Positions 1 through 64,000 of a stretch of DNA of 64,000 nucleotides are shown piece by piece. Below the pieces are notes generated by a model. The model saw only the letters and a program-made list of their open reading frames with translations. It was not told where the DNA came from and ran no database searches. The DNA is from Pseudarthrobacter sp. MM222 (lineage in GTDB: Bacteria > Actinomycetota > Actinomycetes > Actinomycetales > Micrococcaceae). Every line of letters begins with the position of its first letter. Position 1 is the first letter of the stretch. The DNA lies in assembly GCF_947090775.1 (NCBI RefSeq), contig NZ_OX352321.1, positions 3,968,001-4,032,000 of the forward strand, read 5' to 3'. The position numbers were made by a program, and so were the translations under genes.

Positions 1-2
1 TT

Positions 3-551
3 TACCTGTTCAGCCTGCCGTTTACAGTGTGCCTGGCAGTGCTGCCGCTGATGTCGGACAAACCTTCCGGCCCCGGGCTGCGGCGTGGCATCGCCCTTCT
101 GGTGCTGGGCGCCGTTCTCTCCGTCACCACCATCGTCACCAGGTACGGCAACGACATCATGGAGAGCTTTAGCACGGACGAAATTGCCCTGGTGAACCGG
201 CTCTACGAGGCCGCGCCCCCTGGGTCCAAGCTGATCGAGGCGGTCCGCAACACCCCCTGGAAGTTCCAGCATTACTCCGGCTACGACTACCGGTCGCTGG
301 TCCCGGCAGAACCGAGGCCTGGTGCCAGCCCGCTGACATGTGATGCCGCCAACCAGATAGCAGCCCGTTCCGGGGCCTACCTGATCGTTACAGTGAGCCA
401 GCTTCACGCCGCAGATCTTCGCGGATCAACACCTGCCGGGGACCTTCGGAACTTTGTCGCCACGTGCGGCACCAACCCCGGCTGGACCAGAATCGCCGAG
501 AATGACGACGGCGTGGTCTTCCGCATTGAAGGAGCAAAAAATGGCAATTGA
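3..551 (+). CDS. C-terminal part of a polytopic membrane protein (5' end outside window)
   Basis: The frame is open from the first bases of the window, so this is the 3' part of a longer gene. It begins with a hydrophobic segment, has a second membrane helix (about residues 28-48 of the visible part) and ends in a roughly 120-residue soluble domain with two cysteines (in LTCDAAN and VATCGTN) that could form a disulfide if the domain is outside the cell. I do not recognise the family. The arrangement (many helices, small extracytoplasmic C-terminal domain) is common in cell-envelope polysaccharide proteins, but that is inference. The stop codon overlaps the next gene by 11 bp, so the two are probably translationally coupled. 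Confidence 0.6.
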   Translation, partial: YLFSLPFTVCLAVLPLMSDKPSGPGLRRGIALLVLGAVLSVTTIVTRYGNDIMESFSTDEIALVNRLYEAAPPGSKLIEAVRNTPWKFQHYSGYDYRSLVPAEPRPGASPLTCDAANQIAARSGAYLIVTVSQLHAADLRGSTPAGDLRNFVATCGTNPGWTRIAENDDGVVFRIEGAKNGN

Positions 552-918
552 ACGCCGCTACCTAAGCTACGCGACGGCAGCTATCGCCATAGCCGCCGTG
601 CCGCTGTCATTTTTCGGGCCCGAAGGCCTCCGCCTGGCCGTCATCGGGCTGCTGATGCTCGCCGGCCCGGGAACGGCTCTGGTTCTGCTGCTCCGGTTCG
701 GCCCCCCTCCCACCGCGCAGAGCGGTGGAACGGTCCCGCTCGCTATCGCCGTCGCAATTGCCTTCAGCCTCGCGATGTCGACGCTCGTTTCGACAGCAAT
801 GATCTACGCACGCCTCTGGTCACCTCCGGTCGGCGTTTGCATATTGTCCCTTGTCACGCTTGGCCTGCTGGCACTTGAGGTCAAGCGCTCGAGTGGCTCC
901 TTGGCAGGTGCGCGGTGA
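541..918 (+). CDS. small membrane protein, unknown function
   Basis: This encodes 125 residues with four predicted membrane segments (about residues 10-27, 32-54, 66-90 and 95-115) and few charged residues except at the ends. The ATG at 541 is chosen because it lies inside the end of the preceding gene (11-bp overlap), which is typical of coupled translation. A longer in-frame ORF from 454 would put a non-hydrophobic extension on the front and is less likely. The stop overlaps the ATG of the next small gene (ATGA). No family is recognised. It may be an accessory subunit of an envelope-polymer export or synthesis complex. Confidence 0.6.
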   Translation: MAIERRYLSYATAAIAIAAVPLSFFGPEGLRLAVIGLLMLAGPGTALVLLLRFGPPPTAQSGGTVPLAIAVAIAFSLAMSTLVSTAMIYARLWSPPVGVCILSLVTLGLLALEVKRSSGSLAGAR

Positions 919-1085
919 TGGTTTTCCTCACCGGGCTGGCTGTCGTCACCTCGCTCGTGACCTGCGATGTCTTGCGGGTACTGAACCCCGAAAAGCCGCT
1001 CCCACGGGCCGCGGTATATACGACGGCGGCTCTACTTTCGGTAGTCGGCGTCGCGGTTATAGCGCAACTAATGCGCCTTGTGTAA
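918..1085 (+). CDS. tiny two-helix membrane protein
   Basis: An ATGA overlap links this 55-codon ORF to the gene before it. The product starts MVFLTGLAVVTSLVTCDVLR, has a short polar turn with NPEKPLPR, and then a second hydrophobic segment ending VAVIAQLMRLV. Two helices with a charged loop of about 15 residues suggest a hairpin membrane peptide. The overlap with an upstream membrane gene and the clean hydropathy pattern are the main support. No homologue is recognised and the function is unknown. Confidence 0.55.
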   Translation: MVFLTGLAVVTSLVTCDVLRVLNPEKPLPRAAVYTTAALLSVVGVAVIAQLMRLV

Positions 1086-1169
1086 GCGGCGCCAGACTGC
1101 CCTGCCGCTGGGCGAGTCCGTATTAGCCGGACTACTGAAGTAATTTCCAACAATTTCTGAGGTAAATCA

Positions 1170-1919
1170 ATGAGAACACTAAAAGCGCTCGGCTCCGCGG
1201 GCACCTTAGGGCTGCTCGTCGCCGGCTCCCTTGTTTTCGGTTCCGCCCAAACGGCTACGGCTGCGACCTGCAGTCCCGCACCGTCAAACACCTACTCGGG
1301 GACGACCACCCGTATTGCTACCAGCTTTGAGATCACCGGCTTTTGCGGCCTCATACCCAAGGTGGGGGGAACCGGAACGGGCAAAGGTACCGTGACCATT
1401 CAGACCTCGCAGAGGAGAACCGGCACCCACTCAGCCAAGCTGCACGTAACGGACACAGCCGGCTCCCTCGCGAACCTTTCCACGCCTGCTTTTCCGTCCG
1501 GCACCAAAACGGCTTACGCCGACGGCTGGTTCAACATCACCACAGCGGGCGTCGCCGGCAACAACGTCCCGTACTTCCGCTTCTTCTCCGGTTCCACCCG
1601 GATCGCCGACGTTTACCGGTACAACAGCAACGGGCAGATGTGGCTGCGCGTCACTTCCCCCTCCGGGTCGTTTGTTTACACAAAGCTGACTGCCGGGAGT
1701 GTCACCATGAACGCCTGGCATCACGTCGTGATGCGGGTCACGCCAAGCGGCTCCAAGTCAACGATCCAGGTGTGGCTTGATGGGGCGTTGAAATACTCCA
1801 GCAGCGCGGTCAACATGAACGCGACCAGCCTGAGCAAAGTCCAGATGGGCGCCGAGCACAGCCGGCAGAAGGGCGACGAATACATCGATGACGTCCTCAT
1901 CACCACCCGCGCCTCATAG
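1170..1919 (+). CDS. secreted LamG/concanavalin A-like protein
   Basis: The 249-residue product has a classical Sec signal peptide: MRTLK, then a hydrophobic core, with probable cleavage after the A-T-A of QTATA near residue 31. The mature part has the beta-rich, Ser/Thr/Gly-rich character of LamG-like jelly rolls, including the WHHVVMRV strand and the QVWLDGALKYSS strand with DG turn that are typical of Laminin_G_3/concanavalin A-like domains. The start is supported by GAGGTAA about 5 bases upstream. Such domains usually bind carbohydrate, so a role at the cell surface alongside the preceding envelope genes is plausible. No catalytic residues are evident. Confidence 0.75.
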   Translation: MRTLKALGSAGTLGLLVAGSLVFGSAQTATAATCSPAPSNTYSGTTTRIATSFEITGFCGLIPKVGGTGTGKGTVTIQTSQRRTGTHSAKLHVTDTAGSLANLSTPAFPSGTKTAYADGWFNITTAGVAGNNVPYFRFFSGSTRIADVYRYNSNGQMWLRVTSPSGSFVYTKLTAGSVTMNAWHHVVMRVTPSGSKSTIQVWLDGALKYSSSAVNMNATSLSKVQMGAEHSRQKGDEYIDDVLITTRAS

Positions 1920-1980
1920 GCGCACCAGGCAGCCGACCAGGGGCCTGGACGCTGCGCCGGAACACCGGTGAGGCCAGTGC

Positions 1981-2601
1981 TTATGACAAGCGGCCGGAGC
2001 CCTGCGCTGACTTGGCGGCGTTCACGAAATCGCGGATCTTGGCCAGGTCCTTAACGCCCCTGGTTGACTCGACCCCGGAGGACACGTCAACGCCCCACGC
2101 CCCGGCTTGCCCCGCGGCGTCCGCAACGTTGGCGGAATCCAACCCACCGGCCAGCAACCAGTCCCGGCCCGACAGCCCCTTGGCCCGGACCGACGCGTAG
2201 TCCCACGCCTCGCCTGATCCGGGTACGGCGGCGTCGATCAACAGCAGTTCCTCGCCCCAACTGTCGAAGGCCTCCTTCCCGGCTTCCATGGTCACGGCGC
2301 GGATCACTTTCAGGCCGGCGTCGTGGACAGTGCACACATCCGCGGGGGTGCGGTCGCCATGCAACTGGACCCAGGCCAGCCCGGCAGCGCGGGCCAGCGC
2401 GACGGCGTCCACTGCCGGCTCATGCCGGAAGACGCCGACGGCGGCAACGCCGTCGGGAACGTGGGCCAGGAGCTCCCGGGCCCGGGCCGGGGGCACTTCA
2501 CGCGGGCTGGGCGTCAGGACGAAACCGACGGCGTCGGCGCCGGCCGCGACCGCGGCCAGCACGGACTCGGGGGTACTGAGCCCGCACACTTTGACAAACA
2601 T
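1981..2601 (-). CDS. trpF: phosphoribosylanthranilate isomerase
   Basis: This is the third step of tryptophan synthesis, Amadori rearrangement of N-(5-phosphoribosyl)anthranilate to CdRP, in the cytoplasm. The 206-residue TIM barrel has the N-terminal MFVKVCGL with the catalytic cysteine, the AVGFVL strand, WVQLHGD (phosphate/anthranilate pocket) and a late LIDAA segment carrying the catalytic aspartate. Length fits the family (about 200). It stands alone, convergent with the secreted-protein gene and divergent from the HutD-like gene. No other trp gene is in the window, a frequent situation in actinobacteria where trpF lies apart from the main trp cluster. Confidence 0.92.
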   Translation of the reverse strand: MFVKVCGLSTPESVLAAVAAGADAVGFVLTPSPREVPPARARELLAHVPDGVAAVGVFRHEPAVDAVALARAAGLAWVQLHGDRTPADVCTVHDAGLKVIRAVTMEAGKEAFDSWGEELLLIDAAVPGSGEAWDYASVRAKGLSGRDWLLAGGLDSANVADAAGQAGAWGVDVSSGVESTRGVKDLAKIRDFVNAAKSAQGSGRLS

Positions 2602-2719
2602 TCGGCTCCTTCTGCAGCGCTCCTGACGTCGACGTTAGCAAGTTGCTGCCGAGCGTGCGGACGTTATGTCCCCTGGCAGCCCGGCACGGCCTTCCGCGAC
2701 GTCCGGATAGGCTGGGCCG

Positions 2720-3394
2720 ATGGACATTATCCGCTATGCCACGCTCAAAGCCCACCCCTGGCGCAACGGCGGCGGGGTGACCCGCGAGGTTGCCAGCGGC
2801 TACTCGCCCGGGGCAGAGGCTAGCACAACCCCCGCCGGCACGGCGCAGGATCCCGATTGGGACTGGCGGGTCAGCATCGCCGAGGTCTCCAAAGCCGGCG
2901 CCTTCTCCGCATTTCCCGGCATGGACCGCGTGCTGACCGTGCTCGAGGGCGAGCTGCTGCTGCTGAGCGTCGACGGCGTCGAACATCCGCTGGAGAAATA
3001 CCGCCCCTTCCGGTTCTCCGGGGATGCCGACTCGGCCGGCGCCCTGCCCACCGGTGACATCCGCGACCTCAACGTGATCACCCGCAGGGGCGTTTTCAAG
3101 GGGTACACCTCGATCATCGAGCTTTCCAAGAAGCGGGCCCATCCCGTGTTCGCAGGCCAGCTCGGCATCCTGCTGCAGGGCCAGGCAACGGTCGGCGCCG
3201 GCACTGCGGGTTCGGAGCCCGGCACGGCGCCAGCGGTCGGGACCGCCGCCGCCACGGCGCCAGCTGCCGTCGCCGAGCCCGTGACGCTTGACCGCTACGA
3301 CGCGGTCGTCGGCTCCGACACTGCCTCACCGGAAATCCTGGGCCGTGGCTTCCTGGCCGTGGTGTCCATCGACAGGATGGACGGCGAGCCCTGA
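2720..3394 (+). CDS. HutD/Ves family cupin protein
   Basis: The N-terminal signature YATLKAHPWRNGGGVTREV (substrate-pocket WRNGGGxTxE) identifies the HutD/Ves family, a bicupin fold found near histidine-utilisation genes or alone and linked to cold response in E. coli (Ves). Further family features are DWDWRVSIAEV, GAFSAFPGMDRVLTVLEGE and DLNVITRRGV. At 224 residues it is a little longer than usual because of an Ala/Gly/Thr-rich insertion around residues 150-185. No hut genes are nearby. The biochemical role is not settled for the family, though a small-molecule-binding function is generally assumed. Confidence 0.8.
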   Translation: MDIIRYATLKAHPWRNGGGVTREVASGYSPGAEASTTPAGTAQDPDWDWRVSIAEVSKAGAFSAFPGMDRVLTVLEGELLLLSVDGVEHPLEKYRPFRFSGDADSAGALPTGDIRDLNVITRRGVFKGYTSIIELSKKRAHPVFAGQLGILLQGQATVGAGTAGSEPGTAPAVGTAAATAPAAVAEPVTLDRYDAVVGSDTASPEILGRGFLAVVSIDRMDGEP

Positions 3395-3440
3395 TCCGTC
3401 TGGGATAAACTGGACCCAAGGCCTCACCTCCCCGCGGCCT

Positions 3441-3481
3441 CCGGACGACGGTTCAGTACCCGGCACACGACAAGACTGGCC
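3441..3481 (+). promoter_or_regulatory. guanidine-III (ykkC-III) riboswitch
   Basis: The 41-nt stretch CCGGACGACGG...ACCCGGCACACGACAAGAC...TGGCC matches the compact ykkC-III aptamer. P1 is CCGG 3441-3444 pairing CCGG 3460-3463. The conserved ACGA follows P1. P2 is TTCAGT (3452-3457) pairing ACTGG (3475-3479), which makes the H-type pseudoknot. The conserved ACAAGAC is at 3470-3476. The element ends just before the AGGAG Shine-Dalgarno (3484-3488) of the SMR gene, so guanidinium binding would control ribosome access. This matches known family biology (guanidinium exporters of the SMR family). The identification is by eye against the remembered consensus. Confidence 0.88.
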
Positions 3482-3493
3482 ACAGGAGCCAAC

Positions 3494-3817
3494 ATGTCGT
3501 GGTTAATTCTCATCCTTTCCGGGGCGCTGGAGGCCGTCTGGGCCGCCGCCCTGCACCGCACCTCGCAGGCGACGGGCCGACGCCAGCTGGCCCCGGCCCT
3601 GGTCTTCTTGATCTCCGTCCTCGCCAGCACCGGAGGCCTGGCCATCGCCATGCAGTCCATCCCGACCGGAACGGCCTATGCCGTGTGGGTGGGGGTCGGC
3701 GTCGTGCTGACGTCCGGCTACGCGATCGTCACCAAGGTGGAACGCGCGACGGCGGCCCGGATCCTGCTGCTCGGCGGGATCGCAGCCTGTGTGGCCGGCC
3801 TGAAAGTGGTGGCGTGA
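3494..3817 (+). CDS. SMR family guanidinium exporter, subunit 1 (Gdx/SugE-like)
   Basis: A 107-residue, four-helix small multidrug resistance protein. The first helix has the SMR carboxylate in SGALEAVWAAAL, the SugE/Gdx pattern (Glu followed by xxWA) rather than the EmrE pattern. The central GTAYAVWVGVGV loop/helix 3 motif is also present. SMR proteins work as antiparallel dimers exchanging substrate for protons in the inner membrane. The upstream guanidine riboswitch makes guanidinium the likely substrate. AGGAG lies 5 nt before the ATG. It overlaps nothing and is followed after 2 nt by a second SMR gene, so it is probably one half of a paired (heterodimeric) transporter. Confidence 0.88.
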   Translation: MSWLILILSGALEAVWAAALHRTSQATGRRQLAPALVFLISVLASTGGLAIAMQSIPTGTAYAVWVGVGVVLTSGYAIVTKVERATAARILLLGGIAACVAGLKVVA

Positions 3818-3819
3818 CC

Positions 3820-4206
3820 ATGTCCAGGCCGTCCGCCGTTCCATGGACCATCCTGCTGGCCTCAGCTGTGCTGGAAGCAGTCTGGGCCACCGCACTGGGG
3901 CTTTCCGACGGCTTCACCCGGCCGCTGCCCACCATGGTGTTCGCCGTCACCGCCGCCCTCAGCATGGTGGGGCTGGGCATGGCCGTGAAACGCATCCCGC
4001 TCGGCACCGCCTACGCGGTTTGGGTGGGGATCGGTGCGGCCCTGACGGTCGGCTGGGCGATGGCGACCGGCGTCGAACCGGCCAGTCCGCTGAAACTGCT
4101 CTTCATCGCGGGGATCGTCGGCTGCGCTGCCGGGCTGAAACTGCTGCCGGCCGGGAATGCGGAGACGCCGCGGCCGGCATCAGGCGCCGAGCCTCCCCGG
4201 GTTTGA
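3820..4206 (+). CDS. SMR family guanidinium exporter, subunit 2
   Basis: The 128-residue product keeps the four-helix SMR plan with SAVLEAVWATALG (conserved Glu retained) and GTAYAVWVGIGAAL. The C-terminus has an extra Pro/Ala-rich tail of about 20 residues. The ATG at 3820 is 2 nt after the stop of subunit 1, so the pair is one transcriptional and probably translationally coupled unit behind the guanidine-III riboswitch. Paired SMR genes typically insert with opposite topology. Both subunits here keep the transport glutamate, so each could in principle also act as a homodimer. Confidence 0.85.
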   Translation: MSRPSAVPWTILLASAVLEAVWATALGLSDGFTRPLPTMVFAVTAALSMVGLGMAVKRIPLGTAYAVWVGIGAALTVGWAMATGVEPASPLKLLFIAGIVGCAAGLKLLPAGNAETPRPASGAEPPRV

Positions 4207-4212
4207 GCCACT

Positions 4213-4244
4213 ACGGCGGCGCGTCCCACGGGGCGCGCCGTCGT
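4213..4244 (+). terminator. possible hairpin terminator after the SMR pair
   Basis: An imperfect inverted repeat (ACGGCGGCGCG 4213-4223 against CGCGCCGTCGT 4234-4244, 10-nt loop) lies 7 bp after the stop codon. There is no T-run, so it would be a weak or Rho-assisted terminator. The rest of 4245-4378 shows nothing identifiable apart from the leader of the next gene. Confidence 0.35.
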
Positions 4245-4378
4245 ACAGGCCACGCCGCAATCAAAGGTGGGGAGAATCGGCCGGCGAGGCGCGCGACCGG
4301 CAGCCGGAATACTCGCGCCCGGGCTGGAGTTCTTGGCAGGGACGACATTTCCCGGCAGCACAGAGGATGGGGATCCAG

Positions 4379-5392
4379 ATGAGCGCAGCAGCATCAGTCC
4401 GGCTCGGCGACGGCTTGCAGGTCAGCGCCCTGGGTTTCGGCGGCATGGCCCTGACGCCGGTGTATGGCGCAGTGGATCCCGCCGAGGCCCTGCGGACCCT
4501 GCACCATGCTGTGGATGCCGGTGTCAGTTTCATTGACACTGCGGACGTCTACGGCGGCGGCAGCAACGAGGAACTGATCGCCCGGCTGCTCAAGGAGCGC
4601 CGGGGGGAGGTCCAGCTCGCCACCAAGTTTGGCCTCGTCGGGACACCGGCAACCGGCTACTCGGACGTCCAGGGCGACCCCGCCTATGTGCGCCAAGCCG
4701 TGGACCGCAGCCTGCAACGGCTGGGCACCGACACTATTGACCTGTACTACATGCACCGCCGCGACCTCCGCGTTCCGATTGTGGAAACCGTGGAGGCCAT
4801 GGCGGAGCTGGTGCAGGCCGGCAAAGTCCGGCATCTTGGCCTGTCCGAGGTGACGGCCGAGGAGCTGCGTGAAGCCAGCAGCGTCCACCCGATCGCCGCC
4901 GTCCAGAGCGAATGGTCCATCTGGAGCCGCGACGTGGAACGCAACGTTGTTCCGGCCGCGGCCGACCTCGGGGTCGGCTTCGTGCCCTACGCGCCGCTGG
5001 GCCGCGGATTCCTGACCGGCACCGTGGAAGCCTCGACGCTGGGCAGCAACGACTTCCGCCGCAACATCCCGCGCTTTGCCGACGACGCCGCCGGGGCCAA
5101 CCAGGGTGTGGTGGCCGCCGTGCGGTCCGTCGCTGCGGAGCTTAGCGTTGCTGGGCAGGCTGCAACTCCCGCCCAGGTGGCGCTGGCCTGGCTGCTGGCG
5201 AAGGGCCAGCAGCTGGGGCTGCCGGTGGTTCCCATCCCGGGCACGCGCAAGGCGGTCCGGATCGACGAGAACCTGGGCGCCCTGGCGCTCGACTTCACTC
5301 CAGCGCAACTCGGCAGGCTCGACGCCGCCGCGGACGCCGTCGTCGGGTCACGCTCCGCGGACCCCAACTGGGTGTCCGAGGGCCGTGAATAG
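4379..5392 (+). CDS. aldo/keto reductase
   Basis: This 337-residue NADPH-dependent oxidoreductase has the (beta/alpha)8 AKR fold. Visible family motifs are GFGGMAL near the start, FIDTADVYGGGSNEE (catalytic Asp and Tyr), the LATKFG strand with the catalytic Lys, DLYYMHRRD (the His position), RHLGLSEV, and near the C-terminus VPIPGTRKAVRIDENLGAL (coenzyme 2'-phosphate binding). It resembles the YakC/AKR13-like group. The substrate cannot be told. The ATG at 4379 fits the conserved N-terminus, and an in-frame ATG at 4367 would add four residues. The next gene follows after 21 bp in the same direction. Confidence 0.88.
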   Translation: MSAAASVRLGDGLQVSALGFGGMALTPVYGAVDPAEALRTLHHAVDAGVSFIDTADVYGGGSNEELIARLLKERRGEVQLATKFGLVGTPATGYSDVQGDPAYVRQAVDRSLQRLGTDTIDLYYMHRRDLRVPIVETVEAMAELVQAGKVRHLGLSEVTAEELREASSVHPIAAVQSEWSIWSRDVERNVVPAAADLGVGFVPYAPLGRGFLTGTVEASTLGSNDFRRNIPRFADDAAGANQGVVAAVRSVAAELSVAGQAATPAQVALAWLLAKGQQLGLPVVPIPGTRKAVRIDENLGALALDFTPAQLGRLDAAADAVVGSRSADPNWVSEGRE

Positions 5393-5413
5393 CGCCTCCG
5401 TAGACTGAAGCCC

Positions 5414-6064
5414 ATGGACTCGCTCATTCACTCTTTACGGAACATCACCATCCGCCGGATTTCGGTCAGCGAGATGGACAACAACGTTTACCTGCTCACC
5501 AGCAAGGCATCCGGCGCGCAGCTGCTGATCGACGCGGCCGATGATCTGGCCGCCATCGAGAAGCTGCTCGCGGACGCCGCCGCGGATACTGCCGCGACGC
5601 CGAAGCTGGCGCTGGTTGCCACCACCCATCAGCACTGGGACCACGTCCGTGCCCTGCAAGCCCTGGTGGCGGCCACCGGGGTGAAGACGGCGGCCGGGAC
5701 GGATGATGCTCCGGAGCTGCCGGTGCCGGTGGATGTGCTGCTGGATCACGGGGACGTCGGCAACTTCGACGGCTTCGACGTGACCGCAGTTCACCTGCGC
5801 GGGCATACTCCGGGTTCGATCGCCCTCGTGTACCGGGATCCCGACGGTCCGGCGCACATCTTCTCCGGCGACTCGCTGTTCCCGGGAGGCGTCGGCAACA
5901 CCCAGAAGGATCCGGAACGGTTCGCCCAGCTCATCACCGATGTGAGCGAGCGGCTGTTCGCGGTCTATCCGGATGACACCGTGGTGCATCCGGGCCACGG
6001 CAAGCCGACGACCCTGGGCGCGGAACGCCCGCACTTGGAAGAGTGGCGCGCCCGCGGCTGGTAG
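5414..6064 (+). CDS. MBL-fold metallohydrolase (glyoxalase II-like)
   Basis: The 216-residue product has the metallo-beta-lactamase metal-binding motif TTHQHWDH around residue 75, then the later ligands in VHLRGHTPGSIALVY, FSGDSLFPGGVG (Asp ligand) and VVHPGHGKPTT (last His). That set is complete for a two-metal hydrolase. It is close in plan to hydroxyacylglutathione hydrolase-like proteins but shorter, lacking the C-terminal glutathione-binding helical domain, so the substrate is unknown. It lies 21 bp after the aldo/keto reductase, and the two may form an aldehyde/thioester detoxification pair (inference). Confidence 0.85.
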   Translation: MDSLIHSLRNITIRRISVSEMDNNVYLLTSKASGAQLLIDAADDLAAIEKLLADAAADTAATPKLALVATTHQHWDHVRALQALVAATGVKTAAGTDDAPELPVPVDVLLDHGDVGNFDGFDVTAVHLRGHTPGSIALVYRDPDGPAHIFSGDSLFPGGVGNTQKDPERFAQLITDVSERLFAVYPDDTVVHPGHGKPTTLGAERPHLEEWRARGW

Positions 6065-6072
6065 GCCGCGCC

Positions 6073-6118
6073 GCGCTTCGTGGTTTGGGCTGCGCTTCGT
6101 GGTTTGCGCTGCGCTTTC
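6073..6118 (+). repeat. 19-bp tandem repeat (about 2.4 copies)
   Basis: GCGCTTCGTGGTTTGGGCT (6073-6091) is followed by GCGCTTCGTGGTTTGCGCT (6092-6110), one mismatch, and then a partial third copy. It lies between the MBL gene stop and the large terminator hairpin. It looks like a recent slippage duplication. Confidence 0.8.
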
Positions 6119-6155
6119 GGACGGCCGCTACGGGGATCCCCGTAGCGGCCGTCCG
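6118..6155. terminator. long perfect palindrome, probable bidirectional terminator
   Basis: The sequence from 6118 to 6155 is a perfect inverted repeat, 19 bp per arm with the axis between 6136 and 6137 (GGGGA|TCCCC at the tip). It sits between convergent genes (MBL hydrolase and DEAD-box helicase). On the + strand it is followed by GTTTG, so termination for the + strand gene is plausible; the arrangement suits both directions. Confidence 0.7.
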
Positions 6156-6179
6156 TTTGCGCAGCGGAAAACCGGAACC

Positions 6180-8063
6180 TTAGCGGCTGCGGCGTTCGTT
6201 CGACGCCGGAGCGGACGCGCGGCGGGGGCCGCCGGTGCGTGCCGGACGGCCTTCGCTGGAGCGGCCGTTGCCGCCGCCTGCGTAGGATCCGCCCGAGGTG
6301 CCGCCGGTGTTGGAGGACCAGACAGCGGCGTTTGCTCCGGTCTTGGCACCGGCTGCGGCGCGCTGGCCGGTTGCCGGACGTCCGCCGCGCTGGCCGCCGG
6401 TTGCGCCACCCGTGCGGGGTGCACCGCCGGAACGGGGTGCACCGCTGCGGGGAGCCGAAGCGCCCCGGGCGTCGCTGCGCCCTTCTGCGGCGCGGCCATC
6501 CGAGCCGCGGCCGGCCGAGGCGCGGCCACCCGCAGCCGGAACATCGTTGCGGTGAGTGCCATACGAGGTGGAGCGGCTGCGGACGCTGCGGCGCTCGGCG
6601 CGCTCGGCATCCAGCCTGTCCTCGTTGCGCTCGATGACGCGTTCTGCGGCGTTGCGGGCCGCGGCCTGGCCCTCATAGGCCACGGCACGGCGCTCGGCAC
6701 GGGGCAGGTCGGTGCGGGGAGCCTCGGCTCCAACGCGTCCGCGTCCGCCACGACCGCCACGGCCACCCGCGGTGGGCGCAGCCTGGGTGGTGCGGCGTGC
6801 GCGCTTTCGCTCGGCGTTTGCACCGGTGGAGCTGCCACCGCCCTGGTTGGACTTGGCGGCCAACAGCGCGGCGCGGGTGCGGGGATCGATTTTGTCTGCC
6901 ATTTCGCCGACCAGTTCCGCGACCAGCGGCGAGTTAGCGGTCACGCGCTCGAAGTTGACCTCGACGCCGGCAGCCTTCATCAGCTTCTTGACGTCGGACT
7001 GCTGCTCGGGCAGGGTCAGCGTGACCACGGTGCCGTCGGAACCGGCGCGGGCGGTACGGCCCGAGCGGTGCAGGTAGGCCTTGTGCTCTGTGGGCGGATC
7101 CACGTGGATGACCAGTTCGACGTCGTCGACGTGGACGCCGCGGGCCGCGACGTCGGTGGCTACCAGGACGCGGACCTCCCCGGAGGAGAACTCGGCCAGG
7201 TTGCGGTCACGGGCATTCTGCGAAAGGTTGCCGTGCAGATCGACGGCGGGGATGCCGGCGTCCGTCAGGGTCTTTGCCAGCTTGCGGGCGTGGTGCTTGG
7301 TGCGCATGAAGAGCACGCGGCGGCCGGCGCCCGAGGCGAGCTCGACGATCAGCTGCTTCTTGACGGTCTGGTCGTTGACGACCAGCACGTGGTGTTCCAT
7401 CGTGGTGACCGCGGCCTGTGATTCATCCACGGCGTGGGTCAGCGGGTTGGACAGGTAACGCTGGACGATCTTGTCCACGCCGTTGTCGAGAGTGGCGGAG
7501 AAGAGCAGGCGCTGGCCCTGGCTGGGGGTCATGTCCATGAGCTTCTTGACCACCGGCAGGAAGCCGAGGTCGGCCATGTGGTCCGCCTCGTCCAGGACGG
7601 TGATCTCGACGCCTTCGAGGGTCAGGATGCGCTGGCGGATCAGGTCCTCCAGGCGGCCGGGGCAGGCGATGACGATGTCAACGCCGGCACGCAGGGCCTT
7701 TTCCTGGCGGGCCTGGGAGATGCCGCCGTAGATCACGGTGGTGGTCAGGCCCATGGCCTTGGCCATCGGCTCGATGGTGGCGTTGATCTGGGTGGCCAGT
7801 TCACGGGTCGGCGCGAGGACCAGGCCCATGGGGCGGCCGGGCTTGCGGAAGTGCTTGGCTTCCCGCTCGGCGAGTCGTGCCACAAGCGGGATGGCGAACG
7901 CGATGGTCTTACCGGAACCGGTGCGGCCGCGGCCCAGGACGTCGCGTCCAGCCAGGGTGTCCGGGAGGGTCTTGACCTGGATGGGGAACGGCTCCACGAT
8001 CCCCTGGGCGGTGAGGGTGTCGGCGAGGGCCTTGGGCGTGCCGAGGGCAGCAAAAGTAGTCAT
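6180..8063 (-). CDS. DEAD-box ATP-dependent RNA helicase with Arg/Gly-rich tail
   Basis: A 627-residue RNA helicase. The core (about 1-380) has the Q-motif (PFPIQ, residues 25-29), Walker A GRTGSGKT (46-53), PTRELATQI, VLDEADHMADLG (DEAD box), FSAT, VATDVAARGVHVDD and HRSGRTARAG. The last 220 residues are a low-complexity basic tail of Arg/Gly/Ala repeats with GGRGGRGGRGR and several SGGAPRTGG-like units, suitable for non-specific RNA binding. Such RhlE/CsdA-type enzymes remodel ribosomal precursors and mRNA, often at low temperature. The ATG at 8063 is chosen; a TTG at 8072 would add three residues. No strong ribosome-binding site is visible. Confidence 0.92.
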   Translation of the reverse strand: MTTFAALGTPKALADTLTAQGIVEPFPIQVKTLPDTLAGRDVLGRGRTGSGKTIAFAIPLVARLAEREAKHFRKPGRPMGLVLAPTRELATQINATIEPMAKAMGLTTTVIYGGISQARQEKALRAGVDIVIACPGRLEDLIRQRILTLEGVEITVLDEADHMADLGFLPVVKKLMDMTPSQGQRLLFSATLDNGVDKIVQRYLSNPLTHAVDESQAAVTTMEHHVLVVNDQTVKKQLIVELASGAGRRVLFMRTKHHARKLAKTLTDAGIPAVDLHGNLSQNARDRNLAEFSSGEVRVLVATDVAARGVHVDDVELVIHVDPPTEHKAYLHRSGRTARAGSDGTVVTLTLPEQQSDVKKLMKAAGVEVNFERVTANSPLVAELVGEMADKIDPRTRAALLAAKSNQGGGSSTGANAERKRARRTTQAAPTAGGRGGRGGRGRVGAEAPRTDLPRAERRAVAYEGQAAARNAAERVIERNEDRLDAERAERRSVRSRSTSYGTHRNDVPAAGGRASAGRGSDGRAAEGRSDARGASAPRSGAPRSGGAPRTGGATGGQRGGRPATGQRAAAGAKTGANAAVWSSNTGGTSGGSYAGGGNGRSSEGRPARTGGPRRASAPASNERRSR

Positions 8064-8238
8064 ATGTTTCAAAGGTCTTTCAGGCGGTATCCATGCGGAT
8101 ATCGGCCCCCGGTGCCGGTTGGCCCAGGGGTTCGCCGAAGAAAAGTCAGGTGATCAACCGGGCTGCTACAACCTTGCGGCAGTGGCGGCCGGGACCAAAT
8201 AGAACGCGTTCATCGACGCAGGATGTGCCTCTCACATG

Positions 8239-8329
8239 AAAAAACCCACTCCCTGCGGACGGATTCCGGAGGAATCCAGCAGGGGAACCGGTGGATGAAC
8301 CGGAACCGGTCAATCAAGACCATAGTGGG
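8239..8329 (-). ncRNA. structured RNA element with terminator, upstream of the helicase
   Basis: Read on the minus strand, CCCACT (8324-8329 complement side) pairs with AGTGGG (8245-8250) and is followed at once by six T residues (8239-8244). Inside lie two further hairpins: ACCGGT arms (8305-8310 and 8287-8292), and a long one with CCCTGC/GCAGGG plus GGATTCC/GGAATCC arms (8251-8284). The closed multibranch plus U-tract fits either a small RNA with its own terminator or an elaborate terminator of the upstream small gene. The rest of 8064-8530 (467 bp without a gene) shows no other clear element. It does not have the C-rich loops of 6C RNA. Confidence 0.5.
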
Positions 8330-8530
8330 CATCACTGCACATCAAGTTCCACCAGTCTACCATCCGGTCCGGCCTTGGCCCGCTTCCGGCGGCACGGCTG
8401 CCCCCAGATGCCGCGTCGCGGGACCTGGCTGGCGCCCGGCCGACCCTCCCGCCGGGTCCGGGGGAGGGTCGGGCCGGGCCGGGCCGGCGACGCTACCAAA
8501 GATCGGCGCCACGTTCCGCCACGCCCCTGG

Positions 8531-8971
8531 CTACAGGGCGAGGCTGGGCGCCTGGAACAGGGGAACGTGCGACGTCGGGCGTGCCCTGGCCCCCGATCCG
8601 GCCTTCGCCGAACCGCTGCCCGCCAAGGCAATACCGGCAGTTGCGGTTCCGGCGGCGGATCCGACCGGTGCGGTTCCGGCGGCGGATCCGACCGGTGCGG
8701 CGGCGGTTCCGCTCATTCCGGATCCGGCAGTCGCGGTGCCGTGCGGGGACGTCTCCGCCGGACCCGACGTGCGGAGGATGACCAGCGCTTCGACGTCGAT
8801 CAGCCTCCTGGCCCCAGTCCTGGAGTCCACGATCCAAAATAGATCCATGGATGCAACCGTCTGGTTGACCCGTCCCCGGTGGAACAGTTTGCCGTTGTGC
8901 CAGGCCTCGATCTCGTCCCCCACCGACAGCTCCGCACTTGATTGGACCCGCCGGGCCTCCTCTGCAGCCAT
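8531..8971 (-). CDS. conserved hypothetical protein with Ala/Gly/Thr-rich tail
   Basis: The first 70 of 146 residues form a compact domain: VGDEIEAWHNGKLFHRGRV, then MDLFWIVDSRTGARRLIDVE. It looks like a small beta-barrel and I associate it with a short family of unknown function in Micrococcaceae. The rest is low-complexity, with a tandem 9-residue unit (PVGSAAGTA twice) encoded by 27-bp DNA repeats. The start has an excellent Shine-Dalgarno (GGAGGAG) upstream of the ATG at 8971. The tail is probably disordered and expansion-prone. Function unknown. Confidence 0.65.
   Translation of the reverse strand: MAAEEARRVQSSAELSVGDEIEAWHNGKLFHRGRVNQTVASMDLFWIVDSRTGARRLIDVEALVILRTSGPAETSPHGTATAGSGMSGTAAAPVGSAAGTAPVGSAAGTATAGIALAGSGSAKAGSGARARPTSHVPLFQAPSLAL
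8643..8696 (-). repeat. 27-bp coding tandem repeat (two identical copies)
   Basis: 8643-8669 and 8670-8696 are identical and are followed by a degenerate partial copy. The repeat keeps the reading frame of the small hypothetical gene and adds a nine-residue unit to its C-terminal tail. Confidence 0.85.
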
Positions 8972-9119
8972 GGCCTGCTCCTCCCCCTAAATTCCAGCGC
9001 TTTTTGTTGTCGCCTTCAGCATGCCGCTGAAACGTTTCGGAGGCGTTTCCATGCGGTGATTTCTTTGTGTCCTTCTCAGGGCGGCCTGCCAGAATGAGGG
9101 AACCACGAGGAGGAGAATC

Positions 9120-9785
9120 ATGACGGATCACCAGCATCACACCCCCGGCGGCACGGAAGAGAGCACGGCCGCGCAGCTGTGGGACGAGAGATACCGCAGC
9201 AGGCCCAAGGTCTGGAGCGGGCGGCCCAATCCGCAGCTGGTGGCAGAAGCGTCCGGCTTGAAGCCGGGCCACGCCCTCGATCTGGGCTGCGGCGAGGGCG
9301 CGGACGCTCTCTGGCTGGCCAGCCGGGGCTGGACCGTGACGGCACTGGATGTCTCCGCCGTCGCGCTTGAACGGGCGGCCGCGCATGCCCGCGGGACGGG
9401 GCACGACAGCAACATCAAGTGGGTAGAGCAGGATCTCGGCACCTGGGTTCCGGAAGAACAGTACGAGCTGGTGAGCGCCCAGTTCCTGCACTCGACCCTG
9501 CTGCCGTGGCAGCAGGCCCTGCGCCTGGCCGCCGCCGCGGTGCGGATCGGCGGGACCCTGCTCATCGTCGGGCACCACCCCGAGGGGCTGCCGGCTTGGG
9601 GGAACCACCAGTCGGCCGAGAAGTACTTCACTGCCGAGGAAGTGGCCCGGGAACTCGGCATCGAGGCACCCGAGTGGCACCTTGACGTGCTGGACAGCCG
9701 GCGGCGCAGCGCGACCGGCCCGGACGGCGAGCCAGCGGAGCTCACGGACGCGGTACTGCGCGCCACCCGGCTCGCGGAACACTGA
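9120..9785 (+). CDS. class I SAM-dependent methyltransferase
   Basis: The 221-residue product has motif I HALDLGCGEGADALWLA (residues about 57-73), motif II TVTALDVS with the acidic ribose-binding residue, and a post-II segment around VEQDLGTW. The start AAQLWDERY...VWSGRPNPQLV is typical of the tellurite/thiopurine methyltransferase-like (TehB/Methyltransf_25) group. The substrate is unknown. The ATG at 9120 is preceded by AGGAGGAGAATC, a strong ribosome-binding site. It is divergent from the small hypothetical gene and convergent with the MFS exporter. Confidence 0.85.
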   Translation: MTDHQHHTPGGTEESTAAQLWDERYRSRPKVWSGRPNPQLVAEASGLKPGHALDLGCGEGADALWLASRGWTVTALDVSAVALERAAAHARGTGHDSNIKWVEQDLGTWVPEEQYELVSAQFLHSTLLPWQQALRLAAAAVRIGGTLLIVGHHPEGLPAWGNHQSAEKYFTAEEVARELGIEAPEWHLDVLDSRRRSATGPDGEPAELTDAVLRATRLAEH

Positions 9786-9833
9786 CCTCCGGTCCTGCCC
9801 TTACCGGCCGCCCAACCGGCCCGACGCCGGGGG

Positions 9834-11267
9834 TCAGCTGCCGCCAGACGTCCTGGCGACGCGCGGGGCGACCAGGACGGCGGCGACCCCGATGGCGGCG
9901 GTGAGCGCGAAGACGCCGGCGAAGGAGGCCGCCGTCGTCGGGAAGGCTGCAAACACGATGCCCGTGGCGGCCAAGGCCAGCGCGCCGCCGAGGGAATCGG
10001 AAATGGACATGGCGGAGCTGTTGAAGCCCTCAGTGTCTTTGGTGGACAGGGCCAGGGTCATGACGCTGAGGCGCGGATACAGCAGTCCCATGCCACCGCC
10101 GGCAAACACCCAGCCGGCAATTGCGACTGCTGCCGGCCAGCCAAGCGTGGTGGTCGTGAGGGTAAGGAAGACGGCGCCGAGGACCATGGCCGCCCCGATC
10201 CGGACCGCCCGGCGGTGATCCAGCCTGGGCCCGAGCCTGCCTTGGACGGCCGAGCCGGCCGCCCATGCGAGGGCTCCTCCGGTGAGGGTGAGGCCGGCAA
10301 AGGTCGGTGTGAAGTCGTAGCGTTCCACCAGCAGATAAGGCAGGTACACCTCCGTGCCAAAAAATGCCGCCGAGGCCAGCCCTCGGGTGAGGATCACACT
10401 GGGCAGCCCGCGGCGCGCTGTAAGCGTGCCGCGCGGGACGAGCGGTCGGACGGCCAGGAGCGCCAAGGCCACGGCGGCTGCCGCCAGCACACCACCGGCG
10501 ACAGGGACCTCGGCGGACAGGTTCAGGCCCAGCACGGCGAGCGCGGCCAGGGTTGCCCAGGCAAGCCGCCTATACCCTCCGGAAGGGCGGGCCGGTTCCG
10601 AAGCGGCGGGCTTGTCCCCCGCGGTGCCACCGTCCAAGGACTTCCGGGATTCCCGCCCTGCGGTCCCGTGCAGCCCGCGCACAGCCGGAACGATCATGAG
10701 CAACGCAGGAACCACCAGCCCCACCACGCCCAGAAAGACCCAGTGCCAGCTGGCAAGCTGGGCCACGAGCCCGGCAGCGAAAGGGCCCACGAGCGAGGGA
10801 ATCACCCACGCTGCGGAAAACGCGGCGAAGATCCTGGGATGCAGCACGGGCGGATAGACCCTGGCGACCACCACGTAGAGGGACACAGTCATGGCACCTC
10901 CGCCGAGGCCCTGCACCAGCCTGCCGGCGACCAGGGCGGGCATGCTCTGGGCCGTTCCCGCGATCAGCAGGCCGAGCACGAACAGGGCCACGGAAGCGTA
11001 CAGGGGACCCACCGGGCCGCGCCGGTCGGACCAGTTGCCCGCCGCTACCATGCCGATGACGCCGGTAGCGAGCGGGCCGGCGAAGGCGAGCGCGTACAGG
11101 GCCGCCCCGTCCAGCTCGCGGCTGACGAGCGGCATGATGGTGGTCACCGCCATGGATTCGAAGGCGGCGAGGAACACCAGGGCGCAGGCGCCGAGGGTCA
11201 CCAGCAGGTAGCTGCGGTGGAAGAGACCGGCTGATTCCGGGGCCGGGGCAGGGGCGGTTCGGGGCAC
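9834..11267 (-). CDS. MFS transporter (drug efflux type)
   Basis: A 477-residue major facilitator protein with about 12-14 hydrophobic helices and a polar, charged loop near the middle (KSLDGGTAGDKPAAS). Motif A-like GNWSDRRGPVGPLY follows helix 2, and GRLVQGLGGGAMTVSLYVVV matches helix 4/motif C of the proton-coupled exporters. It is probably a multidrug or metabolite exporter in the membrane. The start is GTG at 11267. Nothing indicates the substrate, and no regulator gene is adjacent. It ends 48 bp from the convergent methyltransferase. Confidence 0.85.
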   Translation of the reverse strand: MPRTAPAPAPESAGLFHRSYLLVTLGACALVFLAAFESMAVTTIMPLVSRELDGAALYALAFAGPLATGVIGMVAAGNWSDRRGPVGPLYASVALFVLGLLIAGTAQSMPALVAGRLVQGLGGGAMTVSLYVVVARVYPPVLHPRIFAAFSAAWVIPSLVGPFAAGLVAQLASWHWVFLGVVGLVVPALLMIVPAVRGLHGTAGRESRKSLDGGTAGDKPAASEPARPSGGYRRLAWATLAALAVLGLNLSAEVPVAGGVLAAAAVALALLAVRPLVPRGTLTARRGLPSVILTRGLASAAFFGTEVYLPYLLVERYDFTPTFAGLTLTGGALAWAAGSAVQGRLGPRLDHRRAVRIGAAMVLGAVFLTLTTTTLGWPAAVAIAGWVFAGGGMGLLYPRLSVMTLALSTKDTEGFNSSAMSISDSLGGALALAATGIVFAAFPTTAASFAGVFALTAAIGVAAVLVAPRVARTSGGS

Positions 11268-11444
11268 GGGCGGGGCCTGATCGGTAGTTCCGGACGCCGC
11301 CGCAAGGCCTCATCCGAAGTTGGGGCCCCGGCGCGTCCTGCTGCGGTTGGATGGAGAGCTGTCGGTGGAGCGTGCGGAAGGCTAAAGGGGAAGCATGCCA
11401 CAGCGGGTGCGTGGCGTGCACCACTCTTGAGGATTGGCGGCCGG

Positions 11445-12743
11445 TCAGCCACCGATGAAGCGGTCCCGCCCTGCGCGGTAGCCGAACACCGCGGCCAGCG
11501 CGCCGACCGCAAGGAAGAGTACCCCCGCCGAAGCAAAGGACCCCGTGGACTGGTGCAGCTGGCCGACCAGGAGCGTCCCGGTGGAGCCCAGCCCGTAGCC
11601 CACGCCCTGCATCATGCCGGACAGGTGGGCCGCGGTGTGGCCGTCGCGGGTGCGGAGCATGATCAGGGTCAGCGCGACGGCGGTCAGGCTCCCCTGGCCC
11701 AGGCCCAGCAGCCCGGTCCACAGCCAGATCAGCTCCAGCGGCCCGAAGATGCTTAGGGCGAATCCCCCGCCCGTCATCAGCGCCACCACGGCGCCGATGG
11801 CGCGCTGGTCCCGGAAACTGGCGGCCAGGGCAGGGGCGAAGAGGGAACCGAGCATCTGCAGCACGATCGAGGCGGAGACGATGAGCCCGGCCGTGCCGCC
11901 GTCCACCCCGCGTTCACGCAGGATGGGTGCCAGCCAGGCAAAGACGCTAAAGGACATCATTGCCTGCAGGACCATGAAGATCGTCACCTGCCACGCAATG
12001 GCCGAGCGCCACACGTTGACGCCGTCGGCGGCCTGCTGGTGCCGGCCAGAACGCTGCCGGACGGCCAACGGAAGGAACAGCATAAAGACGACGCCGGCGG
12101 GCAACGCCCAGAACCAGAGTGCGGCCGTCCACTCCCCCGTCACGGCGAACACCGGGTACGTGAACCCGGCGCCGAGGGCCGCGGAGGCGCAGATCGCCGT
12201 CGTGTAAAGCCCGCCCATCAGCCCCAGCCGGTGCGGGAAGTCACGCTTGACCAGGCCCGGCAGCAGTACGTTGCAGAGCGAGATCGCGGCACCGCAGGCG
12301 GCCGTCCCGGCCAGCAGGGCGGGAAGGTGCCCGGCGCCCGCGGCGTCCAAGGGACGCAGCAGCAACCCGGCGGTCAGCACCGCCATGGCGCAGAGCAACA
12401 CGCGTTCGGCGCCGAAACGGCGGGCGAGCACGGGGGCCAGCGGGGCGAACACCCCGAGCAGGGTAACCGGCACCGTGGTGAGGACCACCACCGCCCAGCC
12501 CGGCAGCCCGGCGTCGGCCGTTACCTCGGGAAGCACGGCGGAGAAACTTGAGAACACGGTGCGGAGGTTCAGGCCGATCAGGACCAGACAGAGTCCCAGA
12601 TAGACCAGCCCGCGGCGGCTGCCGACGCGGGTAGGCGCGGCCGCGGGGATGTCGTCGATCTCGGCGTCGACCAGCACGGAGCGGTCCCCGGCAGTGGGAC
12701 TGCTCCCGAACGTGGAGTCCGGGGCGTTCTGCGGTGATGTCAC
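11445..12743 (-). CDS. MFS transporter, CynX/NimT family
   Basis: The 432-residue product begins with about 50 polar residues, then the signature LVLIGLNLRTVFSSFSAVLPEV of the cyanate/nitroimidazole (CynX/NimT/YycB) MFS family, and has 12 hydrophobic helices. The GTG at 12743 is chosen; the frame stays open upstream to 12920 but that would overlap the start of trmB and add non-hydrophobic sequence. A 177-bp gap without features separates it from the other MFS gene. The substrate is unknown; family members move cyanate, 2-nitroimidazole or amino-acid-like compounds. Confidence 0.82.
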   Translation of the reverse strand: MTSPQNAPDSTFGSSPTAGDRSVLVDAEIDDIPAAAPTRVGSRRGLVYLGLCLVLIGLNLRTVFSSFSAVLPEVTADAGLPGWAVVVLTTVPVTLLGVFAPLAPVLARRFGAERVLLCAMAVLTAGLLLRPLDAAGAGHLPALLAGTAACGAAISLCNVLLPGLVKRDFPHRLGLMGGLYTTAICASAALGAGFTYPVFAVTGEWTAALWFWALPAGVVFMLFLPLAVRQRSGRHQQAADGVNVWRSAIAWQVTIFMVLQAMMSFSVFAWLAPILRERGVDGGTAGLIVSASIVLQMLGSLFAPALAASFRDQRAIGAVVALMTGGGFALSIFGPLELIWLWTGLLGLGQGSLTAVALTLIMLRTRDGHTAAHLSGMMQGVGYGLGSTGTLLVGQLHQSTGSFASAGVLFLAVGALAAVFGYRAGRDRFIGG

Positions 12744-12840
12744 GGTCCCTATTCTGGCAGGCCGCACCGCGCCCACCCTGTCAAGAGCAGCGGTCAGGCC
12801 GGCCCGCGGAAACCCGCTGAACTCCACTATTCTGGAAGGG

Positions 12841-13764
12841 ATGAGTGAAACCCCAGAATCCCCCCAGATGCCGCAGCCGTCCCGCCCGGTGACCCCCGGC
12901 AGCCAGGCCTCCTTCGGCACCTACGGCGGCCGGCCGGTCAGCTTCGTCCGCCGCGGCACACGCCTGCAGGGCCGGCGGCAGGCCGCCTGGGAAGAGCATT
13001 CCGACCGCTGGGCGGTCGAGGTTCCGCGGCATATAGCCAACACCTCTGTCCACCCGGACTACGAGTTCGACGTAGAGGCCGAATTCGGACGCGCGGCCCC
13101 GTTGATTGTGGAAATCGGTTCAGGGCTGGGCGACGCCGTCTGCCACGCCGCCGAGGAGAACCCGGACAAGGACTTCCTCGCAGTCGAGGTGTATACGCCA
13201 GGCCTGGCCAACACGCTGATCAAGATCAACAGCCGCGGGCTCAGCAACGTCCGCGTCGTGGAGGCGAACGCCCCGGAAGTGCTGGCCACGATGCTCCCGG
13301 CAGGCTCGGTCACGGAGCTGTGGGTCTTTTTCCCGGACCCGTGGCACAAGTCCCGGCACCACAAGCGCAGGCTCATCCAGCCGGCGTTCGCCGAGCTCGC
13401 CGCGCGCGCCTTGAAGCCCGGCGGCATCTGGCGGATCGCGACGGACTGGTCCAACTATGCAGTCCACGTGCGTGAGGTACTGGCCGGCTCCGCGGACTTC
13501 GAGAACCTGCACGAGGGCGAGCGCAGCGGCGGCGAAAGCCCCCTCACCCAGGTCTGGGAATCCGGGGTCGAGTCGCTGGTAGGCGGGGCGCCCGTCAAGG
13601 AGGGCCGGGCACCCGTAAGCACGGAACATACGGGTCCCAATGAAGGCACGGATGAGGCCGGTGGTTGGGCTCCGCGGTTCGAGGGCAGGGTCCTGACCAG
13701 TTTTGAGAACAAGGCACACGAGGCTGGCCGGCTCATCTTCGACCTCAGTTACCGGCGGCGCTAG
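12841..13764 (+). CDS. trmB: tRNA (guanine-N7-)-methyltransferase
   Basis: This makes m7G46 in the tRNA variable loop using SAM. The 307-residue product has the SAM-binding motif VEIGSGLGDAV, the EVYTPGLANTL segment, and the TrmB hallmark FFPDPWHKSRHHKRRLIQ with catalytic Asp and basic tRNA-contact residues. The C-terminal IATDWSNYAVHVREVL and the final region containing FENKAHEAGRLIFDL also match. The first 55 residues (Pro/Gln-rich, then SFVRRGTRLQGRRQ) are a common actinobacterial extension, and an insertion around residues 240-275 makes it longer than E. coli TrmB. It is divergent from the CynX-type transporter with a shared 97-bp promoter region. Confidence 0.93.
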   Translation: MSETPESPQMPQPSRPVTPGSQASFGTYGGRPVSFVRRGTRLQGRRQAAWEEHSDRWAVEVPRHIANTSVHPDYEFDVEAEFGRAAPLIVEIGSGLGDAVCHAAEENPDKDFLAVEVYTPGLANTLIKINSRGLSNVRVVEANAPEVLATMLPAGSVTELWVFFPDPWHKSRHHKRRLIQPAFAELAARALKPGGIWRIATDWSNYAVHVREVLAGSADFENLHEGERSGGESPLTQVWESGVESLVGGAPVKEGRAPVSTEHTGPNEGTDEAGGWAPRFEGRVLTSFENKAHEAGRLIFDLSYRRR

Positions 13765-13862
13765 GGACACGACGGCGGGTAGCGAAGCTTGCCGACAGAC
13801 CAGCCCGCCGCAGATTCCCTGCCCGGTCCGGAACCGGCAGCCCTGTTCCCAAGAAGCACGGC

Positions 13863-14759
13863 GTGGCAGGATTACGGGAGGCGCATCCGCTGGGCAGGAA
13901 TGTGCTCGGCGGAACTACCGAGACAGTTGAGGGACCGAACATCAAAAGAGAACTGAAGGGCGCCGCCGACGCCGCCGAGGACATTACCAACTCCCGGGCA
14001 CTTGAGCTGGTGGCCCGTGCCGGGTTTGCCGTGAGCGGCATCCTGCATCTCCTCATCGGCTTGGTCGCGATCCGTCTCGCCATGGGCGGCCAGGGCGAGG
14101 CGGACGTGAGCGGTGCAGTCGCGCAGCTCGCCAGCCAGCCGGCCGGACCGGCGCTCCTCTGGGCGTCTTTCGCGGCCTGCGTCGCACTGGCGCTCTGGCA
14201 GGCGAGCGATGCCATCTTCGATTTTGAACACCTCCCGGCCAAGAAAAAGCTGGGGAAGAAGCTCAAGGCCGCGCTTCAGGCCGTGGTGTACGCCGGGCTC
14301 GCCCTGACCTTGGCATCGTTCGCCAACGGCGCTGGCAAGGAGCACACCGCCTCCACGAGCGACCTCACAGTGTCCGTGATGAAGGCCCCAGGAGGGTACG
14401 CCCTCCTGGTCGCCATCGGCGCGGCCGTTGCCGTCACCGGGATCATCTACGCCATCCGCGGTTTCCGGCAGTCCTTCAAGAAGTACCTCCGGCTGCCGTC
14501 GTCGGAGCGGGCTCGGACGGCGGTAACGGCCCTTGGCGTGGCCGGCTACGCCGCCAAGGGCATCGCCCTGCTCCTGACAGGCGTGCTCATCATCGTCGCT
14601 ACTGTGACGGCGCACCCCGAGGAATCAACCGGAATCGACGGCGGACTGAAAGGCCTGCGCGAGCAGCCGTACGGCGTGTATATGCTGGCCGCCGTGGGCG
14701 CCGGTCTGATCTGCTACGGCGTTTTCATGATGGTGCGCGCCAAGCTCGCCAAAATGTAG
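13863..14759 (+). CDS. DUF1206 membrane protein
   Basis: The 298-residue protein contains three repeats of a two-helix unit (around residues 45-110, 130-195 and 215-295), each with an aromatic/Gly pattern such as LVARAGFAVSGILHLLIG and GVAGYAAKGIALLLTGVL. That threefold arrangement defines the DUF1206 family. The function is unknown; it is an integral membrane protein. The start is uncertain: GTG at 13863 has a weak AAGAAG upstream, and the conserved part begins near KRELKGAADAAED about 30 residues later. It is probably monocistronic. Confidence 0.75.
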   Translation: MAGLREAHPLGRNVLGGTTETVEGPNIKRELKGAADAAEDITNSRALELVARAGFAVSGILHLLIGLVAIRLAMGGQGEADVSGAVAQLASQPAGPALLWASFAACVALALWQASDAIFDFEHLPAKKKLGKKLKAALQAVVYAGLALTLASFANGAGKEHTASTSDLTVSVMKAPGGYALLVAIGAAVAVTGIIYAIRGFRQSFKKYLRLPSSERARTAVTALGVAGYAAKGIALLLTGVLIIVATVTAHPEESTGIDGGLKGLREQPYGVYMLAAVGAGLICYGVFMMVRAKLAKM

Positions 14760-14838
14760 CGTGCCTTGGCGGCGGGCTTGCGGCCGCTCCTGTCCCGTCA
14801 GTGGTGCTTCCGGTCCCGGCGCCTGGCACCCGCTCCCG

Positions 14839-16647
14839 TCAGGGCCGGCAGTCGTCGTGCACAACCACCCTGGAGAGTTCGATGGTTCCGTCCGGCAGCC
14901 GCCAGAAATGCAGGCGCCTAGCCCCGGCGACGTTCCGTTCGATCGCGGCCCGGAAGCATCTCGCCCCGTCCTCCCGGCGAACCTGCGGGGCTTCGCCCCC
15001 TGCGTTTTCCCGGAGCGCGTGGACTTCGCGCGCCGGATTTCTCTCCGCAGCACCGGTCAGAACCTCGACGGCGGCCTTCAGCGCCTTCGCCGTCACTCCT
15101 GGCTCCGTGAAGGAATACAGGGAGGCCGCGAACTCCGGTCCCGCCTTCCAGACGGCCGGCAAGGCGTGAATGGCCTTATCCGCGGCAGGAATGTGCTTCG
15201 CCCAGGCGAGGTACACATCGTGCCGGAGGCGTTCGCCCGGAGTTCCGAAGAGCCCGTCCGAGCCCACGGCCGCGCGCCTGAGCGCCTGTTGCGCCTCCCG
15301 GTTGCGGGTGCGGAGGCCCTGCAGCTCCTGCCGGTGCCGTTCCGTCCGGACCCCGGCCGCTGCCAGGGCCTCCTGCAGTTCCGCCGAGAGCTCGCGCTCT
15401 GCTTCGAGCTGCAGGATCAGCGCGGCATGTTCCTTTTGCGCGGTGACCAGTTCAGCCCCCGCCTCGCTGGCTGCGGATACGAGTTCCTGGAGTGCGGCGA
15501 CTCTTCGCCGCTCCGACTCAAGCTGGAGCTGGACGGAGCGCAGGACCGCCGAAGGCCGCACCGTCGAGGCAGAGGGATCCTCGGAGGCACCGCCCGGGGA
15601 CCGGAATGCCGCGGCGCCGGGCGCGGCGCCTGGCGCGGCGCCGGAGCGATCGTCGGCGCCGGCGTCAGGGCCGGAGGCGGCGAACGTCCGCCCGGCGGTG
15701 GCTTGCTCCGCCAGATGGCGTCCAGGCTGCAACCATGGGGTTCCGCCTTGCAGCAGCGCGGGCGCTTCCTTGACCGGGGCGTCGTCATCTACGTCAATCA
15801 GGGAGAGCACCACCGCGCCGTGCTCGCGCAGGAACCGTGCCACCACCACCTCGCCTTCGGTGACCAGGCTTTCCACCGTGTCAAGCGGATTGGAGGAGAT
15901 CCGCGCAGCAGCGACGGGCCAGCTGTAGCCCGGGAATAGGGTCAGTTTGGCGCTGCTGGCGGTGACCTGCTCGGCGAGGGCCAGCACAAGGTCGCCGGCG
16001 CCGTAGAGCTCCGCGAGCCGGGGGACCGTCTTGAGTCCATTGATGTCCAGGGTCTTGTCTTCAGGGTCAAAGTCGCCCTCGACGGTTTGACCAAGCGACA
16101 GCATCCAGTCGAGGCGGACGGGCGGGACCACGTGCTCCCGCTGGATGGTGCAGCACGTCCCGTCAAGCAGTTCGACGATTGCCCGCGATCCGGCGCTGGC
16201 GAAGGCCTTGACCGTGCCGTGGACGCGCCGCGGCGCTCCGCGGGCCGCCGTTGACTTCAGCGGAACTTCACGGATCAGGCTCAGGACGTCCTCAATGATG
16301 TCCTCCGCCGCACGGGCTGCGGCCGCTCGGTCCCGGGCCATCCGCAGCGGGCTTTGCTGGACGTCCTTCATCCATCGAAGGTCCTCCGAGTACACCCGCG
16401 CGGCATTGCCGAAGACGTGTGCCCCGGGCGGCAGGTTGTCGCCGAAGGCGTAACTTTCCGCACCGTTCTCCAGCCAGAAGATGTCCGCCAGACCGCCGAC
16501 CTCCCGGGCAATGTGTGCCACGTCGATGCGGTTGTGCCGCTGTTCCGGATGCCAGGAGACTACGGCAGCGGGCTTAGTCCGCCGTCCCGCCGTGATCCGG
16601 AGCGCAAGCTCCCTCCCAGAGGTGACTACTTCATATCCCTGTTCCAT
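14839..16647 (-). CDS. 602-residue protein with S1-like segments, coiled coil and conserved C-terminus; function unknown
   Basis: Four regions can be seen. Residues 1-110 form a globular alpha/beta-looking domain (IDVAHIAREVGGLADIFWL, then GDNLPPGAHVFGNAARVY). About 135-300 contain two beta-rich stretches resembling S1/OB-fold RNA-binding segments (GTVKAFASAGSRAIVELLDG; GEVVVARFLREHGAVVLSL). About 370-470 is a Glu/Gln/Ala/Arg-rich coiled coil. About 480-602 is a mostly helical C-terminal domain ending in RLHFWRLPDGTIELSRVVVH. A linker with repeated Gly-Ala-Ala-Pro lies near residue 345. The ATG at 16647 is chosen over a TTG at 16680. No catalytic motif or family is recognised. It stands alone, so context does not help. 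Confidence 0.7.
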   Translation of the reverse strand: MEQGYEVVTSGRELALRITAGRRTKPAAVVSWHPEQRHNRIDVAHIAREVGGLADIFWLENGAESYAFGDNLPPGAHVFGNAARVYSEDLRWMKDVQQSPLRMARDRAAAARAAEDIIEDVLSLIREVPLKSTAARGAPRRVHGTVKAFASAGSRAIVELLDGTCCTIQREHVVPPVRLDWMLSLGQTVEGDFDPEDKTLDINGLKTVPRLAELYGAGDLVLALAEQVTASSAKLTLFPGYSWPVAAARISSNPLDTVESLVTEGEVVVARFLREHGAVVLSLIDVDDDAPVKEAPALLQGGTPWLQPGRHLAEQATAGRTFAASGPDAGADDRSGAAPGAAPGAAAFRSPGGASEDPSASTVRPSAVLRSVQLQLESERRRVAALQELVSAASEAGAELVTAQKEHAALILQLEAERELSAELQEALAAAGVRTERHRQELQGLRTRNREAQQALRRAAVGSDGLFGTPGERLRHDVYLAWAKHIPAADKAIHALPAVWKAGPEFAASLYSFTEPGVTAKALKAAVEVLTGAAERNPAREVHALRENAGGEAPQVRREDGARCFRAAIERNVAGARRLHFWRLPDGTIELSRVVVHDDCRP

Positions 16648-16748
16648 TACGGGTCCCCATTCGCCGGCGCGGAAATGCAAGTGATGGAGAAGCGCTGGAC
16701 CTCTCCGCCATCAGTAGAGCAGGAGGGGCCGACATTATGAGGGGGCGG

Positions 16749-17435
16749 CTATCCGCGCGGCACGGCGATTACGGCCACGGTCTGCTGCTGCTCGTTCCGC
16801 ATTTCGACGCTGGTGATGCTGGTGAGCTGGACCGGCGTGGCGCCCGTGATCCTGACCCGGCCGCTGGGGGTGGCCGTCCAGGCGCAGGCCCGGTCTTCGC
16901 CGCCGTCGCGGTCCTTCACCCAGAGCGAGAACGTGCCATCCACCGGCAGGCTCCGGCCATCGACCGCGAGCTCGGTACCCCAGGTCTTCTTGACCAGGCC
17001 GACCGTGAACTCAATCCCGTCGCCGGCTTGCACGGAGTAGCTGGCGTCCGGCTTGGCCGGCGGGCTGAGCAGCGGCCCCGCGAGGACACCGACGGCGAGG
17101 CAGGCCGCGGCTGCGGCCGCCACCGCTGCGGACCAGCGGAGGCGCACCCTACGGCGGCGCAGGGCCAACTCATCCAGCAGCCGTTTGGGGACGGGAACGA
17201 TGCTGCCCCCCTGCGGCGCGTGCACCGGACCGGCCGCAGCAGCCACGCCGGTGAGCGCCACGGCGTCCCTCACCGGTACCGCGTCCAGCAGCGCCGGCAG
17301 GCTGGCCAGTTCGTCCAGCTCCGCCCGGCACTCCGCACAGGATTCCAGATGCCGCTCGAAGGACGCGACGTCGGCTGGCTCGAGTCCGCCCAGCAGATAG
17401 GCGCCGAGCAGTTGGTGTGGCTCCCTTCCGTTCAC
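16749..17435 (-). CDS. anti-sigma factor with zinc-binding ZAS motif
   Basis: The 228-residue membrane protein carries the ZAS signature H29-x3-C33-x2-C36 (RHLESCAECRAEL) in its cytoplasmic N-terminal domain, a single membrane helix at about residues 101-123, and an extracytoplasmic beta-rich RskA-like domain of about 105 residues (EFTVGLVKKTWGTEL, GTFSLWVKD). It would hold the neighbouring ECF sigma factor inactive and release it after redox/zinc change or regulated proteolysis. Its GTG start overlaps the sigma stop (GTGA), so the two are made in fixed ratio. A reading extended to 18335 is out of keeping with this coupling. Confidence 0.88.
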   Translation of the reverse strand: MNGREPHQLLGAYLLGGLEPADVASFERHLESCAECRAELDELASLPALLDAVPVRDAVALTGVAAAAGPVHAPQGGSIVPVPKRLLDELALRRRRVRLRWSAAVAAAAAACLAVGVLAGPLLSPPAKPDASYSVQAGDGIEFTVGLVKKTWGTELAVDGRSLPVDGTFSLWVKDRDGGEDRACAWTATPSGRVRITGATPVQLTSITSVEMRNEQQQTVAVIAVPRG

Positions 17436-17932
17436 CGCTGCACCCCCATTTCGTCGAGGATCGTCCGAAGCGCCCGGACCGCGTAGAACGCCCTGGACTT
17501 CACTGTTCCGCTGGGAATGTTCAAACTTTTCGAGGCCTCCTGGACCGTGTAGCGGCGGTAGTGGAGGGCCACCAGGACGTCGCGGTGCTCGGTGCTCAGC
17601 CGCAGCAGCGCCTCCTCCATGAGGACCCTGTTGAGGAGTTCGTCCACGCGCTCGGCCGGGTCCACGGGGTCCGCCGCATCGCGTTCCGTGACCTCGCGGG
17701 GCCGGCGCTGGGCTTTGCGGTAATTGTCGATCATGATGTTGCGGGCCGTCCGGAACAGGTAACTGCGCAGGCTGCCGGTGATCTCCGGCGCCTGTTGCCA
17801 GACGCGCAGAACGGTCTCCTGAACCACGTCGTCCGCCAGCTGCGGGTCCCGGCATGCGCTGAGGACAAAGCGTTTCAGGGCCGTGCCGTGATCGCGGTAG
17901 ATCGCGGCCACCACGTCTTCGTCTAGCGACAT
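17432..17932 (-). CDS. ECF RNA polymerase sigma factor (SigL/SigK-like)
   Basis: A 166-residue sigma-70 family member with only regions 2 and 4. Region 2 is about residues 8-75 (DDVVQETVLRVW, then SLRSYLFRTARNIMIDNYRK, the -10 recognition helix). Region 4 is about 105-160 (EHRDVLVALHYRRYTVQEAS, then IPSGTVKSRAFYAVRAL, the -35 HTH). GGAGG precedes the ATG at 17932. It is co-transcribed with the anti-sigma gene downstream. A matching ECF promoter lies in front of its own start, indicating positive autoregulation. Confidence 0.9.
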   Translation of the reverse strand: MSLDEDVVAAIYRDHGTALKRFVLSACRDPQLADDVVQETVLRVWQQAPEITGSLRSYLFRTARNIMIDNYRKAQRRPREVTERDAADPVDPAERVDELLNRVLMEEALLRLSTEHRDVLVALHYRRYTVQEASKSLNIPSGTVKSRAFYAVRALRTILDEMGVQR

Positions 17933-17994
17933 TAGATGCCTCCCCGGCCTTGTGCCCTACGCTGTGACCCGCGCCCTGCGCCCTTCTGCCCCCT

Positions 17995-18022
17995 ACGACG
18001 TACGGGACCGCACAAAAGTTCA
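17995..18022 (-). promoter_or_regulatory. ECF-type promoter of the sigma/anti-sigma operon
   Basis: On the minus strand TGAACT (complement of 18017-18022) is followed by exactly 16 nt and CGTCGT (complement of 17995-18000), 63 bp upstream of the sigma start. It matches the divergent promoter almost base for base and resembles the TGAACC...CGT pattern reported for SigL-group sigma factors. Confidence 0.7.
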
Positions 18023-18034
18023 TTGCCCCCGCCT

Positions 18035-18062
18035 TGAACCATTCTTCACCGGACGGCGTCTT
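18035..18062 (+). promoter_or_regulatory. ECF-type promoter of the lipoprotein gene
   Basis: TGAACC (18035-18040), a 16-nt spacer and CGTCTT (18057-18062) lie 53 bp upstream of the lipoprotein start. The hexamers and spacer match the promoter facing the other way, so both are probably read by the sigma factor encoded next door. Confidence 0.72.
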
Positions 18063-18114
18063 AGGGGTTAGCGCTGGCCTGACGAGTTGGCCGGTACGAG
18101 TCAAGGAGCTACAG

Positions 18115-18639
18115 ATGAAGAAGCACCTCAGCATTGGCCTGTCCGCTTTCGCAGTTGCAGCATTGCTTTCCGGCTGTGCCGGCGGAGGCGGCACAGCCAC
18201 GACCACCTCCAGCGCGGCGGCGGCAACTTCCGCTCCTGCGTCGTCTGCACCGGCCAGCTCGGCTCCTGCCTCGGCCGCAGAGCTCATGGTCGCGGACTCC
18301 AAGCTTGGCAAGATCGTGGTCGATGGCAAAGGCATGAGCGTCTACTACTTCACCAAGGACACGAAGGATTCAGGGACCAGTGCATGCACCGGCGGATGCC
18401 TCGCCGCCTGGCCCCCCGTCTTCACCACCTCCGCCACACCGTCCGTAGAAGGCGTCACGGGCACCCTCGGGACCATCACGACCCCCGACGGCAAGAAGCA
18501 GGTGACCATCAACGGCATGCCCATTTACTACTACGCAAAGGACAAGGCAGCAGGGGACATCACGGGCCAGGACGTTAACAAAGTCTGGTACCTGGTGGCG
18601 CCCTCCGGCGAGATGATCACCACCGCCCCCGCATCCTAG
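18115..18639 (+). CDS. lipoprotein with COG4315-type repeats
   Basis: The 174-residue precursor has a lipobox LLSGC (lipidated Cys21), then a Ser/Ala/Pro-rich linker (residues 27-55). It contains two copies of the secreted repeat of unknown function: KIVVDGKGMSVYYFTKDT with SACTGGCLAAWPP, and VTINGMPIYYYAKDKAAGD with VWYLVAPSG. This is the Lipoprotein_15/COG4315 family of surface-anchored proteins. GTCAAGGAGCTACAG precedes the ATG at 18115. Its divergent position and ECF promoter mark it as the likely main target of the adjacent sigma factor, pointing to an envelope or redox stress role (inference). Confidence 0.85.
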   Translation: MKKHLSIGLSAFAVAALLSGCAGGGGTATTTSSAAAATSAPASSAPASSAPASAAELMVADSKLGKIVVDGKGMSVYYFTKDTKDSGTSACTGGCLAAWPPVFTTSATPSVEGVTGTLGTITTPDGKKQVTINGMPIYYYAKDKAAGDITGQDVNKVWYLVAPSGEMITTAPAS

Positions 18640-18704
18640 GGACCGTAGGCCCGCCGGGCTCCTGCCGCTGCTGGGGGCGGCAGACCCGGCGTTAGGATCA
18701 GCGC

Positions 18705-19295
18705 ATGGGCAAAATCGATCTGAAGACCACGGCGAGGACCTGGCGATTCATGGTGGAGAACAACCAGGCGCTGCTGTTGCGGAAGTCGGGGCATGACACA
18801 GCCTGGTGGGCGGAGAAGGGCCGCGCCGCCGGGCTTGCCAACGACGCCGAGCTCCGCGCGTGGATGCGGGACCAGCACGGCATCACCGGCTACCCCCAGT
18901 ACGCCGTTTCCTGGGAGATGTTCGGCTACCCGGACTTCATGCTGCGCGATGCCGACGAGCTGTTCGAGGCGCAGTACGCCAACCACCCGGAGCTGCGCCG
19001 CATCGCGGACGCCCTCCTGGCCTGGGCGGCGGAAACCGACGGCGTGGAAATCCAGCTCCGCAAAGGTTACGTGTCGCTCCACAGTACGCGGCGGAAGTTC
19101 GCCCAGATCACCCGCGCCACGAACAGCTGCGTCGACGTGACACTCCGGATCGATGCGCCGGCCGAGGGAGGGCTCGAAGCCGTTAAGGTCCGCGCGGGAG
19201 ACGTCTTCACTCGGCGGATCCGGCTGCGCGCCGACACCCCGGTCAAACCAGACGTCCTCGCCTTCCTGACCCAGGCGCTGGACCAGAACAGCTAA
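18705..19295 (+). CDS. DUF4287/DUF5655 domain protein
   Basis: The N-terminal half (residues about 15-85) has the DUF4287 pattern: a Gly-His-Asp-x-x-x-Trp-Trp motif (SGHDTAWWAEKG), AELRAWMRDQHGITGYPQYA and WEMFGYPDF. The C-terminal half (about 95-190) matches DUF5655 with VEIQLRKGYVSLHSTRRKFAQI and DVTLRI. This two-domain combination is widespread in actinobacteria. The function is unknown; DUF5655 is related to small predicted transport/binding domains. The gene is monocistronic between the lipoprotein and the SNF2 helicase. Confidence 0.8.
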   Translation: MGKIDLKTTARTWRFMVENNQALLLRKSGHDTAWWAEKGRAAGLANDAELRAWMRDQHGITGYPQYAVSWEMFGYPDFMLRDADELFEAQYANHPELRRIADALLAWAAETDGVEIQLRKGYVSLHSTRRKFAQITRATNSCVDVTLRIDAPAEGGLEAVKVRAGDVFTRRIRLRADTPVKPDVLAFLTQALDQNS

Positions 19296-19396
19296 GCGCC
19301 TCCAGCAGGGCGAACCCTGCAAACTCACGGGTGATCGTCTGGTCCCCAGGCTCGCTAAGATGGATCAGATGACCAACTGCTGAAAGTAGTGCGCAC

Positions 19397-22300
19397 ATGC
19401 CATCCCATCCGGACGAGAGTGCGGCACTGGCAATACAGACTCCCGCGATTAACGACCGCTCCCTTGCGGCCGGGCTTGCCTACGCCATGGGCAGCCGCGT
19501 TTCCGGGATCTCCTTCGACGCCGCCACCGGGCTGATGCTCGGCAAAGTGCGGGGTGGCTCCGAGGTGCCCTATTCGACGACGGCGAAGCTGGTCCGGAAA
19601 GCGGGCGGCTGGAGCTGCACCGTGGGTGTCTGCAGCTGCCCGGTCCGGAAGGACTGCAAGCACGTCGCGGCCCTGCTGTTCGCGGCCGAGGACAACCCCG
19701 CGACGCGCGTCCAGCTGCTGGCCCCCGCCGATACCTCCCGGCTCTCCCGGCAGGCTCCGGTCCTCGAGGTACCGGACTGGGAACAGGCCCTCAGCCCGCT
19801 GATCGCCCGCCCGGGCATCACCCAGTCCACCAACGGAATTTCGCTCGCGCTCCAGTTCGAAATCGAAGAGCCCGCCCCGCATTTCTCCTACACCGGCCGC
19901 CGGGACCCGCTGCGTAGCGTACGGCAACTGAAGGCCCGGCCCGTGATCATGGGCGCCAAGGGCAAGTGGATCCGGGGGGACGTTTCCTGGAACACCCTGA
20001 GCTACCTGAACTATCGGCGGGAATGCAACGAGGCCCACGTCGAGTGGATGCAGGAATTTCTCGCATCGCATACCGCCCTTGCCAACCGCCAGCACTCGGG
20101 CTCTGCGCCCTGGCTGGGGCTTAACACCTACGCCGGCAAGAACCTCTGGAGCCTCCTGGCCCAGGCCCGCAAGATCGGCGTCGTGCTGGTCCACGGCCGC
20201 GGCCAGGAGCCGGTGCGCGTGGTGGAGACCCCTGCCGCCGTCGGACTCAACCTCACCCGCTTCGGCGAGGGGCGCAACCCGGACGTCACGGGCGCCGGCG
20301 ACGACGACACGAGCGCCGGCGGCGACGACAGCGGCGGGCTGTCGCTCGCGCCCACCATTACGGTCGAGGGCGCCGTGATCGACCCTGCCCAGGTTGGCAC
20401 CATCGGACGGCCAGCGCACGGAATTTTCCTGACCTCGAACGACGACGCCCTGCCCGGCGTTGCGCCGTCGGACCCCATCATCACCCTCGCTCCGCTGGAA
20501 GCCGGGCTCAGCGAGGAACTGCTGACCTTCGTGACCGCCGGGAGCACCCTGCACATCCCGGCCCGGGATGAGAACCGGTTCCTGACCGGGTTTTATCCCA
20601 AGCTCAAGCAGTCCGCCCGGGTGACGGCCTCGGACGAGTCGGTCGAGCTGCCCGCGCTGGCCGTACCCACCCTGTCCCTGCTGGCCAACTACGGCGCGGA
20701 CCACCGCGTACGGCTGCATTGGGAATGGCACTACAAGTCCGGGGAACTCGTCACGTCCCAGCCGCTGTGGCGGCATCCCGGCGATCACGGCTACCGCGAC
20801 GACCCCGCGGAAGCCGGCATCCTGGAGACCGTGGGCCAGCCCTGGGATGTGGTTCCGGCGCTGGGCGAATCCGCCACCGGCGGCTGGGGTACACCGCGTC
20901 TGGCCGCCTCGGCCGAACTCAGCGGCCTGGACACGCTGGCCTTCACCGAGGAGGTCCTCCCCCGGCTCCGCGAGTTGCCCGGGATCACGGTGGATACGGC
21001 CGGCGAGATTGCCGACTACCGCGAAGCCGAAGAAGCTCCCGTGGTGGCGATTTCGACCAAGGCCACCGACAGCCGTGACTGGTTTGATCTTGGCATTGTC
21101 ATCACCCTGGAGGGTCAGCCGGTCTCCTTTGCGGCCCTGTTTTCCGCCCTGGCTGCCGGGCAGACCCGCATGCTGCTGCCCAGCGGGGCGTACTTTTCCC
21201 TTGATCTGCCGGAGTTGCACCAGCTCCGGGCGCTGATTGACGAAGCCCGTTCGCTGCAGGACAACAAGGATGCGCCGCTGCAGATCAGCCGCTTCCAGGC
21301 CGGCCTCTGGGATGAACTGGCCCAGCTGGGGATTGTCGATGAGCAGGCGGCCGCGTGGCGCCAGGCCGTCGGCGGCCTGCTCGAGGGCGGGGTGCAGGGC
21401 CTGCCTCTGCCGTCCACCCTCAATGCCGATCTGCGCCCCTACCAGCTCGAGGGCTTCAACTGGCTCAGCTTCCTTTACCGGCACGGACTTGGCGGGGTGC
21501 TGGCCGACGACATGGGCCTCGGCAAGACCGTGCAGGCGCTGGCGCTGATCTGCGCGGCCAAGGAGGCCGCGACGGAACCTGCCGCGGAGGCAGATTCAGC
21601 GTCCGACGCAACGTCCGCCGGACAGGCCGAGACGGAACCTGCCGACACCGCGGCACCGTCCCCGTCCGGGACGGCACCCGGCGCTGCCCCCTTCCTGGTG
21701 GTTGCCCCCACCAGCGTCGTCGGGAACTGGGAGGCGGAGACCGCGCGCTTCGCGCCGGGCCTAACAGTGCGGGCCATCAGCGAAACCTTCGCGAAAAGCG
21801 GCTCGCGCCCTGCCGAGGCGATGGCCGGGGCGGATATCGTCATCACCTCCTACGCGCTGTTCAGGATCGATTACGACGCCTACGCCTCGCTGCAGTGGGC
21901 CGGCTTTGTGCTGGACGAGGCGCAGTTCGTGAAGAACCACCAGTCCAAGGCCTACCAGTGCGCCCGGAAACTTCCTGCGGCCTTCAAACTCGCCATCACC
22001 GGCACCCCGCTGGAGAACAACCTGATGGAGTTCTGGGCACTGACGTCGATCGTGGCGCCGGGCCTCTTTTCGAGCCCGAAGCGCTTCGCCGAGTACTACC
22101 AGAAGCCAGTGGAAAAGAACGGTGACAAGGCGCAACTGGACAAGCTGCGGCGCCGGGTCCGGCCGCTGATGATGCGCCGCACCAAGGAACAGGTCATCCA
22201 TGATCTGCCGCCGAAACAAGAGCAGATCCTTGAGGTTGTGCTCAATCCGCGGCACCAAAAGGTCTACCAGACGCACCTGCAGCGGGAGCGCCAGAAGATC

Positions 22301-22924
22301 CTCGGCCTGATCGACGACGTGAACAAGAACCGCTTCACGATCTTCCAATCGCTGACCCTGTTGCGGCAGCTCAGCCTCGACCCCTCGCTGATTGATCCGT
22401 CCCTCTCGGGCGTGCGGTCCAGCAAACTCGATGTGCTCTTCGAACAGCTCGAGGACCTCGTGGCCGAGGGCCACCGGGCGCTGATCTTCAGCCAGTTCAC
22501 GGGATTCCTGGGCAAGGTCCGGGAACGGCTGGTCGAGGAAAACATCGAATTCTGCTACCTCGACGGGAGCACCCGGAACCGCACGGACGTGGTCAACGAG
22601 TTCAAGAACGGCGCTGCCCCGGTGTTCCTGATCAGCCTTAAGGCCGGCGGCTTCGGCCTGAACCTCACCGAGGCGGACTATGTGTTCCTGCTGGATCCGT
22701 GGTGGAACCCGGCCTCCGAGGCGCAGGCCGTGGACCGCACTCACCGGATCGGCCAGGCCCGCAACGTGATGGTCTACCGGCTGGTGGCCAAGGACACCAT
22801 CGAGGAGAAAGTGATGGCACTCAAGGCCAAGAAGTCCCAGCTGTTCGCCGACGTCATGCAGGGCGACGCGCTCTCCGGAGGCGCGCTGACGGCCGAGGAC
22901 CTGGCCGGGCTGTTCAACGACTGA
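19397..22924 (+). CDS. SWIM zinc-finger SNF2-family helicase
   Basis: A 1175-residue Swi2/Snf2 ATPase. The N-terminus has a SWIM zinc finger (VCSCPVRKDCKHVAAL, CxC...CxH, residues about 75-92). A long middle region (200-640) is followed by the ATPase: LADDMGLGKTVQAL near residue 700, VVAPTSVVGNWEAE, LDEAQFVKN (DEAQ box near 840), ITGTPLENNLMEFW, and helicase motifs V/VI SLKAGGFGLNLTEADYVF and DRTHRIGQ. This is the HepA/RapA-like bacterial SNF2 class, presumably remodelling protein-DNA complexes. An Ala/Glu/Thr-rich insertion near residue 730 (with repeats of TEPA) splits the first ATPase lobe. No methylase or nuclease is adjacent, so it is not a visible defence island. Confidence 0.9.
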   Translation: MPSHPDESAALAIQTPAINDRSLAAGLAYAMGSRVSGISFDAATGLMLGKVRGGSEVPYSTTAKLVRKAGGWSCTVGVCSCPVRKDCKHVAALLFAAEDNPATRVQLLAPADTSRLSRQAPVLEVPDWEQALSPLIARPGITQSTNGISLALQFEIEEPAPHFSYTGRRDPLRSVRQLKARPVIMGAKGKWIRGDVSWNTLSYLNYRRECNEAHVEWMQEFLASHTALANRQHSGSAPWLGLNTYAGKNLWSLLAQARKIGVVLVHGRGQEPVRVVETPAAVGLNLTRFGEGRNPDVTGAGDDDTSAGGDDSGGLSLAPTITVEGAVIDPAQVGTIGRPAHGIFLTSNDDALPGVAPSDPIITLAPLEAGLSEELLTFVTAGSTLHIPARDENRFLTGFYPKLKQSARVTASDESVELPALAVPTLSLLANYGADHRVRLHWEWHYKSGELVTSQPLWRHPGDHGYRDDPAEAGILETVGQPWDVVPALGESATGGWGTPRLAASAELSGLDTLAFTEEVLPRLRELPGITVDTAGEIADYREAEEAPVVAISTKATDSRDWFDLGIVITLEGQPVSFAALFSALAAGQTRMLLPSGAYFSLDLPELHQLRALIDEARSLQDNKDAPLQISRFQAGLWDELAQLGIVDEQAAAWRQAVGGLLEGGVQGLPLPSTLNADLRPYQLEGFNWLSFLYRHGLGGVLADDMGLGKTVQALALICAAKEAATEPAAEADSASDATSAGQAETEPADTAAPSPSGTAPGAAPFLVVAPTSVVGNWEAETARFAPGLTVRAISETFAKSGSRPAEAMAGADIVITSYALFRIDYDAYASLQWAGFVLDEAQFVKNHQSKAYQCARKLPAAFKLAITGTPLENNLMEFWALTSIVAPGLFSSPKRFAEYYQKPVEKNGDKAQLDKLRRRVRPLMMRRTKEQVIHDLPPKQEQILEVVLNPRHQKVYQTHLQRERQKILGLIDDVNKNRFTIFQSLTLLRQLSLDPSLIDPSLSGVRSSKLDVLFEQLEDLVAEGHRALIFSQFTGFLGKVRERLVEENIEFCYLDGSTRNRTDVVNEFKNGAAPVFLISLKAGGFGLNLTEADYVFLLDPWWNPASEAQAVDRTHRIGQARNVMVYRLVAKDTIEEKVMALKAKKSQLFADVMQGDALSGGALTAEDLAGLFND

Positions 22925-22936
22925 GGTCCGGACATC

Positions 22937-22959
22937 CCCGGCCGGGCCAGGCGGCCGGG
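22937..22959. terminator. hairpin between convergent SNF2 and urtE genes
   Basis: CCCGGCC (22937-22943) and GGCCGGG (22953-22959) form a 7-bp GC stem with a 9-nt loop in the 42-bp gap between two converging stop codons. There is no T-run, so a bidirectional role is inferred from position. Confidence 0.4.
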
Positions 22960-22966
22960 CATCTGC

Positions 22967-23659
22967 TCAGATGAGCATTGCTTCCCGCACCTCGCCCTCT
23001 GATTCGACGCCGCCCTGGCCGGAGGAACTGATCCGGCCGGCGGCCAGCACGTGGTAGCTGTCGGCGGCTTTGAGGGCAAAGCCGACGTGCTGTTCCACCA
23101 GCAGCACGCGCATGCCGCTGCGCTGGGACAGCGTAAGAATGGTCTCCTGGATTTCGGCCACCACATTGGGCTGGATTCCTTCCGTGGGCTCATCCAGAAT
23201 GAGGATCCGCGGCTCCGTGATCAGGGCCCGGGCAATCGACAGCTGCTGGCGCTGACCGCCGGAGAGGAGACCGGCGCGGCGGGCCAGCAGCGGCCGGAGC
23301 GCCGGAAACATGTCCAGGGCCTCCGCCACGCGTTCCTTCCCGTACTTCCGGCCGTCGGCCACCAGCTGGAGGTTTTCCTGGGCAGTTAGCTGCCCAAAGG
23401 ACTGCTGGCCTTGCGGAACATAGGCCATCCCCCGCGCCACCCGCTGATGCGGGTGAAGTTTCGAGATGTCCTCTCCGTCCAAGCGGATGCTGCCGCGGGT
23501 GGGCTTAAGGAGCCCGACGACGGCACGCAGCAGGGTGGTTTTCCCGGCACCGTTGTGGCCCAGTATGGAGACAAGCGCGTTATCGGGGACGGTGATGTTG
23601 ACCCCGGAGATGACTTGAGTGCGGCCGTAGCCGGTCTGCAGGTCCGTGATTTCAAGCAT
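22967..23659 (-). CDS. urtE: urea ABC transporter ATPase UrtE
   Basis: A 230-residue ABC ATPase of the branched-chain amino acid/urea family: Walker A GHNGAGKTT, signature LSGGQRQQLSIARAL and Walker B RILILDEPTEGIQPNV (the GIQP context is typical of UrtE/LivF). It powers urea import together with UrtD. Last gene of urtABCDE; its ATG overlaps the urtD stop (ATGA). Length fits UrtE (about 230). Confidence 0.9.
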   Translation of the reverse strand: MLEITDLQTGYGRTQVISGVNITVPDNALVSILGHNGAGKTTLLRAVVGLLKPTRGSIRLDGEDISKLHPHQRVARGMAYVPQGQQSFGQLTAQENLQLVADGRKYGKERVAEALDMFPALRPLLARRAGLLSGGQRQQLSIARALITEPRILILDEPTEGIQPNVVAEIQETILTLSQRSGMRVLLVEQHVGFALKAADSYHVLAAGRISSSGQGGVESEGEVREAMLI

Positions 23660-24462
23660 CAGTGTTCTTCCATTCCAGCAGTGCCCAGGTAGACGTCCTG
23701 CACTTTTTTGTCGGCTTGAACGGTGGCCATGCTGCCTTCGCTGAGCACCGTGCCAGCGGCGAGGACGGTAACTGAGGTGGCGAACGCCCGGACGAAATCA
23801 ATGTCATGTTCGACCACGATGGTGATCCGGTCCGCCGCGATCCGACGGAGCAGCTGCCCCGTTTCGTCGCGCTCGTCCTGGCTCATCCCGGCGATCGGCT
23901 CGTCCAGGAGCAGTACATCCGAGTTCTGGACCAGAAGCATGCCTATTTCCAGCCATTGCTTCTGCCCATGCGCCAGCGTTCCGGCCTGATTGTCCGCCAC
24001 CCTCTCCAGCCCGATGATTTCCAACGCCTCCTGGACGGCCGGGTCCACGCCCCTGCGCCGGCGCAGCAACTCGCGGGCTTTGCGGCCCGAGCCGGCAGCG
24101 ATGTCGAGGTTCTGGAGGACCGAGAGGTTTTCGAAGACGCTCGCCGTCTGGAATGTCCGCCCCACGCCCAGCCGGGCGACCTGGTGTACCTTGCGGCCAA
24201 GGATCTCCGTACCGGTGTGGTTTACCGAGCCGGTGGCCGCGACCAGCCCGGTGATCGCATCGATGATGGTGGTCTTGCCTGCACCGTTCGGTCCGATCAG
24301 GAACCGCAGGTCGCCCTGGGTTACGTCGAGGTCAACGTTGTCCACGGCGACCACGCCGTCAAACGACACCGTCAGTCCGCGCACTTCAAGGTATTTGGGC
24401 CGGCCGTGCCTGAGTCCGCCCGCACGGGGCGAGCCGCCGGGCAGCAAAAGGGGTCTGGTCAT
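23659..24462 (-). CDS. urtD: urea ABC transporter ATPase UrtD
   Basis: The 267-residue product has Walker A IGPNGAGKTTIIDAITG, a degenerate signature LAHGQKQWLEIGMLL (as in UrtD/LivG), and Walker B VLLLDEPIAGM followed by the H-loop VVEHDIDFV. A roughly 25-residue Arg/Gly-rich N-terminal extension precedes the domain. It is coupled at both ends by 4-bp ATGA overlaps (with urtC and urtE), so the subunits are made in balance. Confidence 0.9.
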   Translation of the reverse strand: MTRPLLLPGGSPRAGGLRHGRPKYLEVRGLTVSFDGVVAVDNVDLDVTQGDLRFLIGPNGAGKTTIIDAITGLVAATGSVNHTGTEILGRKVHQVARLGVGRTFQTASVFENLSVLQNLDIAAGSGRKARELLRRRRGVDPAVQEALEIIGLERVADNQAGTLAHGQKQWLEIGMLLVQNSDVLLLDEPIAGMSQDERDETGQLLRRIAADRITIVVEHDIDFVRAFATSVTVLAAGTVLSEGSMATVQADKKVQDVYLGTAGMEEH

Positions 24463-25631
24463 CGCGTAGCCTCTTCCGGAATGGTCGCAGGGCCGGGTGG
24501 TGAAGGCATCGGGGGTCCCGGCTGCTCTGGCGGGTCTTGGCGCGCTGGGCGGGCGGTCTTGGGCTCCTGCACCGCTGCACGCCGGCGCCGCAGCCGGGCG
24601 ATCATGTCTGGCAGGGAGGCCAGCCCGCCGGGCATGAAACCAATGACCAGGACGAACAGGAGGCCTTGAAAGTAGACCCAGAAGGACGGGAAGGTGGAGG
24701 ACAGGCCGGTTTGGGCGATGGCCACGCTGAGTGCCCCAAGCACCGGACCAAGCAGGGTGGCCCTGCCGCCGATGGCCACGCCGATCAGGAATGCGATGGA
24801 CGGAATGACTCCCACGTCCGCCGGGGAGATGATCCCCACGATGGGAACGAACAACGCCCCGGCGATCCCGGCCATCACCGCGGCGATCACATAGGTGACG
24901 GTCTTGATGATTGCGGGGTCGTAGCCAAGGAACCGCACCCTTTCCTCCTGGTCGCGCACCGCGACGAGGAGTTCGCCGAACCGGCTGTGCATCAGCTGCC
25001 GCGCCGCGGCGAGCGCCAGCAGCAGCACCAGGGCCGCGACCGAGTAAAGCATCAGTCTGTTGGACGGGTCCTTAAGGTCGAGGCCGAAGAAGGACCGGAA
25101 GCCGCTCAAGCCGTTGGAGCCGCCGGTGGTCGCCTGCTGGCCGATCAGGAATACGGCGAAGGCCGCCGCGAGTGCCTGGCTGAGGATCGCGAAGTAGGAG
25201 CCCTTGACCCGGCGCTTGAACACGGCGAGGCCCAGAACCAGCGCTACCAGTCCCGGCACCACAACAACAGCCAGCAGGGCCACTACGGGACTGCGGAACG
25301 GCTCCCACCACCCCGGAACATCGCCGGTGCCGTACAGCGACATGAAATCCGGAACCCCTGAACCGCCGAAGAGGGAGGCATCCGCGAGCTTGAGGTGCAT
25401 CGCCATGATGTACGCGCCGAGGCCGAAGAACACGCCCTGGCCCAGGGTCAGCATCCCGCCGCGCCCCCAGGCGAGGCCGATACCCACCGCGACGATCGCG
25501 AAGCAGAGGAATTTCCCGAGCAGGGCGAGGTTGAAGACGGACAGCGCAGCGGGCGCCACCACTAGAAGGAGCCCCGCGCCCAGGCCGAAGCCGGCCAGCA
25601 CGCCCCAGCGGCTGGAAAGGAATGTGTTCAT
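24459..25631 (-). CDS. urtC: urea ABC transporter permease UrtC
   Basis: A 390-residue polytopic membrane protein of the LivM/UrtC type: about ten helices, with GLAWGRGGMLTLGQGVFFGLGAY (typical permease motif near residue 50-70) and GYDPAIIKTVTYVIAAVMAGIAGALF. The C-terminal 40 residues are a Pro-rich cytoplasmic tail. The insert between helices 3 and 5 containing FGGSGVPDFMSLYGTGDVPG is typical of UrtC. It forms the membrane channel with UrtB. Overlaps: 4 bp with urtB and urtD. Confidence 0.9.
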   Translation of the reverse strand: MNTFLSSRWGVLAGFGLGAGLLLVVAPAALSVFNLALLGKFLCFAIVAVGIGLAWGRGGMLTLGQGVFFGLGAYIMAMHLKLADASLFGGSGVPDFMSLYGTGDVPGWWEPFRSPVVALLAVVVVPGLVALVLGLAVFKRRVKGSYFAILSQALAAAFAVFLIGQQATTGGSNGLSGFRSFFGLDLKDPSNRLMLYSVAALVLLLALAAARQLMHSRFGELLVAVRDQEERVRFLGYDPAIIKTVTYVIAAVMAGIAGALFVPIVGIISPADVGVIPSIAFLIGVAIGGRATLLGPVLGALSVAIAQTGLSSTFPSFWVYFQGLLFVLVIGFMPGGLASLPDMIARLRRRRAAVQEPKTARPARQDPPEQPGPPMPSPPGPATIPEEATR

Positions 25632-26512
25632 GCCAGGCTCCTTGTTTTGAGGCTGAAGATGCCCTGCGGCCGGAGCTGGAGGAACACGACCACGAGAACA
25701 AGGATCAGCACTTTGCCTATGCTCGCCGTCGTCGAAAATTCAAAGACGGATTGCAGCACGCCCAGCGCGAACGCTGCGATGACGGCGCCCTTGACCTGGC
25801 CGACGCCTCCGGCCACCACCACCAGGAAGGCATCCACGATGTAGTTCGTTCCCAGATACGGGCTGGTGGACCCGATCAGGGTGACGGCCACCCCCGCGAC
25901 ACCGGCGAGTCCTGACCCGATGAAGAACGTCAGCTGGTCCGTGCGGCGGGTGGAAACGCCGCTTGTTTCAGCGAGGTCCCGGTTCAGGACTACTGCCCTG
26001 ATCCGGCGACCCAACGGGGTGCGCTTCAAAACCACCACAATTGCGGCCACGCAGGCCAACGACAGCAGCAGGATGAACAGCCGGGTCAGCGGAATGGGTG
26101 CGCCCAGCAGTTCGATATTGCCCTGCAGCCATTTGGGGGCGCGGACGTCCACGCTGGGCGCCCCGAAAATATCCCGGGCGGCCTGCTGCAGGATCAGGGA
26201 CACTCCGAAGGTGACCAGAAGGGTGTCCAGGGGGCGGTGGTACATCCTGCGCAGGAGGACCGCTTCGAGGACCAGCCCCAGCAGCCCGCCCACGAGGAAG
26301 CCCACTGGAATGGATACGAGCAGCGAGATGCCGGCGTCGGAGATGCTCCGCTGCACCACGAAGGCGGTGTACGCACCGGCCATCATGAACTCGCCGTGGG
26401 CCATATTGATGACCCCCATCTGGCCGAAGGTCAGCGACAGCCCGAGCGCCGCCAGCAGCAGCACCGAGCCGAGACTTAATCCGGCGAACATCTGTCCAAT
26501 CAGCATTTCCAT
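25628..26512 (-). CDS. urtB: urea ABC transporter permease UrtB
   Basis: The 294-residue permease is of the LivH/UrtB type, with about eight helices: ALGLSLTFGQMGVINMAHGEF (conserved start motif) and TSGVSTRRTDQLTFFIGSGLAGVAGV. Compared with cyanobacterial UrtB it lacks the large extra N-terminal domain, as in most actinobacteria. Together with UrtC it forms the pore. The ATG at 26512 lies 43 bp downstream of the urtA stop. An alternative start two codons later (26506) is possible. Confidence 0.88.
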   Translation of the reverse strand: MEMLIGQMFAGLSLGSVLLLAALGLSLTFGQMGVINMAHGEFMMAGAYTAFVVQRSISDAGISLLVSIPVGFLVGGLLGLVLEAVLLRRMYHRPLDTLLVTFGVSLILQQAARDIFGAPSVDVRAPKWLQGNIELLGAPIPLTRLFILLLSLACVAAIVVVLKRTPLGRRIRAVVLNRDLAETSGVSTRRTDQLTFFIGSGLAGVAGVAVTLIGSTSPYLGTNYIVDAFLVVVAGGVGQVKGAVIAAFALGVLQSVFEFSTTASIGKVLILVLVVVFLQLRPQGIFSLKTRSLA

Positions 26513-26555
26513 TCCAGCGGGCCCTTCCGTCGTTTACCTGCAGGGATGACTGCGG

Positions 26556-27821
26556 CTATTTGGCCAGGCCCTTGGCCCAGTCGTAACTGGCAAGGAAGGG
26601 GTCCGGGTCCACCGCGGCGGGCGAGGACCAGACCGTCTCGATCAAGCCGTCGGACGTGATTTTCCCGATCCGGGGGGTCTTGGTGATGTGGTTGTTCTCC
26701 GCGTCCACGGTGACTGTCCCCTCAGGCGCTTCGAACGTCACACCACCCGCGGCCGCCTGGACCTTGTCCACTTCGAAGGATCCGGCTTTTTCCACCATGG
26801 CCTTCCAGAGGTAGAGCGAGGTGTAGGCCGCTTCCATGGGGTCGCTGGTCACGCGGTCGGCGCCGAACTTTGCCTTGAATGCCGCCACGAATTTCTTGTT
26901 GGCCGGGGTATCCAGTGTCTGGTAGTAGTCCCAGGCAGTCAGCTGGCCTTCAACGTTTTCGAGTCCGACGCCGGGGACTTCCTCCTCGGCGATTGACACA
27001 GACACCACGGGCATCGACTCGGCCGTCAGCCCCACGCTCTTGTACTGCCGGAAGAATGCCACGTTGCTGTCGCCGTTGAGGGTGTTGAAGACAGCATCGG
27101 CTTTGGAATCGCGGACTTTGTTGACGATGGTTGAAAATTCGGTGGAACCCAGCGGAGCGTACTCCTCGCCCAGGACCTCCATGCCGTGGGCGGCGGCGTA
27201 GGCCTGGATGATCTTGTTGGCCGTGCGGGGGAAGACGTAGTCACTGCCGACCAGGAAGATCGACTTCGTGCCCTGCTCAGCGAGGTAGTCCAGCGCCGGG
27301 ATGATCTGCTGGTTGGTGGTTGCCCCGGTGTAGAAGATGTTCTTCGACGCTTCCAGCCCCTCGTACTGCACCGGGTAGAAGAGCAGGGCATCGTTGGCTT
27401 CGAAGACCGGCAGCATCGCCTTGCGGCTGGAGGATGTCCAACCGCCGAACACCGCCGCGGTGCAGTCCTGCTGGATCAGCTTTCCGGCACGTTCGGCGAA
27501 TTTCGTGGGTTCGCTGGCGCCGTCTTCACTGATGACCTGGAGCTGTTTGCCCAGCACACCGCCGGCCGCATTGATCTCCTCGGCCGCCAGGCTGAGGGAA
27601 TCGAACACGGTGCTTTCGCTGATGGCCATCGTCCCGGACAGCGAGTTGATGAAGCCGACTTTGACGCTGCTGCCTGAAGTGTCGACGCAGGAAGCGCCGC
27701 CGCTCGTGGAGGACCCGGCCGCTGCCGGATTTGAGACCTGGCTGCCGCAGCCGGCCAGGGCCGTCACCATGGCTGCCGCGGCCAAGTGGATGAAAGCGCG
27801 CTTGATTACCGAAACCTTCAT
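26556..27821 (-). CDS. urtA: urea ABC transporter substrate-binding lipoprotein UrtA
   Basis: The 421-residue periplasmic-type binding protein (type I fold) has an N-terminal signal and lipobox ALAGC, a Ser/Gly-rich linker, and [20 protein letters not shown], characteristic of the urea-binding UrtA family. [17 protein letters not shown] and FYPVQYEG also match. The ATG at 27821 has GCAGG upstream. Anchored in the membrane, it captures urea and delivers it to UrtBC. No urease genes are in the window. The upstream region (27822-28180) contains a possible nitrogen-control box. Confidence 0.92.
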
Positions 27822-28031
27822 GTTTACCTGCTTCTCGCTCCGCGCTGCCATAAGGCAGCGTCTGGTCTCCCGGGTCCGGTGGCGGACCCAACGAGCTCAA
27901 TGTAGGAGCGAATTGTTTCAGGACGCGCTGGTTATATTTCCGCCCCGTTTCCGCAGGTCCCGGCCGAGCGCGAAGACCGGGTCGCGAGGCGAAGTTCACC
28001 GGAAAGGCCGCGGAAAACAACGGCCGCAAAG

Positions 28032-28047
28032 TTAACCTGTAGGAAAC
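28032..28047 (+). promoter_or_regulatory. possible GlnR box upstream of urtA
   Basis: TTAAC-n6-GAAAC (28032-28036 and 28043-28047) fits the gTnAC-n6-GaAAC half of a GlnR site, about 210 bp before the urtA start. A second, weaker minus-strand GAAAC-n6-GAAAT lies near 27940. The rest of this 359-bp gene-free stretch (27822-28180) has no other element I can name. The call rests on motif match and gene function only. Confidence 0.35.
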
Positions 28048-28180
28048 TTCTCGGCCGTCATGTTCGGATTAACGGCGACATGAAAGGCCGGCGCGTCTCC
28101 CCCGGGAGTGGCTGCTGTGGGGTGAGTGTGCCGGGAGTCAGCCCAAGTCTGGACGCCGCAGTGGACACAGACAAGGGCGC

Positions 28181-28603
28181 CTACTCGGGCGTCCGCGGGC
28201 GCCACACCACGATGGCCTGGGAGCGCGGCCGGGGCCGCTTGCCGCGGGCGAGGCTGACGACGTCCCCGGCCGTCCCGGCCGCGAAAACACGGGCATCCAG
28301 CGGCTGACGGCGCCGTCCCAGCTCCTCCGTCAGTTCGGTCACCCGGCGCTGGAGCGCCGCAACCTGGTTCTCCAGCTGGAGGATCCGCTTGATGCCCTCG
28401 AGGGAAACGCCCTCCTGCGAGAGCCGCTGCACCTCGCGGAGCATCGTGACGTCCCGCTGCGAATACCGCCGCGACTTGCCCGGGGCGCGGCTCGGCGAGA
28501 CGATGCCCAGCCGGTCATACTGCCGCAGGGTCTGCGGGTGCATGTCGGCCAGCTCCGCGGCCACGGAGATGACGAAGATGGGCTGGTCGAACTCGATGTC
28601 CAC
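28181..28603 (-). CDS. hspR: heat-shock repressor HspR (MerR family)
   Basis: The 140-residue MerR-type repressor has a HTH (IFVISVAAELADMHPQTLRQ, YDRLGIVSPSR) followed by SRRYSQRDVTMLREVQRLS and a coiled-coil segment, then a short C-terminal tail. HspR binds HAIR inverted repeats and in Streptomyces uses DnaK as co-repressor. GTG start at 28603, 15 bp after the dnaJ stop. As last gene of the dnaK operon it would repress its own promoter (two HAIR elements are present upstream of dnaK). Confidence 0.92.
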   Translation of the reverse strand: MDIEFDQPIFVISVAAELADMHPQTLRQYDRLGIVSPSRAPGKSRRYSQRDVTMLREVQRLSQEGVSLEGIKRILQLENQVAALQRRVTELTEELGRRRQPLDARVFAAGTAGDVVSLARGKRPRPRSQAIVVWRPRTPE

Positions 28604-28618
28604 GGCAGGAGCCCGTTC

Positions 28619-29605
28619 CTAGAGCCGGGCCCTGGCTGCCAGGCCGGCGCGCACGTCCTCGCCGGCCGTCGCGGCCGCGAAGGTCTTTACGGCTTCCTCT
28701 GCTTCCTTGTTTAGCTTCCGGGGAACGGCGACGTCGATTGTCACCAGCAGGTCCCCGGTTGCCTTGGCATGCTTGACGCCACGCCCCTTGACGCGGAGTG
28801 TGCGGCCCGAGGGGGTACCGGCCGGGACTCGGACCCTGACGGTGTCGCCCTCGATCGTCGGGACCTCGATGTCGGCGCCCAGGGCCGCCTCCGGAAAACT
28901 GACCGGGACGTGGATGCGGAGATTGTCGCCATCGCGGACGTAAAAATCGTGCGGCTTCACGGCGACTGTGACCATCAAGTCGCCGTTGCCTGCGGGGCCG
29001 AACTGGCCCTTGCCGCGCACGCGGACCTTCTGGCCGTCCTTGATCCCGGCCGGGATGCGGACGTCGATGACTTCGCCGTCCGGTTCACGCAGCCCGATGG
29101 TGGTGCCGCGGATCGCGCCGGCAAAGGAGATGCTGGTGGACGCCGTGCGGTCAGCGCCCTTCTGCGGCGCCCGCTGGTAGGGCTGGCCGCCGCCGAAACC
29201 GCCGCCGCCTCCGCCGAAGAGGTCGGCGAACTCGGGCGGGATGCCGCCGGGGGCGCCGTAGCCGCCGGAGTGCCGTGTGCCGCCGCCGGTGAAGAGGCCG
29301 CCGAAGAGATCTTCGAAGCCAGCATTACCGCCCGCTCCGCCGCCGGCGCCGCCCGGGGCGAAGCGTGCTCCGCCCATGGCCCGGATGGCGTCATACTGCT
29401 GGCGCTCATCGGGGTCGGAGAGCACGGAGTAGGCCTCGGAGATGTCCTTGAACTTCTTCTCCGAAGCGGTGTCCCCCGCATTGGTGTCCGGGTGGTGCTG
29501 CCGCGCGAGCTTCCGGTATGCCTTCTTGATGTCAGCGTCGGAAGCGTCCTTGGCGACACCAAGGATCTTATAAAAGTCCTTGTCCACCCAGTCCTGGCTA
29601 GCCAA
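28619..29605 (-). CDS. DnaJ/CbpA-type co-chaperone without zinc finger
   Basis: A 328-residue J-protein: J-domain at residues 1-75 with the catalytic HPD (QHHPDTN), a Gly/Phe-rich segment (about 85-150, [12 protein letters not shown]), and a DnaJ C-terminal substrate domain (about 150-320, [19 protein letters not shown]). No cysteine is seen, so the four-Cys-pair zinc finger of classical DnaJ is missing and the protein is CbpA/type-II-like although it sits in the dnaK operon. It stimulates DnaK ATPase. It may be the operon's only J-protein; a type-I DnaJ could lie elsewhere. Confidence 0.88.
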
Positions 29606-29675
29606 TGGCGTTTCCTCTCTAGTTCTGTTCTCGGTGGCAACTCACCTTAGGCGAGATGACCTGCCGGCGCGGAGG

Positions 29676-29733
29676 CCGGATATGGGGCGGCGGTGTGGAG
29701 GGCACCGCGGAGCGGGCACCGCCCCATATCCGG
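29676..29733. repeat. 15-bp inverted repeat between grpE and dnaJ
   Basis: CCGGATATGGGGCGG (29676-29690) and CCGCCCCATATCCGG (29719-29733) can form a long hairpin with a 28-nt loop in the 147-bp grpE-dnaJ spacer. It could attenuate or process the operon mRNA, changing the dnaJ-hspR ratio relative to dnaK-grpE. A related sequence (GGATTTGGGGCGGCGGTGAG) lies near 32432. Confidence 0.6.
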
Positions 29734-29752
29734 CGTAGCGCCGGACGCAACC

Positions 29753-30424
29753 CTACGCCGGTACAGCCACGATGACTTGTGCTGCCCGGAGCACTCGGTC
29801 GCCGGACTTGTAGCCGGAGCGCAGGACCTGGCTGACGGTGTCGAGTTCGACGTCGCCGGGCTGCTGGATGAGGGCCTCGTGGACTGTGGGGTCGAACTCC
29901 ACGCCGGTCTCATCGATGCGGGTCAGGCCGTACGTCTTCAACGCGTTTTCCAGCTTGGCGGCGATCGCGGCGAACGGGCCGTCGGTCAGGTCGCCGTGCT
30001 GGCGTGCGGCGTCGACGTCGTCCAGTACTGGAAGCAGGGAGTTCAGGACGCCGATGACGGCCATCTCCCCCGCCACGGCACGGTCGCGTTCGACGCGCTT
30101 GCGGTAGTTGACGTACTCGGCCTGCAGGCGCCGGAGATCATTCCTGAGCTCCTCCGCCTCGGCCTGGTCCACGCCCTGGGCCACGGAGTCCTCCGCAGGC
30201 ACCTCGACGCTGTTCAGGATGTCCTCCGCCTGGGTCAGCGCGTCCCCGGAGTCGGAGTCCCTTGCTACGTGGGGCTCCTGGTCGGGGTGGCGGGCCTGGC
30301 CGGTTTTCGGATCAACCTTGCGGTTGTCGTGGATGACCGGCTTCTGCGGCTGGTTCTCCTGCTCGCTGCCCTGGCTCGGGTTCTCCGAAGATACGTGCTC
30401 TTCTTCGTTACCGTGGTGCGGCAT
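29753..30424 (-). CDS. grpE: nucleotide exchange factor GrpE
   Basis: The 223-residue protein has a long acidic N-terminal extension (residues 1-75), then a central coiled coil (AEELRNDLRRLQAEYVNYRK) and the C-terminal beta domain with LLPVLDDVDAARQHG, FDPTVHEALIQQPGDVE and VLRSGYKSGDRVLRAAQV, the family signature. It exchanges ADP on DnaK and serves as thermosensor in the chaperone cycle. It starts 3 bp after the dnaK stop, so is co-translated. Confidence 0.93.
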   Translation of the reverse strand: MPHHGNEEEHVSSENPSQGSEQENQPQKPVIHDNRKVDPKTGQARHPDQEPHVARDSDSGDALTQAEDILNSVEVPAEDSVAQGVDQAEAEELRNDLRRLQAEYVNYRKRVERDRAVAGEMAVIGVLNSLLPVLDDVDAARQHGDLTDGPFAAIAAKLENALKTYGLTRIDETGVEFDPTVHEALIQQPGDVELDTVSQVLRSGYKSGDRVLRAAQVIVAVPA

Positions 30425-30426
30425 GA

Positions 30427-32289
<1,863 letters not shown>

Positions 32290-32354
32290 GTGTTGCTTCC
32301 TTCTTTCCGGAGAAACTTGCTGGGTTGGCTGCGGATCGCGGGGATCCGGTCGTG

Positions 32355-32375
32355 ATTGAGCGATCTGGACTCAAC
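32355..32375. promoter_or_regulatory. HAIR element 1 (HspR operator)
   Basis: ATTGAGC-GATCTGG-ACTCAAC matches the CTTGAGT-N7-ACTCAAG HAIR consensus with exact 7-nt spacing. It overlaps the end of the -10 region of the dnaK promoter. Confidence 0.88.
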
Positions 32376-32401
32376 TTTACCCAAGCCGGTTTCAATGTCA
32401 A
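32374..32401 (-). promoter_or_regulatory. dnaK operon promoter
   Basis: On the minus strand TTGACA (complement of 32396-32401), a 16-nt spacer and TAAAGT (complement of 32374-32379) form a vegetative-type promoter framed by the two HAIR operators. HspR binding at either would block polymerase. Confidence 0.7.
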
Positions 32402-32407
32402 TCCAAA

Positions 32408-32428
32408 GTTGAGCGGACTTGGCTCAAG
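32408..32428. promoter_or_regulatory. HAIR element 2 (HspR operator)
   Basis: GTTGAGC-GGACTTG-GCTCAAG, again with N7 spacing, lies just upstream of the -35 hexamer of the dnaK promoter. The centre-to-centre distance to HAIR1 is 53 bp, about five helical turns, so the two dimers face the same side of the DNA. Confidence 0.85.
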
Positions 32429-32541
32429 TTTGGATTTGGGGCGGCGGTGAGCACCGATCCTTAGGCCTCAACTGCGCGGTTTTCCGGGAGAAGTTTGCCT
32501 TTCGGGACGCAGATTTCGCTGTGCGCGAAGTCCCTCCGGGC

Positions 32542-32958
32542 TCAGCGTTCGTCGCGGTTGGGATCCGGGGCAGGGTCGCCGCCGGCTGCCGTCTTCCGTT
32601 CGCCGGGAGCCGGGCGGTCGGAGCCCTCGGCACCTGTGGCGCCCGCAGTCCCGTAGTCCCCTTCGGGATATTCGCCCTCCTCCGATGTGAGCGGCTCGCC
32701 GCCCACAGCGCCGCCCTTGCCGTAGTCGCCTTCGGGATAGTCGCCTTCCTCGTCACCGACCGTGGAGGCGTCGGCAGTGCCTGCCTCGCCGTAGTCCCCG
32801 GCAGCGTATTCTCCCTCTTCGGCCGTCGCCGGATTCTCGCCTGCGGTGCCCGCCTTGCCGTAGTCGCCTTCGACATACTGGCCTTCGGAAACCTCACCCT
32901 CGACGGCCTCGGTTTCGGCGTCCGCTGCCGTTCGATCGAACTCGCTGTTCTCGGACAT
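32542..32958 (-). CDS. acidic repeat protein, disordered
   Basis: The 138-residue product starts MSENSEFDRTAADAETE and contains four imperfect units built on E-G-x-Y-x-x-G-D-Y-G (EGQYVEGDYGKAG, EGEYAAGDYGEAG, EGDYPEGDYGKGG, EGEYPEGDYGTAG), spaced about 25 residues. It is strongly acidic, has no hydrophobic core and is probably disordered. GGAAGGA precedes the ATG at 32958. The position next to the heat-shock operon, which faces the same way, may mean stress expression, but its function is unknown. Confidence 0.7.
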   Translation of the reverse strand: MSENSEFDRTAADAETEAVEGEVSEGQYVEGDYGKAGTAGENPATAEEGEYAAGDYGEAGTADASTVGDEEGDYPEGDYGKGGAVGGEPLTSEEGEYPEGDYGTAGATGAEGSDRPAPGERKTAAGGDPAPDPNRDER

Positions 32959-33050
32959 GTTGTGAATCCTTCCTGGAAGAATCGGGTGCGCCCGCACGGG
33001 TGCAGGGGCAGTCTATCGAGCGCCGGGGAGAGGGAACAGAGGGACCCGGC

Positions 33051-33821
33051 TCAGGAGTCAATGCCGCCTGGCGACAGACCGGCGACCTCGGCGAGCACGG
33101 CGAGATGGTGATCAAAAAGCTCCTCCCGGGCAGTGAACGTCTCCCCGCCATACTGGCCAAAGACCTCGAAGCTGACGGTACCGAAGAGCGAGGTCCACGC
33201 GAGGGCGGCGCGGGCCAAGAGGTCGTCCGGCACGGCCAAACCGAACTCGGCCCGGATTTTCGCCAGATCCCCGCCCAGCCCGGTGGCGATGGCAGGAGCC
33301 CGCCGGCTTTCCATCGAAAGCCGCCCGGCGCGGAACGCCCCGTCGAGAATCGCCATGAGGGCAATGACCACCCGCGTCCCGGGACCGGTGGTGCGCTCGG
33401 CGGGAGCCCGATACCCGGGCACCGGGCTGCCGAAGAGAAGGCTGTAGCGGGACGGTTCGCGCAGTGCCCAGTCCCGCACGGCACGGCCCAGCGCCTCAAA
33501 GCGGCCACGGAAATCGGCTTCCGGCACCGCCGCGACAGCGGCGTCCACGTCATCGCCAAGCTCGTTGTATGCGTCAATCAGGAGAAGGGTCAGCAGCTCC
33601 TCCCGGTTGTCCACATAGCGGTAGACCGCCGAGGAGACGACGCCGAGATCCCTGGCAACGGCGCGGAGGGACAGCGCGGCGGCCCCGTGCAGCGCGAGGT
33701 GCTCCCGTCCCAGCCGGATAATGTCGGCGACGGTGCGGTCGCGGGCCCGCGCGCGCGGGGTGCGGGGCCGGGAAGCCGCGGCGGCGGGGCCGACGGGAGA
33801 TTCAGTGCTGTCCTCTGGCAT
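33051..33821 (-). CDS. TetR family repressor
   Basis: The 256-residue regulator has a TetR HTH at about residues 28-75 (TVADIIRLGREHLALHGAAALSLRAVARDLGVVSSAVYRYVDNREELL) and a C-terminal ligand domain with AWTSLFGTVSFEVFGQYGGE, the TetR_C_33-like pattern. A Pro/Ala/Arg-rich stretch precedes the HTH. It diverges from the NAD-binding protein gene; a 15-bp perfect palindrome lies in the shared intergenic region and would be its operator. The ligand is unknown. Confidence 0.87.
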   Translation of the reverse strand: MPEDSTESPVGPAAAASRPRTPRARARDRTVADIIRLGREHLALHGAAALSLRAVARDLGVVSSAVYRYVDNREELLTLLLIDAYNELGDDVDAAVAAVPEADFRGRFEALGRAVRDWALREPSRYSLLFGSPVPGYRAPAERTTGPGTRVVIALMAILDGAFRAGRLSMESRRAPAIATGLGGDLAKIRAEFGLAVPDDLLARAALAWTSLFGTVSFEVFGQYGGETFTAREELFDHHLAVLAEVAGLSPGGIDS

Positions 33822-33839
33822 GGATCCAGCTTTACAGAC

Positions 33840-33921
33840 GAGAGCACTGTCAACAAATGTGAGCGGCGCTCTTGACTAGGCCTGCGCGGTGTTCCATGCT
33901 GAAGCAGAGAGCACTGCTCTC
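33840..33921. promoter_or_regulatory. probable TetR operators
   Basis: GAGAGCACTGCTCTC (33907-33921) is a perfect 15-bp palindrome 24 bp before the + strand gene. GAGAGCACTGTC (33840-33851) repeats its left half next to the regulator start. The arrangement would let the TetR protein control both divergent genes. Confidence 0.65.
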
Positions 33922-33944
33922 GCTAACGTCTAAAGGAGATCTGA

Positions 33945-34907
33945 ATGTCCCAGTCTGAAGCCGCCGGGAGCGGATCATCCCGGTGCTACGTCGTCGCAGG
34001 AGCTGGCCCGGTGGGCTGGACGGTCGCGGAACAACTGGCCGCAACGGGCCGCCGCGTGCGGATTTTGACGCGGTCCGGAAGCGGACCCACCCACCCGCTG
34101 ATCGAAAAAATTGCCCTCGACGTTTCGGACCCCGCCTTGCTCGGTGAGGCCTTCTCAGGCGCCGCCGCCGTGTTCCACTGCATCCACGGGTCGCGGTATG
34201 ACGCGGGCGTCTGGGCGCGGGAGCTACCGGCGGCCGAGCTGAGCGTGCTGGCCGCGGCGGGCGAGGCGGGCGCCGTCGTCGTCTTCCCGGAAAGCCTGTA
34301 CTCCTACAGCGAGCCCGAGCAGATCATGGCCGAAGACAGCCCGCGGCAGGCCCAGGGCGGCAAGCGCGGGATCCGGACCGCGCTGCTCGCGGCCCGCGCG
34401 GCGTCCGCCACTGCCACGGTCAGCGTGGTTGCTGGCGATTTCTTCGGACCGCGGGTCCGTAATGCGCACGCTGGCGAGCGCATGCTCCGTCCCGTCACGG
34501 CCGGGCGGCACATGCAGGTGATCGGACGGGCGGACCGGCTGCACTCCTTCACCTACGTTCCGGACCTAGCGGCTGCCATGATTGCCGCAGCGGAGAGTCC
34601 GCAGCTGTGGAACCGGGTGTGGCATGCACCCACCGGACCTGCGGTAACCCAGCGCGGGATTGCGGAGGCTTTCGCCAAGGCGGCCGGAGCCCGCGCCCCG
34701 CGCGTCACTGCGGTACCAGGATGGGCGCTGAAGGCGACGGGGATGTTTTCCCCCGGCATCCGGGAGTTGGCGGAGACGCTGTACCAGTTCGATCGGCCGT
34801 TCGTGATGGACTCCCGCGCCAGCCAGGCCGCCCTGTCACTGGCGCCGACCCCGCTGCATGAAGCAGCCGCCGCCACCGTCGCCTGGTGGGGGGACCAGCG
34901 AGAGTGA
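33945..34907 (+). CDS. NAD(P)-binding epimerase/dehydratase family protein
   Basis: The 320-residue Rossmann protein starts with a nucleotide-binding motif YVVAGAGPVGWTVAEQLAATG (GxGxxG type, residues 11-30) and contains FPESLYSYSEPE, VAGDFFGPRVRNAHAGERML and HSFTYVPDLAAAMI, as in the extended SDR/NAD-dependent epimerase group. The canonical YxxxK catalytic pair is not obvious (YSYSEP...), so it may bind rather than convert sugars. It is divergent from the TetR gene, probably its target. AAAGGAG precedes the ATG. Confidence 0.78.
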   Translation: MSQSEAAGSGSSRCYVVAGAGPVGWTVAEQLAATGRRVRILTRSGSGPTHPLIEKIALDVSDPALLGEAFSGAAAVFHCIHGSRYDAGVWARELPAAELSVLAAAGEAGAVVVFPESLYSYSEPEQIMAEDSPRQAQGGKRGIRTALLAARAASATATVSVVAGDFFGPRVRNAHAGERMLRPVTAGRHMQVIGRADRLHSFTYVPDLAAAMIAAAESPQLWNRVWHAPTGPAVTQRGIAEAFAKAAGARAPRVTAVPGWALKATGMFSPGIRELAETLYQFDRPFVMDSRASQAALSLAPTPLHEAAAATVAWWGDQRE

Positions 34908-34947
34908 CGGCGGCCGCGCTCCGCGGAGGAGGCGTTGAACGGCGGGG

Positions 34948-37167
34948 CTATCGGACCGCGGCCTCCGCGGCCTCGGACTCCTCGGCCGACAACTGGCCGC
35001 GCGCCGGCCCGTCCGCCTCGGGGCGTCCCAGCCGGCTCGGCCACCAGATCCGGGGTCCGATGTCGTAGGCGAGCGCCGGGACCAGCAGTGAACGGACCAG
35101 CACGGTGTCCAACAGGACGCCAAAAGCGACTATGAAGGCGAGCTGCACCAGGAACATGATCGGAATGACGCCGAGGGCGGCAAACGTCGCCGCGAGGACG
35201 ACGCCGGCGGAGGTGATCACCCCGCCCGTGACACCCAGCCCGCGCAGAATGCCGGCCCTGGTGCCGTGCTTCAGGGACTCCTCCCGCACCCTGCTCATCA
35301 GGAAGATGTTGTAATCCACGCCCAGGGCCACCAGGAAGACAAAGCCGAACAGCGGCACCGTGGCGTCCGCTCCCGGGAAGCCCAGCACTTGGTTGAAGAC
35401 CACGGCGGAGACGCCCAAGGATGCGCCGTAGGAAAGGACCACAGAGGCGACCAGCAGGACCGGCGCCAGCACGGCGCGCAGCAAGAGCATGAGGATCACG
35501 AGGATGACGGCCAGGACGACGGGGATGATCGTGACCAGGTCGCGTTGGGCGGTGGTGTTGGTGTCCAGTGCCGTGGCCGTCACGCCGCCGACGAGGGCGC
35601 CGGCGTCGAGCTTCTTCACCTCGCGCCGGAGCGATTTCACCACGTCCTCGGCCGGACCGGAATCGGCGGCGAAGTTCAGCGTCGCGTTGATCAGCACCTT
35701 GCCATCACGGACCGCCGGCGCGGCCGGTTCGGCGGTGATGGGGACGCCGCCTTCGGCGAGGACGGGGGCGCCGCCTTCGGCGAGCAGGTAGGCGTTCCCG
35801 ACGCCGTCGCTGGCTTGAACCAGGTCCAGTATTTGCCGGGATTTCGTTTCGTCCGCGACTATCACGGCCGGGCTGCCGGAGCCCGCCTCGAAGTGCCGCG
35901 CCAGGGCGTCCTGGCCGTCCACCGCGTTGGAGGCGGCCAGGATGACGTCGGTCTGCGGCACGCCGTGGGCTTTGAGCTGCAGGACTCCGGCGGACGCCAC
36001 GACCAGCAGCAGCACGGAAGCCACCCAGACGGTCCGCGGCCGGCGGGAAACGAGGGAACCGGTGGCCCGCCACAGGCCTTTCTGGCCTTCGAGCCCGGTG
36101 GCCAACTCGGGTTCACGTCCGGTTTCCGGGAGCAGTCTGGGCCGGAACGGCCAGAAGGCGGCACGGCCCAGCAGTGCCATCATCGCTGGCAACAGGCTCA
36201 GTGCCGCAAAGAGGGAGCACAGGATGCCCGCGGCCGCCACCGGACCGAGGGCCTTGTTGGAGTTGAGGTCGGAAAACAGCAGGCAGAGCAGGGCGATGAT
36301 GACGGTGGCCCCGGAGGCGAGGATCGGCTCCCATGCGGCCTTCCAGGCCGAGAGCGCGGCTGCAGTGCGATTGGTGGTGTGCGTCAGCGCCTCCCGGAAC
36401 CGCGCCACGTAGAGCAGGGCATAGTCGGTCGCGGCGCCGATCACCAGGATCGACAGGATGCCCTGGCTCTGGCCATTGAGCTGGATCCAGCCCAGCTTGG
36501 CCATGCCGAACACCAGCAGAATGGCGGCACACAGGGCGAACACGGACGTGAACAGCACCGCGACCGGCAGCAGCAGCGAGCGGTAGACAATCAGCAGGAT
36601 GACGAATACAGCCCCGAGGGCCACGAGCAGCAGGATGCCGTCGATGCCGGCGAAGGCGCCGACCAGGTCCGCGGTCAGGCCGGCAGGGCCCGTGACGAAG
36701 GCCTGCATCCCCGCAGGAGCGGAGGCTTCCAGTTCGGCCCGTAGCTCGGCGACGTTGTTCTTAACCTCGCCGGCGGAGTCGATCGGCACCACGAACTGGA
36801 CGGCTTTGCCATCCTGGGACGGGATCGGGCCGATCACGGCACTGCCGGCCTGCAAGGCCTCCAGCCTGCCTTTAAGCGTTGCGGCCTCCCTCAGCTGCGC
36901 CGGTGTGAAGGCCGAGTCGTTTTCGACCACGATGACGGCCGGGATTTCGCTCGAGTCCCTGAACTTGGCCTGCCAGTCCTGGGCGTGGGTAGCCTCCGCT
37001 CCAGCGGGCAGGAAGGATGCCTGGTCGTTGGAGGACACCTCGCTCAACCGGCCGAAGGTGGGCCCGCCGATGCCGGCCACGGCCAGCCAGACGAGGACGA
37101 GCAGCACGGGAACCAGCCAGCGCAGCCAGAACGGCACGCGCGCGCTGTGTTGTCGGTTCTTCTTCAT
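34948..37167 (-). CDS. MMPL family (RND-type) transporter
   Basis: A 739-residue membrane protein with the 2x6-helix RND plan: a helix at residue 15-35, a large extracytoplasmic domain, helix bundle with GIDGILLLVALGAVFVILLIVY and VIGAATDYALLYVARFREAL (MMPL signature), a second domain, and VDYNIFLMSRVREE (the second copy of the signature, Asp-Tyr pair). MMPL proteins export lipids or drugs. The ATG at 37167 has AAGGACTC upstream and follows the MKKN...R topology start. It is divergent from the MarR gene, which is the likely regulator. Confidence 0.9.
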   Translation of the reverse strand: MKKNRQHSARVPFWLRWLVPVLLVLVWLAVAGIGGPTFGRLSEVSSNDQASFLPAGAEATHAQDWQAKFRDSSEIPAVIVVENDSAFTPAQLREAATLKGRLEALQAGSAVIGPIPSQDGKAVQFVVPIDSAGEVKNNVAELRAELEASAPAGMQAFVTGPAGLTADLVGAFAGIDGILLLVALGAVFVILLIVYRSLLLPVAVLFTSVFALCAAILLVFGMAKLGWIQLNGQSQGILSILVIGAATDYALLYVARFREALTHTTNRTAAALSAWKAAWEPILASGATVIIALLCLLFSDLNSNKALGPVAAAGILCSLFAALSLLPAMMALLGRAAFWPFRPRLLPETGREPELATGLEGQKGLWRATGSLVSRRPRTVWVASVLLLVVASAGVLQLKAHGVPQTDVILAASNAVDGQDALARHFEAGSGSPAVIVADETKSRQILDLVQASDGVGNAYLLAEGGAPVLAEGGVPITAEPAAPAVRDGKVLINATLNFAADSGPAEDVVKSLRREVKKLDAGALVGGVTATALDTNTTAQRDLVTIIPVVLAVILVILMLLLRAVLAPVLLVASVVLSYGASLGVSAVVFNQVLGFPGADATVPLFGFVFLVALGVDYNIFLMSRVREESLKHGTRAGILRGLGVTGGVITSAGVVLAATFAALGVIPIMFLVQLAFIVAFGVLLDTVLVRSLLVPALAYDIGPRIWWPSRLGRPEADGPARGQLSAEESEAAEAAVR

Positions 37168-37216
37168 GAGTCCTTCAGGTGCGGTCAAGGGAGGAGTAAA
37201 ATTGAGTCAATCGTAG

Positions 37217-37237
37217 ACTATCTCCATAGTAGAGATA
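37217..37237. promoter_or_regulatory. probable MarR operator
   Basis: TATCTC-N7-GAGATA (37219-37237) and the inner ACTAT-N4-ATAGT (37217-37230) are nested inverted repeats in the MMPL/MarR divergent region, about 50 bp upstream of the MMPL start. This AT-rich dyad is typical for MarR sites. Confidence 0.55.
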
Positions 37238-37355
37238 AACCCTTTCTGGGCGGGGCCATTCCAGAGCGGCTTCGGCCGCAGGGGCCCTGCAGTAAACTCC
37301 GGAGGGCGTCCTGCGGGGCGAAACCGTCAAGAACCAGGGAAAAGGAGCGTGCGCA

Positions 37356-37976
37356 GTGCCCACCGAAGCAGCGCGACCACTGCCCCCTTCCGGCACGCCT
37401 GATTCTTCGGGCACGCATGGTCCTTCCGGCACGCCTGATTCTTCGGGCACGCATGGTCCTTCCGGCACATCTGATTCTTCGGCCACTCCTGATTCGTCGG
37501 CCACCCCGCCGCTTGTCCGGCTGCTCCAGGAGTTCAGCCTCGAAACCAACCGCTACGTGGATGCTGCCGGCGGCCGCAACAACATGCACCGGACCGACCT
37601 GACTGCGCTGTCGGTGATCATGACGCACACAGCGAGAAACCAGATCGTCACGCCGGGGGTGCTCCGCAAGGAACTCAATCTCAGCTCGCCGGCCACGACT
37701 GCGCTGATCGACCGGTTGCACGGCTCCGGCCACGTCGTCCGGGAACGCCAGGGGACGGACCGCCGTCAGGTGCAGTTGCGGATGACGCCGAAGGCGTACC
37801 GCGACGGCGGCGCCATGTTCCTCCCGCTCGCCCGCCAGATGGGAGCGGCCATGGCAGAGTTCACTCCCGAGGAACTCGAGATCGCCACCCGGTTCCTGAC
37901 CTCGATGATTGAGGCAACGATCAGGGCCGGGCGGGAGGCGGCGGCAGCACCGCCGTCGGACGCTGCCGCCGTTTGA
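37356..37976 (+). CDS. MarR family regulator with repetitive N-terminus
   Basis: The 206-residue regulator has a MarR winged-helix domain from about residue 70 to 165 (LRKELNLSSPATTALIDRLHGSGHVVRERQGTDRRQVQ, the winged HTH) and helices for dimerisation. The first 50 residues are a disordered repeat of P-S-G-T-P-D-S-S-G-T-H-G encoded by 36-bp tandem DNA repeats. Start GTG at 37356 with AGGAG 10 bp upstream. It probably represses the divergent MMPL exporter until a ligand binds. Confidence 0.85.
   Translation: MPTEAARPLPPSGTPDSSGTHGPSGTPDSSGTHGPSGTSDSSATPDSSATPPLVRLLQEFSLETNRYVDAAGGRNNMHRTDLTALSVIMTHTARNQIVTPGVLRKELNLSSPATTALIDRLHGSGHVVRERQGTDRRQVQLRMTPKAYRDGGAMFLPLARQMGAAMAEFTPEELEIATRFLTSMIEATIRAGREAAAAPPSDAAAV
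37386..37482 (+). repeat. 36-bp coding minisatellite in the MarR gene
   Basis: Copies at 37386-37421 and 37422-37457 are identical, with a degenerating partial copy (37458-37482). Each adds a twelve-residue unit to the MarR N-terminus. The array is in frame and could vary in copy number between strains. Confidence 0.88.
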
Positions 37977-38001
37977 GCCCGCCAGGCGGTAGCGTTTCAT
38001 T

Positions 38002-38817
38002 ATGAGTGCACAGCAGCCGGACGATGTGTATAGCCACGGCCACCACGAATCGGTGGTCCGCGCCCACGCCTCACGGACGGCGGAGAACTCCGCTGCGTTC
38101 GTGGTCCCATACCTTACGCCCGGCGTATCGGTCCTCGACGTCGGCTGCGGGCCCGGCAGCATCACCTGCGATTTTGCGGCCTTGGTCGCTCCCGGCCAGG
38201 TCACCGGGCTGGACCGTTCCCCCGACGTCATCACCCATGCCACTGCTCTCGCCGCGGAGCGCGGTGTGACCAATGTGGAATTCGCGGCCGGCAATATCTA
38301 CGATCTGGACTTTGAGGATGAGACGTTCGACGTCGTCCACGCGCACCAGGTGCTGCAGCACCTCACCGATCCGGTGGCCGCACTGCGGGAAATGCGCCGG
38401 GTGGCCCGGCCGGGCGGAATCGTCGCGGTCCGCGATGCGGACTTCCACGGCATGAGCTGGTATCCGGCCATCCCGGAGCTCGATGAGTGGATGGAGCTTT
38501 ACCAGCGGATCGCCCGCCGGAACGGTGCGGAGCCCGACGCAGGCCGCCGCTTGGTCTCCTGGGCGCAGTCCGCCGGGTTCACCGACGTCGCACCAACCAG
38601 CAGCAACTGGTTGTACGCCACAGGCCAGCAGCGGCGGTGGCAGGCCCGCGTGTGGGGTGAGCGGGTGCTGCACTCGGCCTTCGCGGACCAAGCCCTCGAG
38701 TACGGCTTCGCCACGGCCGCCGAACTGGCCCGGATCTCCGCGGGCTGGCACCGTTGGGGCTCCACCGACGACGGCTGGTTCCTCATCCCCAACGGCGAGG
38801 TCATCGCCCGCGCCTGA
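38002..38817 (+). CDS. SAM-dependent methyltransferase (UbiE/COQ5-like)
   Basis: The 271-residue class I methyltransferase has SVLDVGCGPGSITCDFA (motif I, residues 36-52), a post-I acidic loop GLDRSPDVITHA, VTNVEFAAGNIYDLDF, and the motif III region LREMRRVARPGGIVAVRDAD. The small helical insert in the C-terminal half contains WGERVLHSAFADQALEYGF. It belongs to the Methyltransf_11/25 group with unknown substrate. It lies 25 bp after the MarR gene in the same direction, possibly transcribed with it. Confidence 0.84.
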   Translation: MSAQQPDDVYSHGHHESVVRAHASRTAENSAAFVVPYLTPGVSVLDVGCGPGSITCDFAALVAPGQVTGLDRSPDVITHATALAAERGVTNVEFAAGNIYDLDFEDETFDVVHAHQVLQHLTDPVAALREMRRVARPGGIVAVRDADFHGMSWYPAIPELDEWMELYQRIARRNGAEPDAGRRLVSWAQSAGFTDVAPTSSNWLYATGQQRRWQARVWGERVLHSAFADQALEYGFATAAELARISAGWHRWGSTDDGWFLIPNGEVIARA

Positions 38818-38841
38818 AAGAGCCACAAATTTGCCGAAACA

Positions 38842-38868
38842 GGCCGGAAAGGACGCGACATTCCGGCC
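38842..38868 (+). terminator. hairpin after the methyltransferase gene
   Basis: GGCCGGAA (38842-38849) pairs with TTCCGGCC (38861-38868), 11-nt loop, 24 bp after the stop. No T-run follows. Confidence 0.45.
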
Positions 38869-38961
38869 GTCCCCGGCGAACGGGCGGCGTCCGTAGGCAC
38901 GCCACTGAGCCAGGCCGAAACCTCGGCCCGGTTCTCGGGTCCCAGCAAAAGGAGTACCACT

Positions 38962-39021
38962 ATGGCAAAGATAAACAAGACCACAGCGGCCATCATGCTC
39001 GTCGCGGTCCCGCGGTCTTGA
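38962..39021 (+). CDS. possible 19-residue peptide ORF
   Basis: A strong ribosome-binding site (AAAAGGAG, about 7 nt before) precedes ATG 38962. The ORF reads MAKINKTTAAIMLVAVPRS and ends at TGA 39019-39021: a basic start followed by a short hydrophobic segment. It may be a small membrane peptide or the degraded start of a longer gene. The remainder of this 310-bp interval (38818-39127) has no other clear element besides the terminator hairpin. Confidence 0.35.
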   Translation: MAKINKTTAAIMLVAVPRS

Positions 39022-39127
39022 CGACAGCCAGCCATCTGGGACGGCCGCCCGCAAGTTTTCGGCAGCCGTTCCGTCCGTCCGGTTCTGCGGATAGGGTGCA
39101 CTAGAGACCCCGGGTAAGGAGAACCGC

Positions 39128-39679
39128 ATGCGCAAATTGACGGCCGGACTTTTCTGCTCTGTGGACGGCGTGGTTGAAGACCCGTTCCTGTGGCAATTCG
39201 ACAGCTTCGACGAAGAGCTGGGCGCCGGAATGGGCGAGATGATGGGCCGGATCGACACCGCGCTCCTGGGCCGCGTCGGGTACCAGCAGTGGGCAGAGTA
39301 CTGGCCGAAGGCCGAGAGCGACGGCGACTTCGCGGGGTTCATCAATCCGCTGCCGAAGTTTGTCGCGTCCCGGACCCTGGCCGGAGAGCTCGAGTGGCAG
39401 AATTCGCGTCTGATCCAGGGCCCGCTGGAGGACTTCGTAGCGGGCCTGAAGAACGGCGACGGCGGCGAAATAGGGATCTTCAGCAGCATTTCGCTGGTCC
39501 ACCAGATGCTGTTCGCCGGGCTGCTCGACACCTTGATGCTGATTGTCCATCCCGTGATCGCGGGCAGTGGGCGGCGGCTGTTCAACGACGGCGATCCCCT
39601 CACCCGGCTGGAGCTGCAGTCATCCCAGCAGACCAGCAAAGGCAACATGATTCTCAGCTACAGCCGTCGCGGCGAGTGA
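39128..39679 (+). CDS. dihydrofolate reductase/RibD C-terminal domain family protein
   Basis: The 183-residue product begins MRKLTAGLFCSVDGVVEDP and has LLGRVGYQQWAEYWP and the core ...SISLVHQMLFAGLLDTLMLIVHPVIAGSGRRLF, typical of the RibD_C-type NADPH-binding 'dihydrofolate reductase family' widespread in actinobacteria. The role in pteridine or riboflavin metabolism is uncertain, and the family is more likely a general NADPH oxidoreductase. AAGGAG precedes ATG 39128. The preceding 19-residue ORF is 106 bp away. Confidence 0.82.
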   Translation: MRKLTAGLFCSVDGVVEDPFLWQFDSFDEELGAGMGEMMGRIDTALLGRVGYQQWAEYWPKAESDGDFAGFINPLPKFVASRTLAGELEWQNSRLIQGPLEDFVAGLKNGDGGEIGIFSSISLVHQMLFAGLLDTLMLIVHPVIAGSGRRLFNDGDPLTRLELQSSQQTSKGNMILSYSRRGE

Positions 39680-39729
39680 CTCCCGTCATCCAATCAAGTC
39701 CGCCACTGCCGGGACCGTAAACTTGACTG

Positions 39730-40353
39730 GTGCAACCCTCCCTTTGGCTGGCCCTCGCCAGCGCCGGCGTCCTGATCAGCTTCACTCCCGGAGCAGGCGC
39801 CATCAACACGATGAGCAACTCACTGAACTCGGGATTTCGTCGGTCGATCTGGGGCATCCTCGGCCAGCAGGCCGCCCTGATCGTGCACATCCTGATTGTG
39901 GCCCTGGGCGTCGGGGTGCTCGTGACCAGCTCGCCGACGGCCTTCAACGTCATCCGCTATGCCGGCGCCGCCTACCTCGTGTACCTCGGTATCCGGCAGT
40001 TCCTGCAGAAACCGGATCTGGATCAGGAGAAGGCCGCAGCCCTGCGCGACGAGCCCGCCCTCTCCATGTTCCGCCGGGGGCTGTGGGTCAATCTGCTCAA
40101 TCCCAAAGCCATCGTGTTTTTCCTGGCCTTCATGCCGCAGTTCATCCGCGCAGAGCAGCCGCTGCTCCCGCAATATGTGGTCCTTTCCGCCACCGTCGTA
40201 GTGATCGACGTCCTCGTCATGTGGCTCTTTTTCGCCGCAGCAGCCACGACCTTCCAGCGGTTCACCCGCGACGCCCGCGGTCAGATGGTCCTCAACCGGA
40301 CTTTTGGTGCCTTGTTCGTTGCGGTCGGTGTTCTGCTGGCCCTGCTCCACTGA
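39730..40353 (+). CDS. LysE/RhtB family exporter
   Basis: The 207-residue six-helix transporter has the LysE start WLALASAGVLISFTPGAGAI (conserved TPG motif), AYLVYLGIRQFLQ, and GLWVNLLNPKAIVFFLAFMPQFI (LNPK motif). Such proteins export basic or neutral amino acids, homoserine lactones or related solutes by proton antiport. The start GTG at 39730 is the only sensible one. It is next to the DHFR-like gene without evident coupling. Confidence 0.87.
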   Translation: MQPSLWLALASAGVLISFTPGAGAINTMSNSLNSGFRRSIWGILGQQAALIVHILIVALGVGVLVTSSPTAFNVIRYAGAAYLVYLGIRQFLQKPDLDQEKAAALRDEPALSMFRRGLWVNLLNPKAIVFFLAFMPQFIRAEQPLLPQYVVLSATVVVIDVLVMWLFFAAAATTFQRFTRDARGQMVLNRTFGALFVAVGVLLALLH

Positions 40354-40517
40354 ATCCGCCCGAGGGGTCGGGCCTCGACGCCTCCCCGCCAGCGTCCCCA
40401 GCGGCTGCCCGCCTCGCCTCCTCTAAATGACAAACGTGACACCGTAAATGACACCCTTGTAACATCGCCGTAATTGCCGCTAGCCAAGAAGTGCCCGGAT
40501 CGTTCATGCTTAGCAGC

Positions 40518-41078
40518 ATGACCTCATTGTCGAGCCAGTACCGGATCATCGCGGTCTGCACCGGAAACATCTGCCGGTCCCCGATGGCCGCGCTGATGCT
40601 CGCGGAGGTTTTCGCCGCGGAGGGGCTAGCCGCGGCCGCAGTGGACTCGGCCGGAACGACAGCCTATGAGGTAGGCCGGCCGATCGATCCCCGCGCAGCC
40701 CGGGCGCTGCTGGCCCATGGCATTTCATCAAACCGCCACCTCGCCCGGGAATGGCGGTCCGAATGGTTTCAGAGCTACCAGCTGATCCTGGCCCTGGACG
40801 TAGACCACTACGGCTGGCTGCGGCAGGCGGCACCGGACCAAGCGTCGCTGTCCAAGATCCGGATGCTGCGCAGCTTCGATCCGGCAGTAGCGGGCAAGGA
40901 CCTCCTGGACCAGGGCATCGAGGACCCCTGGTACGGCGGACACACGGACTTCGAGACGACCTGGAACCTGATCCATGCCGCCTTGCCCGGCATCGTTGAG
41001 CACGTCCGCGCCCAGCTGGCCCACCAGGGCCCGCTGCAAGGGCAGCGTCCCGAACAGCGGGTACGCTCTATTTCATGA
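40518..41078 (+). CDS. low-molecular-weight protein tyrosine phosphatase
   Basis: The 186-residue LMW-PTP shows the P-loop C-x5-R: VCTGNICRS with catalytic Cys14 and Arg20, and DPWYGG near the C-terminus carrying the general-acid Asp. It dephosphorylates tyrosine residues, typically of a bacterial tyrosine kinase or exopolysaccharide regulator. The start at 40518 is chosen by homology position of the P-loop; a GTG at 40491 gives 195 residues. Its stop overlaps the start of the next gene by 4 bp (ATGA). Confidence 0.85.
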   Translation: MTSLSSQYRIIAVCTGNICRSPMAALMLAEVFAAEGLAAAAVDSAGTTAYEVGRPIDPRAARALLAHGISSNRHLAREWRSEWFQSYQLILALDVDHYGWLRQAAPDQASLSKIRMLRSFDPAVAGKDLLDQGIEDPWYGGHTDFETTWNLIHAALPGIVEHVRAQLAHQGPLQGQRPEQRVRSIS

Positions 41079-43210
41079 CCCCCGCACCCGTGATCATTGC
41101 CATCGACGGCCGGTCCGGCGCAGGAAAAACCACCCTGGCAATCGAACTCGCCGCGCGGCTGCGGGAGCATCACAAGGTCTCGCTCTTCCATCTGGAGGAT
41201 ATCTATCCTGGCTGGAACGGCCTCGCGGCAGGCATAGAACGCTACGTCTCCACGGTCCTGCAGCCGCTGCAGCACGGCAACCCTGCCGAATGGGTCAGCT
41301 GGGACTGGAACCGCCACTACGACGGCGAAACCCGCACCACCCAGCCCGCCGAAATTGTCCTGGTGGAAGGCGTGGGCGCAGCGGCCGAAGCCGCCCGCCC
41401 GTTCCTGACCGCCGTGATCTGGGCGGACTCTCCGGAACAGGACCGCCGCAGCCGGGCAATGCAGCGTGACGGTGCCAGCTACGAACCCTACTGGGATCAG
41501 TGGGCCGCCCAGGAGCAGGAATGGCTGGCCGCGGATGACGTCCCGGCCCACGCCGACGTCCGGGTGGTCAACCTCGCGGACGGTGCCGCCCCGGCGGAGG
41601 TGCTGGAATCCCTCCAGTACCTGCCCGCGCTGGCCCCGGTGCTCATGCCGGAACTCGCGGCCCGCCGCGGGCTGCAGCTCCGGACGGAACGGATCGACGC
41701 GGCGCCGGACGCCGTCGTGCTGTTCGAGCGACTTTTCGGCCGCTCTGCCAACGCAGTATGGCTGGACTCCTCCCTCCCGCCGGAATCACGGGATGCGCCC
41801 GGTGCACGTCGCATGGACCCGGACGGCGCAGACCCCCACGGCGCGGCCGAAAGGAGCCGGTTCAGCATCCTGGCGGACGACGGCGGCCGGTTCGGCCAGA
41901 CGGTCCGGCACAGCTCGGGCGAAACCACCGTTAGCGTCGGAAACGCCACTGTCCGAACCGAGGGACCATTTTTCCGCTGGCTCGACGGCGCCTGGGGGCG
42001 CAATGCGCTCCGCGCCCCCGAGGGCTACCCGGGCGAGTTCGCGCTGGGCTGGCTGGGTTATCTCGGCTACGAACTCAAACGCGAGACCGGCGGAAGCGAC
42101 GTTCCCTCGGATACCCCCGACGCCTGCCTGCTTTTCGCCGGACGTGCCGTCGTGCTGGACCATCTGGAGCGCACGGTGTGGCTTCTCGCCCTGGACACCG
42201 CCGACACCGAGGAGTGGCTGGCCGCGGCCCGGTTGGCCGTGGCTCAGTCCGGGGCCCAGTCCCGGTCGCAAACCGGGGCGGTGCCTGCGCAGGCCGGCCG
42301 AGCTGCCGCCGTCGAACGGCCTGCCGGGCCGGACTTCACCGCGCGGGACTCGGAACTCGCCTACAAGACCAAGATCGCCGACGCGCAGTACCAGATCACC
42401 GAAGGCAACAGCTACGAGGTCTGCCTCACCACGGCCCTGACGGCGCGCGTCCCGGCCGGCGGCCTGGACCCCTGGCAGGCGTACCAAGCGCTCCGGCGGC
42501 GCAATCCGGCGCCGTTCGCCAGCTACCTGCGTTTCGGAGAACTCAGCGTGGCCAGCACTTCGCCGGAGCGCTTCCTGCGGATTTCGGCCGACGGCGGCAT
42601 GCGGGCCGAGCCGATCAAGGGCACCCGGCGACGGGACACTGACCCTTTACGGGACGCGGCGCTGAGGCAGGAACTGGAAGCCTCAGCAAAGGACCGCGCC
42701 GAAAACATCATGATCGTGGACCTACTGCGCAATGACCTGAGCCATTTCGCTGTACCCGGATCCGTGTCCGTCAGCCGGCTCTGCACGATTGAAAGCTACG
42801 CCACCGTCCACCAGATGGTCAGCACCATCGATGCGCGGCTTCGGCCCGGACTGCCGCGGGCGGAAGCCGTGGCGGCCTGCTTCCCGGCGGGGTCGATGAC
42901 GGGCGCGCCGAAGGTCAGCACCATGGCCATCCTGGACCGGCTGGAAGGCGCCGCCCGGGGCGTGTACTCGGGGGCGATCGGCTACTTCTCGCTGAACGGC
43001 GCCACCGACCTCGCCGTGGCGATCCGTACCCTCGTGATTCATGAATCCGCCGACGGGGTCGGCGGAACCCGGCTGAGTCTCGGCGTCGGCGGCGCGATCA
43101 CGGCGGATTCCTCTCCGGAGGAGGAATACGAGGAGATCCGGACAAAGGCGTTTGGTGTGCTCTCCGCGGTCGGCGCCGAATTCCCGGCCGGACGGGCCGG
43201 CGATTCCTAA
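41075..43210 (+). CDS. pabB: P-loop kinase-PabB fusion (aminodeoxychorismate synthase component I)
   Basis: The 711-residue product joins two domains. Residues 1-180 are a small P-loop NTPase (IIAIDGRSGAGKTTLAIELA with Walker A at 12-20, uridine-kinase-like, ending WAAQEQEWLAADDVPAHADV). Residues about 190-700 are a chorismate-binding ADC synthase: KIADAQYQITEGNSYEVCLT, FASYLRFGELSVASTSPERFL, EPIKGTRRR, NIMIVDLLRNDLS, and GSMTGAPKVSTMAILDRLEG (typical of PabB/TrpE). PabB makes aminodeoxychorismate from chorismate and ammonia or glutamine. No glutaminase partner (PabA) is in the window. Its ATG overlaps the phosphatase stop. PabC is 1.6 kb downstream on the same strand. Confidence 0.88.
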   Translation: MTPAPVIIAIDGRSGAGKTTLAIELAARLREHHKVSLFHLEDIYPGWNGLAAGIERYVSTVLQPLQHGNPAEWVSWDWNRHYDGETRTTQPAEIVLVEGVGAAAEAARPFLTAVIWADSPEQDRRSRAMQRDGASYEPYWDQWAAQEQEWLAADDVPAHADVRVVNLADGAAPAEVLESLQYLPALAPVLMPELAARRGLQLRTERIDAAPDAVVLFERLFGRSANAVWLDSSLPPESRDAPGARRMDPDGADPHGAAERSRFSILADDGGRFGQTVRHSSGETTVSVGNATVRTEGPFFRWLDGAWGRNALRAPEGYPGEFALGWLGYLGYELKRETGGSDVPSDTPDACLLFAGRAVVLDHLERTVWLLALDTADTEEWLAAARLAVAQSGAQSRSQTGAVPAQAGRAAAVERPAGPDFTARDSELAYKTKIADAQYQITEGNSYEVCLTTALTARVPAGGLDPWQAYQALRRRNPAPFASYLRFGELSVASTSPERFLRISADGGMRAEPIKGTRRRDTDPLRDAALRQELEASAKDRAENIMIVDLLRNDLSHFAVPGSVSVSRLCTIESYATVHQMVSTIDARLRPGLPRAEAVAACFPAGSMTGAPKVSTMAILDRLEGAARGVYSGAIGYFSLNGATDLAVAIRTLVIHESADGVGGTRLSLGVGGAITADSSPEEEYEEIRTKAFGVLSAVGAEFPAGRAGDS

Positions 43211-43217
43211 CGGCGAG

Positions 43218-44708
43218 TTACTGCAGCGTCGCCGTCAGCCGTGCCACGTTGTCCACGTATTTGACCAGCATCGGACGCTTCATCCAGTCCTCGAGGACCA
43301 GCTCGTGCGAGATGTCACGGTATGTGTCCTCCACCGCGCGGAGCCTCTGGACGATATCCTCGCCCAGCAGCATCACCGAGACCTCCAGGTTCAGCGAGAA
43401 GGAGCGCATGTCCATGTTGCTCGAGCCCAGCACCGCTACTTCGTCGTCGATCGTGAAGTGCTTCGCATGCAGCACGAACGGGGCCTTGTAAAGGTAGATC
43501 CGCACCCCGGCCTCCAAAAGGGCCTCGTAGTACGACTGCTGGGCATGGTGGACCAGGAACTGGTCGCCTTTTTCCGAGACGAACAATTCGACGTCGACGC
43601 CCCGCTGTGCCGCCGTCGTCACTGCGTAGAGCAACGAGTCGTCGGGAACGAAATACGGACTGCAGATCGAGACCTTATGCTGCGCCGAATAAATCAGCGT
43701 ATTGAAGAGCCGCAGGTTGTTCTCGGTGATGAAGCCGGGACCGCTGGGAACCACCTGGGCGGTGATGTCGCCGGCGTGCAGCTCGGGCCGGTGCCCCAGC
43801 TGGTGCTCGAGCGACTCGTCGGTTTCGTTGAGCCAGTCGGTGGCGAAAACCACATTGAGGGTGGTGACGATCGGGCCGCGCAGGCAGGCCATCAGCTCCA
43901 CCCACTCGCGGCCCACCTTGCGGTGCCGCGGGTTGTTATAGGAGGGCTCGATAAGGTTCTGCGAACCGGTGAAGGCGACCTCGCCGTCGATCACCATGAT
44001 CTTGCGATGGTTGCGCAGGTCAGGACGGCGCCACTGCCCGCGCGCCGGCCGCAGCGGCAGCATGGGCCGCCAGCTGATCTTGCTGGCCTTGAGCCGGGCG
44101 ATGAGTTTGCTATAGCCCTTGATCCGCAACGTGCCGAGGTGGTCGAACAGGACGCGGACTTCGACGCCGCGCTCGGCGGCGTCCTCCAGGGCGGTGAGCA
44201 GTTCGTCGGTCACATGGTCCGTGCTCATGATGTAGAACTCCGCGTTGACGAAGTCCTTGGCCTCGCGGACGGCCGCCGCCATCGCTCTGATGGAATCCGG
44301 GTAACCCGGCAACAGCTCCACCTTGTTGCCGTCCACCATCGGGAGCGAGCCCAGGGTCTTGTTCAGCTCCGCGGCGGAAGCCACCCACTCCGGCCCGTCG
44401 TAATGGCTCTCCAGGCTGGCCAGTTCCAGTGTCCCTTCCCGGACGCGCATGTTCACGGCTTCCTGCTGGGCGCGGCGCTTGCGGGAAAGGCGGAAGTTCC
44501 CGAAGAGCAGGAACAGCACCAGGCCCACGGCGGGGACGAAGAAGATGCCCAGCAGCCACGCCATGGCGGTGGTGGGACGGCGGTTTCCTGGGATGATGCC
44601 GAGGGCCAGCACCCGGATCGCAAAGTCGATGAAGGTCAGGATGAGGACCGCCCAGGACGGGAGCGTTCCCACCAGCGGAAATGGCCACAGCACAGGCGAA
44701 CCCCTCAT
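43218..44708 (-). CDS. cls: cardiolipin synthase (phospholipase D family)
   Basis: The 496-residue protein has two N-terminal membrane helices (about residues 15-60) with a phospholipase-type linker. The two HKD motifs follow: RNHRKIMVIDGEVAFTGSQN and VLHAKHFTIDDEVAVLGSSNMDMRS. It condenses two phosphatidylglycerol molecules to cardiolipin at the membrane. The ATG at 44708 gives MRGSPVLWPFPL just before the first helix and is chosen; a TTG at 44750 is possible. It lies convergent with pabB and divergent from pabC. Confidence 0.88.
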   Translation of the reverse strand: MRGSPVLWPFPLVGTLPSWAVLILTFIDFAIRVLALGIIPGNRRPTTAMAWLLGIFFVPAVGLVLFLLFGNFRLSRKRRAQQEAVNMRVREGTLELASLESHYDGPEWVASAAELNKTLGSLPMVDGNKVELLPGYPDSIRAMAAAVREAKDFVNAEFYIMSTDHVTDELLTALEDAAERGVEVRVLFDHLGTLRIKGYSKLIARLKASKISWRPMLPLRPARGQWRRPDLRNHRKIMVIDGEVAFTGSQNLIEPSYNNPRHRKVGREWVELMACLRGPIVTTLNVVFATDWLNETDESLEHQLGHRPELHAGDITAQVVPSGPGFITENNLRLFNTLIYSAQHKVSICSPYFVPDDSLLYAVTTAAQRGVDVELFVSEKGDQFLVHHAQQSYYEALLEAGVRIYLYKAPFVLHAKHFTIDDEVAVLGSSNMDMRSFSLNLEVSVMLLGEDIVQRLRAVEDTYRDISHELVLEDWMKRPMLVKYVDNVARLTATLQ

Positions 44709-44786
44709 GTTCCAGACCCGCGGAGCATTTCCGGAACGGGCAATCTTCAAATCCTATCGCGGCCCGCGCCGCACTAAGCTGAAACC

Positions 44787-45752
44787 ATGACTTCTGCCTC
44801 TGTTGCCGGCCCCGCCGCTGTGCTGGTGTTTCTGGACCCCGAGCTTGAAGGCGGCCGGGTCGCTGACGCGTCCAAGCCGCAGTTGATGGCCACCGACCAG
44901 GGCGCGACCCGCGGCGACGGCGTGTTCGAGTCGCTGCTTGCCGTCGGCGGCCGGCCCCGCAAGCTCCAGGCCCATCTGGACCGGCTGGCCGGCTCCGCGC
45001 GGGTTCTGGAGCTCGACATTCCGGCGGAGGACCAATGGCGGCGTGCCATTGAGACAGCGATCCGCGAGTTCCGGGGCCCGCAGGCTCCGGACACGGCGGA
45101 GGCCCCTGCCCCGGCCGACGAGCTGGTGGTGAAACTCCTCGTGACGCGCGGGGTGGAAGGCGAGGGCAGGCCCACCTGCTGGGTGCAGGCCTCCGCGCCC
45201 GGCGCCGCCGGCCGCCGCCAGCGCGAGACCGGGATCGACGTCCTGCTTCTGGACCGCGGCTACGACAGTGAGATCGGCGAGCGCGCACCGTGGCTGCTGC
45301 TCGGCGCCAAGACCCTCTCCTACGCAGTCAACATGGCCGCGCTGCGCTACGCCCACCATCAGGGCGCGGACGATGTCATCTTCATCTCGGCGGACGGGCG
45401 TGTCCTTGAGGGTCCGACGTCGACAGTCCTGCTGGCGCACCTGGAAACGTCCGACGACGGCCAGGGCGGCGTCCGCACGATCCGCCGGCTCATCACACCC
45501 CAGCTGGACAGCGGAATTCTGCCCGGAACCTCCCAGGGCGCCTTGTTCACCGCGGCCAAGGCGGCTGGCTGGGAGCTGGGCTACGGGCCGCTGGAGCCGA
45601 AGGACCTGCTTGACGCCGACGCCGTGTGGCTCATCTCAAGCATCAGGCTGCTGGCCCCGGTCAACCATATTGACGGCAAGGAGATCGGCACTCCGGAGCT
45701 GCGGAAGCAGCTTACGGCAGAGTTGAATGCGCTCTACGCCACCATCGAGTAG
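44787..45752 (+). CDS. pabC: class IV aminotransferase, aminodeoxychorismate lyase-like
   Basis: The 321-residue PLP enzyme has the fold-type IV pattern: RGDGVFESLLAVGG near residue 42, the PLP lysine K175 in LLLGAKTLSYAVN, ADDVIFISADGRVLEGPTSTV, and SGILPGTSQGALF (phosphate cup). The closeness to PabB and typical PabC-like sequence make 4-amino-4-deoxychorismate lyase the best call; D-amino-acid or branched-chain aminotransferase activity cannot be excluded from sequence alone. Starts 78 bp from the divergent cls gene. Confidence 0.8.
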   Translation: MTSASVAGPAAVLVFLDPELEGGRVADASKPQLMATDQGATRGDGVFESLLAVGGRPRKLQAHLDRLAGSARVLELDIPAEDQWRRAIETAIREFRGPQAPDTAEAPAPADELVVKLLVTRGVEGEGRPTCWVQASAPGAAGRRQRETGIDVLLLDRGYDSEIGERAPWLLLGAKTLSYAVNMAALRYAHHQGADDVIFISADGRVLEGPTSTVLLAHLETSDDGQGGVRTIRRLITPQLDSGILPGTSQGALFTAAKAAGWELGYGPLEPKDLLDADAVWLISSIRLLAPVNHIDGKEIGTPELRKQLTAELNALYATIE

Positions 45753-45768
45753 CCGGCTCCCGGCGCAC

Positions 45769-46857
45769 TCAGGCCCAGGCCTCCCGGAGCGCCCGCCAGG
45801 CGTCGTCGTCCCGGGCCGCGCCGGAACTCACTGACGCAGGGAGGCTTTGCTTGCCCCGGCGCCCAGCCGGGCGTCCAGCCGGGCGCCGGACGTGCCGCGC
45901 CAGCCCGGCGAGCAAGAGCAAGGCCGTGAATATGGAATAAACCGGGACGAGCGCCGCGAGCCACTGGTGGCGCAGCACAAATCCCGTCCACAGGGTGCCG
46001 GTCATGCAGCCGTGGGCCGTCAGCAGGTGCAGCGCCCGGCGGGAGCGCAGCCGCCAGAGGTCCCGCAGAGTCGACGGACACGCGGCCTGGATCCCGGCCC
46101 GCGGCGCGAAGGCGACACGGTAGCCGGCTGCACGCACGCGCCAGGCAAGCTCCAGCTCCGAGCCTGCCTCGCCCTCCCGGAACGGCCCGATCTCGGCCAG
46201 GACTTTGCTGGGGAACGCCTCGAGGCGGCCGGGAAGGACCGGGAGTCCCCCGACGGCGGCCAATGCCCGCCGGGTTATGGCGGTGCCAAGAGAACTGATC
46301 GAAGCCAGCAGCCCGCCCGGGCCTAGTTGGTTCCAGCGGGCCGGCCAGTCGTCGCCATAGACGGCCCCGGTGCGCCGGTCCTCAAAGCCCTGAAGCATGC
46401 GGTCGACGGTGGACCGGGAAAAGGTCGCATCAGCGTCGACAAACATCAGGATGTCGCCCGCCGCGTGCCGGGCGCCCAGATTCCGGGCAGCTGCCTCTCC
46501 TCCACCGGGCTGCCGCAGGACTTTGATCCGGGGATCCCCCGCTGCCCAGGAGGCCATCAGTTCCGCAGTGCCGTCCGTGGAGCCGTCGTCGACGAGGACG
46601 ACCTCATACCGGGCGTACCGGGTTCGTGCGATGGACCGGAGGCAATTGTCGATGACGGTGCCCGCATTGCAGGCCGGAACAACGATCGACACGCTTGGCC
46701 ATTCATCCCACAGGGTCGGAGCTCCCTGGCGCCGGCGGCTGGCTGCACGCAGTTCCAAGCCCAAGGCCAACGGCAGCGCAAGCAGCTGGACGAGGCCAAA
46801 GACAGCGATCGGCAGGCCCGTGATGAGCAGCAGGAAAAGCGGCGTGCCGGGGTCCAT
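45769..46857 (-). CDS. family 2 glycosyltransferase with C-terminal membrane helix
   Basis: The 362-residue GT2 has an N-terminal membrane helix (residues 6-25), the nucleotide-sugar domain VSIVVPACNAGTVIDNCL, VVLVDDGSTDGT (the DxD-like acid pair DD), and VDADATFSRSTVDRML, followed by another helix near residue 290. The downstream half resembles membrane-anchored cell-wall GT2 proteins. Start ATG 46857 is 5 bp before the stop of the ATP-grasp gene on the same strand, so the two are co-transcribed. Product unknown. Confidence 0.75.
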   Translation of the reverse strand: MDPGTPLFLLLITGLPIAVFGLVQLLALPLALGLELRAASRRRQGAPTLWDEWPSVSIVVPACNAGTVIDNCLRSIARTRYARYEVVLVDDGSTDGTAELMASWAAGDPRIKVLRQPGGGEAAARNLGARHAAGDILMFVDADATFSRSTVDRMLQGFEDRRTGAVYGDDWPARWNQLGPGGLLASISSLGTAITRRALAAVGGLPVLPGRLEAFPSKVLAEIGPFREGEAGSELELAWRVRAAGYRVAFAPRAGIQAACPSTLRDLWRLRSRRALHLLTAHGCMTGTLWTGFVLRHQWLAALVPVYSIFTALLLLAGLARHVRRPAGRPAGRRGKQSLPASVSSGAARDDDAWRALREAWA

Positions 46858-46861
46858 TACG

Positions 46862-47824
46862 TCAGACCACGGCATAGGCGAAGGCCCCGCTGCCCTGCCG
46901 GAACGAGGCGGGGTTGAAAGACGGGAGATTGAAGGAAGCCAGGACGGCATCGAGCAGTTCCGGTGCGGATTCGCTGCTGGCGCCGAAGCGGGCGTTTACG
47001 TCCAGTACTACCGGGGTCCCGTCGTCCCGGCGTCGGACCGTCAGCTCAACGGGGCCCGTCAGTCCCAGCGAACGGACGGCGGCCATCCCAAGGTTGCCGA
47101 CGTCCATTGCCTCTCCGGCCTCGGCCCTGCGGACGGATCCCGGCGCCGTTACCGGGTTTCCCCCTGCCGATGCTGTCCGTTCTGTCACGATCACGAACGG
47201 AGCGGTTCCGTTGTGGGCGGGGGTGCCAAAGACCATGGACAGATATTCCGTACCGGGAATGTATTCCTGGAGAACTTGGCCGTCGGGCAGCGCTGCCCAG
47301 TCGACGTGCCGGCTACCGTCGATGAAGATCACGGAATCACTGCCGCGAAAAACCCTCGGCTTGACCACCACGGGGCCGTCCAGCGCCGCCATGGCATCGT
47401 CGGCGTCGGCGAAATCACCGGGAACGCCGAAGCGCGGAACCGGGACGCCGGCCGAACGGAGCTGCCAGGCAGTGAAGAGCTTGTCGTTGGCCAGTGCCAC
47501 GGGTCCAGGGTCCCCGATGATGACGCGGACGTCCCGTCCGAAACCGGCGCGGGCGGCCGAGAGGTGAGTAAGTTCCGCCCTGGCCGTCGGAATGACGAGA
47601 TTGATGCCCTCGCGGGCGACGAGGCGCCGCAGCACCGGGACCATTTCCGGATCGGTGGCCGGGGGTACGCGGACGGCGGTGAAGCCCGCTCCGGCCGGCA
47701 GTTCGCGGACGTCGGCTCCGAGGAATGGGATGTCTCTGGACTTCAACTGCACGGCTAGCGCGCGGCCGGCACGTCCGCCGGCACCGGTGATCAGGACGCG
47801 GGGTTTCACGGTTTCTCCATTCAA
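46862..47824 (-). CDS. ATP-grasp protein (carbamoyl phosphate synthase-like)
   Basis: The 320-residue protein has a Rossmann-like start VLITGAGGRAGRALAVQLKS and an ATP-grasp core: VVVKPRVFRGSDSVIF, GQVLQEYIPGTEYLSMVFG, VVLDVNARFGASSESAP (metal/ATP Asp-Asn-Arg). This is the PylC/CarB-like ATP-grasp ligase group that joins a carboxylate to an amine or thiol. It forms an operon with the glycosyltransferase, suggesting a small modified-peptide or cell-envelope ligand (inference). Confidence 0.72.
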   Translation of the reverse strand: MNGETVKPRVLITGAGGRAGRALAVQLKSRDIPFLGADVRELPAGAGFTAVRVPPATDPEMVPVLRRLVAREGINLVIPTARAELTHLSAARAGFGRDVRVIIGDPGPVALANDKLFTAWQLRSAGVPVPRFGVPGDFADADDAMAALDGPVVVKPRVFRGSDSVIFIDGSRHVDWAALPDGQVLQEYIPGTEYLSMVFGTPAHNGTAPFVIVTERTASAGGNPVTAPGSVRRAEAGEAMDVGNLGMAAVRSLGLTGPVELTVRRRDDGTPVVLDVNARFGASSESAPELLDAVLASFNLPSFNPASFRQGSGAFAYAVV

Positions 47825-48071
47825 TTCTGAGACGGCATCCGGGGCGTGTCATAACCCTGCGCGACACCCCTCATGAGCGGCGGCTTGCACCCTGAGGCCG
47901 CCGGGGTGCGGCAGCCTCGTTACAAGTAAAAGCGAGCGCCCTATCACAAGGCCCGAGTAGCCGATACTCGGAACTGGCTCAGGCGCCCACGTTGGGCGCA
48001 CTCGCGATACGCGAATTCGGCTCCCGGCTACCCAGAGGGTCCGCTCGAGGCGCGCTTGCACCGCGAAGAAT

Positions 48072-48310
48072 GGGCATGTCCCGCGCTGGTCCCGCTCCGC
48101 CGCAGAGCATGCCCCGCGGCCGCGCCTAAGGAAGGACATAGTGGCTATATGTCCTTCCCTCCCGCCCAAGAGAGGGCATGTCCCGCGCTGGTCCCGCTCC
48201 ACCGCAGAGCATGCCCCGCGGCCGCGCCTAAGGATGGACATAGTGGCTACAGGTCCATCCCTGCCGCCCAAGGGAGGGCATGTCCCGCGCTGGTCCCGCT
48301 CGGCCGAAGG
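48072..48310. repeat. 102-bp tandem repeat array with conserved hairpins
   Basis: Copies start at 48072, 48174 and 48276 (exactly 102 bp apart; the third is truncated near 48310). Each full unit contains GGGCATG...CATGCCC arms and a GGAAGGAC...GTCCTTCC hairpin at its end. In copy 2 the latter reads GGATGGAC...GTCCATCC, a paired compensatory change. All six frames are open across much of it because 102 is a multiple of three, but no plausible start or gene is seen, so it is treated as non-coding. The rest of 47825-48071 shows nothing identifiable. Confidence 0.85.
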
Positions 48311-48459
48311 GCATGTCCACCGGTCGGCGCGGACACCCCGGACGGACACCGGCTGCATCGCTGCGCGCCGGCGTCCGGGCCGGGTGGAGGCACGCGCCGG
48401 TTACGGAACATGACGACGACGGCGGTGCGCCCGGGCGCAGCAGGTGTTACGTTTTTGGA

Positions 48460-48542
48460 GAGTAATGAGAACCGGCGCCAAGCCCTGACTGGCCGGTCGG
48501 CAACCCTCCCTCTTCGCGGCGGGGTGCCTCAGGTGAATACTC
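48460..48542 (+). promoter_or_regulatory. SAM-IV type riboswitch
   Basis: Upstream of the DUF1737-rhodanese-metZ operon the + strand has GGCCGGTCGGCAACCCTCC...CGCGGCGGGGTGCCTCAGGTGA, the core of the SAM-IV (and related SAM-I clan) aptamer. P1 can be GAGTA (48460-48464) with TACTC (48538-48542). It would switch off methionine-synthesis genes when S-adenosylmethionine is high, matching the metZ target. The boundary is approximate; a downstream pseudoknot hairpin (48543-48575) may belong to it. The strand is +. Confidence 0.82.
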
Positions 48543-48589
48543 GGCATATCGACCATTCGAGCTGCAAGCGTGAAAGAAGGAGCCCCGTC

Positions 48590-48916
48590 GTGCCCGACGC
48601 TTCCGCCCCCGCTGTCCCGGAGACAGCAACTGCCCCCTCCCCGGCCGTTCCCGGCGCCGCGGAAAGACTGGCCTACCGCCTCTTCACCGGACCCGACGAC
48701 CGCTCCTTCTGTGAGCGCGTTTCCACCGCACTGGCCGAGGGATACGTGCTGCACGGCAGCCCGTCCGCCACATTCAACGGCAGCACCGTCATTGTGGCCC
48801 AGGCCGTTGTGCTGCCGGCCGCGATTGCCAGTGCGGACGCCGCCGTCGCCGATGCGGTGGAAGGCCTCGAAATCGACGGTTTCGGCTACGAAGAGACCAT
48901 CGGGGGCCACGCGTGA
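48590..48916 (+). CDS. DUF1737 domain protein
   Basis: The 108-residue product has a Pro/Ala-rich N-terminus (1-27), then the DUF1737 pattern: LAYRLFTGPDDRSFCERVSTALAEGYVLHGSPSATFNG. This domain is about 55 residues and unknown in function. GTG at 48590 has AAGGAG 7 nt upstream. Its stop overlaps the rhodanese start (GTGA), so it is the first gene of the SAM-riboswitch-controlled operon with metZ. Confidence 0.72.
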   Translation: MPDASAPAVPETATAPSPAVPGAAERLAYRLFTGPDDRSFCERVSTALAEGYVLHGSPSATFNGSTVIVAQAVVLPAAIASADAAVADAVEGLEIDGFGYEETIGGHA

Positions 48917-49323
48917 GCTACGCCGGAGACCTCAGCCCCCAGGAGGCGTGGGAGAAGCTCGAAGCAGGCGCCATCCTGGTTGACGTCCGCACGGAGTCCG
49001 AGTGGGCCCACATCGGCATCCCGGACACCAAAGGCACGGAGAACGATCCGCTGTTCATCCAGTGGAACCTGACCGGAGGCATCCCCAATTCGCACTTCAT
49101 TGAACAGCTGAAGCAGCAGGCCCCGGAGGCCGACGGGACCGAACTCGTGTTCCTCTGCCGTTCCGGTGTCCGCTCCATCGCCGCCGCGAACGCCGCCACG
49201 GAGGCCGGCTTCGTCTCCTACAACGTCCTTGAGGGCTTCGAAGGCGCCCCGGACCAGTACGGCGAACGGAGCGTCAACGGCTGGAAGAACCGCGGCCTGC
49301 CCACCAACCTCGGGAAGAACTAA
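48913..49323 (+). CDS. rhodanese-like sulfurtransferase
   Basis: The 136-residue single rhodanese domain has the active-site loop FLCRSGVRS with catalytic Cys82, preceded by ILVDVRTESEWAHIGI. It moves sulfane sulfur, and its position between DUF1737 and metZ suggests feeding sulfur into homocysteine synthesis, though this is inference. GTG start overlaps the upstream stop; the next gene starts 1 nt after its stop. Confidence 0.87.
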   Translation: MSYAGDLSPQEAWEKLEAGAILVDVRTESEWAHIGIPDTKGTENDPLFIQWNLTGGIPNSHFIEQLKQQAPEADGTELVFLCRSGVRSIAAANAATEAGFVSYNVLEGFEGAPDQYGERSVNGWKNRGLPTNLGKN

Positions 49324-50532
49324 GTGACTTTCAATCCCGACGCCGCCGCCTGGAGCGCTGAAACCCAGGCTGTCCGCGGCGGTCTCGACCGTACCGGCTT
49401 CCAGGAAACCACCGAGCCGATCTTCCTCAACTCGGGCTTCGTCTACGAATCCGCAGCCGCCGCCGAGCGGGCCTTCACCGGCGAGGACGAGCGGTTCGTG
49501 TACTCCCGGTACGGCAACCCGTCGGTCGCGACCTTCCAGGAACGGCTCCGTCTGCTTGAAGGCACCGAGGCGTGCTTTGCGACGGCGTCCGGCATGTCCG
49601 CCGTGTTCACCGCGCTCGGCGCCTTGCTCGGCGCCGGCGACCGTGTGGTCGCTGCGCGCTCTTTGTTCGGTTCCTGCTTTGTAATCCTCAATGAGATCCT
49701 GCCGCGCTGGGGCGTGGAGACCGTTTTCGTCGACGGGCCGGATCTGGAACAGTGGCGTTCGGCGTTGTCGGAGCCGACGACGGCGGTCTTCTTCGAGTCG
49801 CCGTCGAACCCGATGCAGGAGATCGTGGACATCGCGGCCGTGAGCGAGCTGGCGCACGCCGCGGGCGCGACCGTCGTCGTCGACAACGTCTTTGCCACTC
49901 CGCTGCTGCAGCGCTGCGGGGATCTCGGCGCCGACGTGGTGGTGTACTCCGGCACGAAGCACATCGACGGCCAGGGACGGGTGCTCGGCGGCGCGATCCT
50001 CGGCACCAAGGAGTTCATTGACGGTCCGGTCAAGCAGCTCATGCGGCACACCGGCCCGGCGCTTTCGGCCTTCAACGCCTGGGTGCTCACAAAGGGCCTG
50101 GAGACCATGGCCTTGAGAGTGAACCACTCCTCGGCATCGGCGCTGCGGCTGGCCGAATGGCTCGAGGTGCAACCCGCAGTGAAAGCGGTGTTGTACCCGC
50201 TGCTGCCGTCCCACCCGCAGTACGAGCTGGCGGCGAAGCAGATGAAGGCCGGCGGCACCGTGCTGACGTTGGAGCTGTCGCCTTCCCCGGGGCGCTCCGC
50301 CAAGGAGGCAGCGTTCGCGCTGCTGGATGCGCTTCGGATCATCGACATCTCCAACAACCTGGGCGATGCCAAGTCCCTCATCACCCATCCGGCCACGACG
50401 ACGCACCGCGCCATGGGTCCGGAGGGCCGCGCGGCGATTGGTCTCAGCGACGGGGTGGTGCGGCTCTCCGTGGGCCTGGAAGACGTCGACGACCTGATCC
50501 GCGACCTCGGCCAAGCGCTCAAGCAGGTCTAG
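49324..50532 (+). CDS. metZ: O-succinylhomoserine sulfhydrylase
   Basis: The 402-residue PLP enzyme of the Cys/Met metabolism family converts O-succinylhomoserine plus sulfide to homocysteine. Motifs: YSRYGNPSVATFQERL, TASGMSAVFTALG, ESPSNPMQEIVDI, the PLP lysine K212 in YSGTKHIDGQG, and the C-terminal RLSVGLEDVDDLIRDL. It resembles MetZ of mycobacteria more than MetB. The GTG at 49324 directly follows the rhodanese stop. Expression should be controlled by the upstream SAM-IV riboswitch. Confidence 0.9.
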   Translation: MTFNPDAAAWSAETQAVRGGLDRTGFQETTEPIFLNSGFVYESAAAAERAFTGEDERFVYSRYGNPSVATFQERLRLLEGTEACFATASGMSAVFTALGALLGAGDRVVAARSLFGSCFVILNEILPRWGVETVFVDGPDLEQWRSALSEPTTAVFFESPSNPMQEIVDIAAVSELAHAAGATVVVDNVFATPLLQRCGDLGADVVVYSGTKHIDGQGRVLGGAILGTKEFIDGPVKQLMRHTGPALSAFNAWVLTKGLETMALRVNHSSASALRLAEWLEVQPAVKAVLYPLLPSHPQYELAAKQMKAGGTVLTLELSPSPGRSAKEAAFALLDALRIIDISNNLGDAKSLITHPATTTHRAMGPEGRAAIGLSDGVVRLSVGLEDVDDLIRDLGQALKQV

Positions 50533-50551
50533 GGCGTCTTCCCGTCCGCGG

Positions 50552-50602
50552 GATGACAGTTCGCGGCAGTGTTTGCACGCGGAACTGCCGCGAACTGTCA
50601 TC
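50552..50602. terminator. 19-bp inverted repeat between metZ and the GCS2 ligase
   Basis: GATGACAGTTCGCGGCAGT (50552-50570) and ACTGCCGCGAACTGTCATC (50584-50602) are perfect complements with a 13-nt loop, between two convergent genes. Without a T-run it may still be a bidirectional terminator, or an intergenic repeat family. Confidence 0.65.
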
Positions 50603-50620
50603 TCGGCGGCGGCTTCGCGC

Positions 50621-51802
50621 TCAGACCCGGCGGACCCGCCGCAGCGACGGCTGGTGGGTGCGGTGCGAGGGTTCCGTGCCCTGCGTGGTCACCTGGACGG
50701 CGCGGTCGACGACGGCCACAAGCCCGCCGTGTTTGAACGGCTGGCGCTGCAGCTGGGACCCGGTCCCCTCCGCGACGATCCGCGCGATCCCCTCGCGGAC
50801 CAGTTCGAGCTCGCCCTGCTCGGCCAGCACCGGGGCCAGATAGTCCACGAACGCTTGGACCACCTGGGCAGCGGGGGTCGGCAGGAACGTTCCGAAGTCC
50901 AGCAGCTGGCCGCGAAGCCCGCAGTTGCTGGCCTGCCAGGCGGCCATCCGGAGCAACAACGTCGGCACCGGGGCCGGCTCCACACCGTCGGCCCACTCCC
51001 GGCCGGCGGACTCGACCAGGGCGCGCACCAGCACGGCAATCAGCCCCGCGTCCTCGGCCCGGAGGCAGACGTCGGCGACCCGGACCTCCACCGTGGGGTG
51101 GTGCCGGCACAGCCGGGCGTCGAAGTAGATCATCCCCTCGTCCAGCAGCACACCGCTCTCCACCAGCCGGGTCACGACCCGCCGGTAGACGGGCAGGCTG
51201 CCGAAGATCATCGTGGGACCCGAGCCAGGCCAGCGGTTCCAGGCCTGTGTACGGTAGCTCTCAAACCCGGTCTCCGCACCGTTCCAGTACGGGGAATTGG
51301 CGCTGAGGGCTATCAGTACGGCCAGCTTGTCGCGGATCCGGTCCATCACCGCCACACCCTCCTCGGCGGACTCCACGAAGGTGTGCACGTGGAAGCCGCA
51401 GGTGAGCTGGTTCCGGACCGTGAGCCCGAAGCGTTCCTGCATCGTGACATAACGCGGCGAGGGCGTGGTGTGCGTTGCAGAGCCGCGGGGCGACGTGGCC
51501 AGCGCCGCGACGCGGGCGCCGTGCGCCCGGGCGGCCTGATCCGCGAGGGAGCGGCCCTGCCGGAGCTGCCGGAGCAACTCGGTGTAGTCCAGACAGGGCG
51601 GCGTCTGGGTTTCGATCTGCTCCAGCTTGAGTTCAAAGCTGAAACCGGCGTCCTCGTGGACCGGCCGCTGAGTTGCGACCACCCGCCCGGTTTCCGGCGC
51701 CGGCGGGAGCAGGCCGGGCAGGATGACGTCCGCCAAGGCCAGCGGCATCCCCGTTTCCGGGTCCACGATCAAGAGTTCTTCCTCGACACCAAAGGTGCGC
51801 AT
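50621..51802 (-). CDS. carboxylate-amine ligase, GCS2/YbdK family
   Basis: The 393-residue product starts [18 protein letters not shown], the GCS2 hallmark, and has [13 protein letters not shown] and [21 protein letters not shown]. YbdK-like proteins have gamma-glutamylcysteine ligase activity in vitro; in actinobacteria related genes serve ergothioneine (EgtA) or are of unknown role. Nothing else in the window suggests glutathione or ergothioneine synthesis, so the physiological role is open. Start ATG 51802. Confidence 0.82.
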
Positions 51803-51928
51803 GAATCTATTGTGCGTCAGGACCTGCGGAAACGCGCTACCCCCGAACGGGGTCTCTCCGCGCCCGCGGAGCGACCCTTGCGGAGCCCCTCGGCACGGGT
51901 CCGGAGAACCGCCACTTCCAGGATCGTC

Positions 51929-53452
51929 TCAGTCCTGGAAGTACTCGATCTTGGCGCCAATAGTGTTGAGCCGCTCGGCCAGATCCTCGTAGCCGCGCTC
52001 GATCACGTAGATGTTGCGCAGCTCCGAGACGCCTCGGGCGGCGAGCATCGCGAGCAGCAGGCAGGCTGCGGGGCGGAGTGCCGGTGGGCAGCCCACTTCG
52101 GCCGCCCGCCACTTGGTCGGGCCGTTGACGTAGATCCGGTGCGGATCCAGCAGCTGCACCTGGGCGCCGAGTTTGTTCAGCTCAGTCAGGTAGATCGCCC
52201 GGTTCTCGTACACCCAGTCGTGGATCATGGTCTGGCCGGTGGCGTTGGCCGCAATGACCGCGAAGAAGGGCAGGTTGTCGATGTTGAGGCCGGGGAACGG
52301 CATAGGGTGGATTTTGTCCTCCGGTGCCCGCAATTCCGAGGGCTTGGTGGTCACATCCACCAGCCGGGTGCGGCCGTTGCGGGCCAGGTATTCGCCCGAC
52401 ACCTCGAGACGCTGGCCCATCTGTTCAAGCGTCGCGAGCTCGATCTCCATGAACTCTATGGGGACACGGCGGATGGTGACTTCCGAGTTGGTCACGATGC
52501 CGGCGGTGATCAGGCTCATCGCCTCGATCGGATCCTCGGAGGGGAAGTACTCGACGTCGGCGTCGACGGAGGGCAGGCCGGTGATTTTCAGGGTGGTGGT
52601 TCCCACACCCTGGATCTCCACGCCGAGCATCTGAAGGTAGAAGCACAGATCCTGCACCATGTAGTTGGGGCTGGCATTGCGGATGATGGTGGTGCCGCGG
52701 CGGTGGGCCGCGGCCATGATCGCGTTCTCGGTGACGGTGTCCCCGCGTTCGCTCAGCACGAAGGACCGGTCGTTCCCGTCCGACGACGGCGCCTGCACCA
52801 CGTAGAACCCGGAGGTCGCCTCCACGCTGAGACCGAACTGGCGAAGAGCCTGCATGTGGGGCTGAACGGTGCGGGTGCCGAGGTCACAGCCGCCAGCGTA
52901 CGGCAGGCGGTATTCGCTGGATTCGTCCAGCAGCGGGCCGAGCAGCATGATGACGCTGCGGGTCCGGCGGGCTGCCTCCACGTCCATGGAATCAAGGTCC
53001 AGCACGGCGGGGCGGCGGATCTGCAGATCGTTCGCGTTGAGCCAGGTGCATTCGACGCCGATGCTGGTCAGCACTTCAACGATCCGATTGACCTCCTCGA
53101 TCCGGGCCAGCCGGCGCAGCGTCGTGGTGCCGCGGTTGATCAGGCTGGCGCACAACAGGGCGACGCCGGCGTTCTTGCTGCTGTTGACATCCACCGATCC
53201 GGACAGCGTGCGGCCGCCCTCGACCCGCAGGTGGGTCATCTGCGGGCGGCCAACCTTGACGATGCTGCGGCCGAAGATGGATTCCAGCCGCTGGATCATT
53301 TTCAGGCTCAGGTTTTGCTTCCCTTGTTCCATCCGGGCAATCGCACTCTGGCTGGTGCCCAGCTCGGCGGCGAGCTGCCCTTGGGTCCAGCCCTTCTGGC
53401 CGCGGGCATCCCGCAGGAGGGCGCCTACGTGTTCAGCAGTTTCTTGAGTCAT
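51929..53452 (-). CDS. XRE-HTH fused to a MurA-like enolpyruvyl transferase
   Basis: The 507-residue protein has an XRE helix-turn-helix at residues about 10-62 (LRDARGQKGWTQGQLAAELG, SAIARMEQGKQNLS), then an EPSP-synthase-fold domain from about 72. MurA catalytic residues are present: Lys93-Asn94 in NSSKNAGVALL, and Cys189 in YAGGCDLGTR (position of the PEP-attacking Cys115 in E. coli). It transfers enolpyruvate to UDP-GlcNAc in peptidoglycan synthesis or, with the HTH, could also regulate. The ATG at 53452 is preferred over TTG 53458. Confidence 0.86.
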   Translation of the reverse strand: MTQETAEHVGALLRDARGQKGWTQGQLAAELGTSQSAIARMEQGKQNLSLKMIQRLESIFGRSIVKVGRPQMTHLRVEGGRTLSGSVDVNSSKNAGVALLCASLINRGTTTLRRLARIEEVNRIVEVLTSIGVECTWLNANDLQIRRPAVLDLDSMDVEAARRTRSVIMLLGPLLDESSEYRLPYAGGCDLGTRTVQPHMQALRQFGLSVEATSGFYVVQAPSSDGNDRSFVLSERGDTVTENAIMAAAHRRGTTIIRNASPNYMVQDLCFYLQMLGVEIQGVGTTTLKITGLPSVDADVEYFPSEDPIEAMSLITAGIVTNSEVTIRRVPIEFMEIELATLEQMGQRLEVSGEYLARNGRTRLVDVTTKPSELRAPEDKIHPMPFPGLNIDNLPFFAVIAANATGQTMIHDWVYENRAIYLTELNKLGAQVQLLDPHRIYVNGPTKWRAAEVGCPPALRPAACLLLAMLAARGVSELRNIYVIERGYEDLAERLNTIGAKIEYFQD

Positions 53453-53584
53453 ACCCAAAAAATATCACGGATGAGCTATCAAGGTAGGCAGATGCCGCAG
53501 AAGTGCGGATTAGCTCACAGGAATATCCATGCTGTGCGATAAACAAGCGACGCACCGTGTCCGGCGGAGAGGGCCGGATGCTGG

Positions 53585-54388
53585 CTACTGCGGAGTAAGG
53601 AAGACGAGGTTCCAAGTCCCGGCCGCCAAGGCCGCGGTCACGGCGCCCGCGGCGATCCCGGCACCGCCCAGCAGCACCCACAGGTCCATGCCGCTGAAGG
53701 TCGAGGGCCGGGCCCAGGTCCGTTCGGCGCCGCCGAAGCCGCGTGCTTCCATGGTGACAGCCAGCCGGGAGGCGCGTCGGATGGCCTGCACAAGGAGGCC
53801 GAAGCTCTGCCCGAGCGTGGAGCGGAGGCGCTGGTAGGGGTTGCCCCGCGAGCCCACACCGCGGGCGCGCCGCGCCATCCCGATGGTCTGCCATTCCTCG
53901 GCCATGATCCCGACAAGCCGCATCGCGGCCAGCGTGCCCAGGACGAAGCGGTGCGGCAGTTTCGCGTTCTGCGCCAGCGCGTCGGCCAGGTCCGTGGGGT
54001 CCGTGCAGCTCATCAGCAGAACCGCGGGCAGCGCGATCGCCAGCCCGCGGAGCAGGAACCCCAGCCCGAGTTCAAGGGAACCTTCGCTGATGGACCAGAT
54101 ACCGGCGTCGAGCAGTATCCGGCCGCTGTCCGGCGCCAGGATGGCGGTGCTCCAGCCGCCCAGTGCCGCCGCCAGGACCAGCGGCCAGCCGCGTTGCCAC
54201 AGCAGCGCCAGGCTGAGCCCTGCGAGCGGGAACAGAGCCACCTCGCAGGCCAGCGCCACCGAGGCGGAAACCCAGTCAATGGACAGCGCCAGCACCAGCG
54301 TGATCAGGACGACGGCCGCGAACTTGGCCAGAGGGTTCGCCCGGGTCAGCAGCGCATGGTTGCCGCGCAGGCTCAAAGCATCCCTCAT
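53585..54388 (-). CDS. ECF transporter transmembrane component (YkoC/EcfT)
   Basis: The 267-residue T component of an energy-coupling factor transporter has about six helices and the family motif near residue 160-180: EEWQTIGMARRARGVGSRGN (ARG coupling helices) and SRLAVTMEARGFG. It links the two-domain ATPase to the S component. The ATG at 54388 overlaps the ATPase stop (ATGA). The upstream operon and TPP riboswitch make thiamine precursor uptake likely. Confidence 0.85.
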   Translation of the reverse strand: MRDALSLRGNHALLTRANPLAKFAAVVLITLVLALSIDWVSASVALACEVALFPLAGLSLALLWQRGWPLVLAAALGGWSTAILAPDSGRILLDAGIWSISEGSLELGLGFLLRGLAIALPAVLLMSCTDPTDLADALAQNAKLPHRFVLGTLAAMRLVGIMAEEWQTIGMARRARGVGSRGNPYQRLRSTLGQSFGLLVQAIRRASRLAVTMEARGFGGAERTWARPSTFSGMDLWVLLGGAGIAAGAVTAALAAGTWNLVFLTPQ

Positions 54389-56046
54389 GGCGCCTTCACC
54401 GGATCCGTGCCCCGGCGGTCCGGGGTGTTGAGGCTGAGTTCGGTGCCGCCGAGCACGGCACTGAATTCCGCGTCGTGCGTGACGGACACAACGGCGGTGC
54501 CGGCGTCGAGGAGTTCGGAGAGGAAGGAGGCGAGTTCGGACCAGGTGTTGGCATCCTGGCCGAAGGTGGGCTCGTCCAGCACCAGCACCTGCGGATGGGC
54601 CGCGAGCACGGTGGCCACCGAGAGCCGGCGTTTTTCGCCGCCGGAGAGCGTGTAGGGGTTGGCGTCCACCAGTTCGGTCAGCCGCAGCCGCTCCAGCAGC
54701 TCGTCCACCCGTTCTTCCCCGCGCCCCAGGTGCCGGGGGCCGAACAGCAACTCGTCGAGGACCCGGCCGGTGACGAACTGGTGCTCCGGTTCCTGGAAGA
54801 CCGTTCCGATCCGGGCAATCAGCTGCTGCGCCTTCCACTTGTAGGGATCGATCCCCGCACCGTCGCTCAGCTCCAGCGTGGCGGAAACGGCCCCGGAGAC
54901 CGGCGCCAGCAGGCCCGCCAAGGTCAGGGCGAAGGTCGACTTCCCCGAGCCGTTGGGGCCCGTGATGGTCAGGGCTTCGCCGGCGCGGACCCGGGCGGTG
55001 ATGCCGGACTGCACGGCTAGGGGCGGGATGGTGCGGAAGCCCCCGCGCAGCCCCGAACGGCGGCCGCGTTCGCGGGAGACGGCCAGGTTCTCGGCTGCCA
55101 TCAGCAGCGTCCCGGGCCTGTGTCCCCCGGCCCCGTGTCCGCCGGGCGGGTGCCCGCCGGGCGGGTGTCCGCCGGGCGGGGCGGTTGACGTGGCCCCCGC
55201 CGGGACTGCCGGCGCCGTACGGGCCCGCGTTTGCGGTACGTAGCCGGGGACCCAGACGCCCGCGGCGGTGAGCATGTCCCGTGCCTGCGCCAGGACCCTG
55301 TCCGGCGGACCGTCGATCAGCACGGCCGGTTCGGTCGCGCTGCCGGGCTGGAGGACCACAATCCGGTCCACGAGGTCTTTCCACACGGAGACCCGGTGCT
55401 CCACGACCACGAGGGTGGCCCCGGTTTTGTCCAGGCACCGGCCCACGGCGTCCCGTACTTCCAGGACGCCGGCCGGGTCGAGGTTGGCGGTGGGTTCGTC
55501 CAGCAGGATCAGCCCCGGGCGCATGGCCAGGATCCCGGCGAGGGCCAAACGCTGCTTCTGCCCGCCGGACAGGGCCGAAGTCGGATGGTTCAGCGGCAGG
55601 TGGCCCAGTCCGACGTCGTCGAGCGCTTCCCTCACCCGGACCCAGATCTCGGCCGCGGGCACCGACAGGTTTTCCGCGCCGAACGCGACATCATCGCCAA
55701 GCCGGGAGAGCACCACCTGGGTTTCCGGGTCCTGTTGGACAAGCCCGGCCCGGCCCCGCTGCGCCCGCGGTGAGGCGCCGTCGATCAGCAGCGTGCCGGT
55801 CTCATCGGAATCCTCCGGGGTGGCCCCGGCGGAATTGTCGCCGGCGGTGTTGTCGCCGAGGACCCCCGCCAGGGCGTGGAGCAGCGTCGATTTGCCCGAG
55901 CCCGAGGGCCCCAGCAGCAGCACCCGCTCCCCGGGGCTGATGTCCAGGTCCAGCCCGTTGACCGCGGGCCGGGACCTTCCAGCGTGCCGCCAGCCCCAGC
56001 CACGTGCCGTGACCTGGGCGGGGCGGACGGAGTTGGTTGCGCTCAT
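54385..56046 (-). CDS. ECF transporter duplicated ABC ATPase (YkoD-like)
   Basis: The 553-residue ATPase carries two ABC domains. Domain 1 (about 1-240) has Walker A LLLGPSGSGKSTLLHALAG, LSGGQKQRLALAGIL and Walker B LILLDEPTANLDP. Domain 2 (about 310-540) has ITGPNGSGKSTFALTLAG, LSGGEKRRLSVATVL and LVLDEPTFGQD. The linker has a repetitive GGHPPGGHPPGGHGAGG segment. Such fused ATPases energise YkoEDC-type thiamine/HMP uptake. It overlaps ykoC by 4 bp and lies 43 bp after ykoE. Confidence 0.87.
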   Translation of the reverse strand: MSATNSVRPAQVTARGWGWRHAGRSRPAVNGLDLDISPGERVLLLGPSGSGKSTLLHALAGVLGDNTAGDNSAGATPEDSDETGTLLIDGASPRAQRGRAGLVQQDPETQVVLSRLGDDVAFGAENLSVPAAEIWVRVREALDDVGLGHLPLNHPTSALSGGQKQRLALAGILAMRPGLILLDEPTANLDPAGVLEVRDAVGRCLDKTGATLVVVEHRVSVWKDLVDRIVVLQPGSATEPAVLIDGPPDRVLAQARDMLTAAGVWVPGYVPQTRARTAPAVPAGATSTAPPGGHPPGGHPPGGHGAGGHRPGTLLMAAENLAVSRERGRRSGLRGGFRTIPPLAVQSGITARVRAGEALTITGPNGSGKSTFALTLAGLLAPVSGAVSATLELSDGAGIDPYKWKAQQLIARIGTVFQEPEHQFVTGRVLDELLFGPRHLGRGEERVDELLERLRLTELVDANPYTLSGGEKRRLSVATVLAAHPQVLVLDEPTFGQDANTWSELASFLSELLDAGTAVVSVTHDAEFSAVLGGTELSLNTPDRRGTDPVKAP

Positions 56047-56089
56047 GCGCGGTGGCCCGTCGTCGGGAATTCTGTCAGCGGTGCGGTCT

Positions 56090-56722
56090 TCAGGAGAACA
56101 CGGGCTCCGTGGCGGCCTTGCGCGAGGCGAAGGAACTCAGTACCCCGGTCTTCGCCAGTCCCCGGGTGGCGAGCCAGGACAGACCGCCGGCGATCACGGC
56201 ACCGGAGACGGCGGTGAAGATGATGTAGGCGAGTTTGTCGCCGCCGGCGTAAGCGATGTTCCAGCCCCACGGCAGGAACGAGTCATTGAGGCCGCAGAAG
56301 AGGCCCGCACCGGCACCGGCCAGCAACGCCACCGGCAGATTGAACTTCTTGTAGACCAGGGCGGCGAACACGAGCTCCGCGCCGAGCCCCTGCAGGACGC
56401 CGGAGATCAGCACCGTCGTGCCGTACTGGGACCCCATGATCAGCTCGCCGGTGGCCGCTACGGTTTCGCAGAAGAGGGCCGCGCCCGGCTTGCGGATGAT
56501 GAGCATGCCCAGTACGGCGGGAATCATCCAGCCGCCGGCGTAGAGCCCCGTCAGCGGCGGATACAGCGCGTTGACCGGGGCGGAAATCAGGTTGGCACCC
56601 TGGGACCAGGCCCAGAAGATGATGCCTCCGGCGACCGCAATCAAGGCGGCCACCACAATGTCCACTACGCGCCAGTTGTAGCTGCGCCGGGCCAGGCCCT
56701 GCTTGGCAGAAATATCAGTCAT
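56090..56722 (-). CDS. ykoE: ECF S component YkoE (thiamine precursor HMP uptake)
   Basis: The 210-residue membrane protein has five to six helices with WRVVDIVVAALIAVAGGIIFW at the start and FNLPVALLAGAGAGLFCGLNDSFLPWGWN near residue 145, matching the YkoE family of HMP/thiamine transporters. It gives substrate specificity to the YkoEDC ECF complex. The ATG at 56722 has AGGAGGACGAC upstream. It is directly preceded by a TPP riboswitch on the same strand, which supports thiamine or its pyrimidine precursor as substrate. Confidence 0.87.
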   Translation of the reverse strand: MTDISAKQGLARRSYNWRVVDIVVAALIAVAGGIIFWAWSQGANLISAPVNALYPPLTGLYAGGWMIPAVLGMLIIRKPGAALFCETVAATGELIMGSQYGTTVLISGVLQGLGAELVFAALVYKKFNLPVALLAGAGAGLFCGLNDSFLPWGWNIAYAGGDKLAYIIFTAVSGAVIAGGLSWLATRGLAKTGVLSSFASRKAATEPVFS

Positions 56723-56727
56723 GTCGT

Positions 56728-56746
56728 CCTCCTGAGGAACAGGAGG
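56728..56746 (-). promoter_or_regulatory. hairpin sequestering the ykoE ribosome-binding site
   Basis: On the minus strand CCTCCTG-TTCCT-CAGGAGG (complement of 56728-56746) forms a perfect 7-bp stem whose 3' arm contains the AGGAGG Shine-Dalgarno, 6 nt before the ykoE ATG. It is a likely expression platform of the TPP riboswitch, acting on translation. Confidence 0.6.
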
Positions 56747-56804
56747 GGAGAATGCACCGGCCGGCCGCGGCTTCCGCCACCCCGCCGTGCATTCTGAGAA
56801 CTCG

Positions 56805-56918
56805 ACTCCCTTGCGCCGGTACTAACCGGATCAGGTTCGAGGGTCTGCGGCTGTCCGCACTCTCAGCGCCCACCGATGGTCCCTGGATTCCTCCAGCTGC
56901 CGACGGCGGCGCTCCCCT
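56805..56918 (-). promoter_or_regulatory. TPP riboswitch (THI element)
   Basis: The minus strand reads GGGGAGC...CTGAGAG...CGAACCTGATCCGGTTAGTACCGGCGCAAGGGA, the typical thiamine pyrophosphate aptamer: P1 arms GGGGAG/CAAGGGA, the conserved CUGAGA of the pyrimidine pocket and the ACCUGAUC...GUACC pyrophosphate arm. It lies about 85 bp upstream of the ykoE start. The exact 5' limit is approximate. It is among the best supported RNA calls in this window. Confidence 0.9.
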
Positions 56919-57116
56919 GTCGTATTTAAGATCACCCTTGTGGGCGGTGTCAGTTTACACCCGCCCGGCGGGGTTTCCTTTGGGCGGGTGTCACATTCAC
57001 GCTGGCCCTCAGGCGGAGATGCTCCGCCGGAGCGGGCCCGTACCGTCGGTCCTCCCGTCAGGGACGGGACGCTAGGCTAGGGGAAGCCCCGTTCCCTCCC
57101 CGAAGGAGTCCGAAGA

Positions 57117-57380
57117 ATGAACATCTTCATCAAGCTGCTCGGCACCGGCATAAGCCTGCTCGCCGGGTTTGTCGGTACCAAGATCGTCGACACCGTCTGG
57201 GAGAAGTCCACCGGCAACAAGCCGCCGAAGGGCCACGACGACGACATCCCCACCACCCTGCGTTCGGCCCTGACCTTCGCACTGGTCTCCGCCTCGGTCA
57301 GCGCCATCATCCAGGTCCTCGCCAACCGCGGCACCCAGCGCGCGATCACCCGTTTCGCCAAGTCCCAGGACATCGTCTAG
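57117..57380 (+). CDS. DUF4235 family membrane protein
   Basis: The 87-residue product has an N-terminal helix (KLLGTGISLLAGFVGTKIV), a hydrophilic middle (WEKSTGNKPPKGHDDDIP) and a second helix (residues about 48-70), as in DUF4235, a short actinobacterial family of unknown function. AAGGAG precedes the ATG (11 nt). It is convergent with mnhG. Confidence 0.82.
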   Translation: MNIFIKLLGTGISLLAGFVGTKIVDTVWEKSTGNKPPKGHDDDIPTTLRSALTFALVSASVSAIIQVLANRGTQRAITRFAKSQDIV

Positions 57381-57437
57381 GCCGGAGCGCGGGCAGACGC
57401 CGGCGGCACCCGTCACCGGCGCCGCTGCCGGAGCCCG

Positions 57438-57854
57438 TTACCGGCGGCGGCTCGCCTCGTCGTCGCTGTCGTCCGAAAATCCGCTCGCGCCCGCCGCCTG
57501 CTGCACCACGGCCTCAAGCTCATCTGCGCTGAGCAGCTCCCGGTGGAGGTGCTTGGTGCGGTACCCGGCCCGCCCCACCATGTGCGCGGACACCGGAACG
57601 GTGAGCAGCTGGAAGATCCAGGCGACCACCAGGACGGGCCAGACCCACCAGGTGCGCATCTGAAGCCCCACCGCGCAAAGCAGCAGGAACAGCCCCAGTA
57701 CCTGCGGCTTCGTCGCCGCATGCATCCTGCTCATGAGGTCGGGGAACCGCAGCAGGCCGATGGCCGCGCCGAGCGACATCAGGGCGCCCACCACCATGAA
57801 CACCGCCGAGACGGCGTCGATCACGGCGTCGCCGGAGAATGCTTCAGGATTCAC
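57438..57854 (-). CDS. mnhG: Na+/H+ antiporter subunit G
   Basis: The 138-residue MnhG/MrpG/PhaG protein has three helices with FMVVGALMSLGAAIGLLRFPDLMSRMHAATKPQVLG, the conserved motif of this subunit, and a longer acidic C-terminal tail (DDSDDEAS). The GTG at 57854 is chosen; it overlaps the mnhF stop by 11 bp. A longer reading from 57929 adds a non-helical leader. Last gene of the Mrp antiporter operon. Confidence 0.85.
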   Translation of the reverse strand: MNPEAFSGDAVIDAVSAVFMVVGALMSLGAAIGLLRFPDLMSRMHAATKPQVLGLFLLLCAVGLQMRTWWVWPVLVVAWIFQLLTVPVSAHMVGRAGYRTKHLHRELLSADELEAVVQQAAGASGFSDDSDDEASRRR

Positions 57855-58122
57855 GGGCTTGCTCCCGCCGGTCGGCGACGAACCGGGCAACGGTGACCGA
57901 ACCGATGAACCCGATGATGGATACTGCAACGAGCAGCATGAGGTTGTTGAGGTGCCGGTTCACCGCCATGTCGATGCACAGCGCCGCGCCCACGATGGCC
58001 AGCAGCACGTCGGCGGCCAGCACCCGGTCCAGCAGCGACGGGCCCCTCGCGATCCGGATGATCGCACCGGCGGCGGCCAAGGACAGCACGACGGCGGTCA
58101 CGGTCAGGACGAGCTGCATCAT
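57844..58122 (-). CDS. mnhF: Na+/H+ antiporter subunit F
   Basis: The 92-residue MnhF has three membrane helices, with RIARGPSLLDRVLAADVLLAI the signature segment of the family. It overlaps mnhE (4 bp) and mnhG (11 bp), so is part of a tightly coupled operon. With the other subunits it forms the multisubunit cation/proton antiporter complex. Confidence 0.88.
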   Translation of the reverse strand: MMQLVLTVTAVVLSLAAAGAIIRIARGPSLLDRVLAADVLLAIVGAALCIDMAVNRHLNNLMLLVAVSIIGFIGSVTVARFVADRREQARES

Positions 58123-58664
58123 GCGCCCACCTCCTGCTTCAGTGCGGACAGTTCATCCCTGGTGCCCATGATCCGGATCAGCCCGGCCTCGGTGTCCCGG
58201 ACCTCCTTGCGCAGCCGGGCGGCGTCCTCGGGGTTGCGGACGTTGACGCCGTGGACGTAGAGCGTTGAGGTGGACCTGTCCACCTCAACCACCAGCGAAC
58301 CCGGAATCAGTGAGAGCACGTGCCCGGTCGCGGTCACCAGCAGGTCCGAATGGCTCCGCAGCGGGACAGCGACGACGGCGCTGATCACCTTCGGCCCCTT
58401 GGCCACCGCCAGGTACAGCACCTGGAAGCTCGCCGCCACGACCTTGGCCAGGAAGGTCAGGGCAAAGGGAACGGCGCGCAGTACGTTGAAGCGCCCGCCC
58501 AGCTCCACCGGCGGCAGATAAAACAGCCTGGCCACCACGATTGCGATGAGGGCGCCGAACAGCAGGTTGCCGGGACTGAAATCCTGCCAGAGGGCACCCC
58601 AGACGATCACCAGCCAGACCAGCAGCGGAAGCTCCTGGCGCAGGGAAATCCGTTTCCGGCTCAT
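58119..58664 (-). CDS. mnhE: Na+/H+ antiporter subunit E
   Basis: The 181-residue MnhE/MrpE protein has two to three N-terminal helices (LPLLVWLVIVWGALWQDF, GNLLFGALIAIVVARLFYLPP) and a cytoplasmic C-terminal domain with TATGHVLSLIPGSLVVEVDRSTSTLYVH. ATG 58664 overlaps the mnhD stop (ATGA). A longer reading to 59009 runs into mnhD and is rejected. Confidence 0.88.
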   Translation of the reverse strand: MSRKRISLRQELPLLVWLVIVWGALWQDFSPGNLLFGALIAIVVARLFYLPPVELGGRFNVLRAVPFALTFLAKVVAASFQVLYLAVAKGPKVISAVVAVPLRSHSDLLVTATGHVLSLIPGSLVVEVDRSTSTLYVHGVNVRNPEDAARLRKEVRDTEAGLIRIMGTRDELSALKQEVGA

Positions 58665-60301
58665 TTCTGGCCGCCTTGCAAAGCCGGTTGCGCCTGGTCG
58701 GGCTGCGGCGCGGGTTGGGCCAGGGGCGGAACCGGGGCGTCCCCGCCGAGGACCGCGTGGATGTAGCCGGTGCGGTCCAGCATCTCCTCGGCGGACTGGT
58801 CCGCCACCCGGAACAGCGGACCGGCGAACACGGTCAGCGCCACGCCGAAGACCACCAGCCCCAGGGTGGAGCCCACCATGGTCCGCGGCAGCAGGGTGAC
58901 GTTGGTCTTGCCGCCCCGGTCGCCGGTGGCCGAGTCCTCGGGGGAGGCCAGCAGTACCGGGTCGGGATATTCGGCGTCCTCGGGCTTCCGCCAGAAGGCA
59001 CGGTTCCAAACCCTTGCGATCGCCAGCAGTGTCAGCAAGCTGGTCAGCACTCCCCCGATCACCAGGGCGTAGGCCAGCGGGGTACCCAGCTGGACACCGG
59101 CCTGCAGCAGCCCGAGCTTGCCGAGGAAGCCGGAGAACGGGGGAATCCCCGCCAGATTCATAGCCGGAATGAAGAACAGCACGGCCAGCACCGGGGAGAG
59201 CTTGGCCAGGCCCGCGACGCGGTCCATGGAGGAACTTCCGCCCCGGCGTTCGATCAGGCCCGTAACCAGGAACAGGCTCGTCTGGATGGTGATGTGGTGG
59301 GCCACGTAGAAGACGGCCGCCGCCAGGCCGGCCACGGAGGACATCGCGAGCCCGAAGACCATGTAGCCAATGTGGCTGACCAGGGTGAAGGACAGAAGTC
59401 GCTTGATGTCGCTCTGGGCGAGGGCACCCAAAATTCCGACCACCATGGTCAGTAAGGCCGCGACCATCAGCGGCGTATTGAGCGTGTCCCCGGGGAAGAG
59501 CAGGGTTTCGGTGCGGACCATCGCGTAGACGCCCACCTTGGTCAGCAGCCCCGCGAACACCGCGGTGACGGGGGCCGGCGCCGTCGGATAGGAGTCGGGG
59601 AGCCAGAAGGACAGCGGGAAGACGGCGGCCTTGATGCCGAAGGCGACGAGCAGCATGACGTGCAGCAGGTTCCGCGTGCCCGGGTCAAGGTCGGCGAGCT
59701 TGATGGCGAGGTCTGCCATGTTGATGGTTCCGGTGGCGCCGTAGACCATCGCGATCGCGATCAGGAAGAGCACGGAGGAGACCACCGAGACCACCACGTA
59801 GGTCACCCCCGCCCGGATCCGCGGCCCGGTCCCGCCCAGGGTCATGAGCACGTAGCTGGCGGTCAGGAGGATCTCAAAGCCCACGTAGAGGTTGAACAGG
59901 TCCCCGGACAGGAAGGCGTTGGACACCCCGGCCACCAGGATCAGGTAGGTGGGGTGGAAGATCGAGACGGGCGCGTCCCGGTCCCCGTCGGCCATACCTT
60001 GCCCGGTGGCGTAGACCAGCACCGCGAGACTCACCGTGGAGGAGACCACCAGCATCAGCGAGGAGAACTGGTCCACCACCATCACGATGCCCCAGGGCGG
60101 CAGCCAGCCCCCGATATTGACGGCGGCGGTGCCGCCCTGCCAGACGGAGGCGAGCAGCAGGCATTCCAGCAGCAATGTCAGGGAGAGCAGCGCGATGCTG
60201 ACCGCGCGCTGGGCCCGGGAGTGCCGGATCAGCAGGAAGGTCAGCGCGGCGCCGAGGATGGGAAGTACGACGGCGAGCGGGGCGAAACTGGCGAGGTTCA
60301 C
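58661..60301 (-). CDS. mnhD: Na+/H+ antiporter subunit D (NuoN-like)
   Basis: The 546-residue polytopic protein is homologous to complex I proton-pumping subunits: about 14 helices, key residues in VGFEILLTASYVLMTLGG (the conserved Glu) and AFGIKAAVFPLSFWLPDSYPTAPAPVTAVFAGLLTKVG (conserved Lys, Pro-Thr motif). It probably carries cation/proton exchange. 4-bp overlaps with mnhC and mnhE. A short soluble loop near residue 475 (EDSATGDRGGKTNVT) is unusual but not disruptive. Confidence 0.9.
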   Translation of the reverse strand: MNLASFAPLAVVLPILGAALTFLLIRHSRAQRAVSIALLSLTLLLECLLLASVWQGGTAAVNIGGWLPPWGIVMVVDQFSSLMLVVSSTVSLAVLVYATGQGMADGDRDAPVSIFHPTYLILVAGVSNAFLSGDLFNLYVGFEILLTASYVLMTLGGTGPRIRAGVTYVVVSVVSSVLFLIAIAMVYGATGTINMADLAIKLADLDPGTRNLLHVMLLVAFGIKAAVFPLSFWLPDSYPTAPAPVTAVFAGLLTKVGVYAMVRTETLLFPGDTLNTPLMVAALLTMVVGILGALAQSDIKRLLSFTLVSHIGYMVFGLAMSSVAGLAAAVFYVAHHITIQTSLFLVTGLIERRGGSSSMDRVAGLAKLSPVLAVLFFIPAMNLAGIPPFSGFLGKLGLLQAGVQLGTPLAYALVIGGVLTSLLTLLAIARVWNRAFWRKPEDAEYPDPVLLASPEDSATGDRGGKTNVTLLPRTMVGSTLGLVVFGVALTVFAGPLFRVADQSAEEMLDRTGYIHAVLGGDAPVPPLAQPAPQPDQAQPALQGGQK

Positions 60302-60879
60302 TGTCCGCCTCCTTCCAGTCCTGGTGCGGTCACCCTGGGCGAGCCCGGCTGTTCTTCCGCGGCGACGCTTTCGGCGTTGAGCGTGCGGTCGGCCACCTTG
60401 ACGGTGGCGGCGGTCCTTGCGGCGGGGGTGTCGGTGATCCCTTCACCGTCCGAGCCGATCATGGTGAGCGGAAATTCCGAGGTCTCCACCGGGATCACGG
60501 CGTCATCCTCAGCGTCGAAGCTGGGGGTCTCGGCGACGCGGCGGTCTTCGGCGTCGTCCTGGATCTCGTCCTGGCGGGCCAGCACCCAGGTGCGGTAGAT
60601 GATGCCGAGCATGAACGCGGTAACCGCGAAGGAGATCACGATCGAGGTCAGGATCAGCGCTTGCGGCAGCGGGTCGTTGTAGTCCTCGGGGTTGGTGTCC
60701 TTGTTGAACAGCGGAGCGAGCCCGGCGTAGCCGCCGGTGGCGAGGATCAGGAGGTTGGTGGCGTTCGCCAGCAGCATCAGACCGAGGAGCACCCGGGTGA
60801 GGCTGCGCTCCAGGATCAGGTAGATGCCGCAGGCGTACAGGGCGCCCATGACAGTCAGCAGGGTCAGGTTGACGCTCAT
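60298..60879 (-). CDS. mnhC: Na+/H+ antiporter subunit C (NuoK-like)
   Basis: The 193-residue MnhC has three NuoK-like helices in its first 110 residues, with LERSLTRVLLGLMLLANATNLLILATGG and DPLPQALILTSIVISFAVTAFMLG. A long acidic cytoplasmic tail (about residues 115-193) is richer than usual in this family. 4-bp overlaps with mnhA and mnhD. Confidence 0.88.
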   Translation of the reverse strand: MSVNLTLLTVMGALYACGIYLILERSLTRVLLGLMLLANATNLLILATGGYAGLAPLFNKDTNPEDYNDPLPQALILTSIVISFAVTAFMLGIIYRTWVLARQDEIQDDAEDRRVAETPSFDAEDDAVIPVETSEFPLTMIGSDGEGITDTPAARTAATVKVADRTLNAESVAAEEQPGSPRVTAPGLEGGGQ

Positions 60880-63800
60880 GCCTGCCTCCTGGCGGTGGAG
60901 CCGGTGGCTTCGGCGGGGACCTGGTCGGTCTCCTGGTCTTCGGCGGGGACCTGGCCCGTCTCCTGGTCTTCGGGCGGCGCTCCCGGATGTTCTTCGAAGT
61001 GTTCGTCGATTTCCGCGCCGAGGCTGCGCAGCACGTCCAGCACCAGCCCGACGACGACGATGTAGACGCCGATATCGAAGAGGGTCGAGGTGACGAATTT
61101 GATGTCGCCGAAGACCGGCAGCCAGAGTTCGATGATGGCGCTCTGGAACACCTGTCCGCCGAGCAGCAGGGGTGCGACGCCGGAGGCAGCGGCCGTGGCG
61201 AGGCCGATGCCGAGCAGGGCGCCGGCGCTGACCGGCGTGGCCTCGCGGAGCTCAAAGCGGCCGCCGGCGAGGTAGCGCATGGTGAGGGCCAGCCCGGCGG
61301 TGAGTCCGCCGGCGAAGCCTCCGCCGGGGAGGTTGTGGCCGGCCAGGAGCAGGTAGACCGAGAACACGATCATGGTGTGGAAGACCAACCGGGTGACCAC
61401 TTCGAAGATGATCGAGCGCCGCTCAGGCGCCAGGGTCCGGCCCGCCACGAGCCAGGCGTCGCGGCTGGAGGCCGCAAAGCGGCGGCTCATGGCAAGGGCG
61501 GCGTCGTCCCGGGTGTTGCCGCGCGCCCCGCGGAGGCGGCCTACGGTTCCTTCGGCGACAGTGGAGGACGCCCGGATGCCGTCCCCGCGCCCGCGGACGA
61601 AGATGAGGCTGGCAACTCCGGTGGCCGCCAGGGCGAGCACGGAGATCTCCCCGAAGGTGTCCCACGCGCGGATGTCCACCAGCGTGACGTTGACGATGTT
61701 CAGCCCGCCGCCGCCTTCGTAGGCCAGTCTCGGGAACTCGAGCGAGACCGGGCTGGCCACGCGGGCCCCCAGGGCGTAGATCGCGGCGTAAACCATCGTG
61801 ATGCCGAACGCGACGCCGATGATGACCCGGACCACGCGGTACTTGCCGCCGGTCCGGTCCCGCAGCTCGGCGGGCAGGCTCCGCATGGCCAGGACAAACG
61901 CCACCAGGATGATGGTTTCGACCAGCATCTGGGTCAGGGCCAGGTCCGGCGCGCCCTGCAATGCGAACATCAGGGCGATGCCGTAGCCCGTGACGGAGAC
62001 CATCAGCACGGCGAGGAAGCGCTTATTGGCGCGCACCGCGGCGAATGCGCCGATCACGGTCCCGGCACCGACAACCAGCTGCAGCGGGGAGTTCGGATCA
62101 AGAAAGTACAGGTCCTCCGGCAGGGGCTTCCGCGCCGCGACCAGCGCCGTGAGCGGGAGGACGAACGCCACGGTCAGGATGACGGAGAGGTAGAAGAACA
62201 AGGATCCACGCTGGGTCCGGCCGGTGACCCAGACGGCGGCGTCGTCGAGCGCCCCGATGACCAGCTGGTAGCTGCGGTCCCCGTCGATCCAGCCCGGGAC
62301 CAGGCTCTGAAGCCGGGCCACTGCATTGCGGGCGTAGAACATGGCCAGGCCGAGGAGGAAGGTGACGGCGGTCAGACCGAGCGCCGGCGTGAAGCCGTGC
62401 CACAGTGCCAGATGGCCCGCGGCGGCCGCTGCGGCTCCGCCGTCGGCCGCTGTTCCGTCGGCGAAGAGGGCGGCGTAGGGCTGGATCCAGCCGTCCACGG
62501 GGTCCGGCCATAAGCCGTAAACAATGGTCAGCAGGCTCAGGACGGCAGGGGCGGCGAGGAATGCCGGCTTGATCGGTTTGAATGGGGTGGCCTCGACACC
62601 GGGCTTCACCGCGAAGGCTCCCCACATAAAGCGGGCGCTGTAGGCGAACGTCAGAATGGAGCCGAGTACGAGCCCCGCCAGGAGCGCCGGACCCCACGGC
62701 CCCGTGGCGGGATCGGTGCCGTAGTGGACGAACGCCTCGAAAACGGACTCCTTCGCCACAAACCCGGCGAGCGGCGGAATGCCCGCCATGGACGCGGCGC
62801 CGATCGCGGCCACGATGGCCAGCGCCCGGGCGGACCCAAAGACTCCGGAGAGCTTCCGGATATCGCGGGTTCCGGCCTGGTGGTCGATGATGCCCACCAC
62901 CAGGAAGAGTGTCGCCTTGAAGAGCCCGTGCGCCAGCAGCAGCGCCAGGCCGGCGAGGGCTGCGTCCGGTTTGCCCAGCCCCACCACCATGGTCAGGAAG
63001 CCGAGCTGGCTGACGGTGCCGTAGGCGAGGATGAGCTTGATGTCCGTCTGGCGCAGCGCGCGGTACCCGCCGACCAGCATGGTGGCCAGGCCAAGGCCCA
63101 GCACCAGCGGCAGCCAGAACGCCGTTTCGGCGAACCCCGGGGCAAGCCGTGCCACGAGGTAGATACCGGCCTTCACCATGGCGGCGGCGTGCAGGTAGGC
63201 ACTGACCGGCGTCGGGGCTGCCATGGCGCCGGGAAGCCAGAAATGGAAGGGGACGAGCGCCGACTTGGTGATGGCACCGATCAGAATGAGAACGACGGCG
63301 GCGCCCACCGTGGCTCCGGCGGGTCCCGTTACCAGGTCCGGAGCCTGCTCCAGGATGTCCGAGATCCGGTAAGTCCCGGCGCTGAAGCCCAGCATGATCA
63401 GGCCCACGAGCATCGCCAGCCCGCCCGCGGTGGTCACGATCAGGGCCTGCAAAGCCGAGCGGCGGGCCGACAGCCGGGTCCGTGCATAGCCGATCAGCAG
63501 ATACGACAGGACCGTGGTCAGTTCCCAGAAGATGAACATCAGGAGTAGGTCGTCCGCGGTGACGAGCCCGAACATCGCCCCCGCGAAGGCCAGCAGCTGC
63601 GCGCCGAAGCCGCCAAGGTAGTCATCCGTGGTCTTGAAATACCGGGCGCAGTAGACGAGCACCAGGGCGCCGACACCCAGGATCAGCAGGGACATCACCC
63701 AGGCCAGGGCGTCCATGCGGAAGGCGAGCTCCAGCTGCAGCCCGGGTATCCACGGCAGCACCTCTGCCGTTCCGGCGTGCGCAGGGTCCGCACCAGCGTC

Positions 63801-63974
63801 CGGATAGACCGCGCCGTACTGCAGGACCAGCCAGATGAACGATCCCGCCGGCACCGCGGCGAGGGCGTAGAACGAGTTGCGGCCGAACTTCCGGAAGAGA
63901 AACGGCGCCACGGCAGCCACCGCAAAGTGCACGGCAAGGACTGTGATCACTGGTAACTCCGCAACGTCAGGCAT
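60876..63974 (-). CDS. mnhA: Na+/H+ antiporter subunit A fused to MnhB
   Basis: The 1032-residue protein has the NuoL-like MrpA core (residues 1-750) with MFIFWELTTVLSYLLIGY, the key lysine region KSALVPFHFWLPGAMAAPTPVSAYLHAA and KATLFLVVGIIDHQAGTRD, then a C-terminal MrpA/MbhE extension with VSVTGYGIALMFALQGAPDLALTQMLVE. The last 170 residues are an MnhB domain (LVFHTMIVFSVYLLLAGHN, PGGGFAGGLTAGLALTMRYLAGG). No separate mnhB is present. First gene of mnhACDEFG; its promoter lies beyond the window or in the last 26 bp. Confidence 0.9.
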   Translation of the reverse strand: MPDVAELPVITVLAVHFAVAAVAPFLFRKFGRNSFYALAAVPAGSFIWLVLQYGAVYPDAGADPAHAGTAEVLPWIPGLQLELAFRMDALAWVMSLLILGVGALVLVYCARYFKTTDDYLGGFGAQLLAFAGAMFGLVTADDLLLMFIFWELTTVLSYLLIGYARTRLSARRSALQALIVTTAGGLAMLVGLIMLGFSAGTYRISDILEQAPDLVTGPAGATVGAAVVLILIGAITKSALVPFHFWLPGAMAAPTPVSAYLHAAAMVKAGIYLVARLAPGFAETAFWLPLVLGLGLATMLVGGYRALRQTDIKLILAYGTVSQLGFLTMVVGLGKPDAALAGLALLLAHGLFKATLFLVVGIIDHQAGTRDIRKLSGVFGSARALAIVAAIGAASMAGIPPLAGFVAKESVFEAFVHYGTDPATGPWGPALLAGLVLGSILTFAYSARFMWGAFAVKPGVEATPFKPIKPAFLAAPAVLSLLTIVYGLWPDPVDGWIQPYAALFADGTAADGGAAAAAAGHLALWHGFTPALGLTAVTFLLGLAMFYARNAVARLQSLVPGWIDGDRSYQLVIGALDDAAVWVTGRTQRGSLFFYLSVILTVAFVLPLTALVAARKPLPEDLYFLDPNSPLQLVVGAGTVIGAFAAVRANKRFLAVLMVSVTGYGIALMFALQGAPDLALTQMLVETIILVAFVLAMRSLPAELRDRTGGKYRVVRVIIGVAFGITMVYAAIYALGARVASPVSLEFPRLAYEGGGGLNIVNVTLVDIRAWDTFGEISVLALAATGVASLIFVRGRGDGIRASSTVAEGTVGRLRGARGNTRDDAALAMSRRFAASSRDAWLVAGRTLAPERRSIIFEVVTRLVFHTMIVFSVYLLLAGHNLPGGGFAGGLTAGLALTMRYLAGGRFELREATPVSAGALLGIGLATAAASGVAPLLLGGQVFQSAIIELWLPVFGDIKFVTSTLFDIGVYIVVVGLVLDVLRSLGAEIDEHFEEHPGAPPEDQETGQVPAEDQETDQVPAEATGSTARRQA

Positions 63975-64000
63975 TCGATGGTCAAAAGTTGGAGCAGGCG

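Follow-up and report, generated by a model that had tools for sequence, protein, structure and literature searches.

What controls the pair of SMR genes near the start of the window (the whole 64,000-nt stretch of Pseudarthrobacter sp. MM222 DNA analysed here), and what would the pair export? A preliminary description had read the 41 nt at 3441-3481 as a guanidine-III (ykkC-III) riboswitch folding into an H-type pseudoknot. This identity was borne out by a covariance search: the Rfam model RF01763 (Guanidine-III) matched 3416..3484 (+) over its full length (1-67) with 49.6 bits against a gathering score of 36 (E 2.8e-7), and the 41 nt proved to be exactly the core, from the 5' strand of helix P1 to the 3' strand of helix P2. 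When the whole genome (4.29 Mb, one contig) was scanned in the same way, the window element was the sole guanidine-III match found (E 4.5e-9).

Helix P1 (3441..3463 (+)) joins 3441-3444 to 3460-3463 with 4/4 pairs. Helix P2 (3451..3481 (+)) joins 3451-3457 to 3475-3481 with six of seven pairs, five of them contiguous: as listed, U-A, G-C, A-U, C-G, U-G, a U/C mismatch and G-C. The 5' hairpin of the Rfam model lies at 3421..3438 (+), where 3421-3425 and 3434-3438 form 4/5 pairs in the Rfam alignment. The conserved ACGA was read in the window sequence at 3445..3448 (+). By the numbering of the crystal structure, we take C3446 and G3447 to be the equivalents of the CG dimer and G3456 to be the equivalent of G17. 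The dimer and G17 are named as parts of the binding core in excerpts of PMC7736828, and a "perfectly conserved ACGA" is given as a guanidine-III trait in excerpts of PMC2864571.

The riboswitch sits in a 99-nt gap after a HutD/Ves-like gene (2720-3394, PF05962). As the preliminary description had stated, its 3' end adjoins a Shine-Dalgarno: in the sequence, AGGAG (3484..3488 (+)) starts two bases past P2, and the ATG of SMR gene 1 follows at 3494, 12 nt from the P2 end, i.e. the element forms the 5' UTR of the SMR gene. The setting typical of the class is the 5' UTR of an SMR (emrE) gene or of one of the speB type. An aldo/keto reductase gene (4379-5392, PF00248) lies downstream of the SMR pair. 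The element shares with the guanidine-III class its score over the cut-off, the P1 and P2 pseudoknot, the ACGA, its actinobacterial relatives and its place immediately 5' of an SMR gene's Shine-Dalgarno. It differs from the class in nothing material, and the one P2 mismatch (3452/3480) is common to nearly the whole genus. Judged by its sequence, the riboswitch is ordinary and intact, and its place before a Gdx-like operon of paired genes is an arrangement of known kind.

Elsewhere in the window, a SAM-IV riboswitch (48461-48576 (+), 86.4 bits) stands 5' of a gene at 49324-50532 that by eye encodes a methionine-pathway sulfhydrylase. A TPP riboswitch (56790-56928 (-), 62.2 bits) stands 5' of a minus-strand membrane protein gene (56090-56722), by eye part of an ECF-type transporter.

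Guanidine-III elements were present in 70 of 72 same-genus relatives. In the rest of the order, 19 of 46 sampled genomes had a match, 18 of them over the cut-off, and a sample across the phylum gave matches in 51 of 396 genomes, 42 over the cut-off. From genus and order, 91 elements were read, the window's included and the sole match under the cut-off (G073) omitted. The phylum sample added 51 places besides the window's, for 142 in all, among which G002 and G092 repeat elements already read. All of these could be anchored for comparison except three (L201, L206 and L207), all under the cut-off, leaving 139. Pairing in P1 and P2 was maintained across substitutions: over 40 distinct combinations, 90.2% of cells paired compared to 76.0% (sd 1.1) in column shuffles, a comparison that ignores relatedness and in which the two innermost P2 pairs are set by the anchoring and add equally to both figures. 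None of 500 shuffles reached the observed value, and P1 occurred in C-G, G-C and U-A versions among the relatives. The preliminary description had counted about 5 bp in P2, which agrees with the five contiguous pairs. It had also taken the short helix as a mark of this copy whose affinity may differ, and this part was not sustained: five contiguous pairs are the commonest form of P2, found in 104 of 139 elements, so nothing suggests an unusual affinity. For guanidine riboswitches in general, excerpts of PMC9574504 put binding at 60-200 uM.

Upstream of the element, a -10-like sequence TAAACT (3406..3411 (+)) follows a TAnnnT pattern whose position is conserved across the genus. Among 72 elements of the genus (L089 omitted), 70 had TAnnnT 31-36 nt 5' of CGGACGA, and 1 of 72 had it when a control stretch 200 nt further upstream was read. 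A scan for the sigma-70 consensus found nothing. The conserved -10-like element puts the probable transcription start at about 3416-3419, where the Rfam element begins, and the leader would then consist of little beyond the 5' hairpin, the aptamer pseudoknot and the Shine-Dalgarno. A search of 3250-4400 for terminator-like sequences found none; together with the short leader, this makes translation (and mRNA stability) the likely controlled step, and translational ON control would be the likeliest mode. The mechanism given for the class in excerpts of PMC12186494 is translational ON plus RNase E protection.

An alternative hairpin at 3467..3500 (+) is the proposed OFF state. It appeared in pseudoknot-free minimum-free-energy folds of 3405-3500, 3416-3500 and 3440-3500, from programs of a kind that cannot weigh such a hairpin against a pseudoknot. 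In the predicted fold, the start codon is spanned by pairing of 3467-3472 (ACGACA) with 3495-3500 (UGUCGU), and the Shine-Dalgarno by pairing of 3477-3481 with 3486-3491, so that without guanidinium the start site would be occupied by the J strand together with the 3' half of P2. Guanidinium would stabilise the P1/P2 pseudoknot, as is established for the class. Since the predicted OFF fold excludes the pseudoknot, ligand binding would free the start site and increase translation; the mRNA may also be stabilised, an effect reported for the class. Within the genus, the J strand paired with the start region better than in dinucleotide shuffles (mean z -2.3 over 57 distinct sequences, which are not independent of each other): in 70% of sequences at most 5/100 shuffles were as good, and the window itself gave 4/100. 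Outside the genus, pairing was not better than in shuffles (mean z -0.2, 58 sequences, 10%). We offer the OFF hairpin as a proposal for this lineage only, unsupported outside the genus.

The preliminary description had placed a Gdx/SugE-like SMR gene and then a second SMR gene behind the element, and both assignments were upheld. SMR gene 1 (3494..3817 (+), 107 aa) and SMR gene 2 (3820..4206 (+), 128 aa), 2 nt apart, matched PF00893 with 60.6 and 61.5 bits, respectively (cut-off 23.7). The best solved relative of both was Gdx-Clo (6wk5), with 52.3 bits for the first protein (E 5.2e-13; best EmrE entry 29.5) and 63.2 bits for the second (E 2.6e-16; best EmrE entry 33.5). SugE was the best NCBIfam model for both, ahead of Qac entries. 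Alignment with Gdx-Clo showed that the central Glu, the Tyr switch, the binding-site Trp and the GXG motif are kept in both proteins; these features are given for the SMR family as a whole (excerpts of PMC9574504) and so do not suffice to tell Gdx from Qac. Arg/Lys bias, computed with our own loop limits set on Gdx-Clo, was -4 for SMR gene 1 (outward-type subunit) and +5 for SMR gene 2 (inward-type subunit). Opposite charge bias marks fixed-topology antiparallel SMR heterodimers, and about 20% of Gdx are paired (excerpts of PMC9574504). Unlike Gdx-Clo, which is a homodimer, the window has two adjacent genes of opposite bias, and in nothing tested did they differ from the paired heterodimeric SMRs. 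Family membership and charge bias suggest that the two proteins would form an antiparallel heterodimer, carrying guanidinium out and protons in.

The same arrangement recurred among the relatives. The 73 same-genus elements preceded two SMR frames in 69 cases, a pair in which gene 1 is broken in one (L060), a single SMR gene in two (L003 and L087) and a different gene in one (L089). Elsewhere in the order, the SMR gene behind the element was paired in 5 of 18 cases and single in 13. Bias was negative for gene 1 and positive for gene 2 in 73 of 74 two-gene sets, and lay within +-1 in 14 of 15 single SMRs. Two genomes of the genus lack the riboswitch (G046, and G072, which is 83% complete), and no SMR gene was found in them either.

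Several further SMR copies were observed. The single SMR gene of L087 stands behind a second guanidine-III copy in G041, about 16 kb from the first; by eye it resembles the start of gene 1 joined to gene 2, and its bias is +4, unlike the other 14 single SMRs. G031 has an additional paired-SMR copy without an aptamer (L100, on the 9.2 kb contig C37), so that an SMR pair can exist without guanidine-III control. By eye, a genus-like promoter region there continues directly into the last P2 bases and the Shine-Dalgarno, the pattern that a deletion of the aptamer would leave. The window's own genome has a third SMR-family match (L034; 1092207-1092413 (-), 46.9 bits) without a guanidine-III element.

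We put the probability at about 0.92 that the locus is a guanidine-III riboswitch that would turn on translation of a two-subunit guanidinium exporter; no evidence contradicting the identification was found. The riboswitch could be real and the SMR pair could nevertheless mainly export other cations of the quaternary ammonium type, with guanidinium as inducer only. Paired SMRs are known in all four functional subtypes (excerpts of PMC9574504), and both proteins missed the 126-bit cut-off of the NCBIfam SugE equivalog NF008512 (71.8 and 64.6 bits). However, the SugE model and the Gdx-Clo structure clearly outscored the Qac and EmrE entries, and tested riboswitch-controlled SMRs are selective guanidinium exporters (excerpts of PMC12186494), which makes another main substrate improbable.

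The score of the element raises the further question of whether it is a decayed relic that has lost guanidinium binding: its 49.6 bits are the lowest best-match score of the 71 same-genus genomes with a match (its own included), the top being 63.9 bits. Yet L005, which differs by one base in the P1-to-P2 core, scores 61.0 bits, which places most of the deficit in the 5' hairpin, with its one mismatch and inserted bases. The ACGA, GUACCC and GACAAGAC motifs are intact, P1 keeps all four of its pairs and P2 its inner ones, and the -10-like element is conserved; we consider decay even less probable than a different substrate. A working switch on a guanidinium exporter is the reading that we retain.

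Across the phylum, guanidine-III elements also stand before other genes. Among the 51 places of the phylum sample, 39 preceded one SMR gene, three preceded a pair and nine preceded something else. Three of these nine precede genes of the arginase family, of which speB is a member: L157 was assigned by Pfam over part of the protein, and L168 and L169 by similarity to L157. speB figures in the original guanidine-III description (excerpts of PMC2864571). Another three (L162, L180 and L189) precede mutually similar proteins of 154-155 aa, and the one scanned of the three, from L162, belongs to PF06695, "putative small multi-drug export protein"; by sequence, this type of gene is a possible further guanidine-regulated transporter. 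The last three places are sub-threshold matches.

A different small membrane protein was encoded directly 3' of guanidine-III elements in 17 cases, 14 of them over the Rfam cut-off (L089 (= L134), L105 (= L135), L137, L139, L141-L147, L154, L208 and L211-L214). These genes belong to the CBU_0592 family, which a limited literature search indicated to be uncharacterised. The structure predicted for this branch has three helices in about 80-95 residues, and the prediction gave no informative match. A membrane residue was read by script in 50 loci, L154 being left unread, and the element was sought with our own model in all 51. All 11 linked genes read by the script carried Glu at this position; the unlinked genes had 7 Glu, 30 Asn, 1 Ser and 1 gap. 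By eye, both L154 and the gap locus (L148) have Glu, and in a second sample five linked and two unlinked genes all had Glu. Overall, an element was linked to 17 of 27 Glu-type genes and to 0 of 31 with Asn or Ser, counts that do not represent independent events, because the genes are related by descent, and in which most of the 31 Asn/Ser genes come from the window's own family.

In all 17 linked genes, the membrane Glu lies in an E-x-x-W motif (E-G/A/C/V-x-W, mostly LEGVW), which resembles the E-V-V-W of Gdx-Clo. The central Glu and binding-site Trp of Gdx-Clo are named as functional residues in excerpts of PMC9574504. Each of 11 tested genomes with a linked CBU_0592 copy had one guanidine-III match. 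No SMR match was found in five of them (G145, G599, G705, G605 and G571), and six had an SMR match elsewhere in the genome. In G014, from which L089 comes, there is also an SMR pair with a separate guanidine-III element. Among three genomes whose Glu-type gene is unlinked, G298 has an element before its SMR gene, and G537 and G495 have neither. Linkage, residue and motif together suggest to us, at even odds, that the Glu branch of CBU_0592 is a second guanidinium-transporter family in the actinobacterial guanidine-III regulon, replacing SMR exporters or standing beside them.

At a further CBU_0592 locus, L136 (Arthrobacter sp. SO5), a stretch at about 1443-1482 and 5' of the gene is guanidine-III-like by eye (CGGACGAG ... 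ACCCGA ... GACAAGG). It gave no Rfam match, and its sequence is possibly that of a variant or decayed aptamer.

For the window, the outcome is that two genes of a family commonly annotated as drug efflux receive a sound annotation as a two-subunit pump for guanidine export. The more surprising result is the CBU_0592 link, the window's switch being itself as in most close relatives. If the CBU_0592 branch does transport guanidinium, this would give a function to a family of unknown function, and guanidinium transport would have more than one origin among proteins of minimal size. Such a repeated origin would bear on why expelling guanidine is a necessity for so many bacteria.
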